DNA from: Vibrio japonicus
GTDB taxonomy: Bacteria; Pseudomonadota; Gammaproteobacteria; Enterobacterales; Vibrionaceae
NCBI RefSeq assembly: GCF_024582835.1
Contig: NZ_CP102097.1
Span: 868,001-932,000 of the forward strand
Length of the DNA: 64,000 bases
Direction: 5' to 3'
Notes under the pieces: model-generated
Told to the model about the DNA's origin: nothing
The model's input: the letters and a program-made list of their open reading frames with translations, nothing else
The model's database searches: none
Shown: one piece after another, positions 1 through 64,000 of the stretch
How positions within the stretch are numbered: the stretch's first letter is position 1
Layout of the letters: every line of letters begins with the position of its first letter
Translations under genes and position numbers: made by a program

Positions 1-1
1 G

Positions 2-1300
2 TACGCTCAACAAGAGTTAGTTCCATATCGCGGCGTGCCATCTAAAGACGGGAAGCCTGTTGATGTGCCTGCAAAGACGTACTTTGGCGCAATGGATGAT
101 TTTCAAGAGTCTGACAGTTTACGCTTGGCAATTAACTATGAATGGAAGTTAAACGATCAGTGGGTATGGAATAACCGTGCGTCTTATAACCACATTGAGC
201 TTGAGCAAAAAGGGACTCGCCAGGGAGCGGTTACTGGTGATCAGGTTTCTCAAACTGTAAACAACTTTGGTTATGACCCGAGAACCACCACCACACTTCA
301 ATCCGAGTTGGTGTGGCAAACAGAGGACAATCAGTTGTTGATCGGTGCAGATTACAACCAGATTGAGATTGATCTCACCCTAGCCAGTGACAAAACGCTT
401 CCTTCACAAAATATTTACGACCCTGTGGTTGGTTCTACCCCAAACCCCGGCTTTAAACCCTTCCGCGACAATACCACCACGAGCACCGGGCTCTATGTAC
501 AAGATGTTTTCACGCTTGGCGACCTGTCTCTTATTGGTAACGTGCGTTACGACGCAATGGATCTAGAACAGCAAAAAGCCGGATCAGACAAAGAAAATCT
601 GGACGATAGCAAATTCAGTTACCGAACTGGTGTTGTTTACCGAATTAACTATGACGTATCGGTTTATGCGAGTTTAGCGCGTTCTTGGCAGCTTCCTTAT
701 TCGGGTATCTACATCAATCCAAAATTAGCGGAGTTTTTCCATACCGATCTTAAAGAAGTGGGTGCGAAAGCCTATCTGCTGGATGATGCGTTAATGCTGA
801 ACGCCGCACTATTTCAAATCGACCAAGAGCAGCCACAAACTAACATTGATGGTGATGTGATTGATAAAATTGAAGCGCGCCATCAGGGGATAGAGTTGGA
901 AGCACGTGGTCAGCTTAACGATCAATGGGATATTTCTATCGGCTATAGCTACCTAGATGCAGAAGATAAAGATACGGGTAAAAAACCGAATGATGTGTCG
1001 GACCACTTGTTCTCACTTTGGAGTTCCTACCAACTTAACGACAATTGGCGAATCGGTGGCGGCTTAAAGTATGTTGGAGATCGCTACGCAGGAAATGATG
1101 AAACCGTCGCACTTGGAGACTACACCACGGTAGATTTGGTGGCGGCCTATACGACCGGTCGCCATAAGATTCAAGCCAACGCGTATAACATCTTCGATGA
1201 AAAATACATTCTGGGCGCAACCAATGGCACGTCTGGCCTCAACCAAATCGGTTACGGTTCGCCAGCGGAATTTATGCTCAGCTATGGTTATCAGCTTTAA
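2..1300 (+). CDS. psuA: TonB-dependent siderophore receptor, C-terminal part (PsuA-like)
   Basis: The reading frame is open from the window edge, so only the last 432 or so residues are present and the true start lies outside. What is visible is a run of alternating amphipathic beta-strands with DQWVWNN, YVQDVFTLGDL and NIFDEKYI motifs. These are typical of the barrel of FhuE/FpvA-type ferric-siderophore receptors in the outer membrane. The plug and TonB box would be upstream of the window. A second receptor gene follows 100 bases later on the same strand. The tandem order of two unlike receptors resembles psuA-pvuA of vibrioferrin loci in V. parahaemolyticus and V. alginolyticus, so the symbol is an inference from context. 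It could serve another siderophore. Confidence 0.75.
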   Translation, partial: YAQQELVPYRGVPSKDGKPVDVPAKTYFGAMDDFQESDSLRLAINYEWKLNDQWVWNNRASYNHIELEQKGTRQGAVTGDQVSQTVNNFGYDPRTTTTLQSELVWQTEDNQLLIGADYNQIEIDLTLASDKTLPSQNIYDPVVGSTPNPGFKPFRDNTTTSTGLYVQDVFTLGDLSLIGNVRYDAMDLEQQKAGSDKENLDDSKFSYRTGVVYRINYDVSVYASLARSWQLPYSGIYINPKLAEFFHTDLKEVGAKAYLLDDALMLNAALFQIDQEQPQTNIDGDVIDKIEARHQGIELEARGQLNDQWDISIGYSYLDAEDKDTGKKPNDVSDHLFSLWSSYQLNDNWRIGGGLKYVGDRYAGNDETVALGDYTTVDLVAAYTTGRHKIQANAYNIFDEKYILGATNGTSGLNQIGYGSPAEFMLSYGYQL

Positions 1301-1320
1301 CGCTTCTCTCAATTTTTCTT

Positions 1321-1377
1321 CCTCAGTTTGAGGAACTTTATCCCTTCGGGTTACGGCAAATTTATGTGCTGTAACCC
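1321..1377 (+). other. Stem-loops between two receptor genes
   Basis: The spacer between the two receptor genes holds a short hairpin (CCTCA 1321-1325 with TGAGG 1329-1333). It also holds a stronger one: GGGTTACGGCA at 1348-1358 pairs with TGCTGTAACCC at 1367-1377, with one G-U pair in RNA. There is no T-run, so it looks like an RNA-stabilising or partial-termination element within an operon rather than a full terminator. Confidence 0.4.
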
Positions 1378-1400
1378 TCAAATCCCTTAAAGGAGTACCA

Positions 1401-3518
1401 ATGTCTTACCAGAACTTGGATGGTAAAGTGTGCCTGCGATACAACATTTTAGCAGCAGCTATTGCCTCTGTGACTTCCATGAGCGCCACGGCGGCGTCGC
1501 ACAACCATGAAGATACAACGAAACTAGATACGGTGGTGGTGAGTGCCAGTGTGATTGGGAATTCACAAATCGACGATGTAAAAGAGTATCCGGGTGCTCG
1601 TACTGTCATCGACAAATCGCACTTAGAGAAAACAGCGGCGCAATCAATCGATATGGCGCTGCAAAGCGTTCCAGGCATTAAAGTACAAGATGAATCTGGT
1701 ACAGGTGTGCTACCTAATATTTCCGTTCGTGGCCTGAAAGCAAGCCGCAGTGGTCACGCGCAATTCTTAATGGATGGCGTTCCGTTGACGCTTGCACCAT
1801 ACGGTCATACCGGACAATCTATTTTCCCGGCAACCCTCTCAATGCTAGACAGGATCGATATTGTTCGCGGCGGTGCTGCGGTTCAGTACGGTCCTAACAA
1901 CGTGGGTGGCGTGATCAACTTGGTCACTAAACCTATTCCTGATGTTTGGCAGACTGAAATCAGCAATCGTCTGACTGTGTTTGAAGGTGGTGACACACCA
2001 CTGAATGACCTTTACCTAAGAACGGGTGGGTGGTTGAACGATACCTTGGCACTTCAGCTCGAAGGTAACTTCCTCAATGGGGAGAGCTTCCGCGAACATT
2101 CAGATACTGAGGTGAAAAATTATCAGGCAAAGGTTCAATGGCTGGTGAGTGATTCACAAGAGCTACAAGCCTTCATCCAGCGTTACGATGCAGACACACA
2201 AATGCCCGGCGCGCTATCTCCCGATGACTACGAGCAAGATCGTCACCAGTCGAAACGCCCATACGATGAATATCAAGGAGAGTCGACGCGCTGGAGCGTC
2301 AAATACCTTCAAGATTTAGATCTAGCAGGTGGTGCAGAATTTGAAATTATGACGTTTGGCCACCGCTCAGAGCGCTTTTTCCAGTGGGGCTTTAACAATG
2401 CTGGTGGGCATTGGGCGGATCCTGCACTTCCTTCCACACTTGTTCGGACGTCACCTCGCGAATTCAGTGTTTACGGTATTGAACCTAAACTTGCCGTTTT
2501 CGTTGATGGCACATCAGTTACGCAAAACTGGATTATAGGTGCACGTTATGTCAACGAAGATATCGACTATAAGTTAACTCAGACCCCAATTGCTGGTGGT
2601 GTGACAGCGGTTCCTCGCGACTGGCATCTAGATACAGATGCGTATGCGGGTTATGTGAGTAATGAAATTGGCCTGTTTAATGATGCGTTAAAAATTACGC
2701 CGGGGCTTCGTTATGAGCGTGTTGATATGTCATTCAAAGACTTAGGCCAAGAAAGTCAGGCTGACAACGAAGTGACTGAATGGCTACCGGGTTTGACGGT
2801 TGCTTATCACTTTAACGATCAATGGCTTGGCTACGCGAACGCGCAAAAATCTCTTCGAGCTCCCCAGATTGCTTATATTCGAGGTTTAGGAGAAGAGGGG
2901 AGTGAGTTGGCTTGGAACTATGAGCTTGGCGCACGTTATACCCAAGGAACAACCAGCTTTAACGCTGCGTTGTACCGCATAGACTTTAAAGATCAGTTGC
3001 AATGGCAAAGCGCCACTCAAACGTTTGATAATATAGGAAAAACCCTTCATCAAGGGTTGGAGTTATCAGCGCGTTACGTACCTGTCTTTTTACCAGCTTT
3101 AAGCGTGGGCGCAAGCTATAACTATCTCGATGCCACGTTAGAGGAAGAGGGTGCAAATAAGGGGAACCAACTGCCTGATACTTCGAAGCATCAACTTAGC
3201 TGGGATGCAACCTACGCGTTTACTGGATTTGATACCACGTTGTCAGGGTTCTATTTCAGCGAAGCGTATTCAGACAACGCGAATACCAGTGAAGAGGATG
3301 CAAGCGGAGCAACGGGTAAAGTGCCATCATACATGGTGTGGAACTTCAATTTGGGCACCGATCTGTACAAAAGCGAAGCCAGCACACTTCGTATGAATCT
3401 TGCGGTGAGTAATCTGTTTGAAGAGGATTATTACTTCCGTGGTATCGATACCAGCCCGGTTGGACGTTATCCAGCACCTGGTCGCTCTTACACCTTAGAT
3501 ATCAACTATCAGTTTTAG
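1401..3518 (+). CDS. pvuA: TonB-dependent ferric-siderophore receptor (FecA/PvuA family)
   Basis: This is a complete 705-residue outer-membrane receptor. A signal-peptide-like segment covers about residues 13-32 and a TonB box DTVVVSA lies at 43-49. The plug domain follows (VPGIKVQDESGTG, then FLMDGVPLTLAPYG and IDIVRGGAAVQYGPNNVGGV), and then a barrel ending in Phe. The plug closely follows E. coli FecA in the LMDG-P-APYG and VRGG-A-YGP-VGGV stretches. The N-terminal signalling domain of FecA is absent, so no FecIR-type surface signalling is expected. A good ribosome site (aaaggag) precedes ATG 1401. PvuA, the ferric-vibrioferrin receptor, is the known Vibrio FecA-like protein, so that assignment is likely but not proven. 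The pvuBCDE-type inner-membrane transporter does not follow it here. Confidence 0.75.
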   Translation: MSYQNLDGKVCLRYNILAAAIASVTSMSATAASHNHEDTTKLDTVVVSASVIGNSQIDDVKEYPGARTVIDKSHLEKTAAQSIDMALQSVPGIKVQDESGTGVLPNISVRGLKASRSGHAQFLMDGVPLTLAPYGHTGQSIFPATLSMLDRIDIVRGGAAVQYGPNNVGGVINLVTKPIPDVWQTEISNRLTVFEGGDTPLNDLYLRTGGWLNDTLALQLEGNFLNGESFREHSDTEVKNYQAKVQWLVSDSQELQAFIQRYDADTQMPGALSPDDYEQDRHQSKRPYDEYQGESTRWSVKYLQDLDLAGGAEFEIMTFGHRSERFFQWGFNNAGGHWADPALPSTLVRTSPREFSVYGIEPKLAVFVDGTSVTQNWIIGARYVNEDIDYKLTQTPIAGGVTAVPRDWHLDTDAYAGYVSNEIGLFNDALKITPGLRYERVDMSFKDLGQESQADNEVTEWLPGLTVAYHFNDQWLGYANAQKSLRAPQIAYIRGLGEEGSELAWNYELGARYTQGTTSFNAALYRIDFKDQLQWQSATQTFDNIGKTLHQGLELSARYVPVFLPALSVGASYNYLDATLEEEGANKGNQLPDTSKHQLSWDATYAFTGFDTTLSGFYFSEAYSDNANTSEEDASGATGKVPSYMVWNFNLGTDLYKSEASTLRMNLAVSNLFEEDYYFRGIDTSPVGRYPAPGRSYTLDINYQF

Positions 3519-3541
3519 CCATTAGGCTTCGCGTGAAGGGT

Positions 3542-3571
3542 AAGCCGTCAGCGTTTGTTGGCGGCTTTTTT
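3542..3571 (+). terminator. Rho-independent terminator after the receptor gene
   Basis: AAGCCG at 3542-3547 pairs with CGGCTT at 3562-3567, and the stem is followed by a T-run. It closes the receptor operon before the convergent AMMECR1-family gene. Confidence 0.75.
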
Positions 3572-3646
3572 GCGCAGATTGGTTTTTGATACACAGACGT
3601 TGGCTGGAATTTACACTATAAATTTCTGTTCGATACGTGTTGTCGG

Positions 3647-4225
3647 TTATTCACTGCTGATGATCTCAGTCGTGAAACGGTGAATGACAATATCCTCACT
3701 CCAGTATGCGCTTGGCCATCTCCCTTTTCTTTTCAACTCAGTAACAAATCGTTCTGGTGTCGTTAATGTACTCCACACTGAGGGGAGAAAGACCGCGCGG
3801 TGAGTCTCATCTTCAAGCAGTAGCCCATCCACACCGGGTTTTAGCGTGTTTAGTAGGGCGGATTCCCCCTCATTATCCATTGCAATCAATGGCGACAACA
3901 CGGACACTTCCAGGCTTAAGTCAGAGCGTTCCTCTTTAGTCAGTGGCAGAAAGCGTCGGTCGTTAAATCCGCTTTGGTACGCGTTTTCACAAGCATCGCG
4001 CCATAGCGGCTCGCGTACCTCTAATGATCCGATACAGCCACGCAGCTTTCCATTGTGCAGCAAAGTCACAAAGCAGGCGGCTGGCGTTAACAACTCATTG
4101 ATGTTTGGCGCAGGGGGAAGTTGTAATCCTTCTCCATTTAGGGCTTTATCCAGCACCCCCCACACTAGATTAATTAAGGTGTCACGAGCCGTGTCGCTCA
4201 ATTTAGTACAAGACGAAACTGGCAT
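3647..4225 (-). CDS. AMMECR1-domain protein (AmmeMemoRadiSam part A)
   Basis: This 192-residue protein is a single AMMECR1 domain, recognised by LRGCIG at residues 61-66 and the following EVREPLW and NAYQSGFNDRRF stretches. The family is found from bacteria to human AMMECR1, and its biochemical function is unknown. The gene overlaps the end of the upstream Memo-family gene by 23 bases, so the two are translationally coupled. A radical SAM gene of the matching family starts divergently from the Memo gene. The three together form the set known as AmmeMemoRadiSam. The conserved LRGCIG cysteine suggests redox or modification chemistry, but that is inference. Confidence 0.9.
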   Translation of the reverse strand: MPVSSCTKLSDTARDTLINLVWGVLDKALNGEGLQLPPAPNINELLTPAACFVTLLHNGKLRGCIGSLEVREPLWRDACENAYQSGFNDRRFLPLTKEERSDLSLEVSVLSPLIAMDNEGESALLNTLKPGVDGLLLEDETHRAVFLPSVWSTLTTPERFVTELKRKGRWPSAYWSEDIVIHRFTTEIISSE

Positions 4226-5006
4226 AACCGACTACCTTGTTGATGTGTTGTGGAGAGCGTTGTTCGTGACGGGCGATGATATCTCCGGAGTTAGTATGAC
4301 TGACGCATTTGATCTGCCAGTGCTGTTGCTCGGCATATTGCATTAAACCATTGATGCCATAAAATCCGCAGGCTTGTTCGGGGTGAATATCCGTATTGAG
4401 TGCCAGAACATGTTCAATGGTATTGGCGTCAATGTCGTTGGCTTCCAGATAAGGGTGATAATGGCTCAGATCGCTACTAACGACAATTAAGGTATCTGGC
4501 TGCTGTGCTGCCGAGGCCAACAACCGCCGAACGAGATCGGATTGCGAGTGCCCAACTACGATGGGAAGTAAGGTGAAATCGTCGAGACAATATTGCAAAA
4601 AGGGCAGTTGAACTTCCAGAGAGTGTTCCCAATGATGGGCTCTGGTCGACTCGACGGCTAAACCCTGGTTGATGAGCGATTCAGCGAGTTGTTTATCGAT
4701 TGTTACTTCCCCCATCGGGGTTACAAACACATCGCAACTTGGTACGGCGCATCCATCAAGGGCAACGTAGTGGCTAGGCCCTAAAAGCACAACCTTAGAA
4801 AATGGCGGCTTGGCGTTGCTAAGTAAGCGATAAGCCGTTGCCGCCACCTCGCCCGAATAGAAATAGCCCGCATGTGGGACAATCAAGGCCTTGGGTATCA
4901 CTGAACAACATGGCTCCTCAGAGAAATACTCATCCATCATATGTTTGAGATCGCTTACTGTGCTGGGGTAAAACTGACCGGCGACGGCGGCTTCCCGGTA
5001 CTTCAT
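4203..5006 (-). CDS. Memo-family protein (AmmeMemoRadiSam part B)
   Basis: This 267-residue Memo-like protein has the fold of extradiol dioxygenase subunit B. It shows AVAGQFYP near the N-terminus, VPHAGYFYSG, LLGPSHY, HSLEVQLPFLQ and SSDLSHYHPY, which carry the conserved His residues of the Memo metal pocket. I chose ATG 5006 because AGGAAG lies just upstream and MKYREAAVAGQFYP is the usual family start. An upstream GTG at 5021 is also possible. Human MEMO1 binds copper or iron, while the bacterial role is unknown. It is coupled to the AMMECR1 gene and faces the radical SAM gene across about 60 bases. Confidence 0.9.
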   Translation of the reverse strand: MKYREAAVAGQFYPSTVSDLKHMMDEYFSEEPCCSVIPKALIVPHAGYFYSGEVAATAYRLLSNAKPPFSKVVLLGPSHYVALDGCAVPSCDVFVTPMGEVTIDKQLAESLINQGLAVESTRAHHWEHSLEVQLPFLQYCLDDFTLLPIVVGHSQSDLVRRLLASAAQQPDTLIVVSSDLSHYHPYLEANDIDANTIEHVLALNTDIHPEQACGFYGINGLMQYAEQQHWQIKCVSHTNSGDIIARHEQRSPQHINKVVGYASFVLY

Positions 5007-5070
5007 CATCTTCCTACACACATTGCATCAACTATACTTTCAGTGTAGGTCATCAGATGGCAAATTCACT

Positions 5071-6159
5071 ATGCAAAGCACCCCTCCCGTATCTTTCCCC
5101 ACCAAGTATTGGCACAAACTGGACGATGGCCGAGTCTGCTGCGATGTTTGCCCTCGCAAATGTACTCTGCGAGAAGGAAAGCGTGGCGCGTGTTTTGTGC
5201 GAAAGCATGAAAATGGCGAAATAGTACTGACGAGTTATGGCCGTTCGTCTGGATTCTGTATTGATCCGATAGAGAAAAAACCGCTGAATCACTTCTTTCC
5301 TGGCTCGAGCGTACTGAGTTTTGGGACCGCAGGTTGCAATCTCAGTTGCCAGTTCTGTCAAAACTGGGATATCAGCAAATCACGCGAATTTGATACTCTG
5401 TGCGACAGCGCCATGCCTGATGTATTGGCGCAATCGGCGTTGAAATACGGCTGTAAAAGTTTGGCATTCACCTACAACGACCCGGTCGTGTTTATGGAGT
5501 ACGCGATGGATGCCGCCCAAGCTGCACGGGAGCTGGGGCTAAAAAGCGTCGCGGTGAGTGCTGGCTATATGTGTGATAAGCCAAGAGAAGAGTTCTATCG
5601 CCATATGGATGCGGCCAACATTGATCTGAAAGGATTTACTGAGCAGTTTTACCACAAGATCTGCCATGGTCATTTGCAGCCTGTGTTAGACACCTTGCTT
5701 TATTTGAAGCGTGAAACGGACGTCTGGTTTGAAATCACCACTTTGTTGATACCGGACGAAAATGACAGCGATGAGGAACTCAATGCCATGTGTCAGTGGA
5801 TCGCTGAACATTTAGGGCCAGATGTACCATTGCATTTCAGTGCATTTCATCCGGATTTTAAAATGTTGGATAAACCGCGCACGCCGCTTAGCACCTTGCT
5901 CCGAGCGCGCGAGATTGCCCTTAGCCATGGCTTGCATTTTGTTTACTGCGGCAATGTCCACCACCCAGAATCCGACGCGACTTATTGCCCTAATTGTGCC
6001 GCGCGGGTGATCGAACGGGATTGGTACAAGCTGGGTGACTACGGGCTAGATGACCATGGCCACTGCTCCCATTGTGGTTATTTAATTCCAGGCTGCTTTT
6101 CTGGGCCGAAAGAGAACTTTGGTCCTCGACGAATTCCCGTGTCTATTCAGCGTAATTGA
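5071..6159 (+). CDS. AmmeMemoRadiSam-type radical SAM enzyme
   Basis: This 362-residue protein (counted from ATG 5071) carries the radical SAM CxxxCxxC motif as CNLSCQFC, with cysteines at about 89, 93 and 96. A cysteine-rich N-terminal segment (CCDVCPRKC) precedes it. A zinc-ribbon-like C-terminus (CPNC and CSHC, about 40 residues on) follows. The layout resembles the PflA-like AmmeMemoRadiSam enzymes, which are related to glycyl-radical activases but have no glycyl-radical partner nearby. An in-frame TTG at 5023 would overlap the divergent promoter region, so it is a less likely start. The substrate is unknown. Linkage to the AMMECR1 and Memo genes suggests one pathway or complex. Confidence 0.9.
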   Translation: MQSTPPVSFPTKYWHKLDDGRVCCDVCPRKCTLREGKRGACFVRKHENGEIVLTSYGRSSGFCIDPIEKKPLNHFFPGSSVLSFGTAGCNLSCQFCQNWDISKSREFDTLCDSAMPDVLAQSALKYGCKSLAFTYNDPVVFMEYAMDAAQAARELGLKSVAVSAGYMCDKPREEFYRHMDAANIDLKGFTEQFYHKICHGHLQPVLDTLLYLKRETDVWFEITTLLIPDENDSDEELNAMCQWIAEHLGPDVPLHFSAFHPDFKMLDKPRTPLSTLLRAREIALSHGLHFVYCGNVHHPESDATYCPNCAARVIERDWYKLGDYGLDDHGHCSHCGYLIPGCFSGPKENFGPRRIPVSIQRN

Positions 6160-6206
6160 TTATGTTTGGCGATGTTCGAACTAACTTAAAGTAATTAGGT
6201 TTCAAT

Positions 6207-6231
6207 CGCCAGCTACGAATAGCAGCTGGCG
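6207..6231. terminator. Stem-loop between convergent genes
   Basis: CGCCAGCT at 6207-6214 pairs perfectly with AGCTGGCG at 6224-6231. It sits between the radical SAM gene and the end of the Ugp-like operon. There is no clear T-run on either strand, so it may be a weak bidirectional terminator or a 3'-end stabiliser. Confidence 0.45.
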
Positions 6232-6252
6232 GAGGGGCATTGAACAATGGTG

Positions 6253-7392
6253 TTAACCGCGAGCCTCAGTGATGGCTTGCTCGCTATCAAGGTCAAACAG
6301 ATGGCAGTGTGTGGTATCAAAGCTCATCATGACGGGTTCGCCGTCTGTCACCATTCTATCGGCGTCAAATGGGACGCGAGCTACCATCTTATCGCCGCCC
6401 AGCGCAAAGTAGAGGTAGAGCTCATTACCCATCGATTCCACCACGCGTAAGGTATGGCTTTGCGTGTTTACATCCGTTGCCAGAGCATCATGGTTTGCTA
6501 AGCGAATATGCTCTGGGCGAATACCAAACCAGACCCATTTTCCACGATGCTGACGAGCAAGGGACTGTTTGTGTTCGGGCAATTTCCATAGCGTTCCGCT
6601 TTGGCTAATCACGTGCATCACGTCATCAATTTCATCAATGCGCGCTTTGACAATGTTCATCGCGGGCGAACCAATAAATCCGGCAACAAATTTGTTGGCA
6701 GGGTAGTGATACAGATTCATCGGCGTATCCACCTGCATGATCTCGCCTTGGTTGAGCACACAGATGCGATCGCCCAGCGTCATGGCTTCGACTTGATCGT
6801 GGGTCACGTAGATCATGGTGGCGTTTTGCCCTTCGGCTTTTAAATCGTTGTGCAGTTGAGCAATGCTGACACGGGTAGATACACGCAATTTGGCATCCAA
6901 GTTAGACAATGGCTCGTCAAACAAGAACACATCTGGTTTGCGTACCATTGCGCGTCCAAGTGCGACACGCTGCCTTTGCCCGCCAGACATCTCGCCCGGT
7001 TTGTTCTCCAGAAGGTGTTCAATCTCTAACGTTTTGGCTGCCTCAGAAATGCGCTTTTCAATTTCATGTTTCGGCAGTTTTTGCTGTTTCAGGCCAAACG
7101 CCATGTTCTCGTAAACCGACATATGCGGATACAGTGCGTAGTTCTGGAACACCATTGAAATGCCGCGATCTTTAGGCGGGAGGTCATTAACGCGCTTATC
7201 ACCAATGTACACATCGCCGTTTGAAATCTCTTCTAAGCCGGCAATCATTCGTAGTGTGGTCGATTTCGCGCAGCCCGACGGGCCGACAAACACCATGAAT
7301 TCCCCTTCACGGATGGTTAGGTCTACGCCATGCACCGCTTTAAAACCATTTGGGTAGGTTTTTTCTACCCCTCTTAACGTGACTTCAGCCAT
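6253..7392 (-). CDS. ABC transporter ATPase, UgpC/MalK type
   Basis: This is a 379-residue ATPase of the carbohydrate-uptake (CUT1) subfamily. Visible parts are Walker A at residues 37-44, Q-loop Gln83, the signature SGGQR at 136-140, Walker B VFLFDE at 155-160 and switch His198. A C-terminal regulatory beta domain of the MalK kind follows (WVWFGIRPEHIRLA). Walker A reads GPSGCAKS, with Ala where Gly is usual. It is the last gene of a six-gene operon with two MalF/MalG-like permeases, a binding protein and two hydrolases, and it would power that importer. Resemblance to UgpC suggests a phosphorylated glycerol compound, but the substrate is not proven. Confidence 0.9.
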   Translation of the reverse strand: MAEVTLRGVEKTYPNGFKAVHGVDLTIREGEFMVFVGPSGCAKSTTLRMIAGLEEISNGDVYIGDKRVNDLPPKDRGISMVFQNYALYPHMSVYENMAFGLKQQKLPKHEIEKRISEAAKTLEIEHLLENKPGEMSGGQRQRVALGRAMVRKPDVFLFDEPLSNLDAKLRVSTRVSIAQLHNDLKAEGQNATMIYVTHDQVEAMTLGDRICVLNQGEIMQVDTPMNLYHYPANKFVAGFIGSPAMNIVKARIDEIDDVMHVISQSGTLWKLPEHKQSLARQHRGKWVWFGIRPEHIRLANHDALATDVNTQSHTLRVVESMGNELYLYFALGGDKMVARVPFDADRMVTDGEPVMMSFDTTHCHLFDLDSEQAITEARG

Positions 7393-7401
7393 TGTCCGTC
7401 C

Positions 7402-8136
7402 TTAAAACAATTCATTAAATGCGTGAGCGTCAAAGTGTGCCACCGAAGGAATCACCAAATCGGCGATCGGCTCCAGCTCGCTTCTTAGCGCGGTTCCGGT
7501 TAAAACCCCGACCTTCTTGGCTCCTGCGTTGTGGCCAAACTCCATATCTGACACGGTATCGCCAAACATGATCACCTCGTGCGGCTCAATGCCACATTGC
7601 TGGCAAAATGCGTTAAGCAGTGCTGGTGCAGGTTTGGGTTCAATGTCACCGTCTGAATAGCCGACGTAATCAAAAAATTCGCTCAGTCCCGATTGCGCCA
7701 AGGTGTACAGCGTGGAGTCTTTGGTATCTGCGGTTGCAATGCCCAAAATCATGCCTTGCTGTTTGAAAGTCAGCAGTTTCTCGGTGACGCCGGGCAGGGC
7801 GGCGATCCAATCTGGGTTGTCTTCCACTTGGTCATTAAACGCGGCCTTGGTGATGCGGGTGAATGTTTCCAAAGACACGTCCGGTTGTAACATTTCAAAC
7901 CAAGCCAACGCCGTGTCTTCCACAGGGTTTGACGCCAACAAACCGTGGTTATGTACGATGTCGCCTTCAACGCCGATGGCAGAGAGTAGCTCAGTATCGG
8001 TGACAGTTTGATGACCCTGATGGGCATCACTGAACGCTTTCACTTGCGCGCACGCACTGCGGGATACGTTCAGCCACATGTTGTGAAATTCCAGTAACGT
8101 GCCGTCTTTATCAAACAATAGTGCTTTAAACTTCAT
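7402..8136 (-). CDS. HAD-superfamily phosphatase (Gph-like)
   Basis: This 244-residue hydrolase has motif I as FDKDGTLL with the nucleophile Asp near residue 9. Motif II lies in GIATADTKDS, and motif III/IV in KPAP followed by MFGDTVSDMEFG. A helical cap lies between motifs I and II, as in phosphoglycolate-phosphatase relatives. ATG 8136 follows a GTG at 8139, and either could start translation. The gene overlaps the end of the PHP-type hydrolase gene and lies 9 bases before the ATPase gene, so it belongs to the uptake operon. A plausible job is to remove phosphate from a product of the imported substrate. Confidence 0.85.
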   Translation of the reverse strand: MKFKALLFDKDGTLLEFHNMWLNVSRSACAQVKAFSDAHQGHQTVTDTELLSAIGVEGDIVHNHGLLASNPVEDTALAWFEMLQPDVSLETFTRITKAAFNDQVEDNPDWIAALPGVTEKLLTFKQQGMILGIATADTKDSTLYTLAQSGLSEFFDYVGYSDGDIEPKPAPALLNAFCQQCGIEPHEVIMFGDTVSDMEFGHNAGAKKVGVLTGTALRSELEPIADLVIPSVAHFDAHAFNELF

Positions 8137-9568
8137 CACTATCTAATCGCTCCATAAGTTCGCCCCAAGTGTTTACCAAAGGCGTGTTGAATATTGATTG
8201 GTTGCCGTCAAACACGGCATTAATGCAGCCTTCTAATTCGCCGCGTGCTTGCTCATTTTGTTGGCGGCGGATGTCGATACGACACCATGTGTAGCCCTGT
8301 GCGACTTGAACATGCGTCGGCGCTTTGGAAAGAGGAATGCGCGCGGTGACTTCGCCATCCACCACCACTTCGGCAAGGTAGTGTCGCGTGGTATCTGCTA
8401 CGGACAGCGTGTAATCCAGCGCTTGGCCTTTCGAGTCTTGTCCTGGGATCAACTGCCCGTGGTTGATGTTAAATTGCAGCCCGCAGCGGCGTTCAAAGTA
8501 AACATGACCATGACGCAGTCCGGCTAAAATGCCTTCGCCGCTTAAGCCGTGACTAAATACAAAGGTGGAAGGGTCACCGTAAATGGATGGTTCATCCGCT
8601 TTGGGATTGCGTTCGTGTGGTTCTAGGTGAGAGTCACTGCCACCAATAGCGGTGATCCGATGGCCGCAGTTCCACATCTCGTTAAGTACGATCAGTGCTT
8701 GCTCTGCGGCTTTGGGTGAGGTAGACCACGTTGGATCGCAACACACTTCGAAGGTGGAGACTCGGCTCAGCTCAATCTTGTCATAGTGCCAGTGCCACGG
8801 TTTCATCATCGGATGGTTGATACCTATCGAGGTATGATTGGCTTTTGCTAGCGCCAGGCCCGCCTCGATAGTAGCTTGGCTTGAATGTTCTACCTCACGG
8901 AGATCGAGCGATTTTACGCCGCCATGGACATTGAAGTGGCCTAAATCGGTGGTGATTTCGACACCGGGTAGGAATAAGCACTGTTGGGATACGGGCAATT
9001 TAGGCTGCGAGATATTGTGCTCGGTGAAAAAAAAGAAATCGAGTCCTTGGCTTTCTACGATGGATGTCGCCGCTTCTAAGGTGTTGTGTCCATCAGACAG
9101 TTGGGTATGCGCATGCAGATCGCCGCGATACCAACGGGAATCACGGTTTAGAACGGCGCTGTAGTCAAATTCAATCTCATGGCGACCAGTCACCGTGTTG
9201 ACGAGCTCAAGTTCTGATGCGGTGTGAGGTTGGTTGAAGCTCACTTCGACGTGATACTGCATCGCTCGCTCTGTGCGAAATTCGCCTTCAAGGTTATAAA
9301 GTTCCAGATACCACTCGCCCGATGTGATGGTTCCGTCAAGCGCGCCTAAGCCAGAATGGTGCGGCTGGATATCGAGTGATTTGTGCGCTTTTTCAAACAG
9401 CACTTTGCCACGAAAGTCGCCATTTGCATCGTACGCCGCAGCGTAAAGAAAGCCTTTTGTCACCGTAGTACCAGTAATTGAGACAGAGCTGGCATCCGCT
9501 GGGACATCAAAATGGAGACGGACTCTACCGAAAGGCAATTCACCTTGAAATTGGGTCATAGTGTTCAT
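8126..9568 (-). CDS. CehA/McbA-family PHP-domain metallohydrolase
   Basis: This 480-residue protein has an N-terminal beta-rich region of about 150 residues and then a PHP domain. The PHP metal motifs are visible as RGDLHAHTQLSDG near residue 155, FFFTEHN, PGVEI, GINHPM and IGGSDSH. CehA/McbA proteins include carbaryl hydrolase and many phosphoesterase-like enzymes. No signal peptide is evident, so it should act in the cytoplasm. The start is ATG 9568 behind AAGGACG. It lies inside the Ugp-like operon, in the place where ugpQ (glycerophosphodiesterase) stands in E. coli. A phosphodiesterase role on the imported compound is an inference. Confidence 0.85.
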   Translation of the reverse strand: MNTMTQFQGELPFGRVRLHFDVPADASSVSITGTTVTKGFLYAAAYDANGDFRGKVLFEKAHKSLDIQPHHSGLGALDGTITSGEWYLELYNLEGEFRTERAMQYHVEVSFNQPHTASELELVNTVTGRHEIEFDYSAVLNRDSRWYRGDLHAHTQLSDGHNTLEAATSIVESQGLDFFFFTEHNISQPKLPVSQQCLFLPGVEITTDLGHFNVHGGVKSLDLREVEHSSQATIEAGLALAKANHTSIGINHPMMKPWHWHYDKIELSRVSTFEVCCDPTWSTSPKAAEQALIVLNEMWNCGHRITAIGGSDSHLEPHERNPKADEPSIYGDPSTFVFSHGLSGEGILAGLRHGHVYFERRCGLQFNINHGQLIPGQDSKGQALDYTLSVADTTRHYLAEVVVDGEVTARIPLSKAPTHVQVAQGYTWCRIDIRRQQNEQARGELEGCINAVFDGNQSIFNTPLVNTWGELMERLDSDEV

Positions 9569-9595
9569 CAAATTCGTCCTTTATCGGACTGGGTC

Positions 9596-9643
9596 AAAAA
9601 TAGCCCGCCTGCAATGAGTGCAAAACTCGCTGGTTGGCGGGCT
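9596..9643 (-). terminator. Intra-operon stem-loop with short T-run
   Basis: AGCCCGCC at 9602-9609 pairs with GGCGGGCT at 9636-9643. On the minus strand the stem is followed by ATTTTT. It lies just after the binding-protein gene and before the PHP-hydrolase gene. It probably acts as an attenuator or 3' stabiliser that lets the binding protein be made in excess. Confidence 0.7.
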
Positions 9644-9652
9644 GGTAAAGGG

Positions 9653-10933
9653 TTACGAGCGGTTGGCTTTATCCAATGCGCGCTGCGCTTTCTTCGCGGC
9701 GGTTTTTAGTGCTTTTTCTGCTGGCACGTTTTGGATTTGTATCTGGTCTGCTGCGACTTTGAGCGCATCCATGATTTTGCCGTTGGTTGGGTCTAGGAAG
9801 TCTTTAGACGCGAAGCTCGCTTGTTTCAGAGGGATCAACGCTTGTGGGTTCTTGTCCGTAAACGCCTTGTATTCCGGTACATTTTCTACGCTCATACGTA
9901 CAGGGATGTAGCCCGTGAACATCGACCAAGCGGCGGTATTTTTCGCATTGGTGTAGAATTCCATGAATTCAAATGCGCCTTTGGCGGCTTCTTCATCGGT
10001 GCTTTTCGGCATCACGAACACCTGCGCGCCCGCTTGTGGTGCGGATGGGTTTGAACCCCAGCCCGGCTGCGTGGTTGCCGCTAATTTTTTGAAGTCCAAA
10101 TCACCTTGGTCACCGGATGAGCCCGTGTAGCCCAGCGCGTTGTCTTTCATCACATCATCAATGGTTTTGTACCAGTATTCCCAGCCTTGACCGCCGTAGT
10201 GAATGCGCATGATTTGGTCGTCGTGAATCCATTTGCGGAAGCTATCCCACACTTCCACCCACTCAGGTGAGTCAATCAACACTGTTTTGCCATCATCGCT
10301 GATCACTTTCGCGCCGTTAGAAAACGCGGCATCAATCATGTTGTGCTGGCCCCACATTGGTTCCCAGCCATAAAAGGTGGTGTTGCCTTTGTCATCACGC
10401 TTGGTGACTTTTTCAGCGACTTTCGCAACACCCTGCCAAGTGCTGAGATCTTTTTCGCTAAAGCCGTTGCCTGCCAATACTTGTTTGTTGTAGTAAAACA
10501 CTTGTGTGGTGCCGTAGGCAGGTAGGCCAATAACTGTGCCATCTTCAGCCGTTACTTGATCTCTAAAGGCACCGACGAAATCAGCAAAGTTAAACGCTTC
10601 ATCCATGTATGTGGAAAGGTCACGGCTTAAACCACGTCCATGCATCGCTTCCGCACGTCCAGAATCCAGCAGTACCAATTCCGGTGCGGTTTTAGACGCC
10701 AAACCCGCTTGCAGTTTTTGGTAAGTTTCTGAGTAGTTACCTTGTAGTGCTGGTTTGATCTCGTATTCATCTTGGCTCGCGTTGAACTCTTCGATCAGCT
10801 TCACCATCATTTGCTGTGGCTTAGTTCCGCCTGAATACCAGAAGTTCACCTCTGTTTTAGCCAAAACGCTGCCAGAGAAGATTGAAGCGCTTGCAGCGCT
10901 AGCACACACTAGTGCGAGAGTGTTTAGTTTCAT
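9653..10933 (-). CDS. Periplasmic solute-binding protein, UgpB-like (SBP family 1)
   Basis: This 426-residue protein starts with a clear signal peptide (about residues 1-25, ending SGSVLA). It continues with KTEVNFWYSGG, the family-1 extracellular solute-binding fold, and the GQGWEYWYKTIDDVMK and WGSNPSAPQAGAQVFVMPKS segments typical of UgpB-type proteins. It would deliver substrate to the two permeases encoded just upstream. It is followed by a strong stem-loop before the next operon gene. UgpB binds sn-glycerol-3-phosphate and glycerophosphodiesters. Whether this protein does the same is inferred from likeness and from the neighbouring hydrolases. Confidence 0.88.
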   Translation of the reverse strand: MKLNTLALVCASAASASIFSGSVLAKTEVNFWYSGGTKPQQMMVKLIEEFNASQDEYEIKPALQGNYSETYQKLQAGLASKTAPELVLLDSGRAEAMHGRGLSRDLSTYMDEAFNFADFVGAFRDQVTAEDGTVIGLPAYGTTQVFYYNKQVLAGNGFSEKDLSTWQGVAKVAEKVTKRDDKGNTTFYGWEPMWGQHNMIDAAFSNGAKVISDDGKTVLIDSPEWVEVWDSFRKWIHDDQIMRIHYGGQGWEYWYKTIDDVMKDNALGYTGSSGDQGDLDFKKLAATTQPGWGSNPSAPQAGAQVFVMPKSTDEEAAKGAFEFMEFYTNAKNTAAWSMFTGYIPVRMSVENVPEYKAFTDKNPQALIPLKQASFASKDFLDPTNGKIMDALKVAADQIQIQNVPAEKALKTAAKKAQRALDKANRS

Positions 10934-10939
10934 TTCCGT

Positions 10940-11893
10940 TTACTCTTTTACGCCGTTATCGGCGATACCTGAAAGAATCGTCTTTTGACAAATGACGAAT
11001 AGAATTAACAAAGGCAGCACCGCGATTGTGCTTGCCGCCATAATCTGCGACCAGTTCAACCCGTAGTTACCTTCCGCAATAAAATAGTGACGAATACCAG
11101 TCGCAATCAGGTTGAGTTCCTGAGTGGTGATAACCAGACTCGGCCACATGTAGCTGTTGTAGTTTGTGATAAAGGTGATGAGGAAAAGGGTCGCGACCGC
11201 CGCTCGGCATTGTGGCAGCAGGATTGACCATAAGATTTTCAGCTCACCCGCGCCGTCGATACGCGCCGCTTCAATAAGCGAAGGGTGAATTTTGATAAAC
11301 ACTTGGCGCAGGTAGAACACACCAAAAATCGACGCCGCGTTCGACACCACCAGCCCTAAGTGAGAATCCAATAAGCCCAGTCTTGCCAACGTGATGTAAG
11401 ACGGAATATACGTCACCGCACCCGGCAGCATGTAACAGCCCATCACCACAAAATAGAGCACGGTTTTAGAGCGAAACTTAAGCTGAGTGAGCGCGTAGGC
11501 AAACATCGCAGAGTTAATGATCACCAGCAAAGTGGTGAACAGTGCGACGCTAAAACTGTTAAAAATGTACAGACCGAATGGCGCGCTCTGAAACGTCTCA
11601 ATGAAGGTTTCCCAGCGAAAATGCTCAGGGATTAAATTCAGTGGATTGGCAAAAATCTCGTCGTTGCTTTTCAGTGAACCTGACAGCATCCACAAAAACG
11701 GAAACACCATGATCGTGCCGCATGTGGCGAGAAACAGGTGCTTTGCCCATGTCGCCATCGCTTGCGTATTCAATCCTATCGGACGATCTTCCGTCGCCGC
11801 TTTATCTGCGCGTTTTGTTGCCGTTTTTTGTATTGATTGTGCCTTTATCGCTTGGTGCACAACCTGATTTGAATCCATTACTTGAGTCGTCAT
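10940..11893 (-). CDS. ABC transporter permease, UgpE/MalG type
   Basis: This 317-residue inner-membrane protein has about six transmembrane segments and the EAA loop (IEAARIDGAGELKILWSILLP) that contacts the ATPase. A hydrophilic N-terminal extension of about 45 residues (QAIKAQSIQKTATKRADKAA) precedes the first membrane segment and is longer than usual for UgpE. The stop lies 6 bases before the binding-protein gene, and the start lies 10 bases after the partner permease gene. Confidence 0.9.
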   Translation of the reverse strand: MTTQVMDSNQVVHQAIKAQSIQKTATKRADKAATEDRPIGLNTQAMATWAKHLFLATCGTIMVFPFLWMLSGSLKSNDEIFANPLNLIPEHFRWETFIETFQSAPFGLYIFNSFSVALFTTLLVIINSAMFAYALTQLKFRSKTVLYFVVMGCYMLPGAVTYIPSYITLARLGLLDSHLGLVVSNAASIFGVFYLRQVFIKIHPSLIEAARIDGAGELKILWSILLPQCRAAVATLFLITFITNYNSYMWPSLVITTQELNLIATGIRHYFIAEGNYGLNWSQIMAASTIAVLPLLILFVICQKTILSGIADNGVKE

Positions 11894-11903
11894 AACCGTG
11901 TCC

Positions 11904-12788
11904 TTAGTAGTAAACCCAGCGCTTGCCGATGTACGTGTTTACTAGAGCTAATGCCCCTGTGATGATGAAGATCACCAGTGAGGTCGCCGCCGCTGGCCCC
12001 ATCTCATAGCGTTCAAACGCTTGTTGATAGAACAGGTACAGCAAGGTGCGCGTTTCACCGCCCGGGCCGCCTTGCGTCAATATTTGGAACTGGTCGAAGG
12101 CTTGCACCGCGGTAATGATGTTGACTACGACCAAGAAGAAGGTGGTTGGCGAGACCAGCGGTAAAGTGATTTTGAAAAAGCGGGTTAGGCTGCTGCATCC
12201 ATCAATCAACGACGCTTCGTAGAGAGATTCGGGGATCTTGTTTAAGGCGCTGATGTAAAACAGCATGGTCCAGCCAATCGCCTGCCAGATGGTGACAATG
12301 ATCACCGCAACCATGGCCGTATCGCCTTGTTCAAACCACGCGATTTTTTCAAAGCCCGCCGACATTAACAGCTGGTTCACCAGCCCGGATTTGGACTCAA
12401 ACACCCAAGACCAAACGATAGACACCGCTACCGTTGGGGTAATCCAAGGCGAAAAGATCACCGCGCGATAAAACTGGCTGCCCGCGAAGTTCTTATGCAG
12501 CATTAGCGCAAACAGCAGCCCCAAAGTGACCGTCGGAACAACCACGCCGAGCGAAAACCAAAACGTGTTGAGTAGCGCCTGGGTAAATTCAAAGTCTTCG
12601 ACCATATATTGGTAATTGTCTAAGCCCACAAAGTCATACTCGGGGGAGATGTAATCCCAATCGGTAAAACTGATGTAGATAGAGTAGCCAAATGGCACCA
12701 ACCAAAAGGCCGCCAAAGGCACCAATAGCGGCGCGGTAAAAAGCAGCACCTTGAATCGATTTGTTAGTTGTTGAGAGAAAGCACTCAT
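11904..12788 (-). CDS. ABC transporter permease, UgpA/MalF type
   Basis: This 294-residue permease is the first gene of the Ugp-like operon. It has about six membrane segments. The EAA loop reads YEASLIDGCSSLTRFFKITLP near residue 190, and FDQFQILTQGGPGGET is a hallmark of MalF/UgpA-type subunits. It should pair with the downstream permease to form the channel. A LysR-family gene on the same strand ends about 100 bases upstream. Confidence 0.9.
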   Translation of the reverse strand: MSAFSQQLTNRFKVLLFTAPLLVPLAAFWLVPFGYSIYISFTDWDYISPEYDFVGLDNYQYMVEDFEFTQALLNTFWFSLGVVVPTVTLGLLFALMLHKNFAGSQFYRAVIFSPWITPTVAVSIVWSWVFESKSGLVNQLLMSAGFEKIAWFEQGDTAMVAVIIVTIWQAIGWTMLFYISALNKIPESLYEASLIDGCSSLTRFFKITLPLVSPTTFFLVVVNIITAVQAFDQFQILTQGGPGGETRTLLYLFYQQAFERYEMGPAAATSLVIFIITGALALVNTYIGKRWVYY

Positions 12789-12890
12789 GGCGACCTCGTC
12801 CGTGTTTGTATGCGGTTAAATTAAGCGAGTAATGTGACAAGTCTGTGGGCGTGTGCCTCATATTTTTTATGGCGACCCATAAGAAAATCT

Positions 12891-13775
12891 TTAATCTTGT
12901 TCGCTGGTTTCAATTTGGTGGTGCAGCCAGTCACAAAAGAAATTCACTTTGGCGCTGCGGCTGTGTTTGGTGATCAAATAGTGGCCGGACTCCGCTGGCA
13001 TCGAAGCATTCACCGCCAAGACTAGGTCGCCATTTTTGAGTTGCTCCGAGACGGCCAACGAGCGAACCAGCAGCACGCCCACACCTTGTTTGACCGCTTC
13101 TAGCGCGTGCAGGGAGTTACTGATTTCGAGCTGAACTTGAGGCAAGGTGACGTCAAATTGGTTATGACTGAGCCACTGCAACCAGTTTTCCTGGTAGCCT
13201 TTGACTTGTACCGCGGGAAGTTGAGAAAAGTCTTTCGCATCCAACGCCTCTTGGTATTGCTGCTTAAACTCGGGGCTGCAAACCAGTTGCCAATGCTCCT
13301 GAAATAATCGCTCTGAATGGGTGTCTTCGCTGTCGACTTTGCCATTGGTCAGCTCGATATCGACATTCTGACACGGGGTCGTCGAGGGCCAATCGACCAG
13401 CTGGATATCCAAGCGAATAAACGGGTATTTTTGGTAAAAGTGCGGTAAGCGAGGCAGCAACCAGTTGTGGCATAAGGTGTGGTTCACCCGCAGGCTAAGT
13501 ACATCGGCTTCTTTTTCCCCGAACAAGATTTGGGTTTGCAGCTTCAGGTGGGTGAGTGAGCCAGACACAATCGGTTGATAGTGCTGAGCGGCCGATGTGA
13601 GCTTCACCCCTTTTTGGCTACGTTCGAAAAGCGTAGTGCCAAGGAACGCTTCTAAACTTTTGAGCTGCTGACTGACAGCCGCTTGCGTTACGCAAAGTTC
13701 ACGCGCAGCAGCGCCAATAGAGCCTAACCGGGCAACGGCTTCAAATGCCACTAAGGCACGCAGAGGGGGTAACAT
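12891..13775 (-). CDS. LysR-family transcriptional regulator (GcvA-like)
   Basis: This 294-residue regulator has an N-terminal winged HTH (LRALVAFEAVARLGSIGAAARELCVTQAAVSQQLKSLE) and a C-terminal effector-binding region. I chose ATG 13775 because MLPPLRALVAFEA is the normal start of GcvA-like members and AGGTGA lies just upstream. A longer frame to 13814 would cover the inverted repeat found there. The gene precedes the Ugp-like operon on the same strand, so it may control that operon, but LysR genes usually face their targets, so this is uncertain. The effector is unknown. Confidence 0.85.
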   Translation of the reverse strand: MLPPLRALVAFEAVARLGSIGAAARELCVTQAAVSQQLKSLEAFLGTTLFERSQKGVKLTSAAQHYQPIVSGSLTHLKLQTQILFGEKEADVLSLRVNHTLCHNWLLPRLPHFYQKYPFIRLDIQLVDWPSTTPCQNVDIELTNGKVDSEDTHSERLFQEHWQLVCSPEFKQQYQEALDAKDFSQLPAVQVKGYQENWLQWLSHNQFDVTLPQVQLEISNSLHALEAVKQGVGVLLVRSLAVSEQLKNGDLVLAVNASMPAESGHYLITKHSRSAKVNFFCDWLHHQIETSEQD

Positions 13776-13781
13776 AGCTTC

Positions 13782-13820
13782 ACCTGATTGAAATAAAAGT
13801 GAAAAGTACTTCAATCAGGT
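13782..13820. promoter_or_regulatory. Perfect 11-bp inverted repeat upstream of the LysR gene
   Basis: ACCTGATTGAA at 13782-13792 is the exact reverse complement of TTCAATCAGGT at 13810-13820, with 17 bases between. It lies directly in front of the LysR start, overlapping its ribosome site. An operator for autoregulation is likely. An mRNA hairpin that limits translation is the alternative. Confidence 0.5.
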
Positions 13821-13848
13821 TGCAGATTTTCGACGTTTAGATGACAGA

Positions 13849-14190
13849 TTAGTGACTAACGGACGAAGAAAAGACGTTGATGATGACGGTTCCCAGCAAA
13901 ATAAAACCGATACCGACTAGGGCGTAAACATCGAGTTTCTGTCCGTAGACCAGCCAACCAATGCTGGCGACTAAGACAATGCCGGCGCCACACCATATCG
14001 CATACGCCACGCCTAAAGAGAGACTTTGCACCGCAACGGAGAGTAAATAAAACGCCAACCCATAGCCCAGCAGCACACACAGCGTGGCGGGTAATGAAGT
14101 AAATTGATTGGTTTTCGGTAGCCAAGAGGTGGCAAAGACTTCCAGCACAATCGCTAAAGACAGGGCCAGAAAAGGTGAAGATGACAACAT
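13849..14190 (-). CDS. Small multidrug resistance (SMR/EmrE-like) exporter
   Basis: This 113-residue protein has four hydrophobic helices and the SMR signature LEVFATSWLPKT, with the proton-coupling Glu in the first helix (about residue 17). Family members export cationic drugs, quaternary ammonium compounds or guanidinium as antiparallel dimers. ATG 14190 is the only good start, as the frame upstream begins with TTG. It stands alone between the LysR gene and the hydrolase gene. The exported compound cannot be read from the sequence. Confidence 0.88.
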   Translation of the reverse strand: MLSSSPFLALSLAIVLEVFATSWLPKTNQFTSLPATLCVLLGYGLAFYLLSVAVQSLSLGVAYAIWCGAGIVLVASIGWLVYGQKLDVYALVGIGFILLGTVIINVFSSSVSH

Positions 14191-14341
14191 AGACAACTCA
14201 GAGTAACGCTAGGGAACGGGAAAAGTAGCGCAACTTTATTGCAAGTGTGTGCCTTGTGTCGATAGAAAAACTCGCCCTTTTGCTTAGCTTTTCTACGTGC
14301 GCGTTTTACGGTGATGTTGCGAGGTTTGCTCTAGGGTTTGG

Positions 14342-14367
14342 GCTTGCCACGGATTAAGGTGGCAAGC
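14342..14367. terminator. Perfect 9-bp stem-loop after the hydrolase gene
   Basis: GCTTGCCAC at 14342-14350 pairs with GTGGCAAGC at 14359-14367. It follows the isochorismatase-family gene on the minus strand. There is no T-run, so termination strength is uncertain. The rest of the 14191-14391 gap shows nothing else I can support. Confidence 0.45.
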
Positions 14368-14391
14368 GGAAACCAGCGTGACCAGTCACAA

Positions 14392-14952
14392 TTAAAATTG
14401 ATTGATGAGATTTTGCGTCGAATCGACCTTGCAGTAGCCAAACTCCAGCGCGGCCATAAAGGCGGCGTGCACCAGATGTGCTGGCACATGAGTCCCATTG
14501 AACTCTAGGTCCAGAGTTGCACACGCATCGTGCGCTAAGTGGCATTCATAGCCTAAGTCCGCTGCGGCGCGTACCACGGCGTCGATACACATGTGGCTCA
14601 TCGCGCCAACCATCACTAGGCGCTCAACGCCTTTCTGTTTTAACACCGCATCTAACTCGGTGTCTTTAAAGCTATTGATCGCCGATTTCACCACCACGGT
14701 TTCCCCTTCTTGTGGCGCGATGCTGGCGTGGATCTGCGCGCCCTCTGAATTCGGAGCGAAGAACGGGGCGTCTGGGGTCGTGAACTCGTGTCGCACATGA
14801 ATCACTGGCAGATTTTGTGCTCGGAACTTGGCTAATAGCAGTGCGGCATTGCTTGCAGCCGCTTCTGTGCCCGAAAGCGCCCATTTAGCGCCGTCAAAGC
14901 TTGAAAAGTAGTCATTTTGAATATCAATAATCAGCAGTGCAGTTTTCGTCAT
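14392..14952 (-). CDS. Cysteine hydrolase, isochorismatase family
   Basis: This 186-residue protein has the family core: ALLIIDIQNDYF with the catalytic Asp, VVKSAINSFKDTELDAVLK with the Lys, and VGAMSHMCIDAVVRAAADLGYE with the nucleophile Cys. Members hydrolyse amides or vinyl ethers, such as nicotinamide, ureidoacrylate or isochorismate. AAGGACAG precedes ATG 14952. A GlxA-type regulator gene starts 66 bases away on the other strand, an arrangement common for this hydrolase type and suggesting that the regulator controls it. The substrate is not known. Confidence 0.88.
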   Translation of the reverse strand: MTKTALLIIDIQNDYFSSFDGAKWALSGTEAAASNAALLLAKFRAQNLPVIHVRHEFTTPDAPFFAPNSEGAQIHASIAPQEGETVVVKSAINSFKDTELDAVLKQKGVERLVMVGAMSHMCIDAVVRAAADLGYECHLAHDACATLDLEFNGTHVPAHLVHAAFMAALEFGYCKVDSTQNLINQF

Positions 14953-15018
14953 GGGTCTGTCCTTACGTTAATGTGTTGCGTTGCATAACCATTATGACTA
15001 GTCTGGGCATTCTATCGA

Positions 15019-15993
15019 ATGTCAAAAATGACAGAGTCTATGGCAAAAGTGACAAACACGATTACGGTTGAAATCATCAATTACCCCGGAGCATTGCAAA
15101 GCGCCGTGCATGGCATGCAAGAGTTTTTGCTGTTAGCCAACAAGCAAACCACGCCAGAGTCATCTCGGTTTGTTCCAATTGTGTCTGAGGTGTCTGAGGT
15201 GTCTGGGGTGGCGCAGCTCAACACCATAGACACAGACATTGTGGTCTTGCCGCCTAATCTGGAAGGAGAATACTTTTTAGACCCCGATGAGGCGCTGCTC
15301 GATTACTTGGTGGCCGCGCACAGCAAAGGCACGGTAATTTGTTCGGTGTGCGCAGGGGCGTTTATTCTCGCGCGTTCGGGTCTGCTGCGTGGCAGAACCA
15401 TAACCACACACTGGCAGTTAGAGCAGCAACTGGCGCAACATCACCCCGAGGTGAAGATTGATATCCACAAAATCGTGATTGATGACGTTGATATTGTGAC
15501 GGCTGGTGGACTGATGTCTTGGATGGATTTGTGCTTTGCGCTGATCACTCGGTATGCGAACGCCAAAGAGACCAGACAGTTAGGAAAGTATTTGGTGGTC
15601 GATACGGGCGAGCGAGATCAGCGCTACTACCAAAGTTTTACTCCTAACTATTCCCACGGCGATGACAAAGTGGCCCTGGTGCAGCGCCATATTCAGACTC
15701 ACTTTCACACCCCACAGGACATCGACTCACTAGCTACCCTTGTATGCATGACGCGCCGCACCTTTATTCGCCACTTTGTGAAAGCGACGGGACTAACGCC
15801 CATCCACTATATTCAGCGAGTTCGTATTCAAAAGGCATGTGAACTGCTGGAGGGCAGCACTAAATCGGTCGAGCAGGTAAGTTTTTTGGTCGGCTACGAA
15901 GACGTTAACAGCTTTCGTAAGGTGTTTGTCAAAGTCATCGGCCTGACCCCGAGTGCATTCCGAAGCCGTTGGAATAGCGTCGTACCAGACTAA
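15019..15993 (+). CDS. GlxA-family AraC-type transcriptional regulator
   Basis: This 324-residue regulator joins an N-terminal DJ-1/PfpI-like domain to a C-terminal AraC double HTH. The DJ-1/PfpI-like part has the elbow VCAGAFILARSGLLRGR, followed by TTHW. The HTH region includes DIDSLATLVCMTRRTFIRHFVKATG and VSFLVGYEDVNSFRKVF. The elbow Cys is present. Members regulate catabolism of small amines and carnitine-like compounds. It diverges from the isochorismatase-family gene and is followed by a PhzF-family gene, which may be cotranscribed. Confidence 0.9.
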   Translation: MSKMTESMAKVTNTITVEIINYPGALQSAVHGMQEFLLLANKQTTPESSRFVPIVSEVSEVSGVAQLNTIDTDIVVLPPNLEGEYFLDPDEALLDYLVAAHSKGTVICSVCAGAFILARSGLLRGRTITTHWQLEQQLAQHHPEVKIDIHKIVIDDVDIVTAGGLMSWMDLCFALITRYANAKETRQLGKYLVVDTGERDQRYYQSFTPNYSHGDDKVALVQRHIQTHFHTPQDIDSLATLVCMTRRTFIRHFVKATGLTPIHYIQRVRIQKACELLEGSTKSVEQVSFLVGYEDVNSFRKVFVKVIGLTPSAFRSRWNSVVPD

Positions 15994-16031
15994 TCGATAT
16001 AATAAATTTCGTCAGAAACACTAGGTAAATT

Positions 16032-16829
16032 ATGGAATTACAGATCTATCAGGTCGATGCGTTTGCATCAGAACAGTTTAAAGGGAACCCTGCCGGGGTA
16101 TGTATTACCGAAACGGCATTGGAAGAAGGCTTAATGCTGGCGATCGCCGCAGAAATGGCCGTATCGGAAACCGCGTTTTTGTCGCTCGATAGCATGCAGT
16201 TAAAGTGGTTCACGCCCCAAGTGGAAGTGAAGCTGTGCGGTCACGGCACGTTGGCTACAGCGCATGTGCTTAAATCGATGGGGATGTACCAACAAGGCGA
16301 TAGCATTGCCTTTAATACCCTGTCCGGCGTGTTAACCGCAGAGTTAAACCGTGACAGTATCGATTTGGCTTTCCCTGCGCCAGAGCTGGATTTCACCGTG
16401 GAGGCGGATGCCGATATCCTTCGCCTGCTAGGGTTAAGCACGAGCGATGTGGTTGACTACGGAATGTTTGATAGCAAGCAGTTTATTGTGATCGATAATG
16501 AGCAAAAGCTGCTGGAATTGCAGCCAGACTTTAACGGCTTAAAAGCGCTAGCCGGACGTGGTGTGTTGGTGACCGCCCAATCGAATGCGGATCAGGATTT
16601 TACCTCTCGTTACTTTGCGCCTTGGGTTGGCGTTGATGAAGATCCGGTTACGGGTTCAGCGCATTGCGCGCTTGGCGTCTATTGGGCTAACAAGTTCAGT
16701 AAACACAAAATGCTGGGCTACCAAGCCTCTGCGCGTGGCGGGTATGTCGGTGTGGAAGTGCTTTCGCCATCCTTGGTGAAGCTGTCGGGCAGCGCAGTGA
16801 CCGCGCTTTCTGGCGTTATGACCGTCTAA
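16032..16829 (+). CDS. PhzF-family isomerase-like protein
   Basis: This 265-residue protein begins with the family pattern MELQIYQVDAFASEQFKGNPAGVC. It keeps the catalytic-type Glu in MAVSETAFL and has the LCGHGTLATAHVL and DPVTGSAHCALG motifs of the diaminopimelate-epimerase-like fold. PhzF makes phenazine precursors, but most members, as here without phz genes, have no known substrate. It lies 38 bases after the GlxA-type regulator. A 12-base direct repeat (CGTCTAAGTAAA) spans its stop codon and recurs 18 bases later. Confidence 0.85.
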   Translation: MELQIYQVDAFASEQFKGNPAGVCITETALEEGLMLAIAAEMAVSETAFLSLDSMQLKWFTPQVEVKLCGHGTLATAHVLKSMGMYQQGDSIAFNTLSGVLTAELNRDSIDLAFPAPELDFTVEADADILRLLGLSTSDVVDYGMFDSKQFIVIDNEQKLLELQPDFNGLKALAGRGVLVTAQSNADQDFTSRYFAPWVGVDEDPVTGSAHCALGVYWANKFSKHKMLGYQASARGGYVGVEVLSPSLVKLSGSAVTALSGVMTV

Positions 16830-16852
16830 GTAAACATGATCGTCTAAGTAAA

Positions 16853-16877
16853 AAAGAGCCGCGTGATGCGGCTCTTT
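16853..16877. terminator. Bidirectional rho-independent terminator
   Basis: AAAGAGCCGC at 16853-16862 and GCGGCTCTTT at 16868-16877 form a perfect 10-bp stem with a 5-base loop, and A and T runs lie on its two sides. It separates the PhzF-family gene from the convergent proVWX operon. Confidence 0.85.
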
Positions 16878-16905
16878 GAGTATTTATGGTTTGAAAATGC
16901 AGCAG

Positions 16906-17913
16906 TTACAGCGCGGCTTTTTTCGCTTCGGCAATCCAAGCGTCAAACTGTTTGCGGTTTGCTTTTACCCAGCCGTCAACGTGCGACTCAATGTCTGCCA
17001 TGCTGTTTTTGCCTTTGCTCATCATCATGTTTTGCGCACTGACATCGTTGATGTTGAGCTTGATGATTTCAAACAATTTTGCCGCTGCAGGGTTCTTCTC
17101 GGTGAACGCTTTGTTTGCCACAATGCGCATCGAGTTCATTTCAAAACCGTAGTTTTTGCCGTTTGCTAGCGTGGTGTCGACACCTTTACGCTCGCCAGGC
17201 AGTGCTGAGAACGGCACTTCTAGCCAGACAACATCTTTACCCGGAACAAGCACACCACTTACCCAGTAAGGTGTCCAAGTGAAGTACAGGATTGGGTCGC
17301 CTTTTTTGTAGCGCGAGATGGTATCGGCGATGATCGCCGCGTAATTACCTTGGTTGTGGTCAACCGTATCACGCAGGTTGTAAGCGGTCAGGTGTTCTTC
17401 TACGACCAGCTCACACCCCCAGCCTGGGTTACAACCGGTTAAGTCCGCTTTGCCGTCACCGTCCGCGTCAAACAGCTTCGCCACTTTTGGGTCTTTCAGT
17501 TGAGCGATATTGGTGATGCCATATTTCTCAGCGGTTTTCTTATCGATCAAGTAACCTTGCGCAGCGCCACTGACATACTGACCCTCACGGAAAAACTTGT
17601 CGTCGCCGCCAGATTGAGTGTACTTGTCGGCGTGAAGTGGGAACCAACCGACCGCTAGGAAGGTGGCGTCACCTTTGGCAATGGAGGTGTAACCAACGTT
17701 GTAGTCCACTTCTTTGGTTGGCTGCACGTCATAGCCTAGCTCTTCAAGTGCGCGGTTGACGATCAGTGTTTGGAAGGTCTCTTCTGCTACTGTTGACTGA
17801 ACAGGTTGAACCGTCACCCCTTCGCCCGGCAGCTTTTCAGCCCAAACGTTAGTGGATAGCGCAAGCGTTGAAACTGCGCCTACAGTGAATGCCTTCTTCC
17901 ATGCATTATTCAT
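16906..17913 (-). CDS. proX: Glycine betaine/proline ABC transporter, periplasmic binding protein
   Basis: This 335-residue protein has a signal peptide (residues 1-25, ending NVWA) and follows the E. coli ProX pattern. Examples are [56 protein letters not shown] and [25 protein letters not shown]. The aromatic residues in these segments form the betaine-binding cage in ProX. It overlaps proW by 8 bases and is the last gene of a proV-proW-proX operon that runs away from betI. It should bring in glycine betaine and proline betaine under osmotic stress. Confidence 0.93.
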
Positions 17914-18988
17914 TGGTATTTCTCCTTAATGTAAGTTCCTGATTCTTACTTTTGCTGCGAAGTAACAGGCCGATAGGACCGGTGTGGTACCAACGGAGTT
18001 TGGTGTTACCTGCGTTTGTCCCTAATTCTTGTGTGATGCGGTCAAGCAAAATCGCGAGGATAACGATGCCGACGCCACCGACTGCCGCGAGGCCCATATC
18101 CAAACGACCGATGCCACGCAACACCATTTGGCCTAAACCACCCACCGCAATCATCGACGCGATCACCACCATCGACAGTGACAGCATGAGCGTTTGGTTA
18201 ACACCCGCCATAATGGTGGGCAGTGCGAGCGGCAGTTGAATGCGATACAGCATCTGTTTTTTGTTGGCACCGAATGAGTGACCAGCTTCGATCAGCTCTT
18301 CCGGAACTTGCTGAATCCCTAAAATGGTCAGACGGACGACGGGCGGCAGCGCAAAGATGATGGTCACCACGACGCCTGGCACGTTACCGATTCCAAACAG
18401 CATTACGATAGGGACGAGATAAACGAAGGCGGGTGTGGTTTGCATCGCGTCCAGTAGCGGCCTGACAAATCTCGCCGCGGTATCGCTTCTGGCGAGCCAT
18501 ATCCCCATTGGCAACCCAATCAGCAAGCAGAAAAACACCGAGGTCATGACCAAAGACAGAGTGGTCATGGCTTCAGACCACGCGCCAATCAGGCCAATAA
18601 ACACCAGTGAGACCACGGTAGCGAATCCGAGTCTTAAGCTCGAAAACTGCCACGCGAGCAAAAACAGAATCACCAGCATGAAAGGCGCAGGTGTCGAGAC
18701 CAAAGCGGTTTCAAATGAGCTAAGAATAAAGTCGATGGGAATGCGGATCGCCTGAAATAGCGGACGCCCGTGTTCGACCAGCCAGTTTAATCCGGTTTCA
18801 ACCCAAGAGTCGAAAGGCAGCACCGCGTTATCAAATGGGTGCAAAACATCGAATGGCTTTTCTGTCACCACTTCGGAGCTTAACCAGTCTGACGCGGCTG
18901 AGTCGCTGGAGGAGGCTTGACCCCATGGATCGCTCTGCTCAGTTGTCGACTGTGACCAAGGATCGTTGTTGGTTTGTTCTGATGACAT
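17906..18988 (-). CDS. proW: Glycine betaine/proline ABC transporter permease
   Basis: This 360-residue permease resembles E. coli ProW. It has a long soluble N-terminal region of about 95 residues rich in Ser, Gln and Asp ([22 protein letters not shown]), then about seven membrane segments. The conserved core includes [43 protein letters not shown] and the ATPase-contact loop. It lies 4 bases after proV and overlaps proX. Confidence 0.93.
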
Positions 18989-18992
18989 GGTA

Positions 18993-20180
18993 CTAATCCT
19001 TATCTAGCGTTTGTAGCAAGCGTGATTTAGTGACAACACCGAAATAGTTGCCGTTGTCATCTACAACGGGCACCGAGTAAGGCACGCTCGCCACCACGCT
19101 TAAGATGTCGTTAATCGGCTGATCTGGTTTGAGCGTGAGGCCATCTTCCAATTGAGCGCTGGAAAGCGAGCGGCTTTCTTTGTTTGCCACGCGTAGCGAG
19201 TCGAGAGAAACGATGCCCGAGTAGCGGCTGGTTTTATCAACGACAATGCCGTAGTCACGGTCGCTATCGATCAGAATCTGCAGTGCCGACGCCGGACCAT
19301 CGTGCTCCGATTTTTTGAACACGGCCGCTGGCTTTTTCCGCGCAATGTCTTTGGCGGTCAGTACGCTGGCCACGTTCACGCCACGGAAAAAGGCGCGCAC
19401 ATAGTCGTTGGCTGGCTGGTTGAGAATTTCGTCTGGCGTGCCGACTTGGACAACTGAACCATTTTGCATGATCGCGATACGATCGCCGATGCGCATGGCT
19501 TCGTCCAAGTCGTGAGAGATAAATACGATGGTACGTTTGTCATCGTTTTGCAGGCGAATCAACTCGTCTTGCATTTCGGTTCGAATCAAAGGGTCAAGTG
19601 CGGAAAACGCCTCATCCATCAGCAAGATATCCGGGTCACACGCCAGCGCTCTGGCTAAGCCTACACGCTGCTTCATGCCGCCGGATAATTCATCCGGGAA
19701 TGATTCCGCGTAGGCATCCAAACCGACGCGCTCAAGTGCGGCTAATGCGCTGGTTTTGCGTGTGCCTGGGTCGATTCCCGCTAGCTCTAGGCCGAACGCT
19801 GCATTTTCAATCACCGTCATGTGCGGCATTAACGCAAAGTTTTGGAAAACCATAGAGATGTTGTTGCGGCGTACTTGGCGAAGCTCATCTTCCGAGATGT
19901 GTGCGATGTCTTTGCCTTTGAGAAAAACGTAGCCTTTGGAGGGTTCGATGAGTCGATTAAGGAGACGAACGAGAGTGGATTTACCGGAGCCAGACAGCCC
20001 CATAATAACGAAAATCTCGCCTTCTTGGATGGTAAGAGAGACATCGTTGACGCCTATGGTTGCTCCGGTTTTCTCAAACACGGCGTCTTTATCGGCGCCT
20101 TGATTGATCATCGAAAAGGCGCGTTCAGTCTCATCGCCAAACACTTTGTACAGTCCCTTAACTTCCAGTATGGGATCCAT
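18993..20180 (-). CDS. proV: Glycine betaine/proline ABC transporter ATPase with CBS domains
   Basis: This 395-residue ATPase has Walker [10 protein letters not shown] near residue 66, signature [15 protein letters not shown], Walker [15 protein letters not shown], and two C-terminal CBS-type repeats (about residues 280-395). CBS repeats in this family sense ionic strength or nucleotides. It is the first gene of proVWX and starts 382 bases from the divergent betI gene. In the shared intergenic region there is a BetI-like half-site close to its start. Confidence 0.93.
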
Positions 20181-20562
20181 GTTGTTAGTCCTTTTTGGAT
20201 ATGCTTTGTTGGTTAACGTTTAGTACTCTAAATAAATAATTGATATTTTTCAATGAATGATGTTCTGTAAGATGTGTTTCATTCATTTTCTGTGTTTTTC
20301 TTTCTTCAAAATCCTCATTGTTTATATTAAATAAGTTACTGTTTTTAATGATAAAGATAAGTGGTGTTTTTTGTACTATCCCTCTGTTAACTTTTATTTT
20401 CGCGATTGTAAGCCGATCTTTTACGCACTCCAATGTCACACTTTTTCGTTAGAGTTCTTTTGTAAAATTTGTTGTAAATGGAAAAATAATTTGAGTACGA
20501 ACTAATTTTCAGGCATTTTATATTTAACTAAACGTTCAATTAAAAATAAAAAAGGACGAAAA
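20181..20562. promoter_or_regulatory. Divergent proV/betI control region
   Basis: This AT-rich 382-base stretch holds no gene. It contains AACGTTTAGT at 20215-20224, whose reverse complement ACTAAACGTT recurs at 20527-20536 in the betI-side operator. It also contains ATTGA at 20239-20243 with TCAAT at 20250-20254, which loosely resembles a LuxR/HapR half-site. A 9-bp inverted repeat follows: AATGAATGA at 20252-20260 with TCATTCATT at 20279-20287. These signals suggest joint control of betaine import and betaine synthesis. Confidence 0.55.
20523..20544. promoter_or_regulatory. Putative BetI operator
   Basis: A 22-base near-palindrome ends 18 bases before betI. Its left half is TTTAACTAAAC and its right half is GTTCAATTAAA, which pair at 9 of 11 positions around a central AACGTT. 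BetI sites of E. coli and V. harveyi have a TTGAACGTTCAA-like core, which this matches in the right half. BetI would repress here until choline is present. Confidence 0.6.
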
Positions 20563-21159
20563 ATGCCTAAAGTTGGGATGCCAAAAATACGCAAACCGCA
20601 GCTTGTGCAAGCCACAATGACGGTCATTGATCGTGTGGGTTTACACGCGGCGAGCATTTCTTTGATCAGTAAAGAGGCTGGGGTATCTACGGGGATCATT
20701 AACCATTACTTTGGCGGTAAGCATGGTCTGTTGGAAGAAACGATGCGTGAGATCTTGCGTCAGTTGTCTGAAACCATCACTGGCCGTTTACGCGAACTCC
20801 CAGCAGATGCACATAAGCAACGAATTAACGCCATTATTGACGGCAACTTTGTCGGTTTTCAGGCAGAGAACAAGGTGGCAAAAACTTGGCTCGCCTTCTG
20901 GTCGTACTCGATGCACGACCAACAACTTAAGCGATTGCAACGCGTCAACGAACGTCGTTTGCTTTCTCACTTGCTTATTGAACTCAAAGCACTTTTTGCC
21001 AAAGAGCAGGCCGAAGTGGTCGCTCATGGTATCGCGTCTTTGATTGACGGTATCTGGCTTCGCGGGACGCTCAACCCCGACGGGATCGATGCCGAAAAAG
21101 CGCGCACCATCATTAACGATTATCTGGATAAACAACTTACGTTTTATTCGCAAAAATAA
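20563..21159 (+). CDS. betI: Choline-responsive repressor BetI (TetR family)
   Basis: This 198-residue TetR-family repressor has the N-terminus [19 protein letters not shown] and the [34 protein letters not shown]. These match E. coli BetI almost residue for residue in pattern. AAGGACG precedes ATG 20563. It heads the betI-betB-betA-choXWV operon, and betB follows after 21 bases. A BetI-like palindrome lies just upstream, consistent with autorepression relieved by choline. In V. harveyi the equivalent operon is also controlled by the quorum regulator LuxR. Confidence 0.95.
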
Positions 21160-21180
21160 ACATAAAGTCAGCATCTTCAT

Positions 21181-22641
21181 ATGAAACTAAAATCATTATT
21201 TATCAACGGTAAAGCTTGCTCGGCCAGCTCTGAAGAAAGTTTTACCACTTACAATCCGGCCAACGGTGAACCGCTTGCTGAAATCGGCCAAGCGAGCGAG
21301 AGCGACGTCCAAGCAGCGATCGATTCAGCCAAGCAAGGTTTTGCCATTTGGTCAGCCATGACGCCAATCGAGCGCAGTCGCATTTTGCTCAAAGCTGTCG
21401 CTATTTTGCGCGAACGCAATGACGAGCTCGCCAAGCTGGAAGTCGCCGATACGGGTAAACCACTGCAAGAGGCGCTCGAAGTCGACATCGTAACTGGCGC
21501 AGACGTAATCGAGTATTACGCAGGGGTGGTCCCGGCGATGCAGGGCGAGCAACAGCCACTTGGCCAATCGCAGTTTTTCTACACCCGACGTGAACCATTA
21601 GGCATTTGTGCCGGCATCGGTGCATGGAACTACCCAATTCAAATCGCGATGTGGAAATCGGCACCGGCACTCGCTGCGGGGAATGCGATGATCTTCAAGC
21701 CATCAGAAGAAACGCCGCTAACCGCGTTGAAACTAGCAGAAATTTTTAGCGAAGCGGGGCTTCCTGATGGTGTATTTAACGTAGTTCAAGGTGACCACCG
21801 AGTCGGGCAAATGCTCACGGCGCATCCGGATATTGCCAAAGTGTCGTTCACTGGTGAATCGGGTACCGGCAAGTTGGTTATGGCGGACAGCGCTAAAACG
21901 CTCAAAGATGTGACGATGGAGCTGGGCGGAAAGTCTCCGATGATCGTGTTTGATGATGCCAAGCTCGACGATGCGGTCTCTGCGGCGATGGTCGCAAACT
22001 TCTATACCCAAGGCGAAGTGTGTACCAACGGCACACGTGTATTTGTCCACGAGTCGATTTACGATCAGTTTGTTGCTCAGCTTAAACAGCGCACCGAGAA
22101 ACTGGTGGTCGGCGACCCAATGGACCTGCAAACACAAGTTGGTGCACTGATTTCCACTGATCACATGCACAAGGTATTGGACGCTATCGAACAAGGTAAA
22201 GCCAGTGGCGCGACGTTGCTGACTGGCGGCTACCGAGTGACGGAAAATGGCCTAGACAAAGGCAACTTTGTTGCGCCAACCGTGTTTGTTGACTGTGATG
22301 ATTCAATGCCGCACGTGCAGCAAGAAATCTTTGGTCCGGTGATGTCGGTGCTGAAGTTCTCTGACGAGCAAGAGGTTGTCCAACGTGCTAATGCGACCGA
22401 TTACGGCCTCGCCGCGGGCATTTTTACACAAAACTTGTCACGTGCACACCGCGTTATTCATCAGCTCGAAGCCGGCATTTGCTGGGTAAATACTTGGGGT
22501 GACTCGCCGGCAGAGATGCCAGTCGGCGGCTACAAGCACTCTGGTGTTGGGCGTGAAAACGGCCCAGAAACCCTGCGTCATTACACACAAACCAAGAGTG
22601 TACTGGTAGAGCTTGGCGATTTCGCCAGTCCTTACGCTTAA
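21181..22641 (+). CDS. betB: Betaine aldehyde dehydrogenase
   Basis: This 486-residue NAD(P)-dependent aldehyde dehydrogenase has the catalytic Glu in ELGGKSP (residue 247) and the nucleophile Cys281 in [10 protein letters not shown]. The nucleotide-binding region lies around [30 protein letters not shown]. It oxidises betaine aldehyde to glycine betaine, the second step from choline. Length and motifs match BetB. No strong ribosome site is seen before ATG 21181. Coupling to betI is likely. Confidence 0.95.
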
Positions 22642-22666
22642 ACGCTAACCTCAACGGAGACAACAA

Positions 22667-24358
22667 ATGCAACAACGCTACGATTACATTATCGTCGGCG
22701 CGGGTTCGGCCGGCTGTGTGTTGGCGGACAGGCTGACAGAAAGCGGAGAAAATCAGGTACTGCTACTCGAAGCCGGTGGTACTGATAAAAGTATTTTCAT
22801 CCAGATGCCGACCGCGCTTTCATACCCGATGAATACCGAAAAATACGCTTGGCAATTTGAAACCGAGCAAGAAAAAGGCCTCGACGGACGTCAGCTACAT
22901 TGCCCACGCGGTAAAGTGCTCGGTGGCAGTTCGTCGATCAATGGCATGGTGTATGTTCGCGGTCATGCGTGTGACTTTGATGAATGGGAAGAGCACGGAG
23001 CGAAAGGCTGGAACTACCAAGCGTGTCTACCGTATTTTCGCCGAGCGGAGTCATGGCAAGGCGGGGAGGACGAATACCGTGGTGGCGAAGGCCCGCTAGG
23101 TACTTGCAACGGTAACGATATGGCGCTCAACCCACTTTACCAAGCGTTTATCGACGCAGGTCAGCAAGCCGGTTACCCGCAAACGGACGACTACAACGGT
23201 TATCAGCAAGAAGGCTTTGGCCCGATGCACATGACCGTCGACAAAGGTGTACGCGCTTCGACCTCTAACGCGTACTTAAGGCGTGCACTCAAGCGTTCGA
23301 ACTTGACGCTCGTTAAAGGTGTGGTCGCGCGCAAAGTGCTGCTTGACGGTAAGAAGGCCGTTGGCATTGAGTTTGAAAAGCGCGGCAACGTACAGCAGTG
23401 CTACGCGGCAAAAGAAGTGATCTCATCAGCGGGTTCTATTGGCTCGGTGCAACTGCTGCAACTGTCAGGTATCGGACCCAAAGCAGTACTGGAAAAGGCC
23501 GGAGTTGAAGTCGAACACGATCTGCCGGGTGTGGGTGAAAACCTGCAAGACCACCTTGAAGTCTACTTCCAGTATCACTGTAAACAGCCGATCACGCTGA
23601 ACAGTAAGTTAGGTCTAGTGAGCAAAGGGTTGATTGGCACTCAATGGATCCTGACTCGCAAAGGTCTCGGCGCAACCAACCATTTTGAATCGTGTGCGTT
23701 TATCCGCTCTCGCAAAGGTCTTAAGTGGCCGAATATTCAATATCATTTCTTACCAGCCGCGATGCGTTATGACGGACAAGCCGCGTTTGACGGACATGGA
23801 TTTCAAGTCCACGTTGGGCCGAACAAGCCGGAAAGTCGCGGCACGGTTGCGATTACTTCGGCAAATCCACACGACAAGCCACGTATCGAATTCAACTACA
23901 TCTCTACCGAACAAGACCGCCAAGACTGGCGTGACTGTATTCGTCTGACGCGCGAAATCTTAATGCAGCCAGCAATGGATGAGTATCGCGGTGAAGAGAT
24001 CCAACCGGGTATGGATATTCAGAGTGATGAAGCTATCGATGAGTGGGTCAAAGAGAACGTCGAAAGTGCTTATCACCCTTCTTGCAGCTGCAAAATAGGC
24101 GCTGAAGATGACCCGATGGCGGTTCTGGATGAAATGTGCCGAGTACGCGGTATCCAAGGCCTACGAGTGGTGGACTCATCGATCTTCCCAACGATTCCAA
24201 ACGGCAACCTCAATGCGCCAACCATTATGGTCGCCGAGCGAGCGACGGACATGATTCTCAATAAAGCGCCGCTGCCAACACAAGATCTACCAGTGTGGAT
24301 AGCCCCGCAGTGGCAGGAAAAACAACGAATTAATTCACCAAAAAGAAAATTGGGCTAA
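22667..24358 (+). CDS. betA: Choline dehydrogenase
   Basis: This 563-residue GMC-family flavoprotein has the FAD-binding GAGSAG at residues 11-16, the GMC signature [21 protein letters not shown], and active-site [12 protein letters not shown]. The C-terminal flavin contact is [15 protein letters not shown]. It oxidises choline to betaine aldehyde at the membrane using the respiratory chain. It is the third gene of the bet operon, preceded by a good ribosome site (ACGGAGAC), and is followed 36 bases later by choX. Confidence 0.95.
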
Positions 24359-24394
24359 GCCCCCAAAGTCAGTAATTAATATAAGGAAATTCAT

Positions 24395-25333
24395 ATGTCT
24401 ATGAAGACAAAAATGCTCTCAACTCTCGCGCTAAGTACCTTAGCGATGAACGCTTATGCTAACCAATGTGAGACCGTGCGTTTCGCTGATGTCGGTTGGA
24501 CCGACATCACCGCGACCACAGCGGTAACAAGCGAGCTACTGAAAGGTATGGGTTACACAACCAAAACCGACCTGCTTTCTGTGCCAGTGACGTACTCGTC
24601 GATGGCGAACGGTGATATCGATATCTTCCTTGGCAACTGGATGCCAACAATGGAGGGAGATATCGCTAAATACCGTGAAGCGGGAACGGTTGAAACCGTG
24701 CGCGCTAACCTCGAAGGGGCTAAGTACACACTAGCTGTACCGAAGTACGTTTACGAAGCTGGGGTGAAGAGCTTCTCTGACTTGGCGAAACACGCGGACA
24801 AGTTCCGCGACCGTATTTACGGCATCGAGCCAGGTAATGATGGTAACCGCTTGATCCAATCGATGATCGACGAAAACGCCTTTGATCTTAAAAATTTTAG
24901 CCTTGTTGAATCGAGTGAAGCGGGCATGGTTTCTCAAGTATCACGTGCCGCGCGTCGAAATCAGTGGATTGTCTACCTAGGTTGGGCGCCGCATCCGATG
25001 AACAGCAACATCGAAATGGAGTACCTCGACGGTGGTGACGACTATTTCGGTCCTAACTATGGCGGCGCGAACGTGTACACCAACGTACGTGCTGACTACC
25101 TCAACCAATGTCAGAACGTAGGTCAGTTGCTGAAGAATCTCGAGTTCAGCCTAGAGATGGAAAACGAGTTGATGGAAGCGATCCTCAACCAGAAAGTGAA
25201 GCCAGTGAAAGCCGCTCAGCAATGGCTGAAAGAGAATCCAGAGCAAATCGAACCTTGGCTGAAAGGCGTCACAACGCTTGCGGGTGAAGATGCGGCTCAA
25301 GCAGTAACGAACTATATCAACTCAAAAGCGTAA
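24395..25333 (+). CDS. choX: Choline ABC transporter, periplasmic binding protein
   Basis: This 312-residue protein has a signal peptide (about residues 1-22, ending NAYA). The mature part, CETVRFADVGWTDITATTAVTSELLKGMGY, with GNWMPTMEGDIAKY and YLGWAPHPMN, follows the ChoX/OpuAC pattern for choline-binding proteins. It differs clearly from the ProX-type protein at 16906-17913. It is cotranscribed with betIBA, so choline is the likely ligand. Many Vibrio annotations call the set proXWV. A strong stem-loop follows before choW. Confidence 0.88.
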   Translation: MSMKTKMLSTLALSTLAMNAYANQCETVRFADVGWTDITATTAVTSELLKGMGYTTKTDLLSVPVTYSSMANGDIDIFLGNWMPTMEGDIAKYREAGTVETVRANLEGAKYTLAVPKYVYEAGVKSFSDLAKHADKFRDRIYGIEPGNDGNRLIQSMIDENAFDLKNFSLVESSEAGMVSQVSRAARRNQWIVYLGWAPHPMNSNIEMEYLDGGDDYFGPNYGGANVYTNVRADYLNQCQNVGQLLKNLEFSLEMENELMEAILNQKVKPVKAAQQWLKENPEQIEPWLKGVTTLAGEDAAQAVTNYINSKA

Positions 25334-25339
25334 TTTAAC

Positions 25340-25364
25340 TGGGCGAGCGATTTTGGCTCGCCCA
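25340..25364 (+). other. Intra-operon stem-loop after choX
   Basis: TGGGCGAGC at 25340-25348 pairs perfectly with GCTCGCCCA at 25356-25364. There is no T-run. It sits between choX and choW and probably protects the choX mRNA end, raising the amount of binding protein over permease. Confidence 0.6.
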
Positions 25365-25382
25365 ACAAAATAAAGGTGTATT

Positions 25383-26225
25383 GTGAATTTTATTACAGAC
25401 AACAAAATCCCCTTAGGTCAATGGATGGAAACGGGCGTAGATTGGTTGACGACCAATGCGTCTGGCCTGTTTGACGCGATTTCCATTTTTCTCGAAACCA
25501 TCATTCTTTTTGTTGTAGATATTTTTAAGTGGATGCCGCCAGCTGCGCCTATCGTACTGACGGCTGCGATCGCATGGTATTTGCACCGTAGCGTGCCACT
25601 GGTGCTGTTTATTGTCGCGGCGCTACTGACCATTTTGAACCTTGGATACTGGCAAGAAATGCTGGAAACCTTTGTCTTAGTCTTTGCGGCGACAACGATT
25701 TCCGTATTAATTGGTGTTCCTCTTGGCATTATGGCGGCGCATCGTCCTTGGTTATATACGCTGCTCAGACCAATTCTCGATTTGATGCAGACGGTGCCGA
25801 CTTTTGTTTACCTGATCCCGACACTGGTTCTGTTTGGTTTGGGTATCGTTCCGGGGCTTATCTCGACCATCATTTTCGCCATCGCGGCGCCAATCCGTTT
25901 AACCTATCTCGGGATCACCAAAGTGCCTGAAGAGCTGATTGAAGCGGGTAAAGCGTTCGGTGCCAACCGTATGAAGCTGCTATTCAAAGTTGAGCTTCCT
26001 GCTGCGATGCCAAGCATTATGGCGGGGGTGACTCAGTGCATTATGTTGTCACTGTCGATGGTGGTCATTGCTGCGCTTGTTGGCGCGGATGGTTTAGGTA
26101 AACCCGTCGTTCGAGCGCTCAACACGGTGAACATTTCGCAAGGCTTTGAAGCCGGACTGGCGATTGTACTTGTCGCGATCATTCTCGACCGCCTATGTAA
26201 AACACCTAACCAGAAGGAAGCATAA
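25383..26225 (+). CDS. choW: Choline ABC transporter permease
   Basis: This 280-residue permease has about six membrane segments and the conserved region [51 protein letters not shown], which includes the ATPase-contact loop. It lacks the long soluble N-terminus of the ProW-type protein at 17906. It starts with GTG 25383 behind AAAGGTG and ends 2 bases before choV. Confidence 0.9.
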   Translation: MNFITDNKIPLGQWMETGVDWLTTNASGLFDAISIFLETIILFVVDIFKWMPPAAPIVLTAAIAWYLHRSVPLVLFIVAALLTILNLGYWQEMLETFVLVFAATTISVLIGVPLGIMAAHRPWLYTLLRPILDLMQTVPTFVYLIPTLVLFGLGIVPGLISTIIFAIAAPIRLTYLGITKVPEELIEAGKAFGANRMKLLFKVELPAAMPSIMAGVTQCIMLSLSMVVIAALVGADGLGKPVVRALNTVNISQGFEAGLAIVLVAIILDRLCKTPNQKEA

Positions 26226-26227
26226 TC

Positions 26228-27415
26228 ATGGACGCAATTACGATTAAAAACCTTGATGTGGTATTTGGTGATCAGCAACAGAAAGCGTTGGAGTTACTCG
26301 ACCAAGGCAAAGCCCGTCAGGAGATCATCGATCAAACTGGTCAAGTCGTTGGTGTGGATAACGTCAGCATGAGCGTTAAAGAGGGCGAAATCTGTGTCTT
26401 GATGGGGCTCTCTGGCTCGGGTAAATCCAGTTTGCTAAGGGCGGTGAATGGTTTGAATGCTATCTCGCGCGGCGCACTGGAAATCAAAGATGGTGAGCAG
26501 AAAGTTGACCTAGCGAATTGTGACGAATCCACATTGCGTCATCTGCGTACTCACCGCATTTCAATGGTGTTCCAGAAGTTCGCTCTAATGCCTTGGTTGA
26601 GCGTGCTCGATAACGTCGCATTTGGCCTAGAGATGCAAGGTATGCCTAAAGCGGAACGCAGAGAGAAAGCCAAGCAGCAGCTTGGTATGGTTGGGTTGAC
26701 TGAATGGGCGGATAAGTTTCCACACGAGCTTTCAGGAGGTATGCAGCAACGTGTCGGCCTAGCACGCGCTTTTGCCATGGATACCGATATCTTGCTGATG
26801 GATGAACCCTTTTCCGCGCTTGACCCGCTGATTCGCGCACAGTTGCAAGATGAGCTGATCGCGCTGCAAGAAAAGCTCAATAAGACCATCTTATTTGTCA
26901 GCCATGACCTCGATGAAGCGCTGAAAATAGGCAACAATATTGCGATTATGGAGTCGGGGAAACTCATCCAGCACGGTAAGCCAGAGCAGATCGTGTTGCA
27001 GCCAGAAACCGAATACGTTCGTGATTTTGTCGCGCACACCAATCCATTGAATGTGTTAAAAGGACGCTCGTTAATGCAACCAGTGGGCGAACTAAAGCAG
27101 CAGCAAGATAAACTTGAAGTCTGCTCGGCTAAGCAAGTATGGGTAGAGCAAACTCCCGCGAGTGTTCAGCTTGTGGAAAGCAAAAACCTTAAGTTGATTG
27201 AATGGCAGCAAGGTCAGTTTGATATTGATCAGGTGGACCAAAATACCATCGTAGTGGCTAGCCCAGAGATTGGTATGAGAGAAGCGATTGAGCTTAAGCA
27301 GCGTAGTGGTCAACCAATACTGCTGGTCGAGAATGGTAAGCTGGTGGGCGTGCTCAACGACAGCAACTTCTATGACGCGTTGCTAGGCAATTATAACGCT
27401 CCACAAGCGGCGTAG
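26228..27415 (+). CDS. choV: Choline ABC transporter ATPase
   Basis: This 395-residue ATPase has Walker [10 protein letters not shown] near residue 60, signature [15 protein letters not shown], and Walker B ILLMDEPFSALDPL. Its C-terminal part is less CBS-like than in ProV, which fits ChoV-type ATPases. It is the last gene of the betIBA-choXWV operon. A stem-loop (CGCTCC 27397-27402 with GGAGCG 27421-27426, with further pairing inside) spans its stop codon. Confidence 0.9.
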   Translation: MDAITIKNLDVVFGDQQQKALELLDQGKARQEIIDQTGQVVGVDNVSMSVKEGEICVLMGLSGSGKSSLLRAVNGLNAISRGALEIKDGEQKVDLANCDESTLRHLRTHRISMVFQKFALMPWLSVLDNVAFGLEMQGMPKAERREKAKQQLGMVGLTEWADKFPHELSGGMQQRVGLARAFAMDTDILLMDEPFSALDPLIRAQLQDELIALQEKLNKTILFVSHDLDEALKIGNNIAIMESGKLIQHGKPEQIVLQPETEYVRDFVAHTNPLNVLKGRSLMQPVGELKQQQDKLEVCSAKQVWVEQTPASVQLVESKNLKLIEWQQGQFDIDQVDQNTIVVASPEIGMREAIELKQRSGQPILLVENGKLVGVLNDSNFYDALLGNYNAPQAA

Positions 27416-27437
27416 CTTGCGGAGCGGTTCAGTAGTC

Positions 27438-28280
27438 TTAGTGTTCGTTATGTAGCAGTGCATCGAAGCGTGGATTACCGTGTAGCCCTTCTAAATCAGG
27501 CTCTGTGTTGATCAGGTCTCGGATAGAAGGGCTCGCTTCGATCGCGCGCTCCAAATCTTCAATCGCTTGCTCTTCAACCCCAAGACGAGAGTAGGCACAC
27601 GCACGTTGGTACAGTGCAGGTCCGTTGGTTGTATCAAGATCAAGCACTCGGTTTGAAAGGCTGAGTGCCCAGTGGTACTCGTTGATTTCCATTGCGGCGT
27701 CAGCTTTGTACGTCAGTGCTTCCAAATCCCCTGGGCGAATGCCCAAAATCTCATCGTAAACATCAATCTTCTGTTCTGGCGTTGGCATGCTTTGCGCACG
27801 CAGCCACAGGTTGTGGATCTCGTTGATCTTCTCTATTTCTCTGTTGTTCTCACTAATGATGCGTGTCTTACGCTTCAAATCGCGCTCCAGCACACTGAAT
27901 TTTTTTTCGTACTCTTTGGCAATCGCGTCAAGGCGTTTGTCAGCCATCTCTCTAGTATTACTTTTGAATTCATTCAAAGATTGCCAGCCAACAAAGGCAA
28001 TTAACGAAGCGACACCCGCAATGATGTAGAAAAAGTACGTTACCGTGACGTTGGCGTAGTTGAGTGATTTGTCGGCAACGGAAAGCTCGCGATCGGTGAT
28101 TTGAATGACCAGTTTTCGCTCTAAGTCTTGTTGCTCCTGTCTCAATGCTTTGAGCTCATCGAGTATGTATCGCTCCATTAAAGGGCGGTCGAGCAAATCG
28201 CTCTCAGAGTATGACTTTTGTTCGGCGAGTGTCGGCTGGACAAAAGAAAACAGCCCCAAGAGAAGTATCAAAATGCGCAT
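27438..28280 (-). CDS. Membrane-anchored coiled-coil TPR protein, function unknown
   Basis: This 280-residue protein starts at ATG 28280 with a signal-peptide-like MRILILLLGLFSFVQPTLA. A longer frame to 28382 has no better start. A polar helical region comes next, then one membrane segment (VTYFFYIIAGVASLIAFVGW, about residues 80-100). A long charged coiled coil of about 60 residues follows (NTREMADKRLDAIAKEYEKKF onward), and then TPR-like repeats up to the C-terminus (GNPRFDALL). I do not recognise a named family. It lies between the choline operon and the ectoine operon on the opposite strand to both, so a link to osmotic stress is only positional. Confidence 0.75.
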   Translation of the reverse strand: MRILILLLGLFSFVQPTLAEQKSYSESDLLDRPLMERYILDELKALRQEQQDLERKLVIQITDRELSVADKSLNYANVTVTYFFYIIAGVASLIAFVGWQSLNEFKSNTREMADKRLDAIAKEYEKKFSVLERDLKRKTRIISENNREIEKINEIHNLWLRAQSMPTPEQKIDVYDEILGIRPGDLEALTYKADAAMEINEYHWALSLSNRVLDLDTTNGPALYQRACAYSRLGVEEQAIEDLERAIEASPSIRDLINTEPDLEGLHGNPRFDALLHNEH

Positions 28281-28484
28281 ATGCAAGTCATCCGTTTGTT
28301 TCTTTATTTTATCGTAGAAGCACGGTAACAAATTCGCGTGCCAGTTAGTATGGCAATTCGCAGGAAATTCAGATTCTTGCACGAAACTAACCTGCTACAT
28401 GCCTGAGCGATTCCCGATTCCTGTCAGATATTGATAGCTAAATAGATTAGAGTCCTAACCTTTTTTATGTATTTTTTACTCATT

Positions 28485-28506
28485 AAGCGTGATCTGCGTC
28501 ACATTA
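28485..28506. promoter_or_regulatory. CRP-like site upstream of ectA
   Basis: A 22-base site matches the E. coli CRP consensus at about 16 positions, with GTGAT on the left and TCACATT on the right. Its centre, 28495.5, lies 61.5 bases before the start predicted from a promoter at 28520-28550. This is the classic class I activator distance. Confidence 0.55.
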
Positions 28507-28519
28507 ACGCCGATATATT

Positions 28520-28550
28520 TTGATTTTAATTGGTGTTGTAGAGTCATAAT
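28520..28550 (+). promoter_or_regulatory. Predicted sigma-70 promoter of ectABC-ask
   Basis: TTGATT at 28520-28525 and CATAAT at 28545-28550 resemble -35 and -10 boxes, but the spacing of 19 is long. Transcription would start near 28557, and the ectA ribosome site AAAGGA follows at 28575-28580. The rest of the 28281-28593 gap shows no gene. Confidence 0.45.
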
Positions 28551-28593
28551 AAATACGAAATTTGTTTAGAGTTCAAAGGAAATGTTTTTTCAT

Positions 28594-29136
28594 ATGATCA
28601 CATCAGCGCCTTGGGTGATGTATCCCGAAATCGGTGAGACCCCAAGTAAAAAATGGAACTTTCGCGAACCTAGCAGAGCGGATGGAAGCAAGATTTTTGG
28701 TTTGATTGCAGACTGCCCGCCATTGGATGTGAACTCTTCGTACTGCAATTTTCTTCAAGCAGCGCATTTCAGTGACACTTGCATCATTGCAGAGCAAGAC
28801 AAAGACATTGCGGGTTTTATCTCAAGTTACAAAAAACCCAGCGATCCTAATGTGTTGTTCGTATGGCAAGTGGCTGTCTCTCCTCGCTATCGCGGTAAAG
28901 GCTTGGCTTACAAAATGCTCGACCAGTTGTTACAGCGCAAATCGCTGCAAGGTGTCGATGCAGTAGAAACCACCATCACGAAAGACAATGACGCGTCTTG
29001 GTCATTGTTCAAAAAACTCGATGCCAATAACGGCAATGGTGGTGAAGTCAGTACTTTCCTAGACGAAGAAGCACATTTCAAAGGCACGCACGATACCGAG
29101 TATTTGTATCGCATCCCTTTAAATAATCCTCAATAA
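28594..29136 (+). CDS. ectA: Diaminobutyrate acetyltransferase
   Basis: This 180-residue GNAT-fold enzyme acetylates L-2,4-diaminobutyrate, the second step of ectoine synthesis. The start pattern ITSAPWVMYPEIGETPSKKWNFREPSRADGSKIF, the acetyl-CoA loop VAVSPRYRGKGLAYKM and ETTITKDNDASWSLFKKLD are typical of EctA. ATG 28594 fits the family start (MITSAPWV). The in-frame ATG 28582 lies only one base after AAAGGA and is less likely. It is the first gene of ectABC-ask. Confidence 0.95.
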   Translation: MITSAPWVMYPEIGETPSKKWNFREPSRADGSKIFGLIADCPPLDVNSSYCNFLQAAHFSDTCIIAEQDKDIAGFISSYKKPSDPNVLFVWQVAVSPRYRGKGLAYKMLDQLLQRKSLQGVDAVETTITKDNDASWSLFKKLDANNGNGGEVSTFLDEEAHFKGTHDTEYLYRIPLNNPQ

Positions 29137-29160
29137 ACAGGAGCCATAACGGTCTTTCAC

Positions 29161-30426
29161 ATGGATATTTTTAAAAAACGAGAATCCCAAGTACGTTCAT
29201 ACTCAAACAGTTTTCCGGTGGTATTCAAAAAAGCAAAAGGTTGCTGGCTAGAAACTGATCAAGGCGAGCGCTATCTGGACTTTCTTGCCGGTGCCGGATC
29301 GCTTAACTATGGGCACAACAACCCAGTCCTTAAGCAAGCACTATTGGAATACATTGAAGCCGACGGCATCACACACGGATTGGATATGCACTCCGACGCA
29401 AAAGCGATGTTTCTCAAGTCGCTGCAGCGTTACATCCTTGTCCCAAGAGATCTTGATTACAAAGTCCAGTTTACTGGCCCAACGGGCACCAACGCCGTCG
29501 AGGCTGCGCTGAAATTGGCGCGTAAAGTAACGGGTCGCAGCAACATCGTTGCTTTCACCAACGGTTTCCACGGTTGTACCGCGGGCGCATTGGCTGCTAC
29601 GGGTAACCAACATCACCGTGGTGGTAACGGTGCACCACTTAGCAACGTAACTCGTATTCCATTTGACGGTTACGCGAACATTGATGGTTTGGCATTTTTT
29701 GAAACCATGCTCTCTGATAACTCAAGCGGTATGGATAAGCCAGCGGCGGTTCTGCTGGAAACGGTTCAGGGTGAAGGCGGCTTGAACGTGGCGTCAAATG
29801 AATGGTTACAGCGCTTGAGCAAACTTTGTAAAGCGCACGACATTTTACTGATTGTTGATGATATTCAAGCAGGTTGTGGTCGTACTGGTACCTTCTTCAG
29901 CTTCGAGCCATCGGGCATCAAACCAGACATGGTGACGCTATCGAAATCGATCGGTGGTTACGGCTTGCCAATGGCCATTGTTCTGCTGAAACCTGAACTG
30001 GATAAGTGGAAACCGGGCGAGCACAACGGTACGTTTCGTGGCAACAACCACGCCTTCGTGACTGCCGCGAAAGCACTTGAAATCTATTGGGCAAACGACC
30101 AGTTCGCAACGCACATTGGTCAATGTTCAGAGATGGTTTCGAACACGATTCAGCGTTTGGTTAAACGCTACCCAGAGCTGTTTGTACAGCAGAAAGGTCG
30201 CGGCATGATGATAGGTATCGAATGTCGCAATGGCGATCTGTCGGATGAGATTGCTAAGACTTGTTTTGAACTGGGTATGGTGATTGAAACCGCAGGCCCA
30301 GACGATGAGATTGTGAAGTTCTTCTGTCCACTGACGATTACCGAGCAAGAACTCGAACAAGGCCTGAGCATTTTTGAAAATGCAGTAGAAAGCGTTGCGA
30401 CAAAATATTTTAAAAAAGCATCATAA
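29161..30426 (+). CDS. ectB: Diaminobutyrate-2-oxoglutarate transaminase
   Basis: This 421-residue class III aminotransferase converts aspartate semialdehyde and glutamate to diaminobutyrate, the first committed ectoine step. PLP-binding Lys262 is in [12 protein letters not shown], and the Asp pair is in [13 protein letters not shown] (233-234). [16 protein letters not shown] is the phosphate-binding region. Length fits EctB. It lies 24 bases after ectA. Confidence 0.96.
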
Positions 30427-30439
30427 CAAGGAAGAATAC

Positions 30440-30826
30440 ATGATTGTTAGAACACTAGCTGAGTGTCGAAACAGTGAACGTCGAGTAGTGGCAGAAACTT
30501 GGGAAAGCGTCCGTATGTTGTTGAAAGATGACAAAATGGGCTTTTCTTTCCACATTACGACCATCTTTGAAAACACCGAAACACATATCCACTACCAAAA
30601 CCACCTAGAGTCGGTTTACTGCATGAGTGGCGAAGGGGAAATCGAAGTGGTTGGCGGCGAAACGTACCCAATCAAACCGGGGACGCTATACATTCTCGAT
30701 AAGCATGACGAGCATTATTTACGTGCTTACAAAGGCAAAGAAATGGTCATGGCTTGTGTCTTTAATCCACCGATCACTGGCGCAGAAGTGCACGATGAAA
30801 ACGGTGTCTACCCTTTGGTTGACTAA
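30440..30826 (+). CDS. ectC: Ectoine synthase
   Basis: This 128-residue cupin closes N-acetyl-diaminobutyrate into ectoine. The metal and substrate motifs are visible as [43 protein letters not shown] and [20 protein letters not shown]. The start is ATG 30440 behind AAGGAAG. A longer frame from 30395 runs back into ectB and does not fit the family. No ectD hydroxylase follows, so hydroxyectoine is not expected from this locus. Confidence 0.96.
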
Positions 30827-30922
30827 CCGAGCGGCGCAAGTGGGGCATCGCCCCGCTATCTCAAATCACCCTCAATCCCATGTCATTACATACGTGTCAT
30901 TAAATAATCGAGGTTATCTAAT

Positions 30923-32344
30923 ATGACTTATACCGTAGAAAAAATCGGCGGTACTTCTATGACAGCATTTGATGCTGTTCTCGAAAACATCATCCTACGT
31001 CCACAAGATCGCTATAAGCGTGCGTTTGTGGTGTCGGCATACGGCGGTATTACCGACGCGCTACTGGAATGCAAAAAAACCAGTAAGCCGGGTGTGTACC
31101 AGTTAATTGCCAAACGGGATGAAAAATGGCGAGAGGCTCTGGATTATGTTGAGAAACGCATGTTGTTGACCAACGAGAATATTTTCGCGGATCCAATGAA
31201 TCGCATGCGAGCAGACCAGTTTATTCGTTCGCGCATTTCTGAAGCGAAAAATTGTGTCACAAATATTATGGAAACGTGCCAATACGGCCAGTTTTCACTG
31301 CGTCATTACCTGCCGCAAATTCGTGAGTTTTTATCCTCACTGGGTGAAGTCCACAGCGCCTTTAACACTGCGCTAAAACTGAAAAATATGGGCATCAACG
31401 CCAAGTTTGTGGACTTGTCCGGTTGGGATTCGCAAACCCCCAAAAGCTTGGATGAGACCATCAAAGATGCTTTTGAAGGCATTAACATTGACGAAGAACT
31501 GCCAATCGTCACCGGTTACGCGTATTGTAAAGAAGGCCTGATGACCACCTATGACCGCGGCTACAGTGAAATGACATTCAGCCGAATTGCATCAATCACT
31601 AACGCGGATTTGGCGATCATCCACAAAGAGTATCACTTGAGCTCGGCAGATCCTCGCGTGGTTGGCCCTGAGAAAGTGCTACCGATTGGTCATACTAACT
31701 ATGACGTCGCTGACCAGTTAGCAAACTTGGGTATGGAAGCGATTCACCCGAATGCCGCGGCTGGCCTACGCGAAAGCGGTATTGAGCTGCAAATCAAGAA
31801 TACTTTTGAGCCAGAGCATCAGGGCACATTAATCTCAAGTCAGTACAAACCAGATGAAGACCGCGTTGAGATCATCGCAGGCAAAGAGAAAGTATTTGCT
31901 TTGCACTTGTTCGATCAAGCGATGGTTGGCCAGGTGGATAACGTAAGCTGTGAGTTGATGGAATTCATCGCAGACGCTCGGGTGAGCCTGATTGGTAAAG
32001 AGATGAATGCGAACTCGATTACCTACTATCTTGGTGGCAGCACAGAGAGCCTAAACAAAGTGTTGTACAAAGCGGAAAAACGCTATCCGAAAGCGTCGAT
32101 TAAAGGGCGCATGGTGGCGCTGATTTCTGTGATTGGCTCGCAGATTGATACCAACAAAGCGTTGGCGCAAGGCGTGTTGGCACTGATGAACAAGGGGATT
32201 ACCCCTGCCGCGTTGCACTCATCTATGCGCAATGTCAACGTGCAGTTTGTGGTCAGCGACAAAGAATACCAGAAAGCGATTTGTGCGCTGCACGAGGAGT
32301 TGTTCCCCAAGCAATCTCATCTGGCAATGGGTGAGGTGGCGTAG
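30923..32344 (+). CDS. ask: Ectoine-pathway aspartokinase
   Basis: This 473-residue aspartokinase begins TVEKIGGTSM, the kinase signature, and carries two C-terminal ACT-type repeats (from about residue 330). Ask_Ect enzymes are the specialised form linked to ectABC that supplies aspartyl phosphate free of lysine/threonine feedback. Linkage 96 bases after ectC on the same strand supports this role. A strong terminator follows. Confidence 0.93.
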   Translation: MTYTVEKIGGTSMTAFDAVLENIILRPQDRYKRAFVVSAYGGITDALLECKKTSKPGVYQLIAKRDEKWREALDYVEKRMLLTNENIFADPMNRMRADQFIRSRISEAKNCVTNIMETCQYGQFSLRHYLPQIREFLSSLGEVHSAFNTALKLKNMGINAKFVDLSGWDSQTPKSLDETIKDAFEGINIDEELPIVTGYAYCKEGLMTTYDRGYSEMTFSRIASITNADLAIIHKEYHLSSADPRVVGPEKVLPIGHTNYDVADQLANLGMEAIHPNAAAGLRESGIELQIKNTFEPEHQGTLISSQYKPDEDRVEIIAGKEKVFALHLFDQAMVGQVDNVSCELMEFIADARVSLIGKEMNANSITYYLGGSTESLNKVLYKAEKRYPKASIKGRMVALISVIGSQIDTNKALAQGVLALMNKGITPAALHSSMRNVNVQFVVSDKEYQKAICALHEELFPKQSHLAMGEVA

Positions 32345-32386
32345 CTTTTTCTGGATGTATCAAGCAAAACGAATCATCTGAAAACA

Positions 32387-32417
32387 AAAAAGGCGATGCC
32401 CTAAGGTATCGCCTTTT
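32387..32417. terminator. Bidirectional rho-independent terminator
   Basis: AGGCGATGCC at 32391-32400 pairs with GGTATCGCCT at 32405-32414, flanked by A and T runs. It ends ectABC-ask and the convergent DUF368 gene. Confidence 0.8.
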
Positions 32418-32434
32418 GTACTAATCTTGTCCGT

Positions 32435-33355
32435 TTAGATGTCGCGGTTTTCCGCAAACTTTTCTAAACCTAGAACCAGTGCAATGGCACACAGCATCAA
32501 TACGATTGCAATACCCAGTTGTGCGGGGTGCGAGGTAACTGCTTCGAAATCAAATGGAGATAGGTTCTCTTGCAACAGTGGTACTTGCTCACCTTTCGAG
32601 TTTGTGCGCCAAGTTAGCGTTTCTTTCCAAGGCCAAATCTTAGGCAATGTACCTAGCATCAAACCCGTTAAGAACACCAAGGTAAAATCGCGGAAGTGCC
32701 GCAGTAGCCATGACAGCAGGTGCGAAAATGTCAGTAGCCCCACCACGCAGCCGGAAAGAAATAGGGCCAGAATTGGGATGTCAAATGACTTCACAGCGCC
32801 CAAGACAGGGGTGTACATGCCGATTAGCAGGAGAATAAAACTTCCTGAAATACCAGGAAGGATCATGGCGCAAATCGCGATAGAGCCAGCGAGTAAAACG
32901 TTCAGGCTAGTTGGTTCCATGTGCAATGGCTTCAGCATGGTAATGCTATAAGCAAACACGACACCCAGTAACAGGAACACAAAGCGGCTTACATTACGTC
33001 GCTCGACTTGTTTGAGCATGTGGAAAACGGAAACCAGAATAAGCCCGAAGAAGAAGGACCATAATGGGATTGGGTGAGTGACCAATAACCATGAGATGAG
33101 TTTTGCGAGTGTCGCAATACTGAAAAAAATGCCGCCAAACAATGAGATTAAGAAAAATCCGTTGATATGGTTGAAGGCTGCTTTAACCCCTCCTTTTTTC
33201 CAGATCCCCAACAGACTTGGATTTACTCGTCGGATGCTTTCTAGAAGCGTGTCATAGATACCAGTAATAAACGCTATTGTACCGCCTGATACACCGGGCA
33301 CTACGTCTGCAGCACCCATCGCTATTCCTTTGAGAAACGTCGTAAAATAATTCAT
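32435..33355 (-). CDS. popT: DUF368 polyprenyl-phosphate translocase (PopT)
   Basis: This 306-residue integral membrane protein has about eight to nine hydrophobic segments and the DUF368 repeats GIAMGAADVVPGVSGGTIAFITGIYD and AICAMILPGISGSFILLLIGMY. DUF368 proteins, including V. cholerae VCA0040, have been reported to recycle undecaprenyl phosphate across the inner membrane and to matter at alkaline pH. The gene diverges from the qrr gene, and its neighbours gltS and plzD match the VCA0040-VCA0042 region. ATG 33355 gives the normal N-terminus. Confidence 0.85.
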   Translation of the reverse strand: MNYFTTFLKGIAMGAADVVPGVSGGTIAFITGIYDTLLESIRRVNPSLLGIWKKGGVKAAFNHINGFFLISLFGGIFFSIATLAKLISWLLVTHPIPLWSFFFGLILVSVFHMLKQVERRNVSRFVFLLLGVVFAYSITMLKPLHMEPTSLNVLLAGSIAICAMILPGISGSFILLLIGMYTPVLGAVKSFDIPILALFLSGCVVGLLTFSHLLSWLLRHFRDFTLVFLTGLMLGTLPKIWPWKETLTWRTNSKGEQVPLLQENLSPFDFEAVTSHPAQLGIAIVLMLCAIALVLGLEKFAENRDI

Positions 33356-33466
33356 GCTAACTAATGGATAAATTTAGGTGGTACGAGTATATCGACTCTT
33401 TAGTTTAAAAAGTACCGCAAAAGCTAAGTTGACATTCTTGTTTATAAGAATCTGGTTTTATATTAA

Positions 33467-33504
33467 TTTGCAAATTGATCGCAAAATGCAATTTCATTTT
33501 GCAA
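33467..33504. promoter_or_regulatory. LuxO-type activator sites upstream of qrr
   Basis: Two sites match the LuxO consensus TTGCAWWWTGCAA at 12 of 13 positions: TCGCAAAATGCAA at 33479-33491 and TTTCATTTTGCAA at 33492-33504. A further TTTGCAAA lies at 33467-33474. They stand 60-85 bases before the sigma-54 promoter, the right range for a bacterial enhancer. Confidence 0.8.
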
Positions 33505-33563
33505 TTTGGGAATTGAATAATGGCTAAAGTGGCGTTTCTTTAATCGAAAATGGCCATAAAAAG

Positions 33564-33580
33564 TTGGCACGGATGCTGCA
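33564..33580 (+). promoter_or_regulatory. Sigma-54 promoter of qrr
   Basis: TTGGCACGGATGCTGCA has the invariant GG (33566-33567) and GC (33578-33579) ten bases apart. The -24/-12 geometry puts transcription start at about 33591, exactly where the Qrr sequence begins. Confidence 0.9.
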
Positions 33581-33590
33581 TTATAGATAT

Positions 33591-33697
33591 CGACCCTTAT
33601 TAAGCCGAGGGTCACCTAGCCAACTGACGTTGTTAGTGAATGCTTTTTGTTCACACAAAATATAAGCCAATCGCCCTTTGCGATTGGCTATTTTTTT
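33591..33697 (+). ncRNA. qrr: Qrr quorum-sensing small RNA
   Basis: This RNA of about 107 bases starts with a stem formed by GACCCTT and AGGGTC. It continues with CTAGCCAACTGACGTTGTTA and GTGAA, the conserved Qrr core that base-pairs with luxR/hapR-type mRNAs with help from Hfq. It ends in a strong terminator: AGCCAATCGC at 33665-33674 with GCGATTGGCT at 33680-33689, followed by seven T. A sigma-54 promoter and LuxO-type sites lie upstream. At low cell density phospho-LuxO would switch it on and so reduce the master quorum regulator. It is not beside luxO, so it is one of the dispersed qrr copies and its number cannot be assigned here. Confidence 0.93.
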
Positions 33698-34039
33698 GTC
33701 TTGGATTTTGTAAATTCCCATTAACAAACGTAATTTCAGTAACTTATGGTATTTACCTAGGTGAACCCAGCACACGTTTTTAGTGTCACAACTCGACAAC
33801 ACGTGAAAAATCCATTAATAATGTCCGCCTTCTAAGCTCATGCCAGTATTTAATTCTGGTTATTCTGTTGAAATGGAGTGGGATCGCCCGCTGTAGAGAG
33901 GAAATTTTTCAATAGACAAATTTTACTAATCGCACAGGTAAGTCGTTGGTTGATACCACGCTAACTCGTCCTGTCGCTGAGCCGAAATCGGGCTCTTAAC
34001 TCATTAGGGAAGATGAGTGACGCATAATAAAGAGGTTAT
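33698..34039 (+). promoter_or_regulatory. gltS upstream region with structured leader
   Basis: This gap holds no convincing gene. Close to gltS lie a stem-loop at 33979-33995 (GAG-CCGA with TCGG-CTC, one bulge) and another formed by ACTCAT 33999-34004 and ATGAGT 34013-34018, ending about 20 bases before the start codon. ACAGG and CCTGT farther up can also pair. An 18-codon open frame (33840-33896, MPVFNSGYSVEMEWDRPL) lies upstream without a clear ribosome site. Together these look like a regulated 5' leader, but I recognise no known riboswitch. Confidence 0.35.
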
Positions 34040-35266
34040 ATGAATCAGATAATTTCAGTTGGACCGCAAGAATCTTTCATGGTCGCCATCGGCGTTCTAT
34101 TCTTAGGTCACTTTATCAACTCGAAGCTCCCTATTCTTAAGAAATTTAACATTCCAGAGCCTATTGTGGGTGGTTTGATCGTCGCTATCGGCATTACGAT
34201 GATGCATTTTAATGGGATCGATTTAGAATTCTCGTTGCCATTGCAAAATGTGTTTATGTTGATGTTTTTTAGCACGGTGGGTTTGGCTGCAAACTATACC
34301 CAGCTAATGAAAGGTGGGGCGAAAGTGTTCCTTTTTCTTGCTGTGGCATCGTTTTATATCATCATCCAAAACGGAGTAGGGATTTCACTCGCAAGCGCGC
34401 TAGGTCTCGATCCGTTGATGGGTTTGATTGCAGGTTCCATTACACTGTCAGGTGGGCATGGCACGGGTGCCGCATGGTCTAATACATTTTCAGAAACCTA
34501 CGGTTTAACCAACACTCTTGAAATTGCCATGGCATCGGCGACATTCGGTTTGATCATAGGCGGTATTATTGGTAGCCCTGTCGCTCAGAAACTGATTGAT
34601 AAAAATAACTTTGAATCAGTCTATGGCCGTGGCACTCAAACTCACCAGAAGTTTCCAGAAGTCATTACTTACAACGAGTATGAAGAGGATAAAGTCACCG
34701 CTAAGAAGGTGATTGAAGTGCTGTTCATTCTGCTTATCTGTGTGACAGGCGCGAAGTATTTGGAGCAGTTGGTGAGCAGCTTTGAGATTAGCTGGTTGAT
34801 GATCCCTGACTTTGTTTATGCTCTGTTCATTGGTGTGTTTATCACTAATATCTTAGAAGTCACTAAGGTACATAAAGTGAATGCGGAAACCGTCGATATT
34901 CTTGGTACCGTATCCTTATCGCTGTTTTTGGCAATGGCGTTAATGAGCCTGAAACTGTGGAATATCTTTGATTTGGCGATTCCATTTTTGGTTATTCTGG
35001 CGGTTCAATCGGTGGTGCTTGGTGTATTCGCTTACTTTGTGACTTTTAAGGTGATGGGCTCTAACTACGACGCAGCGGTCATTGCGGGTGGGCACTGTGG
35101 CTTTGGCTTAGGTGCAACACCTACGGCCGTTATGAATATGGGCTCGTTAGTCAATAAATACGGCCCTTCTCCGCAAGCCTTTATGGTAGTGCCTATCGTT
35201 GGCGCGTTCTTTATCGATATCGTGAACCTGATTATCCTTCAGGGGTATATATCGTTTATCGGATAG
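34040..35266 (+). CDS. gltS: Sodium/glutamate symporter
   Basis: This 408-residue membrane protein has the two inverted halves of GltS, with IAGSITLSGGHGTGAAWSNTF in the first and AAVIAGGHCGFGLGATPTAVMNM in the second. These glycine-rich hairpins bind Na+ and glutamate. About ten to twelve membrane segments are seen. AAAGAGG precedes ATG 34040. A terminator follows directly. Glutamate is itself an osmolyte and a donor for ectoine synthesis, but no operon link exists. Confidence 0.93.
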   Translation: MNQIISVGPQESFMVAIGVLFLGHFINSKLPILKKFNIPEPIVGGLIVAIGITMMHFNGIDLEFSLPLQNVFMLMFFSTVGLAANYTQLMKGGAKVFLFLAVASFYIIIQNGVGISLASALGLDPLMGLIAGSITLSGGHGTGAAWSNTFSETYGLTNTLEIAMASATFGLIIGGIIGSPVAQKLIDKNNFESVYGRGTQTHQKFPEVITYNEYEEDKVTAKKVIEVLFILLICVTGAKYLEQLVSSFEISWLMIPDFVYALFIGVFITNILEVTKVHKVNAETVDILGTVSLSLFLAMALMSLKLWNIFDLAIPFLVILAVQSVVLGVFAYFVTFKVMGSNYDAAVIAGGHCGFGLGATPTAVMNMGSLVNKYGPSPQAFMVVPIVGAFFIDIVNLIILQGYISFIG

Positions 35267-35285
35267 TGAACAGAGACTGTTAACA

Positions 35286-35319
35286 AAAACGCCCTACAGA
35301 ATCAGCAGGGCGTTTTTTT
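35286..35319. terminator. Bidirectional rho-independent terminator
   Basis: ACGCCCT at 35289-35295 pairs with AGGGCGT at 35307-35313, with an A-run before and a seven-T run after. It serves gltS and the convergent plzD. Confidence 0.85.
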
Positions 35320-35323
35320 ATGT

Positions 35324-36076
35324 TTATTTTGTGTCGTTTCGAAGGGTGAGTTTAGTGCCGTCAAACTTGAGGTGGCTGAGCAGTGTTTTGGCGTTGTTTT
35401 TTCCTGACTCATTGAATTGCACACCATATTTGGAATATTGCATGGAACGCTGCAGATTACAGACTTTTCCATACAACGGCTCAAAAGAGACCATTTTTCC
35501 GCTAATGGACTTAATTTGAACGGTTAGCTCTATCTTATCTCCGACTTGGAAAGAACGGCTTAAAGGTGCGGTAATAAATCGGCAGCCACTTTTTGATAGA
35601 TCACGAATTTCACAGTCAAGTTTTCTATCTTTAGCTATGACTCTCGCACTCAAATTGACTTCAAAACGTGGTTCTTTGCGAAGTTGGGACACTTGCATGG
35701 TTTTGGGAATGGAAAGCATCACCATAGGAATGGGATCTTTAACGATATATTCCAACTGACTACGAAACTGAATAATAGCGCCTTCACCACGAGGGGAAAT
35801 CGCTTTCACCGTTGCCCAGAAACCTTCCTGGAAAAAGAAATTGAGGTCACTGTCCGCCACTTTAGGCAGCTCTGCTAAAATGATGCTATCGGAGTGTGTA
35901 CCTATAAAGGCGGTTTTGCATCTAAACGTTGTGCCCACTGGTGTTGTGATCCCTAGGGTAAATTCACCACCATGCTCGATCATAGCCAATGCATCAATAC
36001 TCGTTACCGTGGCGACACTTCTTTCTCTACTTGTGCGTAACGAATTGTCCTTATATGCTGACGCTTGGGTATTCAT
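35324..36076 (-). CDS. plzD: Cyclic-di-GMP-binding PilZ protein (PlzD/YcgR-like)
   Basis: This 250-residue protein has an N-terminal YcgR-type beta domain (to about residue 125) and a C-terminal PilZ domain. The c-di-GMP motif is intact: RKEPR with Arg133 and Arg137, and DLSKSG at 159-164. V. cholerae PlzD (VCA0042) has the same two-domain form and similar length, and the nearby DUF368 gene fits the same synteny. It should respond to c-di-GMP and affect motility or surface behaviour. Confidence 0.9.
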   Translation of the reverse strand: MNTQASAYKDNSLRTSRERSVATVTSIDALAMIEHGGEFTLGITTPVGTTFRCKTAFIGTHSDSIILAELPKVADSDLNFFFQEGFWATVKAISPRGEGAIIQFRSQLEYIVKDPIPMVMLSIPKTMQVSQLRKEPRFEVNLSARVIAKDRKLDCEIRDLSKSGCRFITAPLSRSFQVGDKIELTVQIKSISGKMVSFEPLYGKVCNLQRSMQYSKYGVQFNESGKNNAKTLLSHLKFDGTKLTLRNDTK

Positions 36077-36238
36077 CTAGTCTCCACATATTCCGCATGT
36101 TATGTTTTTAATAGCGGAAAATATCTGTTATTAGTTTTGTTATTTATATTGCTACAAATTTAATGTATAGCTGCTTGTTTGTTCAAACACCAAATGGCCT
36201 GATTTATTTGAACTAGGTATCAATTTTAGGAGTTTCTT

Positions 36239-36517
36239 ATGTCTGACGTTCTGTATTTTGAACCGGATCTCTCTCAATTTCGCGTTCATTTAGAGGGAGA
36301 TTACTACGCGGTAGTGAAATTTGAAATTAAAAGTGACGTCTATGTTATTACTTCAACGAAAGTGCCTGAAGAACTGAGAGGCAAGGGCTACGGAAAAGTG
36401 ATGATGGAAGCGGTTTTACCTGAATTGGAAAAAATGGGTGTCAAAGTGAAACCGGTTTGTAGCTACGTTGCTCATTATCTCGAACGCAATCCACAGTGGG
36501 CGCACCTTAAAGCTTAA
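36239..36517 (+). CDS. Small GNAT-fold acetyltransferase (YjdJ-like)
   Basis: This 92-residue protein has a shortened GNAT core: YYAVVKFEIKSDVYVITSTKVPEELRGKGYGKVMMEAVLPELEKMG, with the acetyl-CoA loop RGKGYG, and a C-terminal CSYVAHYLERNPQW. This is the single-domain YjdJ-type form. GGAG lies 6 bases before ATG 36239. The stop codon ends one base before the start of the kinase-like gene, so the two are coupled. The substrate is unknown. Confidence 0.85.
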   Translation: MSDVLYFEPDLSQFRVHLEGDYYAVVKFEIKSDVYVITSTKVPEELRGKGYGKVMMEAVLPELEKMGVKVKPVCSYVAHYLERNPQWAHLKA

Positions 36518-36518
36518 T

Positions 36519-37490
36519 ATGTCGAGCATGGATTATTTACCCGTGGTTAAACGGCTTGGTTTTCGCACCATCCACCAAATTGAAGCATTGCAAGTATTGT
36601 GGGGTGGCTATGGGGAATTGGTCCGAGTATTTGTTGACGACACCAGCATTGTTATTAAGCATGTGCGCTTACCTAAACCAGAGCAACACCCGCGAGGATG
36701 GAATACCGACTTTTCCCATCAGCGAAAGTTAAAGTCATATGAAGTTGAGCTTTATTGGTATCAAAACTACGCCAGTTTAATGAACCGTGAAAGCCCAGTT
36801 CCAGCTTCCCTTTGCGTGGAACACAAACCTAACGAGTGGCTATTGGTCATGGAAGATCTATCCGCAAGTGGATTCACTGAAGTGGTTAAGGAAGCGGATC
36901 AAAGACACCTTGGTGCGGTTTTACGATGGTTAGCTTACTTTCATGCTCAGCACATACAGAATTCAGGTGATGGACTTTGGCAAAGTGGCACATATTGGCA
37001 TATTGAAACCAGACCCGATGAACTTGAAGCTCTGACCGACCAACCACTCAAAGCGATGGCTGAAAAGGTCGACCATGCGCTTAAATGTGTTCCATATCAG
37101 ACCTTAGTTCATGGCGATGCCAAGCTGGCGAACTTTTGCTTTACCAGTGATGGTTTGCGAGCCGCCGCAGTAGACTTCCAATATGTGGGCAAAGGGTGTG
37201 CGATGAAAGATGTGGCCTTGTTTATGAGTAGTGCTGTTAAACCTGCGCACTGTCAGAAGATGGAAAACTGGATTTTGGATGAGTATTTCAAACACCTTAA
37301 CTCTGCGTTAACGAACATCAGGCCAGAGATAGATGCCGATGAGGTAGAAAAATGTTGGCGACCCATGTTTGCTATCGCATGGGCTGACTTCCAACGTTTT
37401 GTGAAAGGTTGGAGTCCAGAGCATTGGAAAATAAATGCCTATACCGAAGGGTTAAAAAATAAAGCGCTGGAGCAATTAAAGGCTTACTGA
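36519..37490 (+). CDS. Kinase-like phosphotransferase (ecdysteroid/choline-kinase-like fold)
   Basis: This 323-residue protein has the APH/CHK-type kinase core: a nucleotide-binding N-lobe (VLWGGYGELVRVFVDDTSIVIKHV), the catalytic loop LVHGDAKLANFCF, and the metal loop AVDFQYVGKG. It resembles DUF1679/EcKinase-like proteins, which phosphorylate small hydroxyl compounds. ATG 36519 follows the upstream stop by one base, and a longer frame from 36468 would run into the acetyltransferase gene. The natural substrate is unknown. Confidence 0.8.
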   Translation: MSSMDYLPVVKRLGFRTIHQIEALQVLWGGYGELVRVFVDDTSIVIKHVRLPKPEQHPRGWNTDFSHQRKLKSYEVELYWYQNYASLMNRESPVPASLCVEHKPNEWLLVMEDLSASGFTEVVKEADQRHLGAVLRWLAYFHAQHIQNSGDGLWQSGTYWHIETRPDELEALTDQPLKAMAEKVDHALKCVPYQTLVHGDAKLANFCFTSDGLRAAAVDFQYVGKGCAMKDVALFMSSAVKPAHCQKMENWILDEYFKHLNSALTNIRPEIDADEVEKCWRPMFAIAWADFQRFVKGWSPEHWKINAYTEGLKNKALEQLKAY

Positions 37491-37509
37491 AACGTAAGCC
37501 TGAATATGA

Positions 37510-38001
37510 TCAAGGTTTAATGCGCGCCATATAATAGGTATTAATGTATTCCCCATCACGGAAAGACGCGCATTTCGCTTCCCCTTCGATTTCAAAGCCA
37601 AATTTCTTGTAGCACGCGATCGCTTTTTCATTGTCGCTGTTCACATCGATTTGGATTCTTTTCACTTGTAGCCAGTTATCCGCGAGATCAATTACCGTCT
37701 CGATTAACTTGCTGCCGACGCCCAAACCGTGAAAATCATCGTGTACACCAATGCCAAATGACCCGCTGTGTGCGATTCTAGGGCGTTGGTATTGCTCAAA
37801 GCCGATATTGCCGACAACACGCCCATCGACCTCGGCAACGAAGCTATATACACCTTCAGGTAGGTTTTCCAGTCGTTTCGTCCACATCGCGATAGATGGT
37901 TTTGGCAGCTGCAGAGTTTCACGCTGTGCATTTGGCTGTGAGTAAATATCGGATAATGCCGCTGCATCACTGATTTGAGTGGGACGAATGATTATTTCCA
38001 T
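37510..38001 (-). CDS. GNAT acetyltransferase, YhhY/AaaT-like
   Basis: This 163-residue acetyltransferase follows E. coli YhhY along its length: IVIRP-type start, TLQLPKPSIAMW, QRPRIAHSGSFGIGV, GLGVGSKLIETVIDLADNWL, NEKAIACYKKFGFEIEG and GEYINTYYMARIK. YhhY (AaaT) acetylates some amino acids and aminonucleoside-type compounds. It is a single gene, convergent with the kinase-like gene. Confidence 0.87.
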   Translation of the reverse strand: MEIIIRPTQISDAAALSDIYSQPNAQRETLQLPKPSIAMWTKRLENLPEGVYSFVAEVDGRVVGNIGFEQYQRPRIAHSGSFGIGVHDDFHGLGVGSKLIETVIDLADNWLQVKRIQIDVNSDNEKAIACYKKFGFEIEGEAKCASFRDGEYINTYYMARIKP

Positions 38002-38196
38002 ATTATTCTTCTCGACTGGTTAAACATTTCTCAACAATAACGATTAATTTTTATTTGTTAAAGCCTTGTTTTAAAGAAAAATTTTCGCTCTAGATTTTGT
38101 TTTTCTTTTTACTAATCGCTCAGTAAGAGAATAGGACGTTGTTTATTACTTCTTATGGCTATAATGTAAAAGAAAAAGACAAATTGGATTTATAAA

Positions 38197-39375
38197 ATGG
38201 ATCAGTCGGCTAGTTGGAAAACCCCACAAAACTTCCTGTTAATTATCTCTATTGTTGTTCCTATCGCATTCTCGAGTTGGATGGCCTTACTCAATAATTT
38301 CGTGATTGAGAAAGCGAATTTCGATGGCTCAGATATCGGTTTATTGCAAAGTGTGCGCGAAATTCCTGGTTTTCTCGCCTTTACCGCGGTGTTTGTGCTG
38401 CTGTTTATTCGCGAACAAAAATTCATTTTGTTGTCGCTTTGCGCGCTGACATTAGGTACGGCGATGACTGGATTTTTTCCTTCATTGTTTGGTTTGTTGC
38501 TGACGACATTATTGATGTCGACGGGTTTTCATTACTTTGAAACGTTAAAACAATCGCTGTCACTGCAATGGTTGTCGAAAGAAGAAGCACCAGAAATGCT
38601 GGGTAAATTCATTTCTGTTGGCGCACTCGCCTCACTCTGTACGTACGGCGCATTATGGGTGTGTTTGGAAGTGCTCAAGATGGACTTTAAATGGGTGTAT
38701 CTAAGTTTTGGGGGCGTAGGTTTTCTGCTGGTATTGTGGATGACGTTTGCCTTCCCTCAGTTTAAATCTGAAGTCCCGCAAAATAAGAAACTGGTGCTGC
38801 GCAAGCGTTACTGGCTCTACTACGCCCTCACGTTTATGAGTGGTGCGCGTCGTCAGATCTTTACCGTCTTTGCGGGCTTTTTGATGGTGGAAAAATTCGG
38901 CTATTCTGCTGCAGATATCACCATGCTGTTTTTGATTAACTACCTGTTTAACTTCTTGTTTGCGAAAAAAATCGGCCGTTTCATCGGTAAAGTGGGTGAG
39001 CGAAAAGCGCTGATGTTTGAATACACCGGACTGATTTGCGTCTTCGTTGGTTATGCGTTGGTAGAGTCAGCTGAGTGGGCGGCGGCACTGTATGTGGTTG
39101 ATCACTTGTTCTTCGCGCTTGCATTAGCGATTAAGACGTACTTCCAGAAAATTGCCGATCCAGCGGATATGGCATCGACCGCTGGGGTCGCTTTTACGAT
39201 CAACCATATCGCGGCTGTCTTCATTCCTGTTTCGTTTGGTTTAATCTGGTTAGTCTCGCCAGCCGCAGTGTTTTACATCGGTGCAGCAATGGCGTGCGTA
39301 TCTTTTGCGTTGTCGATGAACATTCCTGCGCAACCGGATGAAGGCAACGAAGTGCGAGTTTTAAGGTGGAGTTGA
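38197..39375 (+). CDS. Major facilitator superfamily transporter
   Basis: This 392-residue protein has about twelve hydrophobic segments in two halves joined by a charged loop near residue 195 (FKSEVPQNKKLVLRKRYW). LLQSVREIPGFLAF and SGARRQIFTVFAGFLMVEKFGYSA are the clearest loops. It has no close match that I can name, and its substrate is unknown. It is preceded by an AT-rich 195-base gap without a gene. Confidence 0.85.
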   Translation: MDQSASWKTPQNFLLIISIVVPIAFSSWMALLNNFVIEKANFDGSDIGLLQSVREIPGFLAFTAVFVLLFIREQKFILLSLCALTLGTAMTGFFPSLFGLLLTTLLMSTGFHYFETLKQSLSLQWLSKEEAPEMLGKFISVGALASLCTYGALWVCLEVLKMDFKWVYLSFGGVGFLLVLWMTFAFPQFKSEVPQNKKLVLRKRYWLYYALTFMSGARRQIFTVFAGFLMVEKFGYSAADITMLFLINYLFNFLFAKKIGRFIGKVGERKALMFEYTGLICVFVGYALVESAEWAAALYVVDHLFFALALAIKTYFQKIADPADMASTAGVAFTINHIAAVFIPVSFGLIWLVSPAAVFYIGAAMACVSFALSMNIPAQPDEGNEVRVLRWS

Positions 39376-39492
39376 ACGAGGTGAATGATTCATTCTTGTG
39401 AGCGTTGTTGTTACATCTGTTCGTGAAAATTAACATCGCTGAGATTATACTGGATGGCTATTCGGTTGAGCCTGTAATCAATGGAGATGTCA

Positions 39493-40491
39493 ATGACCAA
39501 ACCCCTCAACGAGTGCATTGTGCCAATGTACCCGACCATCCAAGCTCTGGATGTTAATGCGCTAAAAACGGGTGAACATAAGTTCTGGTTTGCAGTAGCG
39601 ACAGATGCGATTGGCCATCCACAAACGCTGCCTGTTAGAGTGTTTAAAGGCGAAAAAGAGGGGAAACGTTTTGTGATTACCGCCGGTGTGCACGGGGATG
39701 AACAAAACGGTATTCTGACCGCACAACGCTTAGCGCGTGAATTGGTCGGAAAAGAGATCGCGGGTGTGGTGACGATTGTACCGACGGTTAACTTGTCAGG
39801 CATAGCCCGACATAGCAGGGACTTTCATTCAGCCGCGCCAGATAGCTCATCTGCTAACTTGAACCGTGTGTTTCCCGGCAGTCCAAACGGTGACGATGCC
39901 AGTCGTTACGCCAATAGCTTGTGGGAGAATCTGCTCAAACCAAACGCAGACCTAGCGATTGATCTCCATTCTCAAACCAGTGGTTCGGCGTACCCGCTTT
40001 ATGCTTTTGCAGACTATCGTTTGGAAGACGCGATTCGTATGGCAAGACTGATCAATCCCGATGTGATTCTTAATGACCCCGGTGACCCTGGCATTCTTGA
40101 AACGGTCTACAACCGAGCGGGAATTCCATCCATCACCATCGAAGTGGGTATCGGGCGTTACACTGACCTTGAGATGGTCGACAGAGCAACACGCGGCGTA
40201 CTCAATATTCTAAAAGCGTACGAAGTGATATCTGGAACCGTCGATTCTGCGCCTACTCCTTGCGTAGAAGGCAATGAAATTGTCAGTGTTCGTGCTAGTC
40301 AAGGTGGCTTTGTGATTTGTCATGTTGATTTAATGGACCGCGTAACAACGGGGCAAACATTGGCTACGCAATACAACAGCTTTGGTGATGAAGTTGAAAC
40401 CTACGTATCGCCGATTGATGGTACGGTGATAAGCCACAATGTGGAGTCGGTCAGAGCACCGGGCTCGCTGGTGGTGAGATTAATTCGCTAA
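39493..40491 (+). CDS. Succinylglutamate desuccinylase/aspartoacylase-family hydrolase (M14-like)
   Basis: This 332-residue zinc hydrolase shows the metal motif in TAGVHGDEQNG (His and Glu), the third ligand in AIDLHSQTSG, and the substrate-binding Arg/Asn region SSANLNRVFPG. The C-terminal beta domain (VRASQGGFVICHVDLMDRVTTGQTL) is usual. Members cleave N-acyl amino acids or similar amides. ATG 39493 is preferred because GGAG lies 6 bases before it; the frame continues to an ATG at 39481. The substrate is not known. Confidence 0.85.
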   Translation: MTKPLNECIVPMYPTIQALDVNALKTGEHKFWFAVATDAIGHPQTLPVRVFKGEKEGKRFVITAGVHGDEQNGILTAQRLARELVGKEIAGVVTIVPTVNLSGIARHSRDFHSAAPDSSSANLNRVFPGSPNGDDASRYANSLWENLLKPNADLAIDLHSQTSGSAYPLYAFADYRLEDAIRMARLINPDVILNDPGDPGILETVYNRAGIPSITIEVGIGRYTDLEMVDRATRGVLNILKAYEVISGTVDSAPTPCVEGNEIVSVRASQGGFVICHVDLMDRVTTGQTLATQYNSFGDEVETYVSPIDGTVISHNVESVRAPGSLVVRLIR

Positions 40492-40505
40492 GCGATAAGT
40501 AAACG

Positions 40506-40536
40506 AAAAAGCGCCGATTTATACTGGCGCTTTTTT
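40506..40536. terminator. Bidirectional rho-independent terminator
   Basis: AAAAAGCGCC at 40506-40515 pairs with GGCGCTTTTT at 40526-40535. It lies between the M14-type gene and convergent hcr. Confidence 0.85.
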
Positions 40537-40545
40537 GTGTCTACG

Positions 40546-41580
40546 TTAAGCGAGTGACACTTCGACGTCACTTTGTATCTGGCTTGAACAGGCGAGCGTG
40601 TAACCTTGCGCCAACTCTTCTTCAGTCAGAGTTTCCGTACTGGTTCTGCTCACTTCGCCTTTGGTCACTTTGCACTTGCAAGAGCCGCACATGCCGCTGC
40701 GACAGGCGATAATGATCGGCACACCGTTTTCTTCCAATACATCGGCGAGCGTTGCACCTTGCTCGACTTGCGTGGCAACACCGAATGCTGGTACTTCAAA
40801 CTGCACTGCGCCACCGCCGCTGTTTTCTGTATGCGCTTCAATCGGTGTAAAACTCTCTTGATGGAACTGCGAAGGATCAACGCCAAGTGCCAAGGCGTTT
40901 TGCTCCATATCCTGCATAAACTGAGTTGGACCACACAGATAAACCGTGCGCTCGCTTAAGTCAGGGCAGAGTGCGCGAAGCCACTCTTGGTCCAAACGTC
41001 CTTGAGGATGCTCAGTGCCAGCATTGTCTTTGAGTAGCAGACGCAAATGGAAGTTGGGATAAAGCGAATGCAGCGTCTCGAGTTCATCGAAATAAATCGT
41101 TTGTGCGCTGCTTTTCGCCATATGGATAAAGGTAATGTCGATGTCTGCTTGAGCTTTCAACCAGGTCTTTGCCATCGACATCACTGGCGTGATACCACAG
41201 CCCGCGCTCAGCAAAGCAACTTTAGACTTCGGCGCGCAATCGACCGCGTTAAATGGACCTGTTGGCGCTAACACCGAAACGTTATCACCGACATTGAAGT
41301 GGTCAATCATGTGGTTGGATACCAAGCCGCCATCAACGCGTTTCACTGTCAGTTGCAGATAGTGTTCTGCCGGCGTCGAGCTGATCGAGTAGGCGCGATA
41401 TTCCATCTTGCCAGCCAGTTCAAACCCCAATGAAACAAACTGTCCCGGTTTAAAATCGAATGTGAGCGTAGGATCGGATTGGGTGCTCGCTAGCTTAAAA
41501 CTAAAGGTATCAGAAGTTTCCTGCCACTTGTCGATGCAGCGCAGCGTCGTAGGCTGATTATTTTGCCATTCATTAATCAT
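40546..41580 (-). CDS. hcr: NADH oxidoreductase for hybrid cluster protein
   Basis: This 344-residue electron-transfer protein has an FAD-binding domain (YRAYSISSTP near residue 65), an NAD-binding domain (AGCGITPVMSMAK), and a C-terminal plant-type [2Fe-2S] domain. The cluster Cys are at about 293, 298, 301 and 331. Hcr passes electrons from NADH to Hcp. It lies 61 bases after hcp on the same strand, so the two form an operon. Confidence 0.93.
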   Translation of the reverse strand: MINEWQNNQPTTLRCIDKWQETSDTFSFKLASTQSDPTLTFDFKPGQFVSLGFELAGKMEYRAYSISSTPAEHYLQLTVKRVDGGLVSNHMIDHFNVGDNVSVLAPTGPFNAVDCAPKSKVALLSAGCGITPVMSMAKTWLKAQADIDITFIHMAKSSAQTIYFDELETLHSLYPNFHLRLLLKDNAGTEHPQGRLDQEWLRALCPDLSERTVYLCGPTQFMQDMEQNALALGVDPSQFHQESFTPIEAHTENSGGGAVQFEVPAFGVATQVEQGATLADVLEENGVPIIIACRSGMCGSCKCKVTKGEVSRTSTETLTEEELAQGYTLACSSQIQSDVEVSLA

Positions 41581-41641
41581 GGAGTTCTCTCATACAAAAG
41601 TGCCCAGCCAAAAATTTGGCCGGGCAAAGGACAGCAGGGAT

Positions 41642-43303
41642 TTAAGCTGCAAGGATGGTTTTTAGATCGTCTTCAACGTTACCGATACTGCGCATATCGA
41701 ACTTATCTTGGATGATCTTAATTAGGTTATCAGTCAAGAACGCAGGCGCAGTTGGACCGGTGTAAATGCCTTTTACGCCCAGTGCAAACAGCGTTAGCAG
41801 GATCACGATGGCTTTTTGTTCGAACCAAGACAGAACCAGCGTTAACGGTAGTTCATTGATGTCGCAGTCAAACTCTTTTGATAGCGCAAGAGCCAATTGG
41901 ATTGCTGAGTAGGCGTCGTTACACTGACCCACATCTAACAGGCGAGGGATGCCGTTGATATCGCCAAACTGATTTTTGTTGAAGCGGAACTTACCACACG
42001 CTAGCGTTAGGATCAGCGTGTCATCGGGTGCACTTGCAGTAAAGTCGGTGTAGTAGCTACGTTCAGATTTATCACCATCACAACCGCCGACAAGGAAGAA
42101 GTGTTTGATGTTGCCCGCTTTCACTTGCTCAACCACCGCAGGTGCTGCGCTCATCAGTGCATTACGACCAAAACCAACGGTGATCATTTGCTCAATCTCG
42201 TTGTGTTGGAAGCCAGGTTGTGCCAATGCACATTCGATCACTTGGCTAAAATCGTCACCTTCAATGTGTGCCACGCCCGGCCAACCTACGATGCTGCGAG
42301 TGAATAAGCGATCTGCGTATTGGCCGACATTTGGGTTCAGCAAGCAGTTTGACGTCATCACAATCGCACCAGGGAAGTTGGCGAACTCCTTCTGTTGGTT
42401 TTGCCATGCGCTGCCGTAGTTGCCCACTAGGTGTGGGTATTTCTTAAGCTCAGGGTAACCGTGTGCTGGTAGCATTTCGCCGTTGGTGTAGACGTTGATG
42501 CCTTTACCTTCGGTTTGCTGAAGGATTTTCTCTAGGTCGTGTAAGTCGTGGCCAGAAACCAGAATACACTTGCCCTGAACGGTTTTTACGTTCACTTGAG
42601 TTGGCTCTGGGTGACCAAAGGTTTTGGTTTCACCGTGGTCAAGCATTTCCATGACTTTGTAGTTCATCAGACCGATTTGCATCGAGCAATCTAGCAGTGC
42701 GCCTAGGTCTTCTGGATCTGTGCCTAGCCAAGCCATGATTTGGTGGTATTCCGCGTAAATGTCATTGTTGGTTTGTTCCAGTACGCGAGCATGTTCCATG
42801 TAAGCTGCTGCACCTTTTAGACCGTACAGACACAGTAGGCGTAGACCGATTACGTCTTCGCTAATACTTTGGTAGCCGCGGTTTACCGCCACTTGAGGCG
42901 CGAATGCGAGAATTTCTTCAGAGCTTTGCGGTAGCTCGAAATCCGCGACAGCAGGGATGTTGTCGATGCTGGTGTCAGTCAGTTTAGCGGCAGCAAGAGT
43001 TTGCTCTTTTAAGCGCGCTTTGAAAGTCGCCGCTTGCGCAGACAATTCAAGAATTCGCTCAGGGTCAAAGTTAACATTGGTTAATGTAGAGAAGAACGCT
43101 CTTGGCGCCCACTGGTTGACTTCGTCGTCAACAATATCAAAGCGCAGCGCTTGTTCTGCCCAGTAAGAAACACCTTGTAGGGTGTAAACCAGTACGTCTT
43201 GTAGGTCGGACACTTCAGAAGTTTTGCCACACATGCCTTGTGTGAATGAGCAGCCTTTAACGGTAGGGGTTTGAATAGTCTGTTCACATTGAATACAGAA
43301 CAT
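41642..43303 (-). CDS. hcp: Hybrid cluster protein (nitric oxide/hydroxylamine reductase)
   Basis: This 553-residue protein is a class II Hcp: Cys3, Cys6, Cys18 and Cys25 give the CxxC-N11-C-N6-C pattern seen in E. coli. The hybrid-cluster ligands lie in [27 protein letters not shown] and [11 protein letters not shown]. Hcp reduces nitric oxide at low concentration, mainly in anaerobic cells, and protects against nitrosative stress. A sigma-54 promoter and two NorR-type sites lie upstream, with norR itself just beyond. Confidence 0.96.
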
Positions 43304-43373
43304 TGCGCTTCTCCAATAACAGTAAGTTCTTTATTTGCGGTCGAGCCGCTTCTCTTTTCGATGTCACTGTTAG

Positions 43374-43390
43374 AGCAGATTGCGTGCCAG
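43374..43390 (-). promoter_or_regulatory. Sigma-54 promoter of hcp-hcr
   Basis: On the minus strand the sequence reads TGGCACGCAATCTGCT, with GG and GC separated by 10 bases. It lies about 70 bases before the hcp start. NorR is a sigma-54 activator, so promoter type and regulator agree. Confidence 0.8.
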
Positions 43391-43440
43391 TTTTTAAGTA
43401 ATTGAATTTTATTGATTTTGCTGTTTTTCATTGTTTTGTT

Positions 43441-43482
43441 TGATGTATAAAAGACAACGCGCCTAGTGTCTTTTATACATCA
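43441..43482. promoter_or_regulatory. Paired NorR-type sites, 16-bp perfect inverted repeat
   Basis: TGATGTATAAAAGACA at 43441-43456 is exactly repeated in reverse complement at 43467-43482, with 10 bases between. Each arm contains a GT-N7-AC unit of the NorR enhancer type. The pair lies 50-110 bases upstream of the sigma-54 promoter of hcp. Confidence 0.75.
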
Positions 43483-43496
43483 AGGGTAGCGACTGA

Positions 43497-45035
43497 TTAA
43501 CTTGAGAGATCGAACTTTTTACCCATGCGGTACAGATTCCCTCGGTCCATTTGCAGAAATTCTGCAGCTTTTGACCAAGTTCCGTTCGTTTTTTCAAGCG
43601 CATAGACAATTAAGTCCTTCTGATAGTTCTCAACCAGCGAGCGCATACCGTGGCTGTTATCCGGAAAATACTTGGATGTATTTTTGACATCTTGCTTGTT
43701 TAGGCTGCTATCAAAATGACTGACTTTGATGATCTGTTGCTGTTCTTGAATCGCGCGCAACGCCGCACGGGTTAAGGTGTGTTCCAGTTCGCGCACGTTG
43801 CCCGGCCAAGGCTGCTTTTCTAGCAAAGTGAGTGATTTAGAATGTAAGTGCAGGTTCGGGATATTGAACTGGCTGCGAACTTTTTCCAGCAAGTAGCCAG
43901 CCAGCACTGGGATATCACCTTCGCGTTTGCGCAGTGGTGGCACTGAGATTGGGAACACGTTGAGGCGGTGGAATAGATCGGCGCGAAACTGACCTTGTTC
44001 AACCTCTCGTTCCAGCGAGCGGTTGGTTGCTGCGATAATACGCACGTTGACCAACAAGTGCTGGTCGCTACCGACGCGTTGTAGTTCACCTTGTTGAATC
44101 ACGCGCAGCAATTTAGCCTGCAGGACCCAAGGCAATTCGCCGACTTCATCGAGGAAAATCGTCCCACCGTCTGCCAGCTCAAATTTACCCGCGCGGTGGC
44201 TGTTTGCGCCAGTAAACGCGCCTTTAACGTGGCCAAACAGCTCGCTTTCCGCTAGCCCTTCTGGCAGTGCGGCGCAGTTGACGTAAATCATCGCTTTATC
44301 GCGGCGGCTGGATTGGGCGTGGACGCTGTGCGCGACCAGCTCTTTGCCGACCCCCGTTTCTCCGGTGATCAGCACCGCGTAATCGGATTTGGCGACGGTT
44401 TCAATATTATTACGCAGTTGCTGGATTTGCGGGCTTAAACCGATCATCTCACCTTGCTTGGAACGTGCTTGTTGGATCAAAGCTTGGGTGACGTTCTTCT
44501 GTTTTTTGTTCTGAGCTTTTAATGCTTTGATCTGCCCAATGTTACGCAGCGTTGCTGCTGCGAGAGCGGCGAAGGTTTCAAGGGTAACGGACTCAATCAC
44601 ATCAAACGCGCCGACAGTGAGTGAGTCGAGCGTCAATACGCCCACCAGTTGTCCGTCGACATACAGGCTACAACCTAAGCAGTCGTGCACATCCAATTCG
44701 GCTTCTTCGCTGAGTAGCGCTCCGCTGAATGGGTCAGGTAACTCGCAGTCTGCACCGAATCGAACTGGCTGTTTGGACTGCATAATGGCTTCCAGTCTTG
44801 GGTGTGTGTTGGGGAAGAATCGACGGCCTAGAACACTGGCAGAAAGCCCTTTAACGGCGACTGGCGTAAGAAAACCGTCTTCATCCAGCACAAATAACGC
44901 ACTCGCATCACAAGGAAAGACTTTGTCGATGCCGTTGATGAGGTGTTGGTACTGGGCTTCACTATTTAGGTTAGAGCTAAGATTGAGTGCTATCTCAAGC
45001 AGCACGTTATTCAGATTTGGATTCATTGACTTCAC
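43497..45035 (-). CDS. norR: Nitric-oxide-responsive sigma-54 activator NorR
   Basis: This 512-residue regulator has an N-terminal GAF domain (to about residue 170, with [12 protein letters not shown] as in NorR). A central AAA+ domain has Walker A GETGVGKE at 225-232 and the sigma-54 contact loop GAFTGA at 272-277. A C-terminal Fis-type HTH ([22 protein letters not shown]) follows. The GAF domain binds NO through a mononuclear iron. It stands upstream of hcp-hcr on the same strand, 193 bases away. Three GT-N7-AC sites nearby suggest it activates hcp and represses itself. No norVW genes are in this window. Confidence 0.93.
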
Positions 45036-45069
45036 TAGCGGAACAAACGTGCCAGAATCCTATCAAGCT

Positions 45070-45086
45070 GATGTCTTTTTTACATC
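45070..45086. promoter_or_regulatory. NorR-type site upstream of norR
   Basis: GATGT and ACATC are separated by 7 bases, the same symmetry as the sites before hcp. It lies 35-51 bases before the norR start, close enough for autorepression. Confidence 0.6.
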
Positions 45087-45113
45087 GCTAGAAAGGGTAT
45101 AAACGCTGTGTCA

Positions 45114-45127
45114 TTGATTGAGGTCAA
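45114..45127. promoter_or_regulatory. FNR-like site upstream of norR
   Basis: TTGAT-TGAG-GTCAA matches the FNR consensus TTGAT-N4-ATCAA at 9 of 10 positions. It lies about 80-90 bases before norR and would tie the NO-response genes to low oxygen. Confidence 0.45.
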
Positions 45128-45263
45128 TTTGTACCGGTGATCTATACCTGAAAAACGACATATTGAGATGTTAATTAAGTGTTTTAGCTTGCGATGAATG
45201 TTGAGCAATCTGACCGCAATTCCATTATGATGGGCGCACAGTTTCTTAATCTCTCCCTCAAAT

Positions 45264-45992
45264 ATGTTCGCTGAATGGATCTCTACTGAAGCATTGATTG
45301 CTGCGTTGTTAGTCTTTCTCGGTTCGTTTGTTCAAACCGCGATTGGCTTTGGTTTAGCTGTTGTGGCCGCGCCTTTATTGTTTTTGATTTCGCCCGACTA
45401 CGTGCCTGCGCCAATCTGTTTGTTGGCACTATTTATTTCGTTGCTAAACGCGTTGAAACACAGAGATAGCGTAGAGATCGGTGGCCTGAAAATGGCATTG
45501 ATTGGGAGAGTTCCAGGATCGTTGGCTGGTGGCGTGTTGTTAGTCATGGTATCAACTGACATGCTGGCATTATGGTTAGGGGGATTGGTGTTGTTTGCAG
45601 TGGCGGTGAGCCTATTGCCGTTTCGTATTGAGCCAACGCCAATGCGCATGACGGTAGCGGGTTTCTTTTCAGGGTTCTTTGGTACCAGCTCATCGATTGG
45701 TGGTCCGCCGATGGCTTTGCTGCTCCAGCATCAAGAAGCCAACCAACTACGGGGTAATCTCTCGGCCTTCTTTGTTTTTAGTTCACTGATTTCGCTGATT
45801 ATTCAGATTCCAGCTGGGTTTCTAACCTGGCATCATGTCTGGATTACGATTCCACTCTTTCCTGCCTCTTGGTTAGGCTATAAGTTAGCGCGACTCACTA
45901 CGCATTCACTGCCTAAAGAACAGATACGTATGGGAGCGCTTTTGTTGTGTACGGTGAGTGGCGTGACGGCTGTTTGGAAAGGGTTAATGTAA
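45264..45992 (+). CDS. TauE/SafE-family membrane exporter
   Basis: This 242-residue membrane protein has about eight hydrophobic segments and the family repeats GSFVQTAIGFGLAVVAAPLLFLI and GFFSGFFGTSSSIGGPPMALLL. TauE/SafE members move sulfite, sulfoacetate or related organic anions. No sulfur genes lie nearby, so the substrate is unknown. It diverges from norR. Confidence 0.88.
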   Translation: MFAEWISTEALIAALLVFLGSFVQTAIGFGLAVVAAPLLFLISPDYVPAPICLLALFISLLNALKHRDSVEIGGLKMALIGRVPGSLAGGVLLVMVSTDMLALWLGGLVLFAVAVSLLPFRIEPTPMRMTVAGFFSGFFGTSSSIGGPPMALLLQHQEANQLRGNLSAFFVFSSLISLIIQIPAGFLTWHHVWITIPLFPASWLGYKLARLTTHSLPKEQIRMGALLLCTVSGVTAVWKGLM

Positions 45993-46056
45993 ACTGCTCC
46001 TCAAATTTAAAATGTTCATCTTATGTTTAGTATTCATCTCGGGTTAAGGAAAACAC

Positions 46057-46359
46057 ATGATACTGGAAGTGGCGATATTGGATGTGAAACCAGGCTTGGA
46101 ACAAGAATTTGAACAGAGTTTTGCTAAAGCGCAAAGGATCATCGCCTCGATGAAAGGGTATGTGTCCCATCAACTGCAACATTGTATTGAAACACCAAGC
46201 CGCTATATTTTGTTGGTAAACTGGGAAACGCTAGCCGACCATGAACAAGGTTTTAGACAGTCGGCAGAATATCAGGAATGGAAAGCGCTTTTGCATCATT
46301 TTTATGATCCATTTCCAACTGTAGAGCATTACGAACCGGTCTACAGTGAAATGAGTTAA
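46057..46359 (+). CDS. Antibiotic-biosynthesis-monooxygenase (ABM) domain protein
   Basis: This 100-residue protein is a single dimeric ferredoxin-like ABM domain: MILEVAILDVKPGLEQEFEQSFAKAQRIIASMKGYVSHQLQ and RYILLVNWETLADHEQGFRQS. Members include quinol monooxygenases and many of unknown role. AAGG precedes ATG 46057. The YccF-type gene follows after 11 bases, so they may be cotranscribed. Confidence 0.85.
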   Translation: MILEVAILDVKPGLEQEFEQSFAKAQRIIASMKGYVSHQLQHCIETPSRYILLVNWETLADHEQGFRQSAEYQEWKALLHHFYDPFPTVEHYEPVYSEMS

Positions 46360-46370
46360 GGAGTAGTAAA

Positions 46371-46799
46371 GTGTTAAGAATACTCGGAAATATTATTTGG
46401 TTTTTATGTGGTGGCGTTGTGATGGGGCTGATGTGGTGGCTTTTTGGGCTGCTTGCGTTTATCAGTATCGTCGGTATTCCTTGGGGACGTGCTTGTTTTG
46501 TCATGGGTAACTTTTCGTTCTTCCCGTTTGGTCAAGAGGTGATTGAGCGCGATGAACTGACCCGTCGTAAAGATATTGGCACGGGTGCGCTAGGATTCAT
46601 TGGTAACGTGATTTGGTTCCTGTTCGCGGGGATTTGGCTAGCTATCGGTCACATCTGCTCTGCGGTGGCGTGTTTTATCACCATCATCGGTATTCCGTTC
46701 GCGCTTCAGCATCTGAAACTGGCGTATATATCGTTAGCACCGATTGGTAAAGCGGTGGTGTCTAAAGAAGAAGCGGCGATGGCGCGTTACCCACGCTAA
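46371..46799 (+). CDS. YccF-domain inner-membrane protein
   Basis: This 142-residue membrane protein has two copies of the YccF repeat: IIWFLCGGVVMGLMWWLFGLLAFISIVGIPWGRACF and VIWFLFAGIWLAIGHICSAVACFITIIGIPFALQ. E. coli YccF is about the same length and has no clear role. It starts with GTG 46371 behind AAGGAG. A strong terminator follows. Confidence 0.88.
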   Translation: MLRILGNIIWFLCGGVVMGLMWWLFGLLAFISIVGIPWGRACFVMGNFSFFPFGQEVIERDELTRRKDIGTGALGFIGNVIWFLFAGIWLAIGHICSAVACFITIIGIPFALQHLKLAYISLAPIGKAVVSKEEAAMARYPR

Positions 46800-46826
46800 T
46801 CGAAATCAATCAAATTAAAACCAATA

Positions 46827-46851
46827 AAAAAGCCCCGCGTCGGGGCTTTTT
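46827..46851. terminator. Bidirectional rho-independent terminator
   Basis: AAAAAGCCCCG at 46827-46837 pairs perfectly with CGGGGCTTTTT at 46841-46851. It lies between the YccF-type gene and the convergent binding-protein gene. Confidence 0.9.
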
Positions 46852-46872
46852 GCTGTCTTAACAAACGGATAA

Positions 46873-47646
46873 TTACAGCTTTTCACCATAGATATCGAAC
46901 GAGAAGTACTTACTTGCGATTTTGTCGTAAGTACCGTTAGCGCGAATCGCTTCGATGGCTTGATTGAATTTTTCAGCTAGCTCTTTGTCTTTCTTTCTCA
47001 GCGCTAGTGCAGTACCTTCACCGATGTAGGCTTTGTCTGTGACCGCTTCGCCCACAAACTCAAAACCTTGACCGATTTCTTTATCTAAGAATGCCAGTGC
47101 CAGTTGGTCAGAGTTACCGAAAGTGACGTCCAGACGACCATTTTGCATATCAATGTACACTTCATCCTGACCAGAGTAACGTTTGATTTCCGCAACATCG
47201 CCGTACATGTCAGTTACGTAGCGATCATGGATAGTACCGGTTTGAACGCCAATCACTTTGTCTTTCAGACCTTCTTTACTGATTGTGATCGGCTGATTGC
47301 CGTTTGCTACGAAGCGTGCAGGGGTTTGGTAGTATTTGTTCGTAAATAGTACGCGCTTTTTACGGTCTTCAGTGATACGCATAGACGCCATGATGACATC
47401 GGATTTACGAGCCATCAGAGCAGGAATTAATGAATCCCAGCTTTGAGAGACCCAGCTACACTCCAATTTTGCTTCTTCACAAAGTGCGTCTGCAATCTCG
47501 ATGTCGAAACCAGCAGGATTTCCGCTAGCATCCATGTAATTAAACGGCGGATAGGTAAAATCAGAAGCCAGTCTTACTGATTTTGCCATTGTTGGGGCAG
47601 CGAGAAGAATGGTCGAACAAGCCAATACGCTTAGTAGTTTTTTCAT
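46873..47646 (-). CDS. Periplasmic amino-acid-binding protein (HisJ/ArgT-like)
   Basis: This 257-residue protein has a signal peptide (about residues 1-21, ending PTMA). It then shows the basic amino-acid binding pattern: VRLASDFTYPPFNYMDASGNPAGFDIEIADALCEEAK, SWDSLIPALMARKSDVIMASMRITEDRKKRVLFTNKYY and GVQTGTIHDRY. It is like HisJ and ArgT, which bind histidine, arginine or lysine. No permease or ATPase gene is nearby, so it must use a transporter encoded elsewhere or act as a sensor. It lies 14 bases after a HisC-like gene. Confidence 0.88.
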   Translation of the reverse strand: MKKLLSVLACSTILLAAPTMAKSVRLASDFTYPPFNYMDASGNPAGFDIEIADALCEEAKLECSWVSQSWDSLIPALMARKSDVIMASMRITEDRKKRVLFTNKYYQTPARFVANGNQPITISKEGLKDKVIGVQTGTIHDRYVTDMYGDVAEIKRYSGQDEVYIDMQNGRLDVTFGNSDQLALAFLDKEIGQGFEFVGEAVTDKAYIGEGTALALRKKDKELAEKFNQAIEAIRANGTYDKIASKYFSFDIYGEKL

Positions 47647-47660
47647 AGTAAGTCCCTTAT

Positions 47661-48746
47661 TTACTTCGATGTTGTCTGCGATTTGGTGTAGTTACAAATA
47701 GTTTGAGCAACTTCCTGCATGCTCTGTTCTGAGCCGATGGTGATACGAACACAGTGTTTCAGGCTAGGCTCATGAGCCTGATTGCGCGTCACAATTCCTT
47801 GTTCTGCTAAATAACTAAACAGATCAACATCCGCGTGTGTACGAATTAAAACAAAGTTTGTTGCAGAAGGGTAGATGGTTTCTATCCAAGGCAATTCTTT
47901 AATGTTACTGATAAAGCGCTCTTTGGTTTCGACCAGTGTTTGAGTGCTTGCTGCGACTTTCTCAAGCCCTTGCTCGCTCAATGCCTTAAGGACGATTTCT
48001 GCGGAGCTGTCTGGCATTGGATAAGGAGGGATCAGTTTCATCACATAATCCATCACTTCTTGAGCTGCCACAATGAAACCACATCTCACCGCTGCCAAAC
48101 CAAATGCTTTTGATAACGTACGAATCACAACAAGATTTGGGTATTGGTCGATTAAACCAACCACATTTTGCGCCAGTTCGAACTCGATATACGCTTCGTC
48201 AACAACAACTAACGCGTCTTGCTGAGTTTGCTCTAAGATAGCCACAATCTGTTCTTTTTTAAGCAATTGACCCGTTGGGTTATTGGGTGAGCAAAGGAAA
48301 ACAAGATTCGCTTGCTTCGCCGCCTTGACGACACCATCCACATCTAACGAGAAATCCGGTGACTGCAGTGGGACATCAATGGTTTCTACCGCCAATGATT
48401 CCGCGCAAAATTCATACATAGCGTACGTAGGGGTGCAGATGGCAATACTGTCCGAGCCAGGTTTACAAAAAGTACGAATGAGCAGATCAATCGCTTCATC
48501 GGCACCACGAACCGCCACGACGGGTTGCTCTGTTTGGCAGTACGCTTGATAAGCGCTTGCGATTTCATGCGGTAGGAAGTCAGGGTAGCGATTGTAATCT
48601 GACTGTTGCTCACTGAACTCAATGGATTGTTCGAGTTCGTTCGCGTTGAGCCACAGTCGACCTGAACCGCCAATACGGCGTGCAGATTGGTAAGGTATTA
48701 ATTTTTTTATGCTCTCAGGCGCTAATTTGTCTGCAATTGAACCCAT
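47661..48746 (-). CDS. hisC: HisC-like aminotransferase outside a his operon
   Basis: This 361-residue class I/II aminotransferase follows E. coli HisC closely in IKKLIPYQSARRIGGSGRLWLNANE, VRGADEAIDLLIRTFC, FLCSPNNPTGQLL and VVDEAYIEF. The PLP lysine is in RTLSKAFGLAAVRCGF. It would transfer an amino group to histidinol phosphate or to a similar amino acid. No other his genes are present. It forms an operon with the solo amino-acid-binding protein and faces a LysR gene, which suggests a catabolic or specialised role rather than histidine synthesis. Confidence 0.85.
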   Translation of the reverse strand: MGSIADKLAPESIKKLIPYQSARRIGGSGRLWLNANELEQSIEFSEQQSDYNRYPDFLPHEIASAYQAYCQTEQPVVAVRGADEAIDLLIRTFCKPGSDSIAICTPTYAMYEFCAESLAVETIDVPLQSPDFSLDVDGVVKAAKQANLVFLCSPNNPTGQLLKKEQIVAILEQTQQDALVVVDEAYIEFELAQNVVGLIDQYPNLVVIRTLSKAFGLAAVRCGFIVAAQEVMDYVMKLIPPYPMPDSSAEIVLKALSEQGLEKVAASTQTLVETKERFISNIKELPWIETIYPSATNFVLIRTHADVDLFSYLAEQGIVTRNQAHEPSLKHCVRITIGSEQSMQEVAQTICNYTKSQTTSK

Positions 48747-48901
48747 TGTAAATCCTTATGTGTGACTTATAAATCGACATAGATGAAATAAAATTCATCT
48801 TTAACGGGACTAGTTGTTAATTTAGTCAAAATGGGTTTAATAATGAATCGAAAATAAGACATAATAGCCATGCAAAAATAACATGGCTTAGTGGTGTAAG
48901 A

Positions 48902-49804
48902 ATGAACAGTCGATTGCCTTCTACAAAAAACTTACAAGCGTTCTTAGCGACTGCTGAACACTTGAATTTTACGCACGCAGCGGAAAAGCTAAATATGACG
49001 CAGGGGGCGATCAGTCGTCAGATACAGGCTTTGGAGTCGATCATCGGCGCGACGCTGTTTTACCGCCAAGCAAGAGGGCTGTCGCTAACGCCTGAAGGCG
49101 ACAAGTTCGTCCCGAAAGCGGAAGACATAATAAAGCGCTTACAAATTGCTGTGAGAGAGGTTTCCGAAGGCGCCAATCGTATTAAGCTCAATGCGCCTAG
49201 CTGCGTTACAAGTTGGATTTTGGCGCGGATTGCTAGTTTTCAGCAAGCATACCCTGAAATTAATGTTGAACTCACTTCTACGACCAAGCATCAAGCGATT
49301 CCTAATTTTGATAGCTTTGATCTTGTCGTGATGTATGGCAAACCTGCAAAATCTAAAAGCATTCGTCAGGCTCTGCTATTTGAAGAAAAATTAGCGCCGA
49401 TCTGTTCACCTGAGCTATGGGCTAAGCAAACGTCAAGGAGCAACAGAACCGATCAGCGTTTACTGGATCTGTTTACGTGGTTACATGCTAACCAAGAGCA
49501 ATCGGACTGGAAGCTTTGGTTAAACGAATGTGGGTTGGCAGACCTTAGAGGAAAAACTAATCAGACGTTTGCTACGCTCGATCAAGCGATGAATGCGGCG
49601 CAGCTGGGGTATGGTATCGCGATTGGGGATTTGACCTTAGCCGAACAAGATTTGAAGCTAAAACGCGTTATCCAGCCATTTGATGAAGTGGTGTCGTCGG
49701 GCAATGGGTACTACTTGATGTCACATAGCGATAATGACAATGCAACCATTTCAAATCTCGTAGACTGGCTGACTTCAACCGAGCACCAAAGCAAGTTTGT
49801 GTAA
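48902..49804 (+). CDS. LysR-family regulator facing the HisC-like gene
   Basis: This 300-residue regulator has the HTH LQAFLATAEHLNFTHAAEKLNMTQGAISRQIQALESIIGATLFYRQ and an effector domain with SCVTSWILARIASFQQAYPEINVEL. It resembles GcvA/AmpR-type members. It diverges from the HisC-like gene across 155 bases, the usual layout for a LysR regulator and its target. The effector is unknown. Confidence 0.88.
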   Translation: MNSRLPSTKNLQAFLATAEHLNFTHAAEKLNMTQGAISRQIQALESIIGATLFYRQARGLSLTPEGDKFVPKAEDIIKRLQIAVREVSEGANRIKLNAPSCVTSWILARIASFQQAYPEINVELTSTTKHQAIPNFDSFDLVVMYGKPAKSKSIRQALLFEEKLAPICSPELWAKQTSRSNRTDQRLLDLFTWLHANQEQSDWKLWLNECGLADLRGKTNQTFATLDQAMNAAQLGYGIAIGDLTLAEQDLKLKRVIQPFDEVVSSGNGYYLMSHSDNDNATISNLVDWLTSTEHQSKFV

Positions 49805-49951
49805 AGCTTTAGTAAGCTTTGATGCCATACTCAAGTGTTTTGGTGGTAATACGTTATCAAGTTGGTCGATCGCTTCCGGGAATACTTCGATGAGTTCAAA
49901 CTGATGCGCTTGGTCGATGGACCTAATCTGCTCGCGCTCTTTGTCTGACAT
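49775..49951 (-). CDS. Possible small protein, 58 residues
   Basis: An open frame on the minus strand reads MSDKEREQIRSIDQAHQFEL at its start and then a charged, helix-prone sequence with AIDQLDNVLPPKHLSMASKL. It overlaps the 3' end of the LysR gene by 30 bases. A weak GGAA lies before the ATG. I recognise no family. The rest of the 49805-50110 gap has only small hairpins, such as GCCTG at 49980 with CAGGC ending at 49994. Confidence 0.35.
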   Translation of the reverse strand: MSDKEREQIRSIDQAHQFELIEVFPEAIDQLDNVLPPKHLSMASKLTKALHKLALVLG

Positions 49952-50084
49952 AACTTGTTCCAGAAAGTGGTGTGACTCGGCCTGTTAGCCAGGCACATAT
50001 AAGTCATCTGATATTTCTACTGTTCAGGCTAATTAGCATTGATTCAAGACAAGTCGCCGCTAAATGTAAGATATGCCAATAAAG

Positions 50085-50106
50085 AAGGGCATTTTTCAAT
50101 GCCTTT
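50085..50106 (-). terminator. Terminator after nagA
   Basis: GGCATT at 50088-50093 pairs with AATGCC at 50098-50103, with flanking A/T pairs. On the minus strand it is followed by a T-rich stretch. It ends the nanE-nanK-nagA transcript. Confidence 0.6.
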
Positions 50107-50110
50107 GGAT

Positions 50111-51244
50111 TTAAAACAGTTTTCCGTCAACCAATACACCAGTGGTTTGATAATCTGCGTTGAGGATGGTTGCGGCGGCGGTCATACCCGGTCGTAGCAA
50201 CCCTAAGTTGTGGCAAGCGAGAGCTTGGGCTGGGTAGGTTGACGCCATGCGCAGCGCTTCTTCTTCTGCGAATCCCCACGCGATAAGGTTTGCGATGGAT
50301 TGATCCATGCCAATGTGTGCACCAGCAAGACTGCCTCGGCTGTTCACCAGTTTGTTGTCTTTGACGGAGATTACCTCGCCATCTAGCACAAAACTGTTGT
50401 TTTCACTGCCTACCGACGCCATTGCATCAGTAACAACAAGCAGCTTACCTTTTGGCTTAATTTTACTGGCAATATGCACGCTATCAGGGTGAACATGGAT
50501 GCCATCGGTGATGATAGAGCACCACGCGTGGTCGGTTTTTAGCGCTGCGCCAACAGTGCCGGGTTCGCGCCCTTCTAATGGGGACATGGCATTAAACAAA
50601 TGAGTGAAGCCATCAACAAGCGAGAGCTTTTGCTCCGTAAGTTGCGCGATTTGTGCGTTACTGTGGCCACATGAAAGTGTCACGCCCACTTGTTTCAGGT
50701 ATTCCAGAGCCGAAACGTCGATTTTTTCTAGTGCTGCCGTCACAAGCACTTTGCCTTCTTTCGGCCACGGGAACTGCGCAAGTTGTTCTGCAGTAGGTGC
50801 ATAAAACAGGCTAGCGTTGTGCGCACCTTTCTTATCTACGTTAAGCCATGGGCCTTCGAGATGGACCCCGAGGACGCCGGGAATATGTTGCTGTTTGGCT
50901 TGCTGGAGAGAACTGAGTGCTTGGCTGAGATCTTCTGGAGTGGAGCTGATTAAGGTTGGCAATAAGTAAGCTGTACCATGGGCGCGGTGCGCTTCACAAA
51001 TCGTACCCATTGCTGCAGCAGAGATGTCGCTATTAAACATCACGCCACCTCCGCCGTTAACTTGCAGGTCGATAAAACCCGGTGCGATCAATGCACCTTC
51101 AAAGTGTTGATGTTCGATGTTCGGCGGCAACTTTTCTAACGGTACAATGCTGATTATCGTTTGACCCTCCCACACTAATGCAGAATCTTGATAGTAAGTA
51201 TGTCCATCAAAAAGGCGAGTTGCAGAAACGGCTCTTAGTGTCAT
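50111..51244 (-). CDS. nagA: N-acetylglucosamine-6-phosphate deacetylase
   Basis: This 377-residue amidohydrolase has APGFIDLQVNGGGG near residue 53, HLEGPW with the metal Glu, SCGHSNA and GFTHLFNAM with metal His residues, and TDAMASVG with the catalytic Asp. It removes acetate from GlcNAc-6-phosphate, the product of NanE, leading to glucosamine-6-phosphate. It is the third gene of nanE-nanK-nagA. Confidence 0.95.
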   Translation of the reverse strand: MTLRAVSATRLFDGHTYYQDSALVWEGQTIISIVPLEKLPPNIEHQHFEGALIAPGFIDLQVNGGGGVMFNSDISAAAMGTICEAHRAHGTAYLLPTLISSTPEDLSQALSSLQQAKQQHIPGVLGVHLEGPWLNVDKKGAHNASLFYAPTAEQLAQFPWPKEGKVLVTAALEKIDVSALEYLKQVGVTLSCGHSNAQIAQLTEQKLSLVDGFTHLFNAMSPLEGREPGTVGAALKTDHAWCSIITDGIHVHPDSVHIASKIKPKGKLLVVTDAMASVGSENNSFVLDGEVISVKDNKLVNSRGSLAGAHIGMDQSIANLIAWGFAEEEALRMASTYPAQALACHNLGLLRPGMTAAATILNADYQTTGVLVDGKLF

Positions 51245-51247
51245 AAG

Positions 51248-52111
51248 TTATTCCTTAAACTGGAAAGCAGCGCCGAGCAAACAAGCATCATAATCACCTT
51301 TAGCGGCAATAACCGGAACTCTAAATACTGCTGGGCGGCGAGTTATCTCTTGGTTTACTTTTTTAAGATAGTCTGTGGCTAATCCTACACCACCACCTAA
51401 TACAATGATGTCTAAATCCAATGCGGCTTTAAGATTGCAACACAGCGTTGCGATTGCATTGGCGCTATTCTGAATCAGACTATTGGCCTGTTCATTTTGT
51501 TCAGCGATACGGAACAGTTCGATATTCGAAATCGGCGGGTTAAAAATGAGACTGCTGGCGCGTTGAATGGCGGTGCCAGAAGCGATCGACTCAACACAAC
51601 CCATTTGACCACAGCCGCACGCGGGCCCATTGGCGTCGATAGACATATGGCCGATGTGTCCAGCTAACCCAGACTTACCGCTATGAAGGTTACCGTCAAT
51701 AATGATCCCGCCTCCGACACCCGTCGAGACGGTGATAAACGCCATATTTTTTGCTGGAACGTCTAAGTTGAGATATTCAAACCAAGCCGCAGCTTGTGCG
51801 TCATTGAGTATTTTGATGGGTTTGGCCGTCAGTGTTTGTAGTACTTGAGCGAGCGGGAACGGAGTAGGAAAAGCCAGTGTATCTGGGTTGATCGCGCTGA
51901 TGCCCTCGTCGCTCACCAAGCCCGTGGTCGAGATGCCAATTTGAGCAACACTTTCAAGCCAGTCGTGGCAATGCTCAATAATGTGTTCGGCAAACTGCTC
52001 TGCGTTTTGCGCTGCTGGGGTTGGCAACTGACGGCGTTCGCGTATCTGCCCATGTTCAACTAATCCAAGGGCAATTTTCGTTCCGCCAATATCAATGGCT
52101 AAGGTCAACAT
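51248..52111 (-). CDS. nanK: N-acetylmannosamine kinase
   Basis: This 287-residue ROK-family kinase has the ATP motif DIGGTKIALGL near the N-terminus and the zinc-binding ACGCGQMGC segment. GHIGHMSID comes just before it, and VSTGVGGGIIIDG lies near residue 120. It phosphorylates ManNAc at position 6. It overlaps nanE by one base and lies 3 bases before nagA. Confidence 0.93.
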   Translation of the reverse strand: MLTLAIDIGGTKIALGLVEHGQIRERRQLPTPAAQNAEQFAEHIIEHCHDWLESVAQIGISTTGLVSDEGISAINPDTLAFPTPFPLAQVLQTLTAKPIKILNDAQAAAWFEYLNLDVPAKNMAFITVSTGVGGGIIIDGNLHSGKSGLAGHIGHMSIDANGPACGCGQMGCVESIASGTAIQRASSLIFNPPISNIELFRIAEQNEQANSLIQNSANAIATLCCNLKAALDLDIIVLGGGVGLATDYLKKVNQEITRRPAVFRVPVIAAKGDYDACLLGAAFQFKE

Positions 52112-52809
52112 TATCTGGCTCCTGCGGTTTGTGTCGCATGATTAAACCAATTGGTAACGACTTCCAAGCGAGTCAGTGCTGATCCAACCGTTACCGCAAC
52201 AGCGCCGTGTTGGATTGCCTGTGCTGCAAGTTCAGGTGTGTTGTATCGACCTTCTGCCATAGTAAAGAAACCTGCTTGAGAAAACTGTTCTACTAATATT
52301 AAGTCGGGCTCGGTTGGTTCGTCATCACCTACGTAACCAGAAAGAGTCGTGCCGATGATATCGACGCCAAAGTCACTTGCCCATTGACCGTCAGCGAAGC
52401 TAGAGCAATCAGCCATCGCAAAGCAACCAGAGGTTTTAATCGCGCTGGCGATGGTTTCGCGACTCTCTGGTCTAATTCGGTCGGTTGCGTCAAAGGCAAT
52501 AATGGTTGCACCCGCTGTGGCTAACGCTTCGACGTCGGTGGTGTAAGGAGTGATGCGCACCGGACTTTCCGTTAGGTCACGCTTCACGATGCCGATGATC
52601 GGTATAGTAACCGCACGGCTGACGGCGTTAACGTTATTAGCGCCTTCGATGCGAAGTGCACGCGCGCCTGCTTGCTCCGCAGCTTGTGCCATAGCAACGA
52701 TAATGTCTGTTTTATCGAGTGGACTCCCTGTCACTGGTTGAATAGATACCACGGTTTGTCCTTGCAAAGACTCTTTTAACTGATTGATATTATAAGTTTT
52801 TGTTTTCAC
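52111..52809 (-). CDS. nanE: N-acetylmannosamine-6-phosphate 2-epimerase
   Basis: This 232-residue TIM-barrel protein shows [50 protein letters not shown] and [14 protein letters not shown], all typical of NanE. It turns ManNAc-6-phosphate into GlcNAc-6-phosphate. It is the first gene of nanE-nanK-nagA and faces siaP across 247 bases. Confidence 0.95.
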
Positions 52810-53056
52810 GCTTGGCCTCTCAATAAGACATATTGCCGCGGGTTTGAGCTAAATGGATAGACGATTTCATGGGGTGCTTTGACCGTTCTGAATCATCTAT
52901 CCTGCGAATTTTTGTCCGCGATCACATTTCGAAAAAAGTTGGTTTGAAAATAATCTTCGCCACAATAATAATTCATAACGAAGATTTTTTTCAAATAAAA
53001 TAAAAGATTTTTTCGGATTGAGTGAAATTAGGCAGAAATAACGAAAAGGGAAGACT
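52810..53056. promoter_or_regulatory. Divergent nanE/siaP control region
   Basis: A 17-bp inverted repeat with one mismatch lies here: TTTGAAAATAATCTTCG at 52943-52959 and CGAAGATTTTTTTCAAA at 52979-52995. It is the best candidate for the operator of the RpiR-type NanR encoded downstream. A CRP-like site with a perfect right half GATCACATTT lies at 52908-52929. Both would serve the two divergent nan transcripts. Confidence 0.55.
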
Positions 53057-54022
53057 ATGAAAGCCATGAACAAGATTACCCTCGCTATGCTAGTGCTTGG
53101 ATGTTCTGTTTCAGCGCAGGCTGCGACCACACTGAAAATGGGCATGCAGGCATCGGTAGGTTCTGTGGAATACACTTCAGCAAAAATGCTGGCAGATAAA
53201 GTAGAAGAACTGAGTAAAGGCGAGATCAAGATTGCGTTGTACCCTAGCGCTCAACTTGGTGATGACCGCGCGATGCTGCAACAACTGACCTACGGTGATC
53301 TGGATATTACTTACGCTGAGTTCGGTCGTATGGGGTTGTGGATCCCTCGTGCAGAGGCCGTCACTTTGCCTTACGTCGCGCGTGATTTCGACCATTTACG
53401 CCGTATGTTTGATTCCGATTTTGGTCAAAGTATTCGTGAAGAAATGCTGAGCAAATTCAACTGGCGTGCATTGGATACTTGGTACAACGGTACACGAGAA
53501 ACCACTTCTAACCGCCCTCTAAACAGCATTGAAGACTTCAAAGGTCTCAAGCTGCGTGTGCCAAACGCTAAGCCAAACCTTAACTATGCGAAACTTTCAG
53601 GTGCGTCGCCGACTCCGATGGCTTTCTCTGAAGTCTATCTAGCACTGCAAACGAACGCAGTTGATGGGCAGGAAAACCCGCTACCGACGATCAAAACCAT
53701 GAAGTTTTATGAGGTTCAGGCCAACCTAGCCATGACTAACCACATTGTTAACGATCAAATGGTGATCATCTCTGAGCCGACTTGGCAAAAACTGTCTGAC
53801 CAGGACAAACAACTGATCCAGCAAGCGGTTGAGTCTACGGGGCAGATACACACGGATGGCGTTAAGCAGCAAGAAGCAGAGTTAATCTCGTTCTTTGAAG
53901 AAGCAGGTGTCAATGTTACTTACCCTGAGCTAGCGCCGTTCCGTGAAGCGATGCAGCCACTTTACGCAGAATTTGAAGACAAAATCGGTCAGCCGATCGT
54001 GAAAAAACTCGCGGCTATGTAA
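53057..54022 (+). CDS. siaP: Sialic acid TRAP transporter, periplasmic binding protein
   Basis: This 321-residue DctP-type protein has a signal peptide (about residues 1-22, ending AQAA). It keeps the sialic-acid-binding pattern of SiaP: GLKLRVPNAKPNLNYAKLSGASPTPMAFSEVYLALQTNAVDGQENP, whose Arg pairs with the ligand carboxylate. TWYNGTRETTSNRP is also family-like. It delivers Neu5Ac to SiaQM with the sodium gradient. A stem-loop follows before siaQ. Confidence 0.94.
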   Translation: MKAMNKITLAMLVLGCSVSAQAATTLKMGMQASVGSVEYTSAKMLADKVEELSKGEIKIALYPSAQLGDDRAMLQQLTYGDLDITYAEFGRMGLWIPRAEAVTLPYVARDFDHLRRMFDSDFGQSIREEMLSKFNWRALDTWYNGTRETTSNRPLNSIEDFKGLKLRVPNAKPNLNYAKLSGASPTPMAFSEVYLALQTNAVDGQENPLPTIKTMKFYEVQANLAMTNHIVNDQMVIISEPTWQKLSDQDKQLIQQAVESTGQIHTDGVKQQEAELISFFEEAGVNVTYPELAPFREAMQPLYAEFEDKIGQPIVKKLAAM

Positions 54023-54055
54023 GCAAATTGACTCTAAGTTAATTTCCAATATTCC

Positions 54056-54078
54056 GGCTGGCCTGATTTTGGCCAGCC
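54056..54078 (+). other. Intra-operon stem-loop after siaP
   Basis: GGCTGGCC at 54056-54063 pairs perfectly with GGCCAGCC at 54071-54078. There is no T-run. It ends 12 bases before the siaQ start and probably favours siaP mRNA over the membrane-subunit part. Confidence 0.6.
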
Positions 54079-54090
54079 TTGGAGCTCAAG

Positions 54091-54600
54091 ATGTTACGCA
54101 AGATTATTAATAATATTGAAGAGATCATCACCGTGCCTTTGATGGCTGCTTTGTTGGCGGTACTGACATGGCAAATCGGTACCCGATGGTTACTCAATGA
54201 CCCTTCGCTTTGGAGTGAAGAACTCGCCAGAGTTCTGTTTATGTATATGTCGTTAATTGGCTGTGCGATTGCGATCAAACGCAGTACGCACGTCAATATT
54301 ACTTTCTTCTCCGATAAGTTGCCGGAGAAAGCTCGCCTGTGTTTGGTGTTATCGCTGGAGTTGGCGGTGTTGGTTTCGATTCTCGCCATCATTTATTTGG
54401 GTTATCAGCATGTCCAAAGAACCGCTTTTTTTGAATTGATCACTTTGGGTGTATCAAGCAAATGGATGAACTACAGCTTGCCTTTAGGGGGCTTGTTTAT
54501 GGTCTTCAGACAGCTTGAGAAAATGTTTTGCATTTCCAAACAGCTGGTGAGCTGTGGCAATGGCTGCACTGCGGTCGACTCGAACACTGCGCAGAGATAG
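54091..54600 (+). CDS. siaQ: Sialic acid TRAP transporter, small membrane subunit
   Basis: This 169-residue protein has four hydrophobic segments and the DctQ-type stretch LWSEELARVLFMYMSLIGCAIAIKRSTHVNI. ATG 54091 is behind GGAG. The frame farther up starts with TTG and is less likely. It pairs with SiaM, encoded 9 bases downstream, to form the membrane part. In some species the two subunits are fused; here they are separate. Confidence 0.92.
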   Translation: MLRKIINNIEEIITVPLMAALLAVLTWQIGTRWLLNDPSLWSEELARVLFMYMSLIGCAIAIKRSTHVNITFFSDKLPEKARLCLVLSLELAVLVSILAIIYLGYQHVQRTAFFELITLGVSSKWMNYSLPLGGLFMVFRQLEKMFCISKQLVSCGNGCTAVDSNTAQR

Positions 54601-54609
54601 GGATAGATT

Positions 54610-55893
54610 ATGGTAGGCTCAATTTTTGGCTGGCTCGCGTTGCTGTTTGCAGGCATGCCGGTTGGCTTTTCACTGATATTTGTGGCTTTGGTTTTCTTGG
54701 TGATGACCAATAGCACAGGGATTAACTTTGCTGCCCAACAAATGCTGGGTGGTATTGATAACTTTACGTTGTTAGCGGTTCCTTTTTTCGTTCTGACCGG
54801 TCATCTGATGAACAGTGCTGGTATTACAGAACGTATCTTTAACTTTGCTAAATCTATGGTTGGTCATATTACTGGTAGCCTTGGCCACGTAAATATTATG
54901 GCAAGTTTGTTGTTCTCGGGTATGTCGGGTTCAGCATTGGCGGATGCAGGTGGCTTAGGCCAACTCGAAATCAAGTCGATGCGTGATGCGAAGTACCATG
55001 ACGATTTCGCCGGTGGTCTGACGGCCGCATCTTGTATTATCGGTCCTTTAGTTCCCCCTTCAGTACCTTTGGTTATATACGGTGTGGTGTCGAATACGTC
55101 TATCGGCGCTCTTTTCTTAGCGGGCGCGATCCCTGGTATTTTATGCTGTGTCGCTCTGATGGTGATGAGCTACTTTATCTGTAAGAAACGTGGCTACATG
55201 ACCTTGCCACGTGCAACGCGCCGCGAGCAGTTTAAATCGTTTAAAGACGCGTTTTTATCGCTGCTGACACCAGTGATCATTATCGGTGGCATCTTCTCAG
55301 GTAAGTTCACACCAACCGAGGCAGCGGTCGTTTCTTCGCTATACGCGCTGTTTCTTGGCACGGTTGTTTATAAGCAGCTTACGCTATCGGGCTTTGTCGA
55401 TATTCTTAAAGAGACGGTGAATACCACCGCTGTGGTTGCTTTGATGGTTATGGGTGTCACCGTGTTTGGCTGGATTGTCGCACGTGAACAGTTGCCACAA
55501 ATGCTGGCCGATTACTTCTTAACTATCAGCGATAACCCGTTGGTTCTATTGCTACTGATCAACTTGCTGCTGCTGTTCTTAGGCACCTTTATTGAGTCTT
55601 TGGCTCTGCTATTACTGCTTGTGCCATTCCTAGTACCAGTGGCGAGCGCGGTGGGTATTGACCCTGTTCACTTTGGCGTTATGGCTATCTTGAACTTGAT
55701 GATCGGTATTTTGACTCCGCCAATGGGCATGGCGCTGTACGTGGTGTCCCGAGTCGGTGACATTCCGTTTCATACGCTGACTCGCGGCGTTCTACCGCTG
55801 TTGGTGCCATTGTTTATCGTCTTAATTCTCGTTGCGGTGTTCCCTCAATTTACGTTGCTGCTACCTGAATTGTTCCTCGGCTACGGCCAATAA
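54610..55893 (+). CDS. siaM: Sialic acid TRAP transporter, large membrane subunit
   Basis: This 427-residue DctM-type protein has about twelve membrane segments. SGMSGSALADAGGLGQLEIKSMRDAKY and IIGPLVPPSVPLVIYGV are the conserved Na+/substrate hairpin regions, and LTPPMGMALYVVSRV is the second-half equivalent. It forms the channel for Neu5Ac with SiaQ. A stem-loop (GGCGG with CCGC, 55904-55921) follows before nanA. Confidence 0.94.
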   Translation: MVGSIFGWLALLFAGMPVGFSLIFVALVFLVMTNSTGINFAAQQMLGGIDNFTLLAVPFFVLTGHLMNSAGITERIFNFAKSMVGHITGSLGHVNIMASLLFSGMSGSALADAGGLGQLEIKSMRDAKYHDDFAGGLTAASCIIGPLVPPSVPLVIYGVVSNTSIGALFLAGAIPGILCCVALMVMSYFICKKRGYMTLPRATRREQFKSFKDAFLSLLTPVIIIGGIFSGKFTPTEAAVVSSLYALFLGTVVYKQLTLSGFVDILKETVNTTAVVALMVMGVTVFGWIVAREQLPQMLADYFLTISDNPLVLLLLINLLLLFLGTFIESLALLLLLVPFLVPVASAVGIDPVHFGVMAILNLMIGILTPPMGMALYVVSRVGDIPFHTLTRGVLPLLVPLFIVLILVAVFPQFTLLLPELFLGYGQ

Positions 55894-55940
55894 TATGTTA
55901 TGGGCGGCGTGTGTCCGCTCATATTGATTAGGAAAGAAAA

Positions 55941-56837
55941 ATGAATAAATTAACCGGATTAATTGCTGCGCCTCATACCCCGTTTAACCAAGACAACAAG
56001 GTTAACTTTGACGCGATTGACCAGATTGCAGCACTGCTGATTGAACAAGGTGTAAAAGGTGCTTATGTGTGTGGGACGACGGGTGAAGGTATTCACTGCT
56101 CGGTCGAAGAGCGCAAAGCTATCGTAGAGCGTTGGGTAAAAGCGTCAGACAACAAACTGGACTTGATCATCCATACTGGCGCGTTAAGCATCACCGATTC
56201 GCTTGAACTTACTCGCCACGCAGAAACACTCGATATTCTGGCAACATCGGCGATTGGTCCTTGTTTCTTTAAGCCGGCTAGCGTGGATGACTTAGTCGAC
56301 TACTGTGCGCAAATTGCCGCTGCGGCACCATCGAAAGGTTTTTACTACTACCACTCGGGCATGTCTGGAGTCAATCTGGACCTAGAGCAGTTTCTGATCA
56401 AAGGTGAGCAGAAGATCCCGAACTTATCAGGTGCTAAATTCAACAATATGGATTTGTACGAGTACCAACGTGCGTTACGTGTTTCTGGTGGGAAGTTCGA
56501 CGTACCGTTTGGTGTAGATGAGTTCTTGCCAGCAGGGCTAGCAGTGGGTGCAGTTGGTGCAGTTGGTAGTACTTACAACTACGCGGCGCCGTTGTATCTC
56601 AAGATTATCGAAGCGTTTAACAATGGTGACCAAGCATTGGTCGCGACGTTAATGGATCGCGTGATCGCCATTATTCGCGTATTGGTTGAGTACGGTGGTG
56701 TTGCTGCGGGCAAAGCGGCGATGCAATTGCATGGCATTGACGCAGGCGATCCTCGTACCCCAATTCGCGCTCTGACTGCCGCGCAGAAAGCGGATGTTGT
56801 CGCGAAGATGAGAGACGCGGATTTTCTGAATCTATAA
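55941..56837 (+). CDS. nanA: N-acetylneuraminate lyase
   Basis: This 298-residue class I aldolase has CGTTGEG near residue 44, catalytic Tyr137 in GFYYYHSG and Schiff-base Lys166 in LSGAKFNN. It splits Neu5Ac into ManNAc and pyruvate. It follows siaM after 47 bases and precedes nanR. Confidence 0.95.
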   Translation: MNKLTGLIAAPHTPFNQDNKVNFDAIDQIAALLIEQGVKGAYVCGTTGEGIHCSVEERKAIVERWVKASDNKLDLIIHTGALSITDSLELTRHAETLDILATSAIGPCFFKPASVDDLVDYCAQIAAAAPSKGFYYYHSGMSGVNLDLEQFLIKGEQKIPNLSGAKFNNMDLYEYQRALRVSGGKFDVPFGVDEFLPAGLAVGAVGAVGSTYNYAAPLYLKIIEAFNNGDQALVATLMDRVIAIIRVLVEYGGVAAGKAAMQLHGIDAGDPRTPIRALTAAQKADVVAKMRDADFLNL

Positions 56838-56978
56838 AGTAAGCCGCAGTATGTCGGAAATTTGTCTTATATACTGCGCATCACAGAAAATCCTTACAAA
56901 TTAACTCCAGCTAATGTGTCAAAGTGTCTGTCTCTTTGTTATTTTTAGCAAACAGCAATAAGCGTAGAAGAGGCACGC

Positions 56979-57812
56979 GTGAATTCGCCTAAAAATTTGT
57001 TAGTTCGCTTGCGTTCAAATATTGAGCCATTAAGCAAAAAACTGCGCGTCGTTGCGGATTATGTTCTTGAGAATGCCAACGAAGTGCAATACCAGACGAT
57101 TACCGATCTGGCGCGAAATACCGAAACCAGTGAGGCGACGGTAGTGCGCTTATGTCGAGATATGGGATACAAGGGGTATTCCGATTTTCGTATGGCATTA
57201 GCGGTTGACCTTTCGCAATCTCAGGACCGTAAACCAAAAGAGATTGACGGAGATATCTGTGATGTTTCGGCAAAAAGCGCTGCGGCGAGTTTGCTAGACA
57301 CCGCTGAGCTGGTGGACCGCAAGGTGCTAAATCGCATCTGTGAGCTGGTACACAAGGCGGATTTTATTAGCTGCGTTGGCGTTGGTGCTTCGAGTATTGT
57401 CGGGCGCTATCTGGCGTTTCGCTTACTACGGATCGGCAAGAAAGTGTCAATGTATGAAGACACTCACTTAGCGGCGATGAATGCGGTTCGCAGCCAAGAC
57501 GGTGATCTTTGGTTTGCGCTTTCCAGTTCAGGTTCAACGCGAGAAGTGATCCACGCGGTGAAGCAAGCGCATGTACGTAACGTGCCTGTGGTTGCGTTGA
57601 CAAACGTCAGTCACAGTCCGCTTACTTCGATCTGTACCGAATTACTGGTTGCTGCACGTCCTGAAGGCCCATTAACGGGTGGTTCGTTCTCTTCGAAAGT
57701 AGGGGCGCTATTACTTGTCGACGTACTCATTAATACCTTACTTGATAAGTACCCGCAGTATTCGGACTCCGTTCTTGAGACCGCTGAAGTGGTTGTCCCT
57801 TTGATGAAGTAA
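56979..57812 (+). CDS. nanR: RpiR-family sialic acid regulator NanR
   Basis: This 277-residue regulator has an N-terminal HTH (LSKKLRVVADYVLENANEVQYQTITDLARNTETSEATVVRLCRDMGYKGYSDFRMALA) and a C-terminal SIS sugar-phosphate domain (FISCVGVGASSIVGRYLAFRLLRIGKKVS, FALSSSGSTREVI). V. vulnificus NanR is the same family and responds to ManNAc-6-phosphate. It starts with GTG 56979 behind GAAGAGG. Its likely operator is the inverted repeat between nanE and siaP. Confidence 0.92.
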   Translation: MNSPKNLLVRLRSNIEPLSKKLRVVADYVLENANEVQYQTITDLARNTETSEATVVRLCRDMGYKGYSDFRMALAVDLSQSQDRKPKEIDGDICDVSAKSAAASLLDTAELVDRKVLNRICELVHKADFISCVGVGASSIVGRYLAFRLLRIGKKVSMYEDTHLAAMNAVRSQDGDLWFALSSSGSTREVIHAVKQAHVRNVPVVALTNVSHSPLTSICTELLVAARPEGPLTGGSFSSKVGALLLVDVLINTLLDKYPQYSDSVLETAEVVVPLMK

Positions 57813-57830
57813 CGTTCAAAAAGTTCTAAT

Positions 57831-57856
57831 AAGCCTGCTTAGTGCAGGCTTTATTT
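57831..57856 (+). terminator. Terminator after nanR
   Basis: AAGCCTGC at 57831-57838 pairs with GCAGGCTT at 57844-57851, followed by TATTTT. It closes the siaPQM-nanA-nanR transcript before the nanM-like gene, which therefore needs its own promoter. Confidence 0.75.
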
Positions 57857-57989
57857 TCCTCACTTTGTGAAGATTATTTTTTCCTTAAATTTTAAGTTAA
57901 AGAAATATTCCTCAATTATTGATTTTTTCGTTCGTTTAGAACCTGTTTAGGTGCTAAACCGAGAATCTATGACGACGTAAAGGTGTCAC

Positions 57990-59054
57990 ATGTCTCTTCA
58001 ATTGACTCAATTACCTCCGCTTCCCTCTGGCTTTCGTAACGGAGCGGGTTTTGCTCACAAGGATAAAGTTTATGCTGGGCTTGGCAGCCTAGGCCGTAAA
58101 TGGCTACAACTCGATACAAGACAGACTAAGGAGTGGGTGGAATGCGCAGAATTTCCGGGCGTAGAGCGGACTGATCCGGTGTGCGTGCCTGTTGATGGTG
58201 GTTGCTATATTTTATCTGGGGCGGGCATTGTACAAGGCGAGAGCTCTCCAAGTGTGTTGGAAGATGGTTATTTTTACAATGCGGAACAAGACAGCTGGCA
58301 TTTGGTGACTGATGATATTCCGATGGGCCTCTTAGGTGGAGCGGGTATTGAGTTGCTGAATAAACAATTGGTTTTTGTCGGTGGTTATAACAAGTTGGTT
58401 TTCGATAGCTTAATGCAGCAACTTAACGACCCTTTGGTCTGCGATAACGAAAACAAGAAGCGTGATTGTTTGCATGCTTTTATGGACCAGCCGATCGAAT
58501 CCTACGCTTGGAACGACAAGATCTACCGTTTTGATGTGCAAACTAAGCAATGGTTGCACATTGGCGACAATCCATTTGAGCCGAATTGTGGCGCTGGTGT
58601 ATGGCGTTTGGATAACACGCTTGTGTTGATCGAAGGAGAGGTAAAGCCAGGGCTACGCAGTCTCAAAAGCAAACAGTTGATTTTAAGTCCTCAAGGTTTA
58701 GTGGATGCGACTGAGTTGAGTTCGATTGTCGAACAAGATCCGCTTCATGAAGGGCTGGCAGGGGCTTATTGCTCGGAACTTGACGGTCGATGTGTGGTGC
58801 TGGGCGGTGCGTACTTCATAGGAAGTCAAAGCAATTATCGCAATGGTCAGTATTACAGCCACCAAGGACTGACAAAGACATACGCGACTAAAATCTGGCA
58901 GTTGTGTGATGGTAAGTGGACGTGCATTGGTGAGTTAGCCAAAGGAAAAGCTTACGGTGTTTGTTTGTCGATTTCTAATGGGGTTGTATTGATTGGTGGT
59001 GAGGACGAAAACGGCCAAGCGCTGACCGAATGTGAGTTGATTTCAACTGAGTAA
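57990..59054 (+). CDS. nanM: N-acetylneuraminate epimerase-like kelch protein, no signal peptide
   Basis: This 354-residue kelch-repeat protein follows E. coli NanM (YjhT) in order and spacing: GFRNGAGF, KVYAGLGSLGRKWLQLDT, MGLLGGAGIELLNKQLVFVGGYN, GCGAGVWRLDN and IEGEVKPGLR. Later it shows GGAYFIGSQSNYRNGQYYSHQGLTKTYATKIW and GKAYGVCLSISNGVVLIGGE. NanM speeds alpha/beta mutarotation of Neu5Ac. E. coli NanM is periplasmic with a signal peptide, but this one begins MSLQLTQLPPLPSGFRNG without a hydrophobic leader, so it is probably cytoplasmic. Confidence 0.88.
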   Translation: MSLQLTQLPPLPSGFRNGAGFAHKDKVYAGLGSLGRKWLQLDTRQTKEWVECAEFPGVERTDPVCVPVDGGCYILSGAGIVQGESSPSVLEDGYFYNAEQDSWHLVTDDIPMGLLGGAGIELLNKQLVFVGGYNKLVFDSLMQQLNDPLVCDNENKKRDCLHAFMDQPIESYAWNDKIYRFDVQTKQWLHIGDNPFEPNCGAGVWRLDNTLVLIEGEVKPGLRSLKSKQLILSPQGLVDATELSSIVEQDPLHEGLAGAYCSELDGRCVVLGGAYFIGSQSNYRNGQYYSHQGLTKTYATKIWQLCDGKWTCIGELAKGKAYGVCLSISNGVVLIGGEDENGQALTECELISTE

Positions 59055-59107
59055 TCGGATTTACATCCGCACTGCTGTGAGTGGTGCGGATGTATCTTTA
59101 TGTTTGA

Positions 59108-61084
59108 TTATACGACAGCACCCGATGCCCAAGATTTAGCGTAAAAAATTGCCATTGACGTTGGAGCAACAAGGACTTGCTTGTGGTCGATAGTTTGGTG
59201 CAACTTATGTGAATCAGTGTTGCAGATCATAACCCACTCTTGGTCAGATTCTGTTGGCAGCGTAAACCTTGCTGGCGCATTGGTCTGGTTAATACAGTAA
59301 AACAACTCATCGCCATCTTCACCCAGCCCTAAATGAAGCGCTACAGAGCTTAAATTATTCCAGTCTTCGTGTTCCATGAACGTGCCATCTAATCGACGCC
59401 AGAATATGCGATTGTCGTTGCGTTTTTCTCCGCTAAAAGCACGAATAAAAGGCACCATGTAGCGTTGACGTGCTTCCATCATCTTGGACAGCCAATCTTT
59501 AAAGTTCTCTTTGTTTGGTGTCATGCGCCAATCTAACCAGCTAATTTCGTTGTCTTGGCAGTACGCATTGTTGTTGCCTTTTTGAGTATGAGACAACACA
59601 TCCGCAGTGAGAATATGAGGAATGCCGAATGCAAAGAGCAAGCTGGCCATAAAGTTGCGCTTTTGTTTTTCACGCTTTTCTATGATGAGTAGATTTTCCG
59701 TTTCCCCCTCGATACCGTAATTGTCAGAACGGTTATCGCCGTGACCATCGCGGTTATGCTCTCCATTGGCCTCATTATGTTTTTGTTTGTATGAGACGAG
59801 GTCCTGCATACAAAATCCGTCATGGTAGGTGATGTAATTGACGGTCATTTTATAAGGCCAGTTCGCCGCACTATAAAGATCGCGTGAGCCCATAATGCGA
59901 GTCGCGAACTCTTTCAAAAAGCCGTGATCACCTCTCCAGAAGCTGCGTGTAATGTCTCGTAATCGGTCGTTACACTCATTCCACCCAAATGGGAAGTTCC
60001 CTACCTGATAACCATCTGGGCCGATGTCCCATGGCTCGGCAATGAGCTTCACTTCTTTCAAGATGGGATCTTGCGCTACTGCTTTAAAAAATCCCGATTC
60101 TGCGTTGAAGTAGTCGCCATTGCGTCCCAAAGTGGCAGCAAGGTCGAAACGGAAACCATCAATTTTATACTCCTGCACCCAGTAACGAAGCGTATCCATG
60201 ACGAGATTGAGGCTTGGTTGGTAGGACAAATCAACCGTATTGCCACAGCCAGTGTAGTTTGCAAAGTGGCGACCGTGCTTGAGATAGTAGTTGTTATCGA
60301 GCGCTTTTAAGTTGAAGACAGGGCCATCAGCGCCGCCTTCAGCGGTATGGTTGTAGACCACGTCGAGAATCACTTCTATCCCATTTCTGTGAAGCTCACG
60401 AATGGCGGTTTTAAGTTCAACGACGGCATTAATGCCCGCATAGCGTGGGTCTGGAACCATGAACAAATATGGGTTATAGCCCCAGTAGTTGACCTTTTCC
60501 ATTTTCAGCAGGTGTGGTTCATTCATACACGCGGCAATAGGAAGAAGCTGTAGCGTGTTGATATTTTGCTGCTTGTAAAACTCCAGCATGGCGTCACTGG
60601 CTAACCCAAGATAACGGCCTCTATCTTCATTAGGAACATTAGGGTTGAGCTTCGTTAACCCTTTTACGTGAGTTTCGAACAATACCATTTCTTCGCGAGG
60701 ACGTTTAGGACGCTCAATGCCCTGCCAGTCGAACTTGTCGTCAACAACAACGCATTTTGCTAACTCGAAACTTTTCTCTGAGCTAAAGGGCAGGGAATAT
60801 TTTAGTGGACGTGAAAGGGCTTTGGCGTACGGATCAGAAATTAAATGTGGTTTTCCATCTTGCTCAATAATATAGGCGTACTTAGTACCAACGGTTATTC
60901 CTGGAATAAAAGTGAATCTTATGCCTGCGTACTCTCCTTCCAAAGGGTAGCTTTGGAAGCATCCATGTTGATCAAATATCGCTAACTTAATATTTGGCGC
61001 ATCTGGCGCATAAATTGAAAAGTTACACCCGTTTTCGTTTGGTGTAGCTCCTTGAGGGTATGGGTGAGAGCACTGCATATTCAT
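59108..61084 (-). CDS. glgX: Glycogen debranching enzyme, GlgX/isoamylase type
   Basis: This protein of about 658 residues is a GH13 hydrolase with an N-terminal beta domain (PYPQGATPNENGCNFSIYAPDAPNIKLAIFD). The catalytic barrel shows EVILDVVYNHTAEGG, IDGFRFDLAATLGRNG (nucleophile Asp), KLIAEPWDIGPDGYQVGNFP (Glu) and YITYHDGFCMQDLVSY. It cuts alpha-1,6 branches in glycogen or limit dextrins. ATG 61084 or 61078 suits the family start; upstream only TTG remains. It diverges from lamB-malM across a region with MalT-type sites, so it may belong to the maltose regulon. Confidence 0.9.
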   Translation of the reverse strand: MNMQCSHPYPQGATPNENGCNFSIYAPDAPNIKLAIFDQHGCFQSYPLEGEYAGIRFTFIPGITVGTKYAYIIEQDGKPHLISDPYAKALSRPLKYSLPFSSEKSFELAKCVVVDDKFDWQGIERPKRPREEMVLFETHVKGLTKLNPNVPNEDRGRYLGLASDAMLEFYKQQNINTLQLLPIAACMNEPHLLKMEKVNYWGYNPYLFMVPDPRYAGINAVVELKTAIRELHRNGIEVILDVVYNHTAEGGADGPVFNLKALDNNYYLKHGRHFANYTGCGNTVDLSYQPSLNLVMDTLRYWVQEYKIDGFRFDLAATLGRNGDYFNAESGFFKAVAQDPILKEVKLIAEPWDIGPDGYQVGNFPFGWNECNDRLRDITRSFWRGDHGFLKEFATRIMGSRDLYSAANWPYKMTVNYITYHDGFCMQDLVSYKQKHNEANGEHNRDGHGDNRSDNYGIEGETENLLIIEKREKQKRNFMASLLFAFGIPHILTADVLSHTQKGNNNAYCQDNEISWLDWRMTPNKENFKDWLSKMMEARQRYMVPFIRAFSGEKRNDNRIFWRRLDGTFMEHEDWNNLSSVALHLGLGEDGDELFYCINQTNAPARFTLPTESDQEWVMICNTDSHKLHQTIDHKQVLVAPTSMAIFYAKSWASGAVV

Positions 61085-61524
61085 TTTTTTAGAGTTGGTT
61101 ATATGTATCCGGGAGTTTAGTAAATAGTTTTGTTTGAGCGAGGTCAAGCGCCTTATCTCAAAATTGTAATTGTAATTTTATTTCAGAATAACGATGGTTT
61201 GGTCAAAAAAGGTTGAGCTATTTGGCATTTTGTTGGTTGTATTAATTAATAATAAGGTGGCTCTACACCCTAGAATTGTGATTTACGACACGAATATGTC
61301 ATTCTGTTAATTTTCTCATCCTTTCTCATCCCCCTGAGATATTTTTCATCCGGATGAAGTCGAAATACTCCTCCCTAAGTAATCTGGCAACAGTTGAAAC
61401 AAATAGAGACTACGGCATTGCTAGCGTCTCATCTTACCTCTCTTTTATTAAATGCCTGTTACTGCCTTTCCAGGACTATATTGAGAGATGGAAAAAGAAT
61501 AAGAAACCCTAAATGGAGTTAAAA
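61085..61524. promoter_or_regulatory. Divergent glgX/lamB control region with MalT-type sites
   Basis: No gene is seen in these 440 bases. MalT core sites (GGATGA type) appear as CTCATCC at 61315-61321, CTCATCCCCC at 61325-61334, and a perfect palindrome TTCATCCGGATGAA at 61345-61358. A CRP-like site with TGTGAT on the left and a weak right half lies at 61274-61295. Ribosome site GGAG at 61515-61518 serves lamB. Confidence 0.55.
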
Positions 61525-62880
61525 ATGAAAAAAGTAAGCGTAATTGCTGCTGCAGTGGCATCAACCTTAGCAGCTGGCGCATTTGCAGCTGACGTAGACT
61601 TCCACGGTTATGCACGTGCTGGTGTTGGTCTGAGCGGTGAAGGTTCTCATGCAACTTATGAAAAAGTGAAATTAGGCCGTTTGGGTAACGAAGATGACTT
61701 ATACGCTGAAATCGGCTTAAACGCTGAGTTGTATAAGAAAGATGACGTAACATTTAACATCGAGTCATTAGTTGCGTACGGCCAAGCGGGTAACAACAAC
61801 TGGGAAGGTAATTCCAACGCTCTTCGTGTGATGAACGTGCAAGCGAAAGGTCTAATGGAGTCAGACAAAGAAGCGGTACTTTGGGCTGGTCAGCGTTACT
61901 ACCAACGTAAAGATATCCACATTACAGACTTCTACTTCCTAGACACATCTGGTGGCGCTGGTGGCGGTATCGAAAACCTATCTGTTGGCGGTGGTAAACT
62001 TTCTGTAGCGGTAATGCACGATGATGGTTCTCAATCAGTCAAAGATGGAAAAACACTGAAACTTTCCACTGCAGGTGAAGCTAGCTTAAAAGCTTGTGAC
62101 GGTGACCTAAAGTGTGAAATGGATATCAAAAACAACAGCGCAAACTATGAAGAAACTGACGCATTCAAAGACGAGACAGTTTCAGGTTACACTTTAGACC
62201 TTCGTTACGCTGGTATCGATCTGTGGGAAGATGCAAACCTTGAATTGGCAGTGGCTTACGATTTTGCCTCTGAAGCGAAAGATCAAACAGTTCTAGCGGA
62301 TGATGGTGTCCTTTTAACTGCTGTTTTGGGTCAAGGTCTATCAAATGGCTTTAACCAAACCGTACTGCAATACGGTACTGCGTCATACGGTGCGCAAATG
62401 GCGACTTACGGTGCAGGTGGTTGGTATGACCGTTCAGGCAAAAATAACGATGCCGATGGCTACCGTCTAATTAACTGGGGTGTGGTAGGTCTTGGTGACG
62501 CATGGGAACTAGGACACGTAGTCATGTTTGCTCAAGCGTCTGATGCATTTGCCAAAATTGGCGGCGTAGAAGCAACTGGTGACATTACGGCGTACAATGC
62601 AGTAATTCGTCCTGTATACAAATGGGATGAGCATATGAAGACGGTTTTTGAAGCGGGTTATTTCTACGATGAAATGGACGTTAATGGCGGCGGTGAAAAC
62701 AAAGCTGCTGGTTCAAAGCTAACAGTAGCACAAGCTTGGTCTGCTGGTTCTAGCTTCTGGGCGCGTCCAGAAATCCGTGTATACGGTTCATACTTCATGG
62801 ATCACGAAGCAGATAGCTTTGCTAGCAACACTGATGACTCAGAGTTCTCTGTTGGTATCCAAATGGAAGCTTGGTGGTAA
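61525..62880 (+). CDS. lamB: Maltoporin LamB
   Basis: This 451-residue outer-membrane porin has a signal peptide (residues 1-21, ending AGAFA) and begins ADVDFHGYARAGVGLSGEGS, as maltoporins do. Inside are RYYQRKDIHITDFYFLDTSGGAGGGIENL (constriction and greasy-slide region) and YAGIDLWEDANLELAVAY. It ends with SVGIQMEAWW, the barrel C-terminus. It lets maltodextrins cross the outer membrane. ATG 61525 has GGAG before it; the upstream ATG 61513 does not. Confidence 0.96.
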   Translation: MKKVSVIAAAVASTLAAGAFAADVDFHGYARAGVGLSGEGSHATYEKVKLGRLGNEDDLYAEIGLNAELYKKDDVTFNIESLVAYGQAGNNNWEGNSNALRVMNVQAKGLMESDKEAVLWAGQRYYQRKDIHITDFYFLDTSGGAGGGIENLSVGGGKLSVAVMHDDGSQSVKDGKTLKLSTAGEASLKACDGDLKCEMDIKNNSANYEETDAFKDETVSGYTLDLRYAGIDLWEDANLELAVAYDFASEAKDQTVLADDGVLLTAVLGQGLSNGFNQTVLQYGTASYGAQMATYGAGGWYDRSGKNNDADGYRLINWGVVGLGDAWELGHVVMFAQASDAFAKIGGVEATGDITAYNAVIRPVYKWDEHMKTVFEAGYFYDEMDVNGGGENKAAGSKLTVAQAWSAGSSFWARPEIRVYGSYFMDHEADSFASNTDDSEFSVGIQMEAWW

Positions 62881-62913
62881 TATAGTTTCCTAGTTTTATA
62901 AGTCTTAAATAAT

Positions 62914-62940
62914 AGCCGGCTTACGAAAGTCGGCTTTTTT
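62914..62940 (+). terminator. Stem-loop with T-run between lamB and malM
   Basis: AGCCG at 62914-62918 pairs with CGGCT at 62931-62935, with more pairing inside, and six T follow. It may lower malM expression relative to lamB. Confidence 0.7.
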
Positions 62941-62960
62941 CGTCAAAAGTAGAGGTGTAG

Positions 62961-63872
62961 ATGAAACATTTAGTTCTGGGCTGCGCAATCAGTATGGCTT
63001 TGTTGGGCTGTGCGACGACAGAAACCGTTGTGTTTGATGCCAATAATGTTTCGGAAGTCGCAGAGTCTTACTCTCAAATTCAGTGGATTGATGTTGAGCC
63101 GACCAAGCGAGTTAACTTCTCGATTAATGAAAGAAATCAGAAGTATCAATTTGCATCCGGTATAAGCCCAATTGCGGCTTTTAATATTAATACCCAAGGG
63201 AAAGATCTCGATCTTGAAATAATCAGCCACTTTAAGAAAACCGTTTTTTATCCTAATGCGGTATTACTAAATGAAAACAATCAAATATTAAAAACGTTTA
63301 CGACTGAAGATTTCGAATATCAACATGCCTATGGGTTGGATGGGGACCGTTTGACGGCGGAAGTGACCATACAACCGGTGGGTGAGCAACGCGTTAAGCT
63401 TTTGCTATATACCACGCCAGCATTGATCGAAGAAAAGTCTGAGATAATGCACCCTGTGAAACTCGACGCGATTGCACGTGGTAACTATCCGCCGGACGTT
63501 CCAAATCCGTTAATTCCTCATGCTCAATATGGCGAGCTCAGTATTGTTGCGAAAGTTGACAGTGCAATTCTTGTAGAAGAGCCATTGACGGTGTCGAGTA
63601 CCGACACTGCGCACCAAAAGTTCAAAGAAGAACTGGCTAAAAATCAGCCCGTGCTAGAAAAGAAAGAGTTAATTCCAGTAATGGGGACTTCATTGGCTGT
63701 GGCAAGCCCTGCAACCCTTTCGGCCGAGCAGCAACAGTTCTATCTTTCTAGTATTGAAAACGCGGTAAAAGTTGGAATGCTTGACAAAGCATTGGCGTTA
63801 CTTGAAGAAGCGAAAGCCCTTAACGTTGAAGGTGCTCAACAGGTATTTGTTAGCGCAGTAAATAGCAAGTAA
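62961..63872 (+). CDS. malM: Maltose operon periplasmic lipoprotein MalM
   Basis: This 303-residue protein starts with a lipoprotein signal (MALLGC, lipid Cys17) and matches MalM in VNFSINERNQKYQFASGISPIAAFNI, VFYPNAVLLNEN and PHAQYGELSIVAKV. MalM follows lamB in many gamma-proteobacteria and its role is unclear, although the operon ties it to maltodextrin use. It lies 80 bases after lamB behind a stem-loop, with AGAGGTG before ATG. Confidence 0.9.
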   Translation: MKHLVLGCAISMALLGCATTETVVFDANNVSEVAESYSQIQWIDVEPTKRVNFSINERNQKYQFASGISPIAAFNINTQGKDLDLEIISHFKKTVFYPNAVLLNENNQILKTFTTEDFEYQHAYGLDGDRLTAEVTIQPVGEQRVKLLLYTTPALIEEKSEIMHPVKLDAIARGNYPPDVPNPLIPHAQYGELSIVAKVDSAILVEEPLTVSSTDTAHQKFKEELAKNQPVLEKKELIPVMGTSLAVASPATLSAEQQQFYLSSIENAVKVGMLDKALALLEEAKALNVEGAQQVFVSAVNSK

Positions 63873-63891
63873 TTGCCAGAATAAAACATAA

Positions 63892-63917
63892 GAAGCACTC
63901 AGTAATATGGGTGCTTC
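63892..63917 (+). terminator. Stem-loop after malM
   Basis: GAAGCAC at 63892-63898 pairs with GTGCTTC at 63911-63917, 20 bases after the malM stop. There is no clear T-run. Nothing else is supported in the last 130 bases. Confidence 0.4.
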
Positions 63918-64000
63918 GGCGGTGAAGCTAAGTTCCTACTCCTATACGACACATTTTCTCTCTATCTCTTTTCTTCTTCCTCTACTTTCTGCGTCTCAGT

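Follow-up and report, generated by a model that had tools for sequence, protein, structure and literature searches.

Qrr small RNAs are a known family in Vibrio, where they act as a low-cell-density signal, and two of their parts have been described as pairing regions, region I lying in stem-loop 1 and region II in the core (PMC3262071, in its available part). The closest described relatives of the gene reported here are the qrr2 genes of Vibrio parahaemolyticus and Vibrio harveyi. A primer sequence for V. parahaemolyticus qrr2 has been published, as have LuxR/OpaR boxes of qrr2 at -165 in V. harveyi and at -167 in V. parahaemolyticus (PMC3323551, available in part, the boxes in its Table 2), and qrr2 is given as the highest expressed of the five qrr genes of V. 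parahaemolyticus in the accessible portion of PMC11315295.

Here we describe a Qrr gene of Vibrio japonicus that lies within a 64,000-nucleotide stretch of DNA, referred to below as the window. We are highly confident that the gene encodes a qrr2-type Qrr sRNA which, as in the known family, would be driven by phosphorylated LuxO and sigma-54, repress luxR and luxO, activate aphA, and act beside three other Qrr genes of the same genome.

Identity and anatomy of the gene

The Rfam Qrr model (RF00378) matches the forward strand at 33591-33697 from end to end (all 108 model positions covered, with 111.1 bits where the gathering score is 50, and E 1.3e-20), and this is the sole Rfam match reaching the gathering score in the whole 64 kb. 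A preliminary description, made from the sequence alone, had placed a Qrr gene here, and by the covariance match its coordinates are exact to the base. The parts that it had named were also recovered: an exact copy of the core, the GACCC/GGGTC stem at the 5' end, a terminator hairpin followed by seven T, and a location between popT and gltS (Table 1). The gene folds with an energy of -35.4 kcal/mol, as compared with -18.5 +/- 3.2 for 200 shuffles (z -5.3), and a terminator scan of 33355-33760 gave two hits, which are the two strands of one hairpin, where 0.2 were expected. This is a complete, normal Qrr copy, and it most likely functions like its Qrr relatives.

Table 1. Features of the Qrr locus in window coordinates, with negative positions counted from the start of the gene, followed by the Qrr genes of the genome (G000; C1 and C2 are contigs).
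Feature	Position	Strand	Basis or flanking genes
popT (DUF368, undecaprenyl-phosphate translocase-like), divergent neighbour	32435..33355	-	PF04018, 345.4 bits
Weak LuxR/OpaR-box-like site AGTTGACATTCTTGTTTATA, -164 to -145	33427..33446	+	matrix score 8.9
LuxO-box-like site 1 TCGCAAAATGCAA, -112 to -100	33479..33491	+	one mismatch to TTGCA-N3-TGCAA
LuxO-box-like site 2 TTTCATTTTGCAA, -99 to -87	33492..33504	+	one mismatch to TTGCA-N3-TGCAA
Sigma-54 promoter TTGGCACGGATGCTGCA, -27 to -11	33564..33580	+	one mismatch to consensus; conserved in orthologues
qrr gene, 107-nt sRNA with terminator, probable qrr2 orthologue	33591..33697	+	RF00378; fold z -5.3
Stem-loop 1, contains aphA pairing region I (GACCC 33592-33596, GGGTC 33609-33613)	33591..33614	+	Rfam structure; region I per PMC3262071 (available part)
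Qrr core CTAGCCAACTGACGTTGTTA = pairing region II (luxR, luxO, aphA)	33616..33635	+	exact match; conserved in orthologues
Stem-loop 2 and A/U-rich linker, loop variable	33630..33665	+	Rfam structure, conservation
Intrinsic terminator (stem-loop 3 and seven T, 33691-33697)	33665..33697	+	Rfam structure, terminator scan
gltS (sodium/glutamate symporter), neighbour in part of genus only	34040..35266	+	PF03616, 503 bits
luxO-linked Qrr (Qrr1), 94 nt	G000:C1:821504-821597		adjoins luxO and a uvrB-like gene (uvrB named by eye)
Full-length Qrr on C2			DUF3612 regulator and LacI-type gene
Full-length Qrr on C2			mgtE and deaminase gene
Full-length Qrr on C2 (window copy)			popT and gltS

The other Qrr copies and the quorum-sensing genes of the genome

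The genome (4.24 Mb in three contigs) holds four Qrr genes, one on C1 and three on C2, the contig of the window. The gene had been described beforehand as a dispersed copy far from luxO, and the two do lie on different contigs; comparison of the four copies revealed distinct neighbours and a common promoter plan. Qrr1 resembles the window copy in its core, its terminator plan and its sigma-54 and LuxO-type sites but has a stem-loop 1, and with it a region I, that is 8 nt shorter, and so would be expected to activate aphA more weakly (judging from the available part of PMC3262071). The DUF3612- and mgtE-linked copies share full length and the same pairing regions with the window copy and differ from it in neighbours, in the terminator stem and in the spacing of upstream sites; going by primers in the accessible part of PMC3323551, which were matched by eye, the mgtE-linked copy appears to be of qrr3 type and the DUF3612-linked copy of qrr4 type. 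The neighbouring gene (luxO, popT, mgtE or the DUF3612 regulator) thus serves to distinguish many dispersed Qrr copies, which makes a copy-by-copy comparison across the genus possible.

LuxO, with an adjoining Hpt (LuxU-like) gene, Hfq and RpoN are all encoded in the genome. There is in addition a TetR-family protein, our luxR candidate, whose N-terminus we take to be LuxR-type, and an AphA-like protein (PF10400), presumably of AphA type. With the window Qrr, the inventory of quorum-sensing components in this genome is complete.

Two observations concern luxO-linked copies in other species. V. coralliilyticus ATCC BAA-450 (the genome of locus L014) has a fourth Qrr, which is 96 nt long, luxO-linked and scores 81.3 bits (L275, G101:C3:1027368-1027463); the available part of PMC11837519 reports three Qrr genes for V. 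coralliilyticus, with no hit for the Qrr1 query under an 80% length filter. The luxO-linked Qrr of V. ordalii (L271 in G103, the genome of L030) has a 5' end without the GACCC arm of the other luxO-linked copies listed.

The site across the genus

The stable neighbour of this Qrr is popT, not gltS. We surveyed 78 named gltS loci, drawn from the best 80 of 314, and found a Qrr upstream of gltS in 32; popT lay beside the Qrr in 31 of these, ending 259-429 nt upstream of the core, and the one other locus (L008) meets a contig end. No popT was found in the fetched flanks, some of them short, of the 46 gltS loci that lack a Qrr core. Of 74 entries of the popT/gltS class, counted with duplicates, 23 had popT but no gltS within the searched distance. 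popT itself is present in 226 of 227 genomes of the genus. By hand tally, a Qrr occupies the popT site in at least 41 of the 58 Qrr-bearing genomes and in at least 39 of the 43 that carry no fewer than three (exceptions G007, G008, G035 and G049; G033, at a contig end, was counted from the gltS side), these being lower bounds because they rest on the matches listed, among which the weakest do not figure. By gltS, the closest named relative is V. nereis (95%, among the best 80 of 314).

The published V. parahaemolyticus qrr2 primer, with up to one mismatch allowed, matched one genome of 227 (G229), and did so exactly; it had no exact match in a 148-genome subset. Given that in G229 it maps inside a Qrr approximately 390 nt from popT, we take the window gene to be the orthologue of qrr2, and the popT-side copy of V. 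harveyi is probably qrr2 as well. The window gene resembles Qrr2 of these two species in its popT site, intact stem-loop 1 and identical core, in having a sigma-54-like -24/-12 element, and perhaps in a LuxR/OpaR-box-like site at about -165. It differs in the bases of its loops and terminator loop and in its weaker LuxR-like box, and it is followed by gltS, whereas next to the G229 copy no gltS was found in the sequence retrieved (about 1.5 kb).

One locus (L232:2366-2871, G003:C2) has two tandem Qrr genes beside popT, with cores about 395 nt apart. In the popT-linked Qrr of V. proteolyticus (L033:5602-5627) the letters of stem-loop 1 differ, with pairing still possible, and because of these changes aphA pairing region I is probably altered in that copy. 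In the window, positions 28582-32344 hold four co-directional genes that by eye look like an ectoine cluster (ectA, ectB, ectC and aspartokinase).

The conserved divergent linkage, which is kept also where gltS is not a neighbour, is the basis of a broader idea, namely that popT and qrr2 form a functional unit in which LuxO- and LuxR-type sites in the divergent region of about 235 bases would serve both genes. If this were true, quorum sensing would also set the recycling of the undecaprenyl-phosphate carrier of the cell wall. We think it unlikely. Pairing of the Qrr with the popT upstream region was not predicted beyond background. A literature search, which did not extend to most subscription journals, turned up no publication joining DUF368 and qrr, or VCA0040 and qrr.

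Conservation of structure and the post-core loops

Among 65 popT-class Qrr genes (61 distinct rows), 94.8% of the cells of the Rfam structure are paired. In the distinct rows, two-sided changes amount to 6 cells in 3 pairs, as compared with 0.3 in shuffles, and two of the pairs with such changes are in the terminator stem, which is 99.4% paired; in stem-loop 2 the inner stem is 97.2% paired and the outer pairs 82.8%. Further pair types numbered 15, against 14.2 in shuffles, and were equalled by 107 of 500 shuffles. Slid versions of the structure pair only 21-42%, a comparison in which the tested structure is favoured, having been taken from the same family.

Conservation along the RNA was measured as mean top-residue frequency in 41 orthologues, namely non-redundant popT-class loci that had gltS within range as well and sufficient sequence upstream. 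Values were 0.96 for stem-loop 1 and 1.00 for the core (+25..+45), and 0.67, 0.70 and 0.85, respectively, for the stem-loop 2 loop, the stem-loop 3 loop and the linker. Pairing regions I and II are thus near-invariant, and the two loops vary more than any other part of the RNA.

These values bear on a suggestion in the preliminary description that the variable part after about 33641 could give the copy its own targets. The loops do differ between Qrr copies, and a comparison of 119 of 139 unique copies (those of four named classes, unclassified copies being left out) showed the popT class to be more alike within itself than to the DUF3612 and mgtE classes in the stem-loop 2 loop (0.35 vs 0.24-0.27), the linker (0.51 vs 0.34-0.37) and stem-loop 3 (0.52 vs 0.29-0.35). 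Stem-loop 3 even has class signatures, TCGC in 49 of 60 popT-class and TCAC in 23 of 35 DUF3612-class copies, these counts taking in 60 of the 65 and 35 of the 49 unique copies of the two classes. However, the signatures fall within the terminator stem, whose pairing is maintained, the likeness within a class is explicable by common descent alone, and among orthologues the loops are far more variable than stem-loop 1 and the core. The suggestion therefore gains no support, and we regard targets encoded in the loops as very improbable; copy-specific behaviour would be better sought in the promoters and in stem-loop 1.

The promoter region

The 64-kb window holds two instances of a strict sigma-54 pattern, one of them at the Qrr promoter, and the two abutting LuxO-box-like sites are two of the four such sites in the same stretch, neither being perfect. 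In the 41 orthologues, TTGGCA at -27..-22 and TGC at -14..-12 have frequencies of 0.93-1.00, TTGGC and TGC being invariant but for the first T (0.93), and several LuxO-box bases are invariant and lie in conserved blocks; conservation is lacking in the spacer at -79..-35 (0.51) and in the flank downstream of the gene (0.43).

It had also been suggested that this copy may have an expression rule of its own. This is less well supported: the sigma-54/LuxO promoter plan is common to all four Qrr copies of the genome. Differences in expression may stem from the weak LuxR-box-like site at -164, or from independence of sigma-54 as in V. parahaemolyticus qrr2. The latter is reported in the title of Tague 2022; at the window gene no sigma-70 promoter was found, the only hit being downstream (33721-33750).

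The LuxR-like site was scored with a LuxR/OpaR matrix built from 21 published boxes (Table 2 of PMC3323551, a source available in part), and its value of 8.9 compares with 13.0-20.0 for the training boxes themselves; the same scoring gave a higher value (11.7) at -236..-217, overlapping the popT start. With local base composition as background the best LuxR-like hit upstream of the gene is that at -164 (score 5.9). Among 64 popT-class upstream regions, whose species are related and thus not independent, the best hit starts at -170..-160 in 24 (shuffles: mean 3.2, maximum 9 in ten rounds) and scores of at least 7 occur in 25, as against 14.1 in shuffles. Since enrichment is stronger for the start position than for the score, the position of the site is the more telling of the two.

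The single mismatch in each LuxO box and the weakness of the LuxR-like box might be taken as signs of a decayed or silent extra copy. We consider this extremely unlikely in view of the perfect core, the full-length model match, the intact terminator, the conserved -24/-12 element and the retention of a Qrr at the popT site in the genomes tallied above.

Predicted pairing with targets

The core and stem-loop 1 would be the parts that engage the target mRNAs. For luxR, complementarity with the core extends over -31..-8 and covers the ribosome-binding site, with a predicted energy of -20.2 (background -15.8 +/- 2.7; 1.6 sd better), and stem-loop 1 together with CCUAG is predicted to pair with the aphA leader at -147..-122 with -29.3 kcal/mol against -25.2 +/- 4.2 (1.0 sd better), both backgrounds being drawn from 119 open frames, some of them spurious. 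The luxO-linked copy pairs less well with the aphA leader (-20.6 kcal/mol), and luxO comes third among 119 upstream regions for pairing with the core. Ranking by RNA duplex energy was not sharp, and a scan with long gapped duplexes was uninformative. As these energies are unexceptional, the assignment of targets rests on position and on the known mechanism.

The conserved position beside popT and the co-directional gltS might point to control of gltS or popT in cis, by a leader or other regulator, in place of a free sRNA. We give this virtually no credence, as the gene is preceded by a promoter and ends in a strong terminator some 340 bases ahead of gltS, popT in some entries lies without gltS in the searched distance (see above), and predicted pairing with the gltS (-29.7) and popT (-21.3) upstream regions is not beyond the background of -25.2 +/- 4.2.

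We favor the following scenario for the free, qrr2-type sRNA. At low cell density, phosphorylated LuxO would occupy the two upstream boxes and activate the sigma-54 promoter. The resulting RNA of about 107 nt, presumably with Hfq, would pair through its invariant core with the ribosome-binding site of luxR (hapR-type), leading to repression, and the same core would pair with and repress luxO mRNA. Stem-loop 1 and the core together would pair with the upstream leader of aphA, leading to its activation. LuxR may in turn raise expression of the window Qrr during the switch.

Qrr-like RNAs on phages and plasmids

Searching viral contigs for an exact copy of the core brought up four (L132, L133, L134 and L135), all of them Rfam Qrr matches of 62-75 bits, and in all four stem-loop 1 is not normal. 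In the two contigs for which genes were listed, the Qrr-like RNA lies directly before a lysis cassette: by PHROGs, L133 encodes a holin, an endolysin, an Rz-like spanin and a terminase, and L135 an endolysin, an integrase and a CI-like repressor, the gene adjoining the RNA in L135 having no known function, so that the cassette is recognised in full on L133 and in part on L135. Two scans for relatives yielded 85 further loci, several on the same contigs, and a promoter-like block was sought among L277-L309 (L297 was left out, its match lying inside another gene). Such a block, conserved and not sigma-54-like, is present upstream of the phage leader. In an alignment of ten distinct contigs that have it, phage vB_Alvi_H905 among them, nine of the ten leaders retain the Qrr seed CCTAGCC, while the rest of the leader is mostly variable. 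Five distinct contigs score above the Rfam threshold for Qrr, namely L132-L135 and that of L279/L284 (54.1 bits), while L280, L281, L287, L304 and vB_Alvi_H905 (L256:5001-5118) are below it.

Our reading is that temperate phages carry a short Qrr-like leader RNA with a terminator before their lysis genes and appear to have retained the Qrr seed in it. We would guess that in lysogens the leader could imitate Qrr, with silencing of luxR/hapR-type mRNA as the result. In the literature that we searched, to which most subscription journals do not belong, there was nothing on Qrr-like RNA in Vibrio phages or vB_Alvi_H905, and no phage- or plasmid-encoded Qrr was found, the available part of PMC11315295 included. 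These leaders are more novel than the window Qrr gene, and the phage and plasmid matches would carry more weight if their RNAs act on host quorum sensing.

The promoter-plus-seed pattern of the phages also occurs in two of the 227 Vibrio genomes, at L393 (G054:C3:4641-4693) and L394 (G021:C4:1166-1216), which are possibly prophages or phage-plasmids. On plasmids, Qrr genes with an intact stem-loop 1 and scores of 94-95 bits precede umuD in V. vulnificus pFORC54 (L136:6000-6103) and in V. navarrensis (L137:5000-5101), and another plasmid-borne hit, in V. cidicii (H9, CP035920), comes from blastn alone. By eye, the pFORC54 gene has a sigma-54-like promoter and a LuxO-like box.
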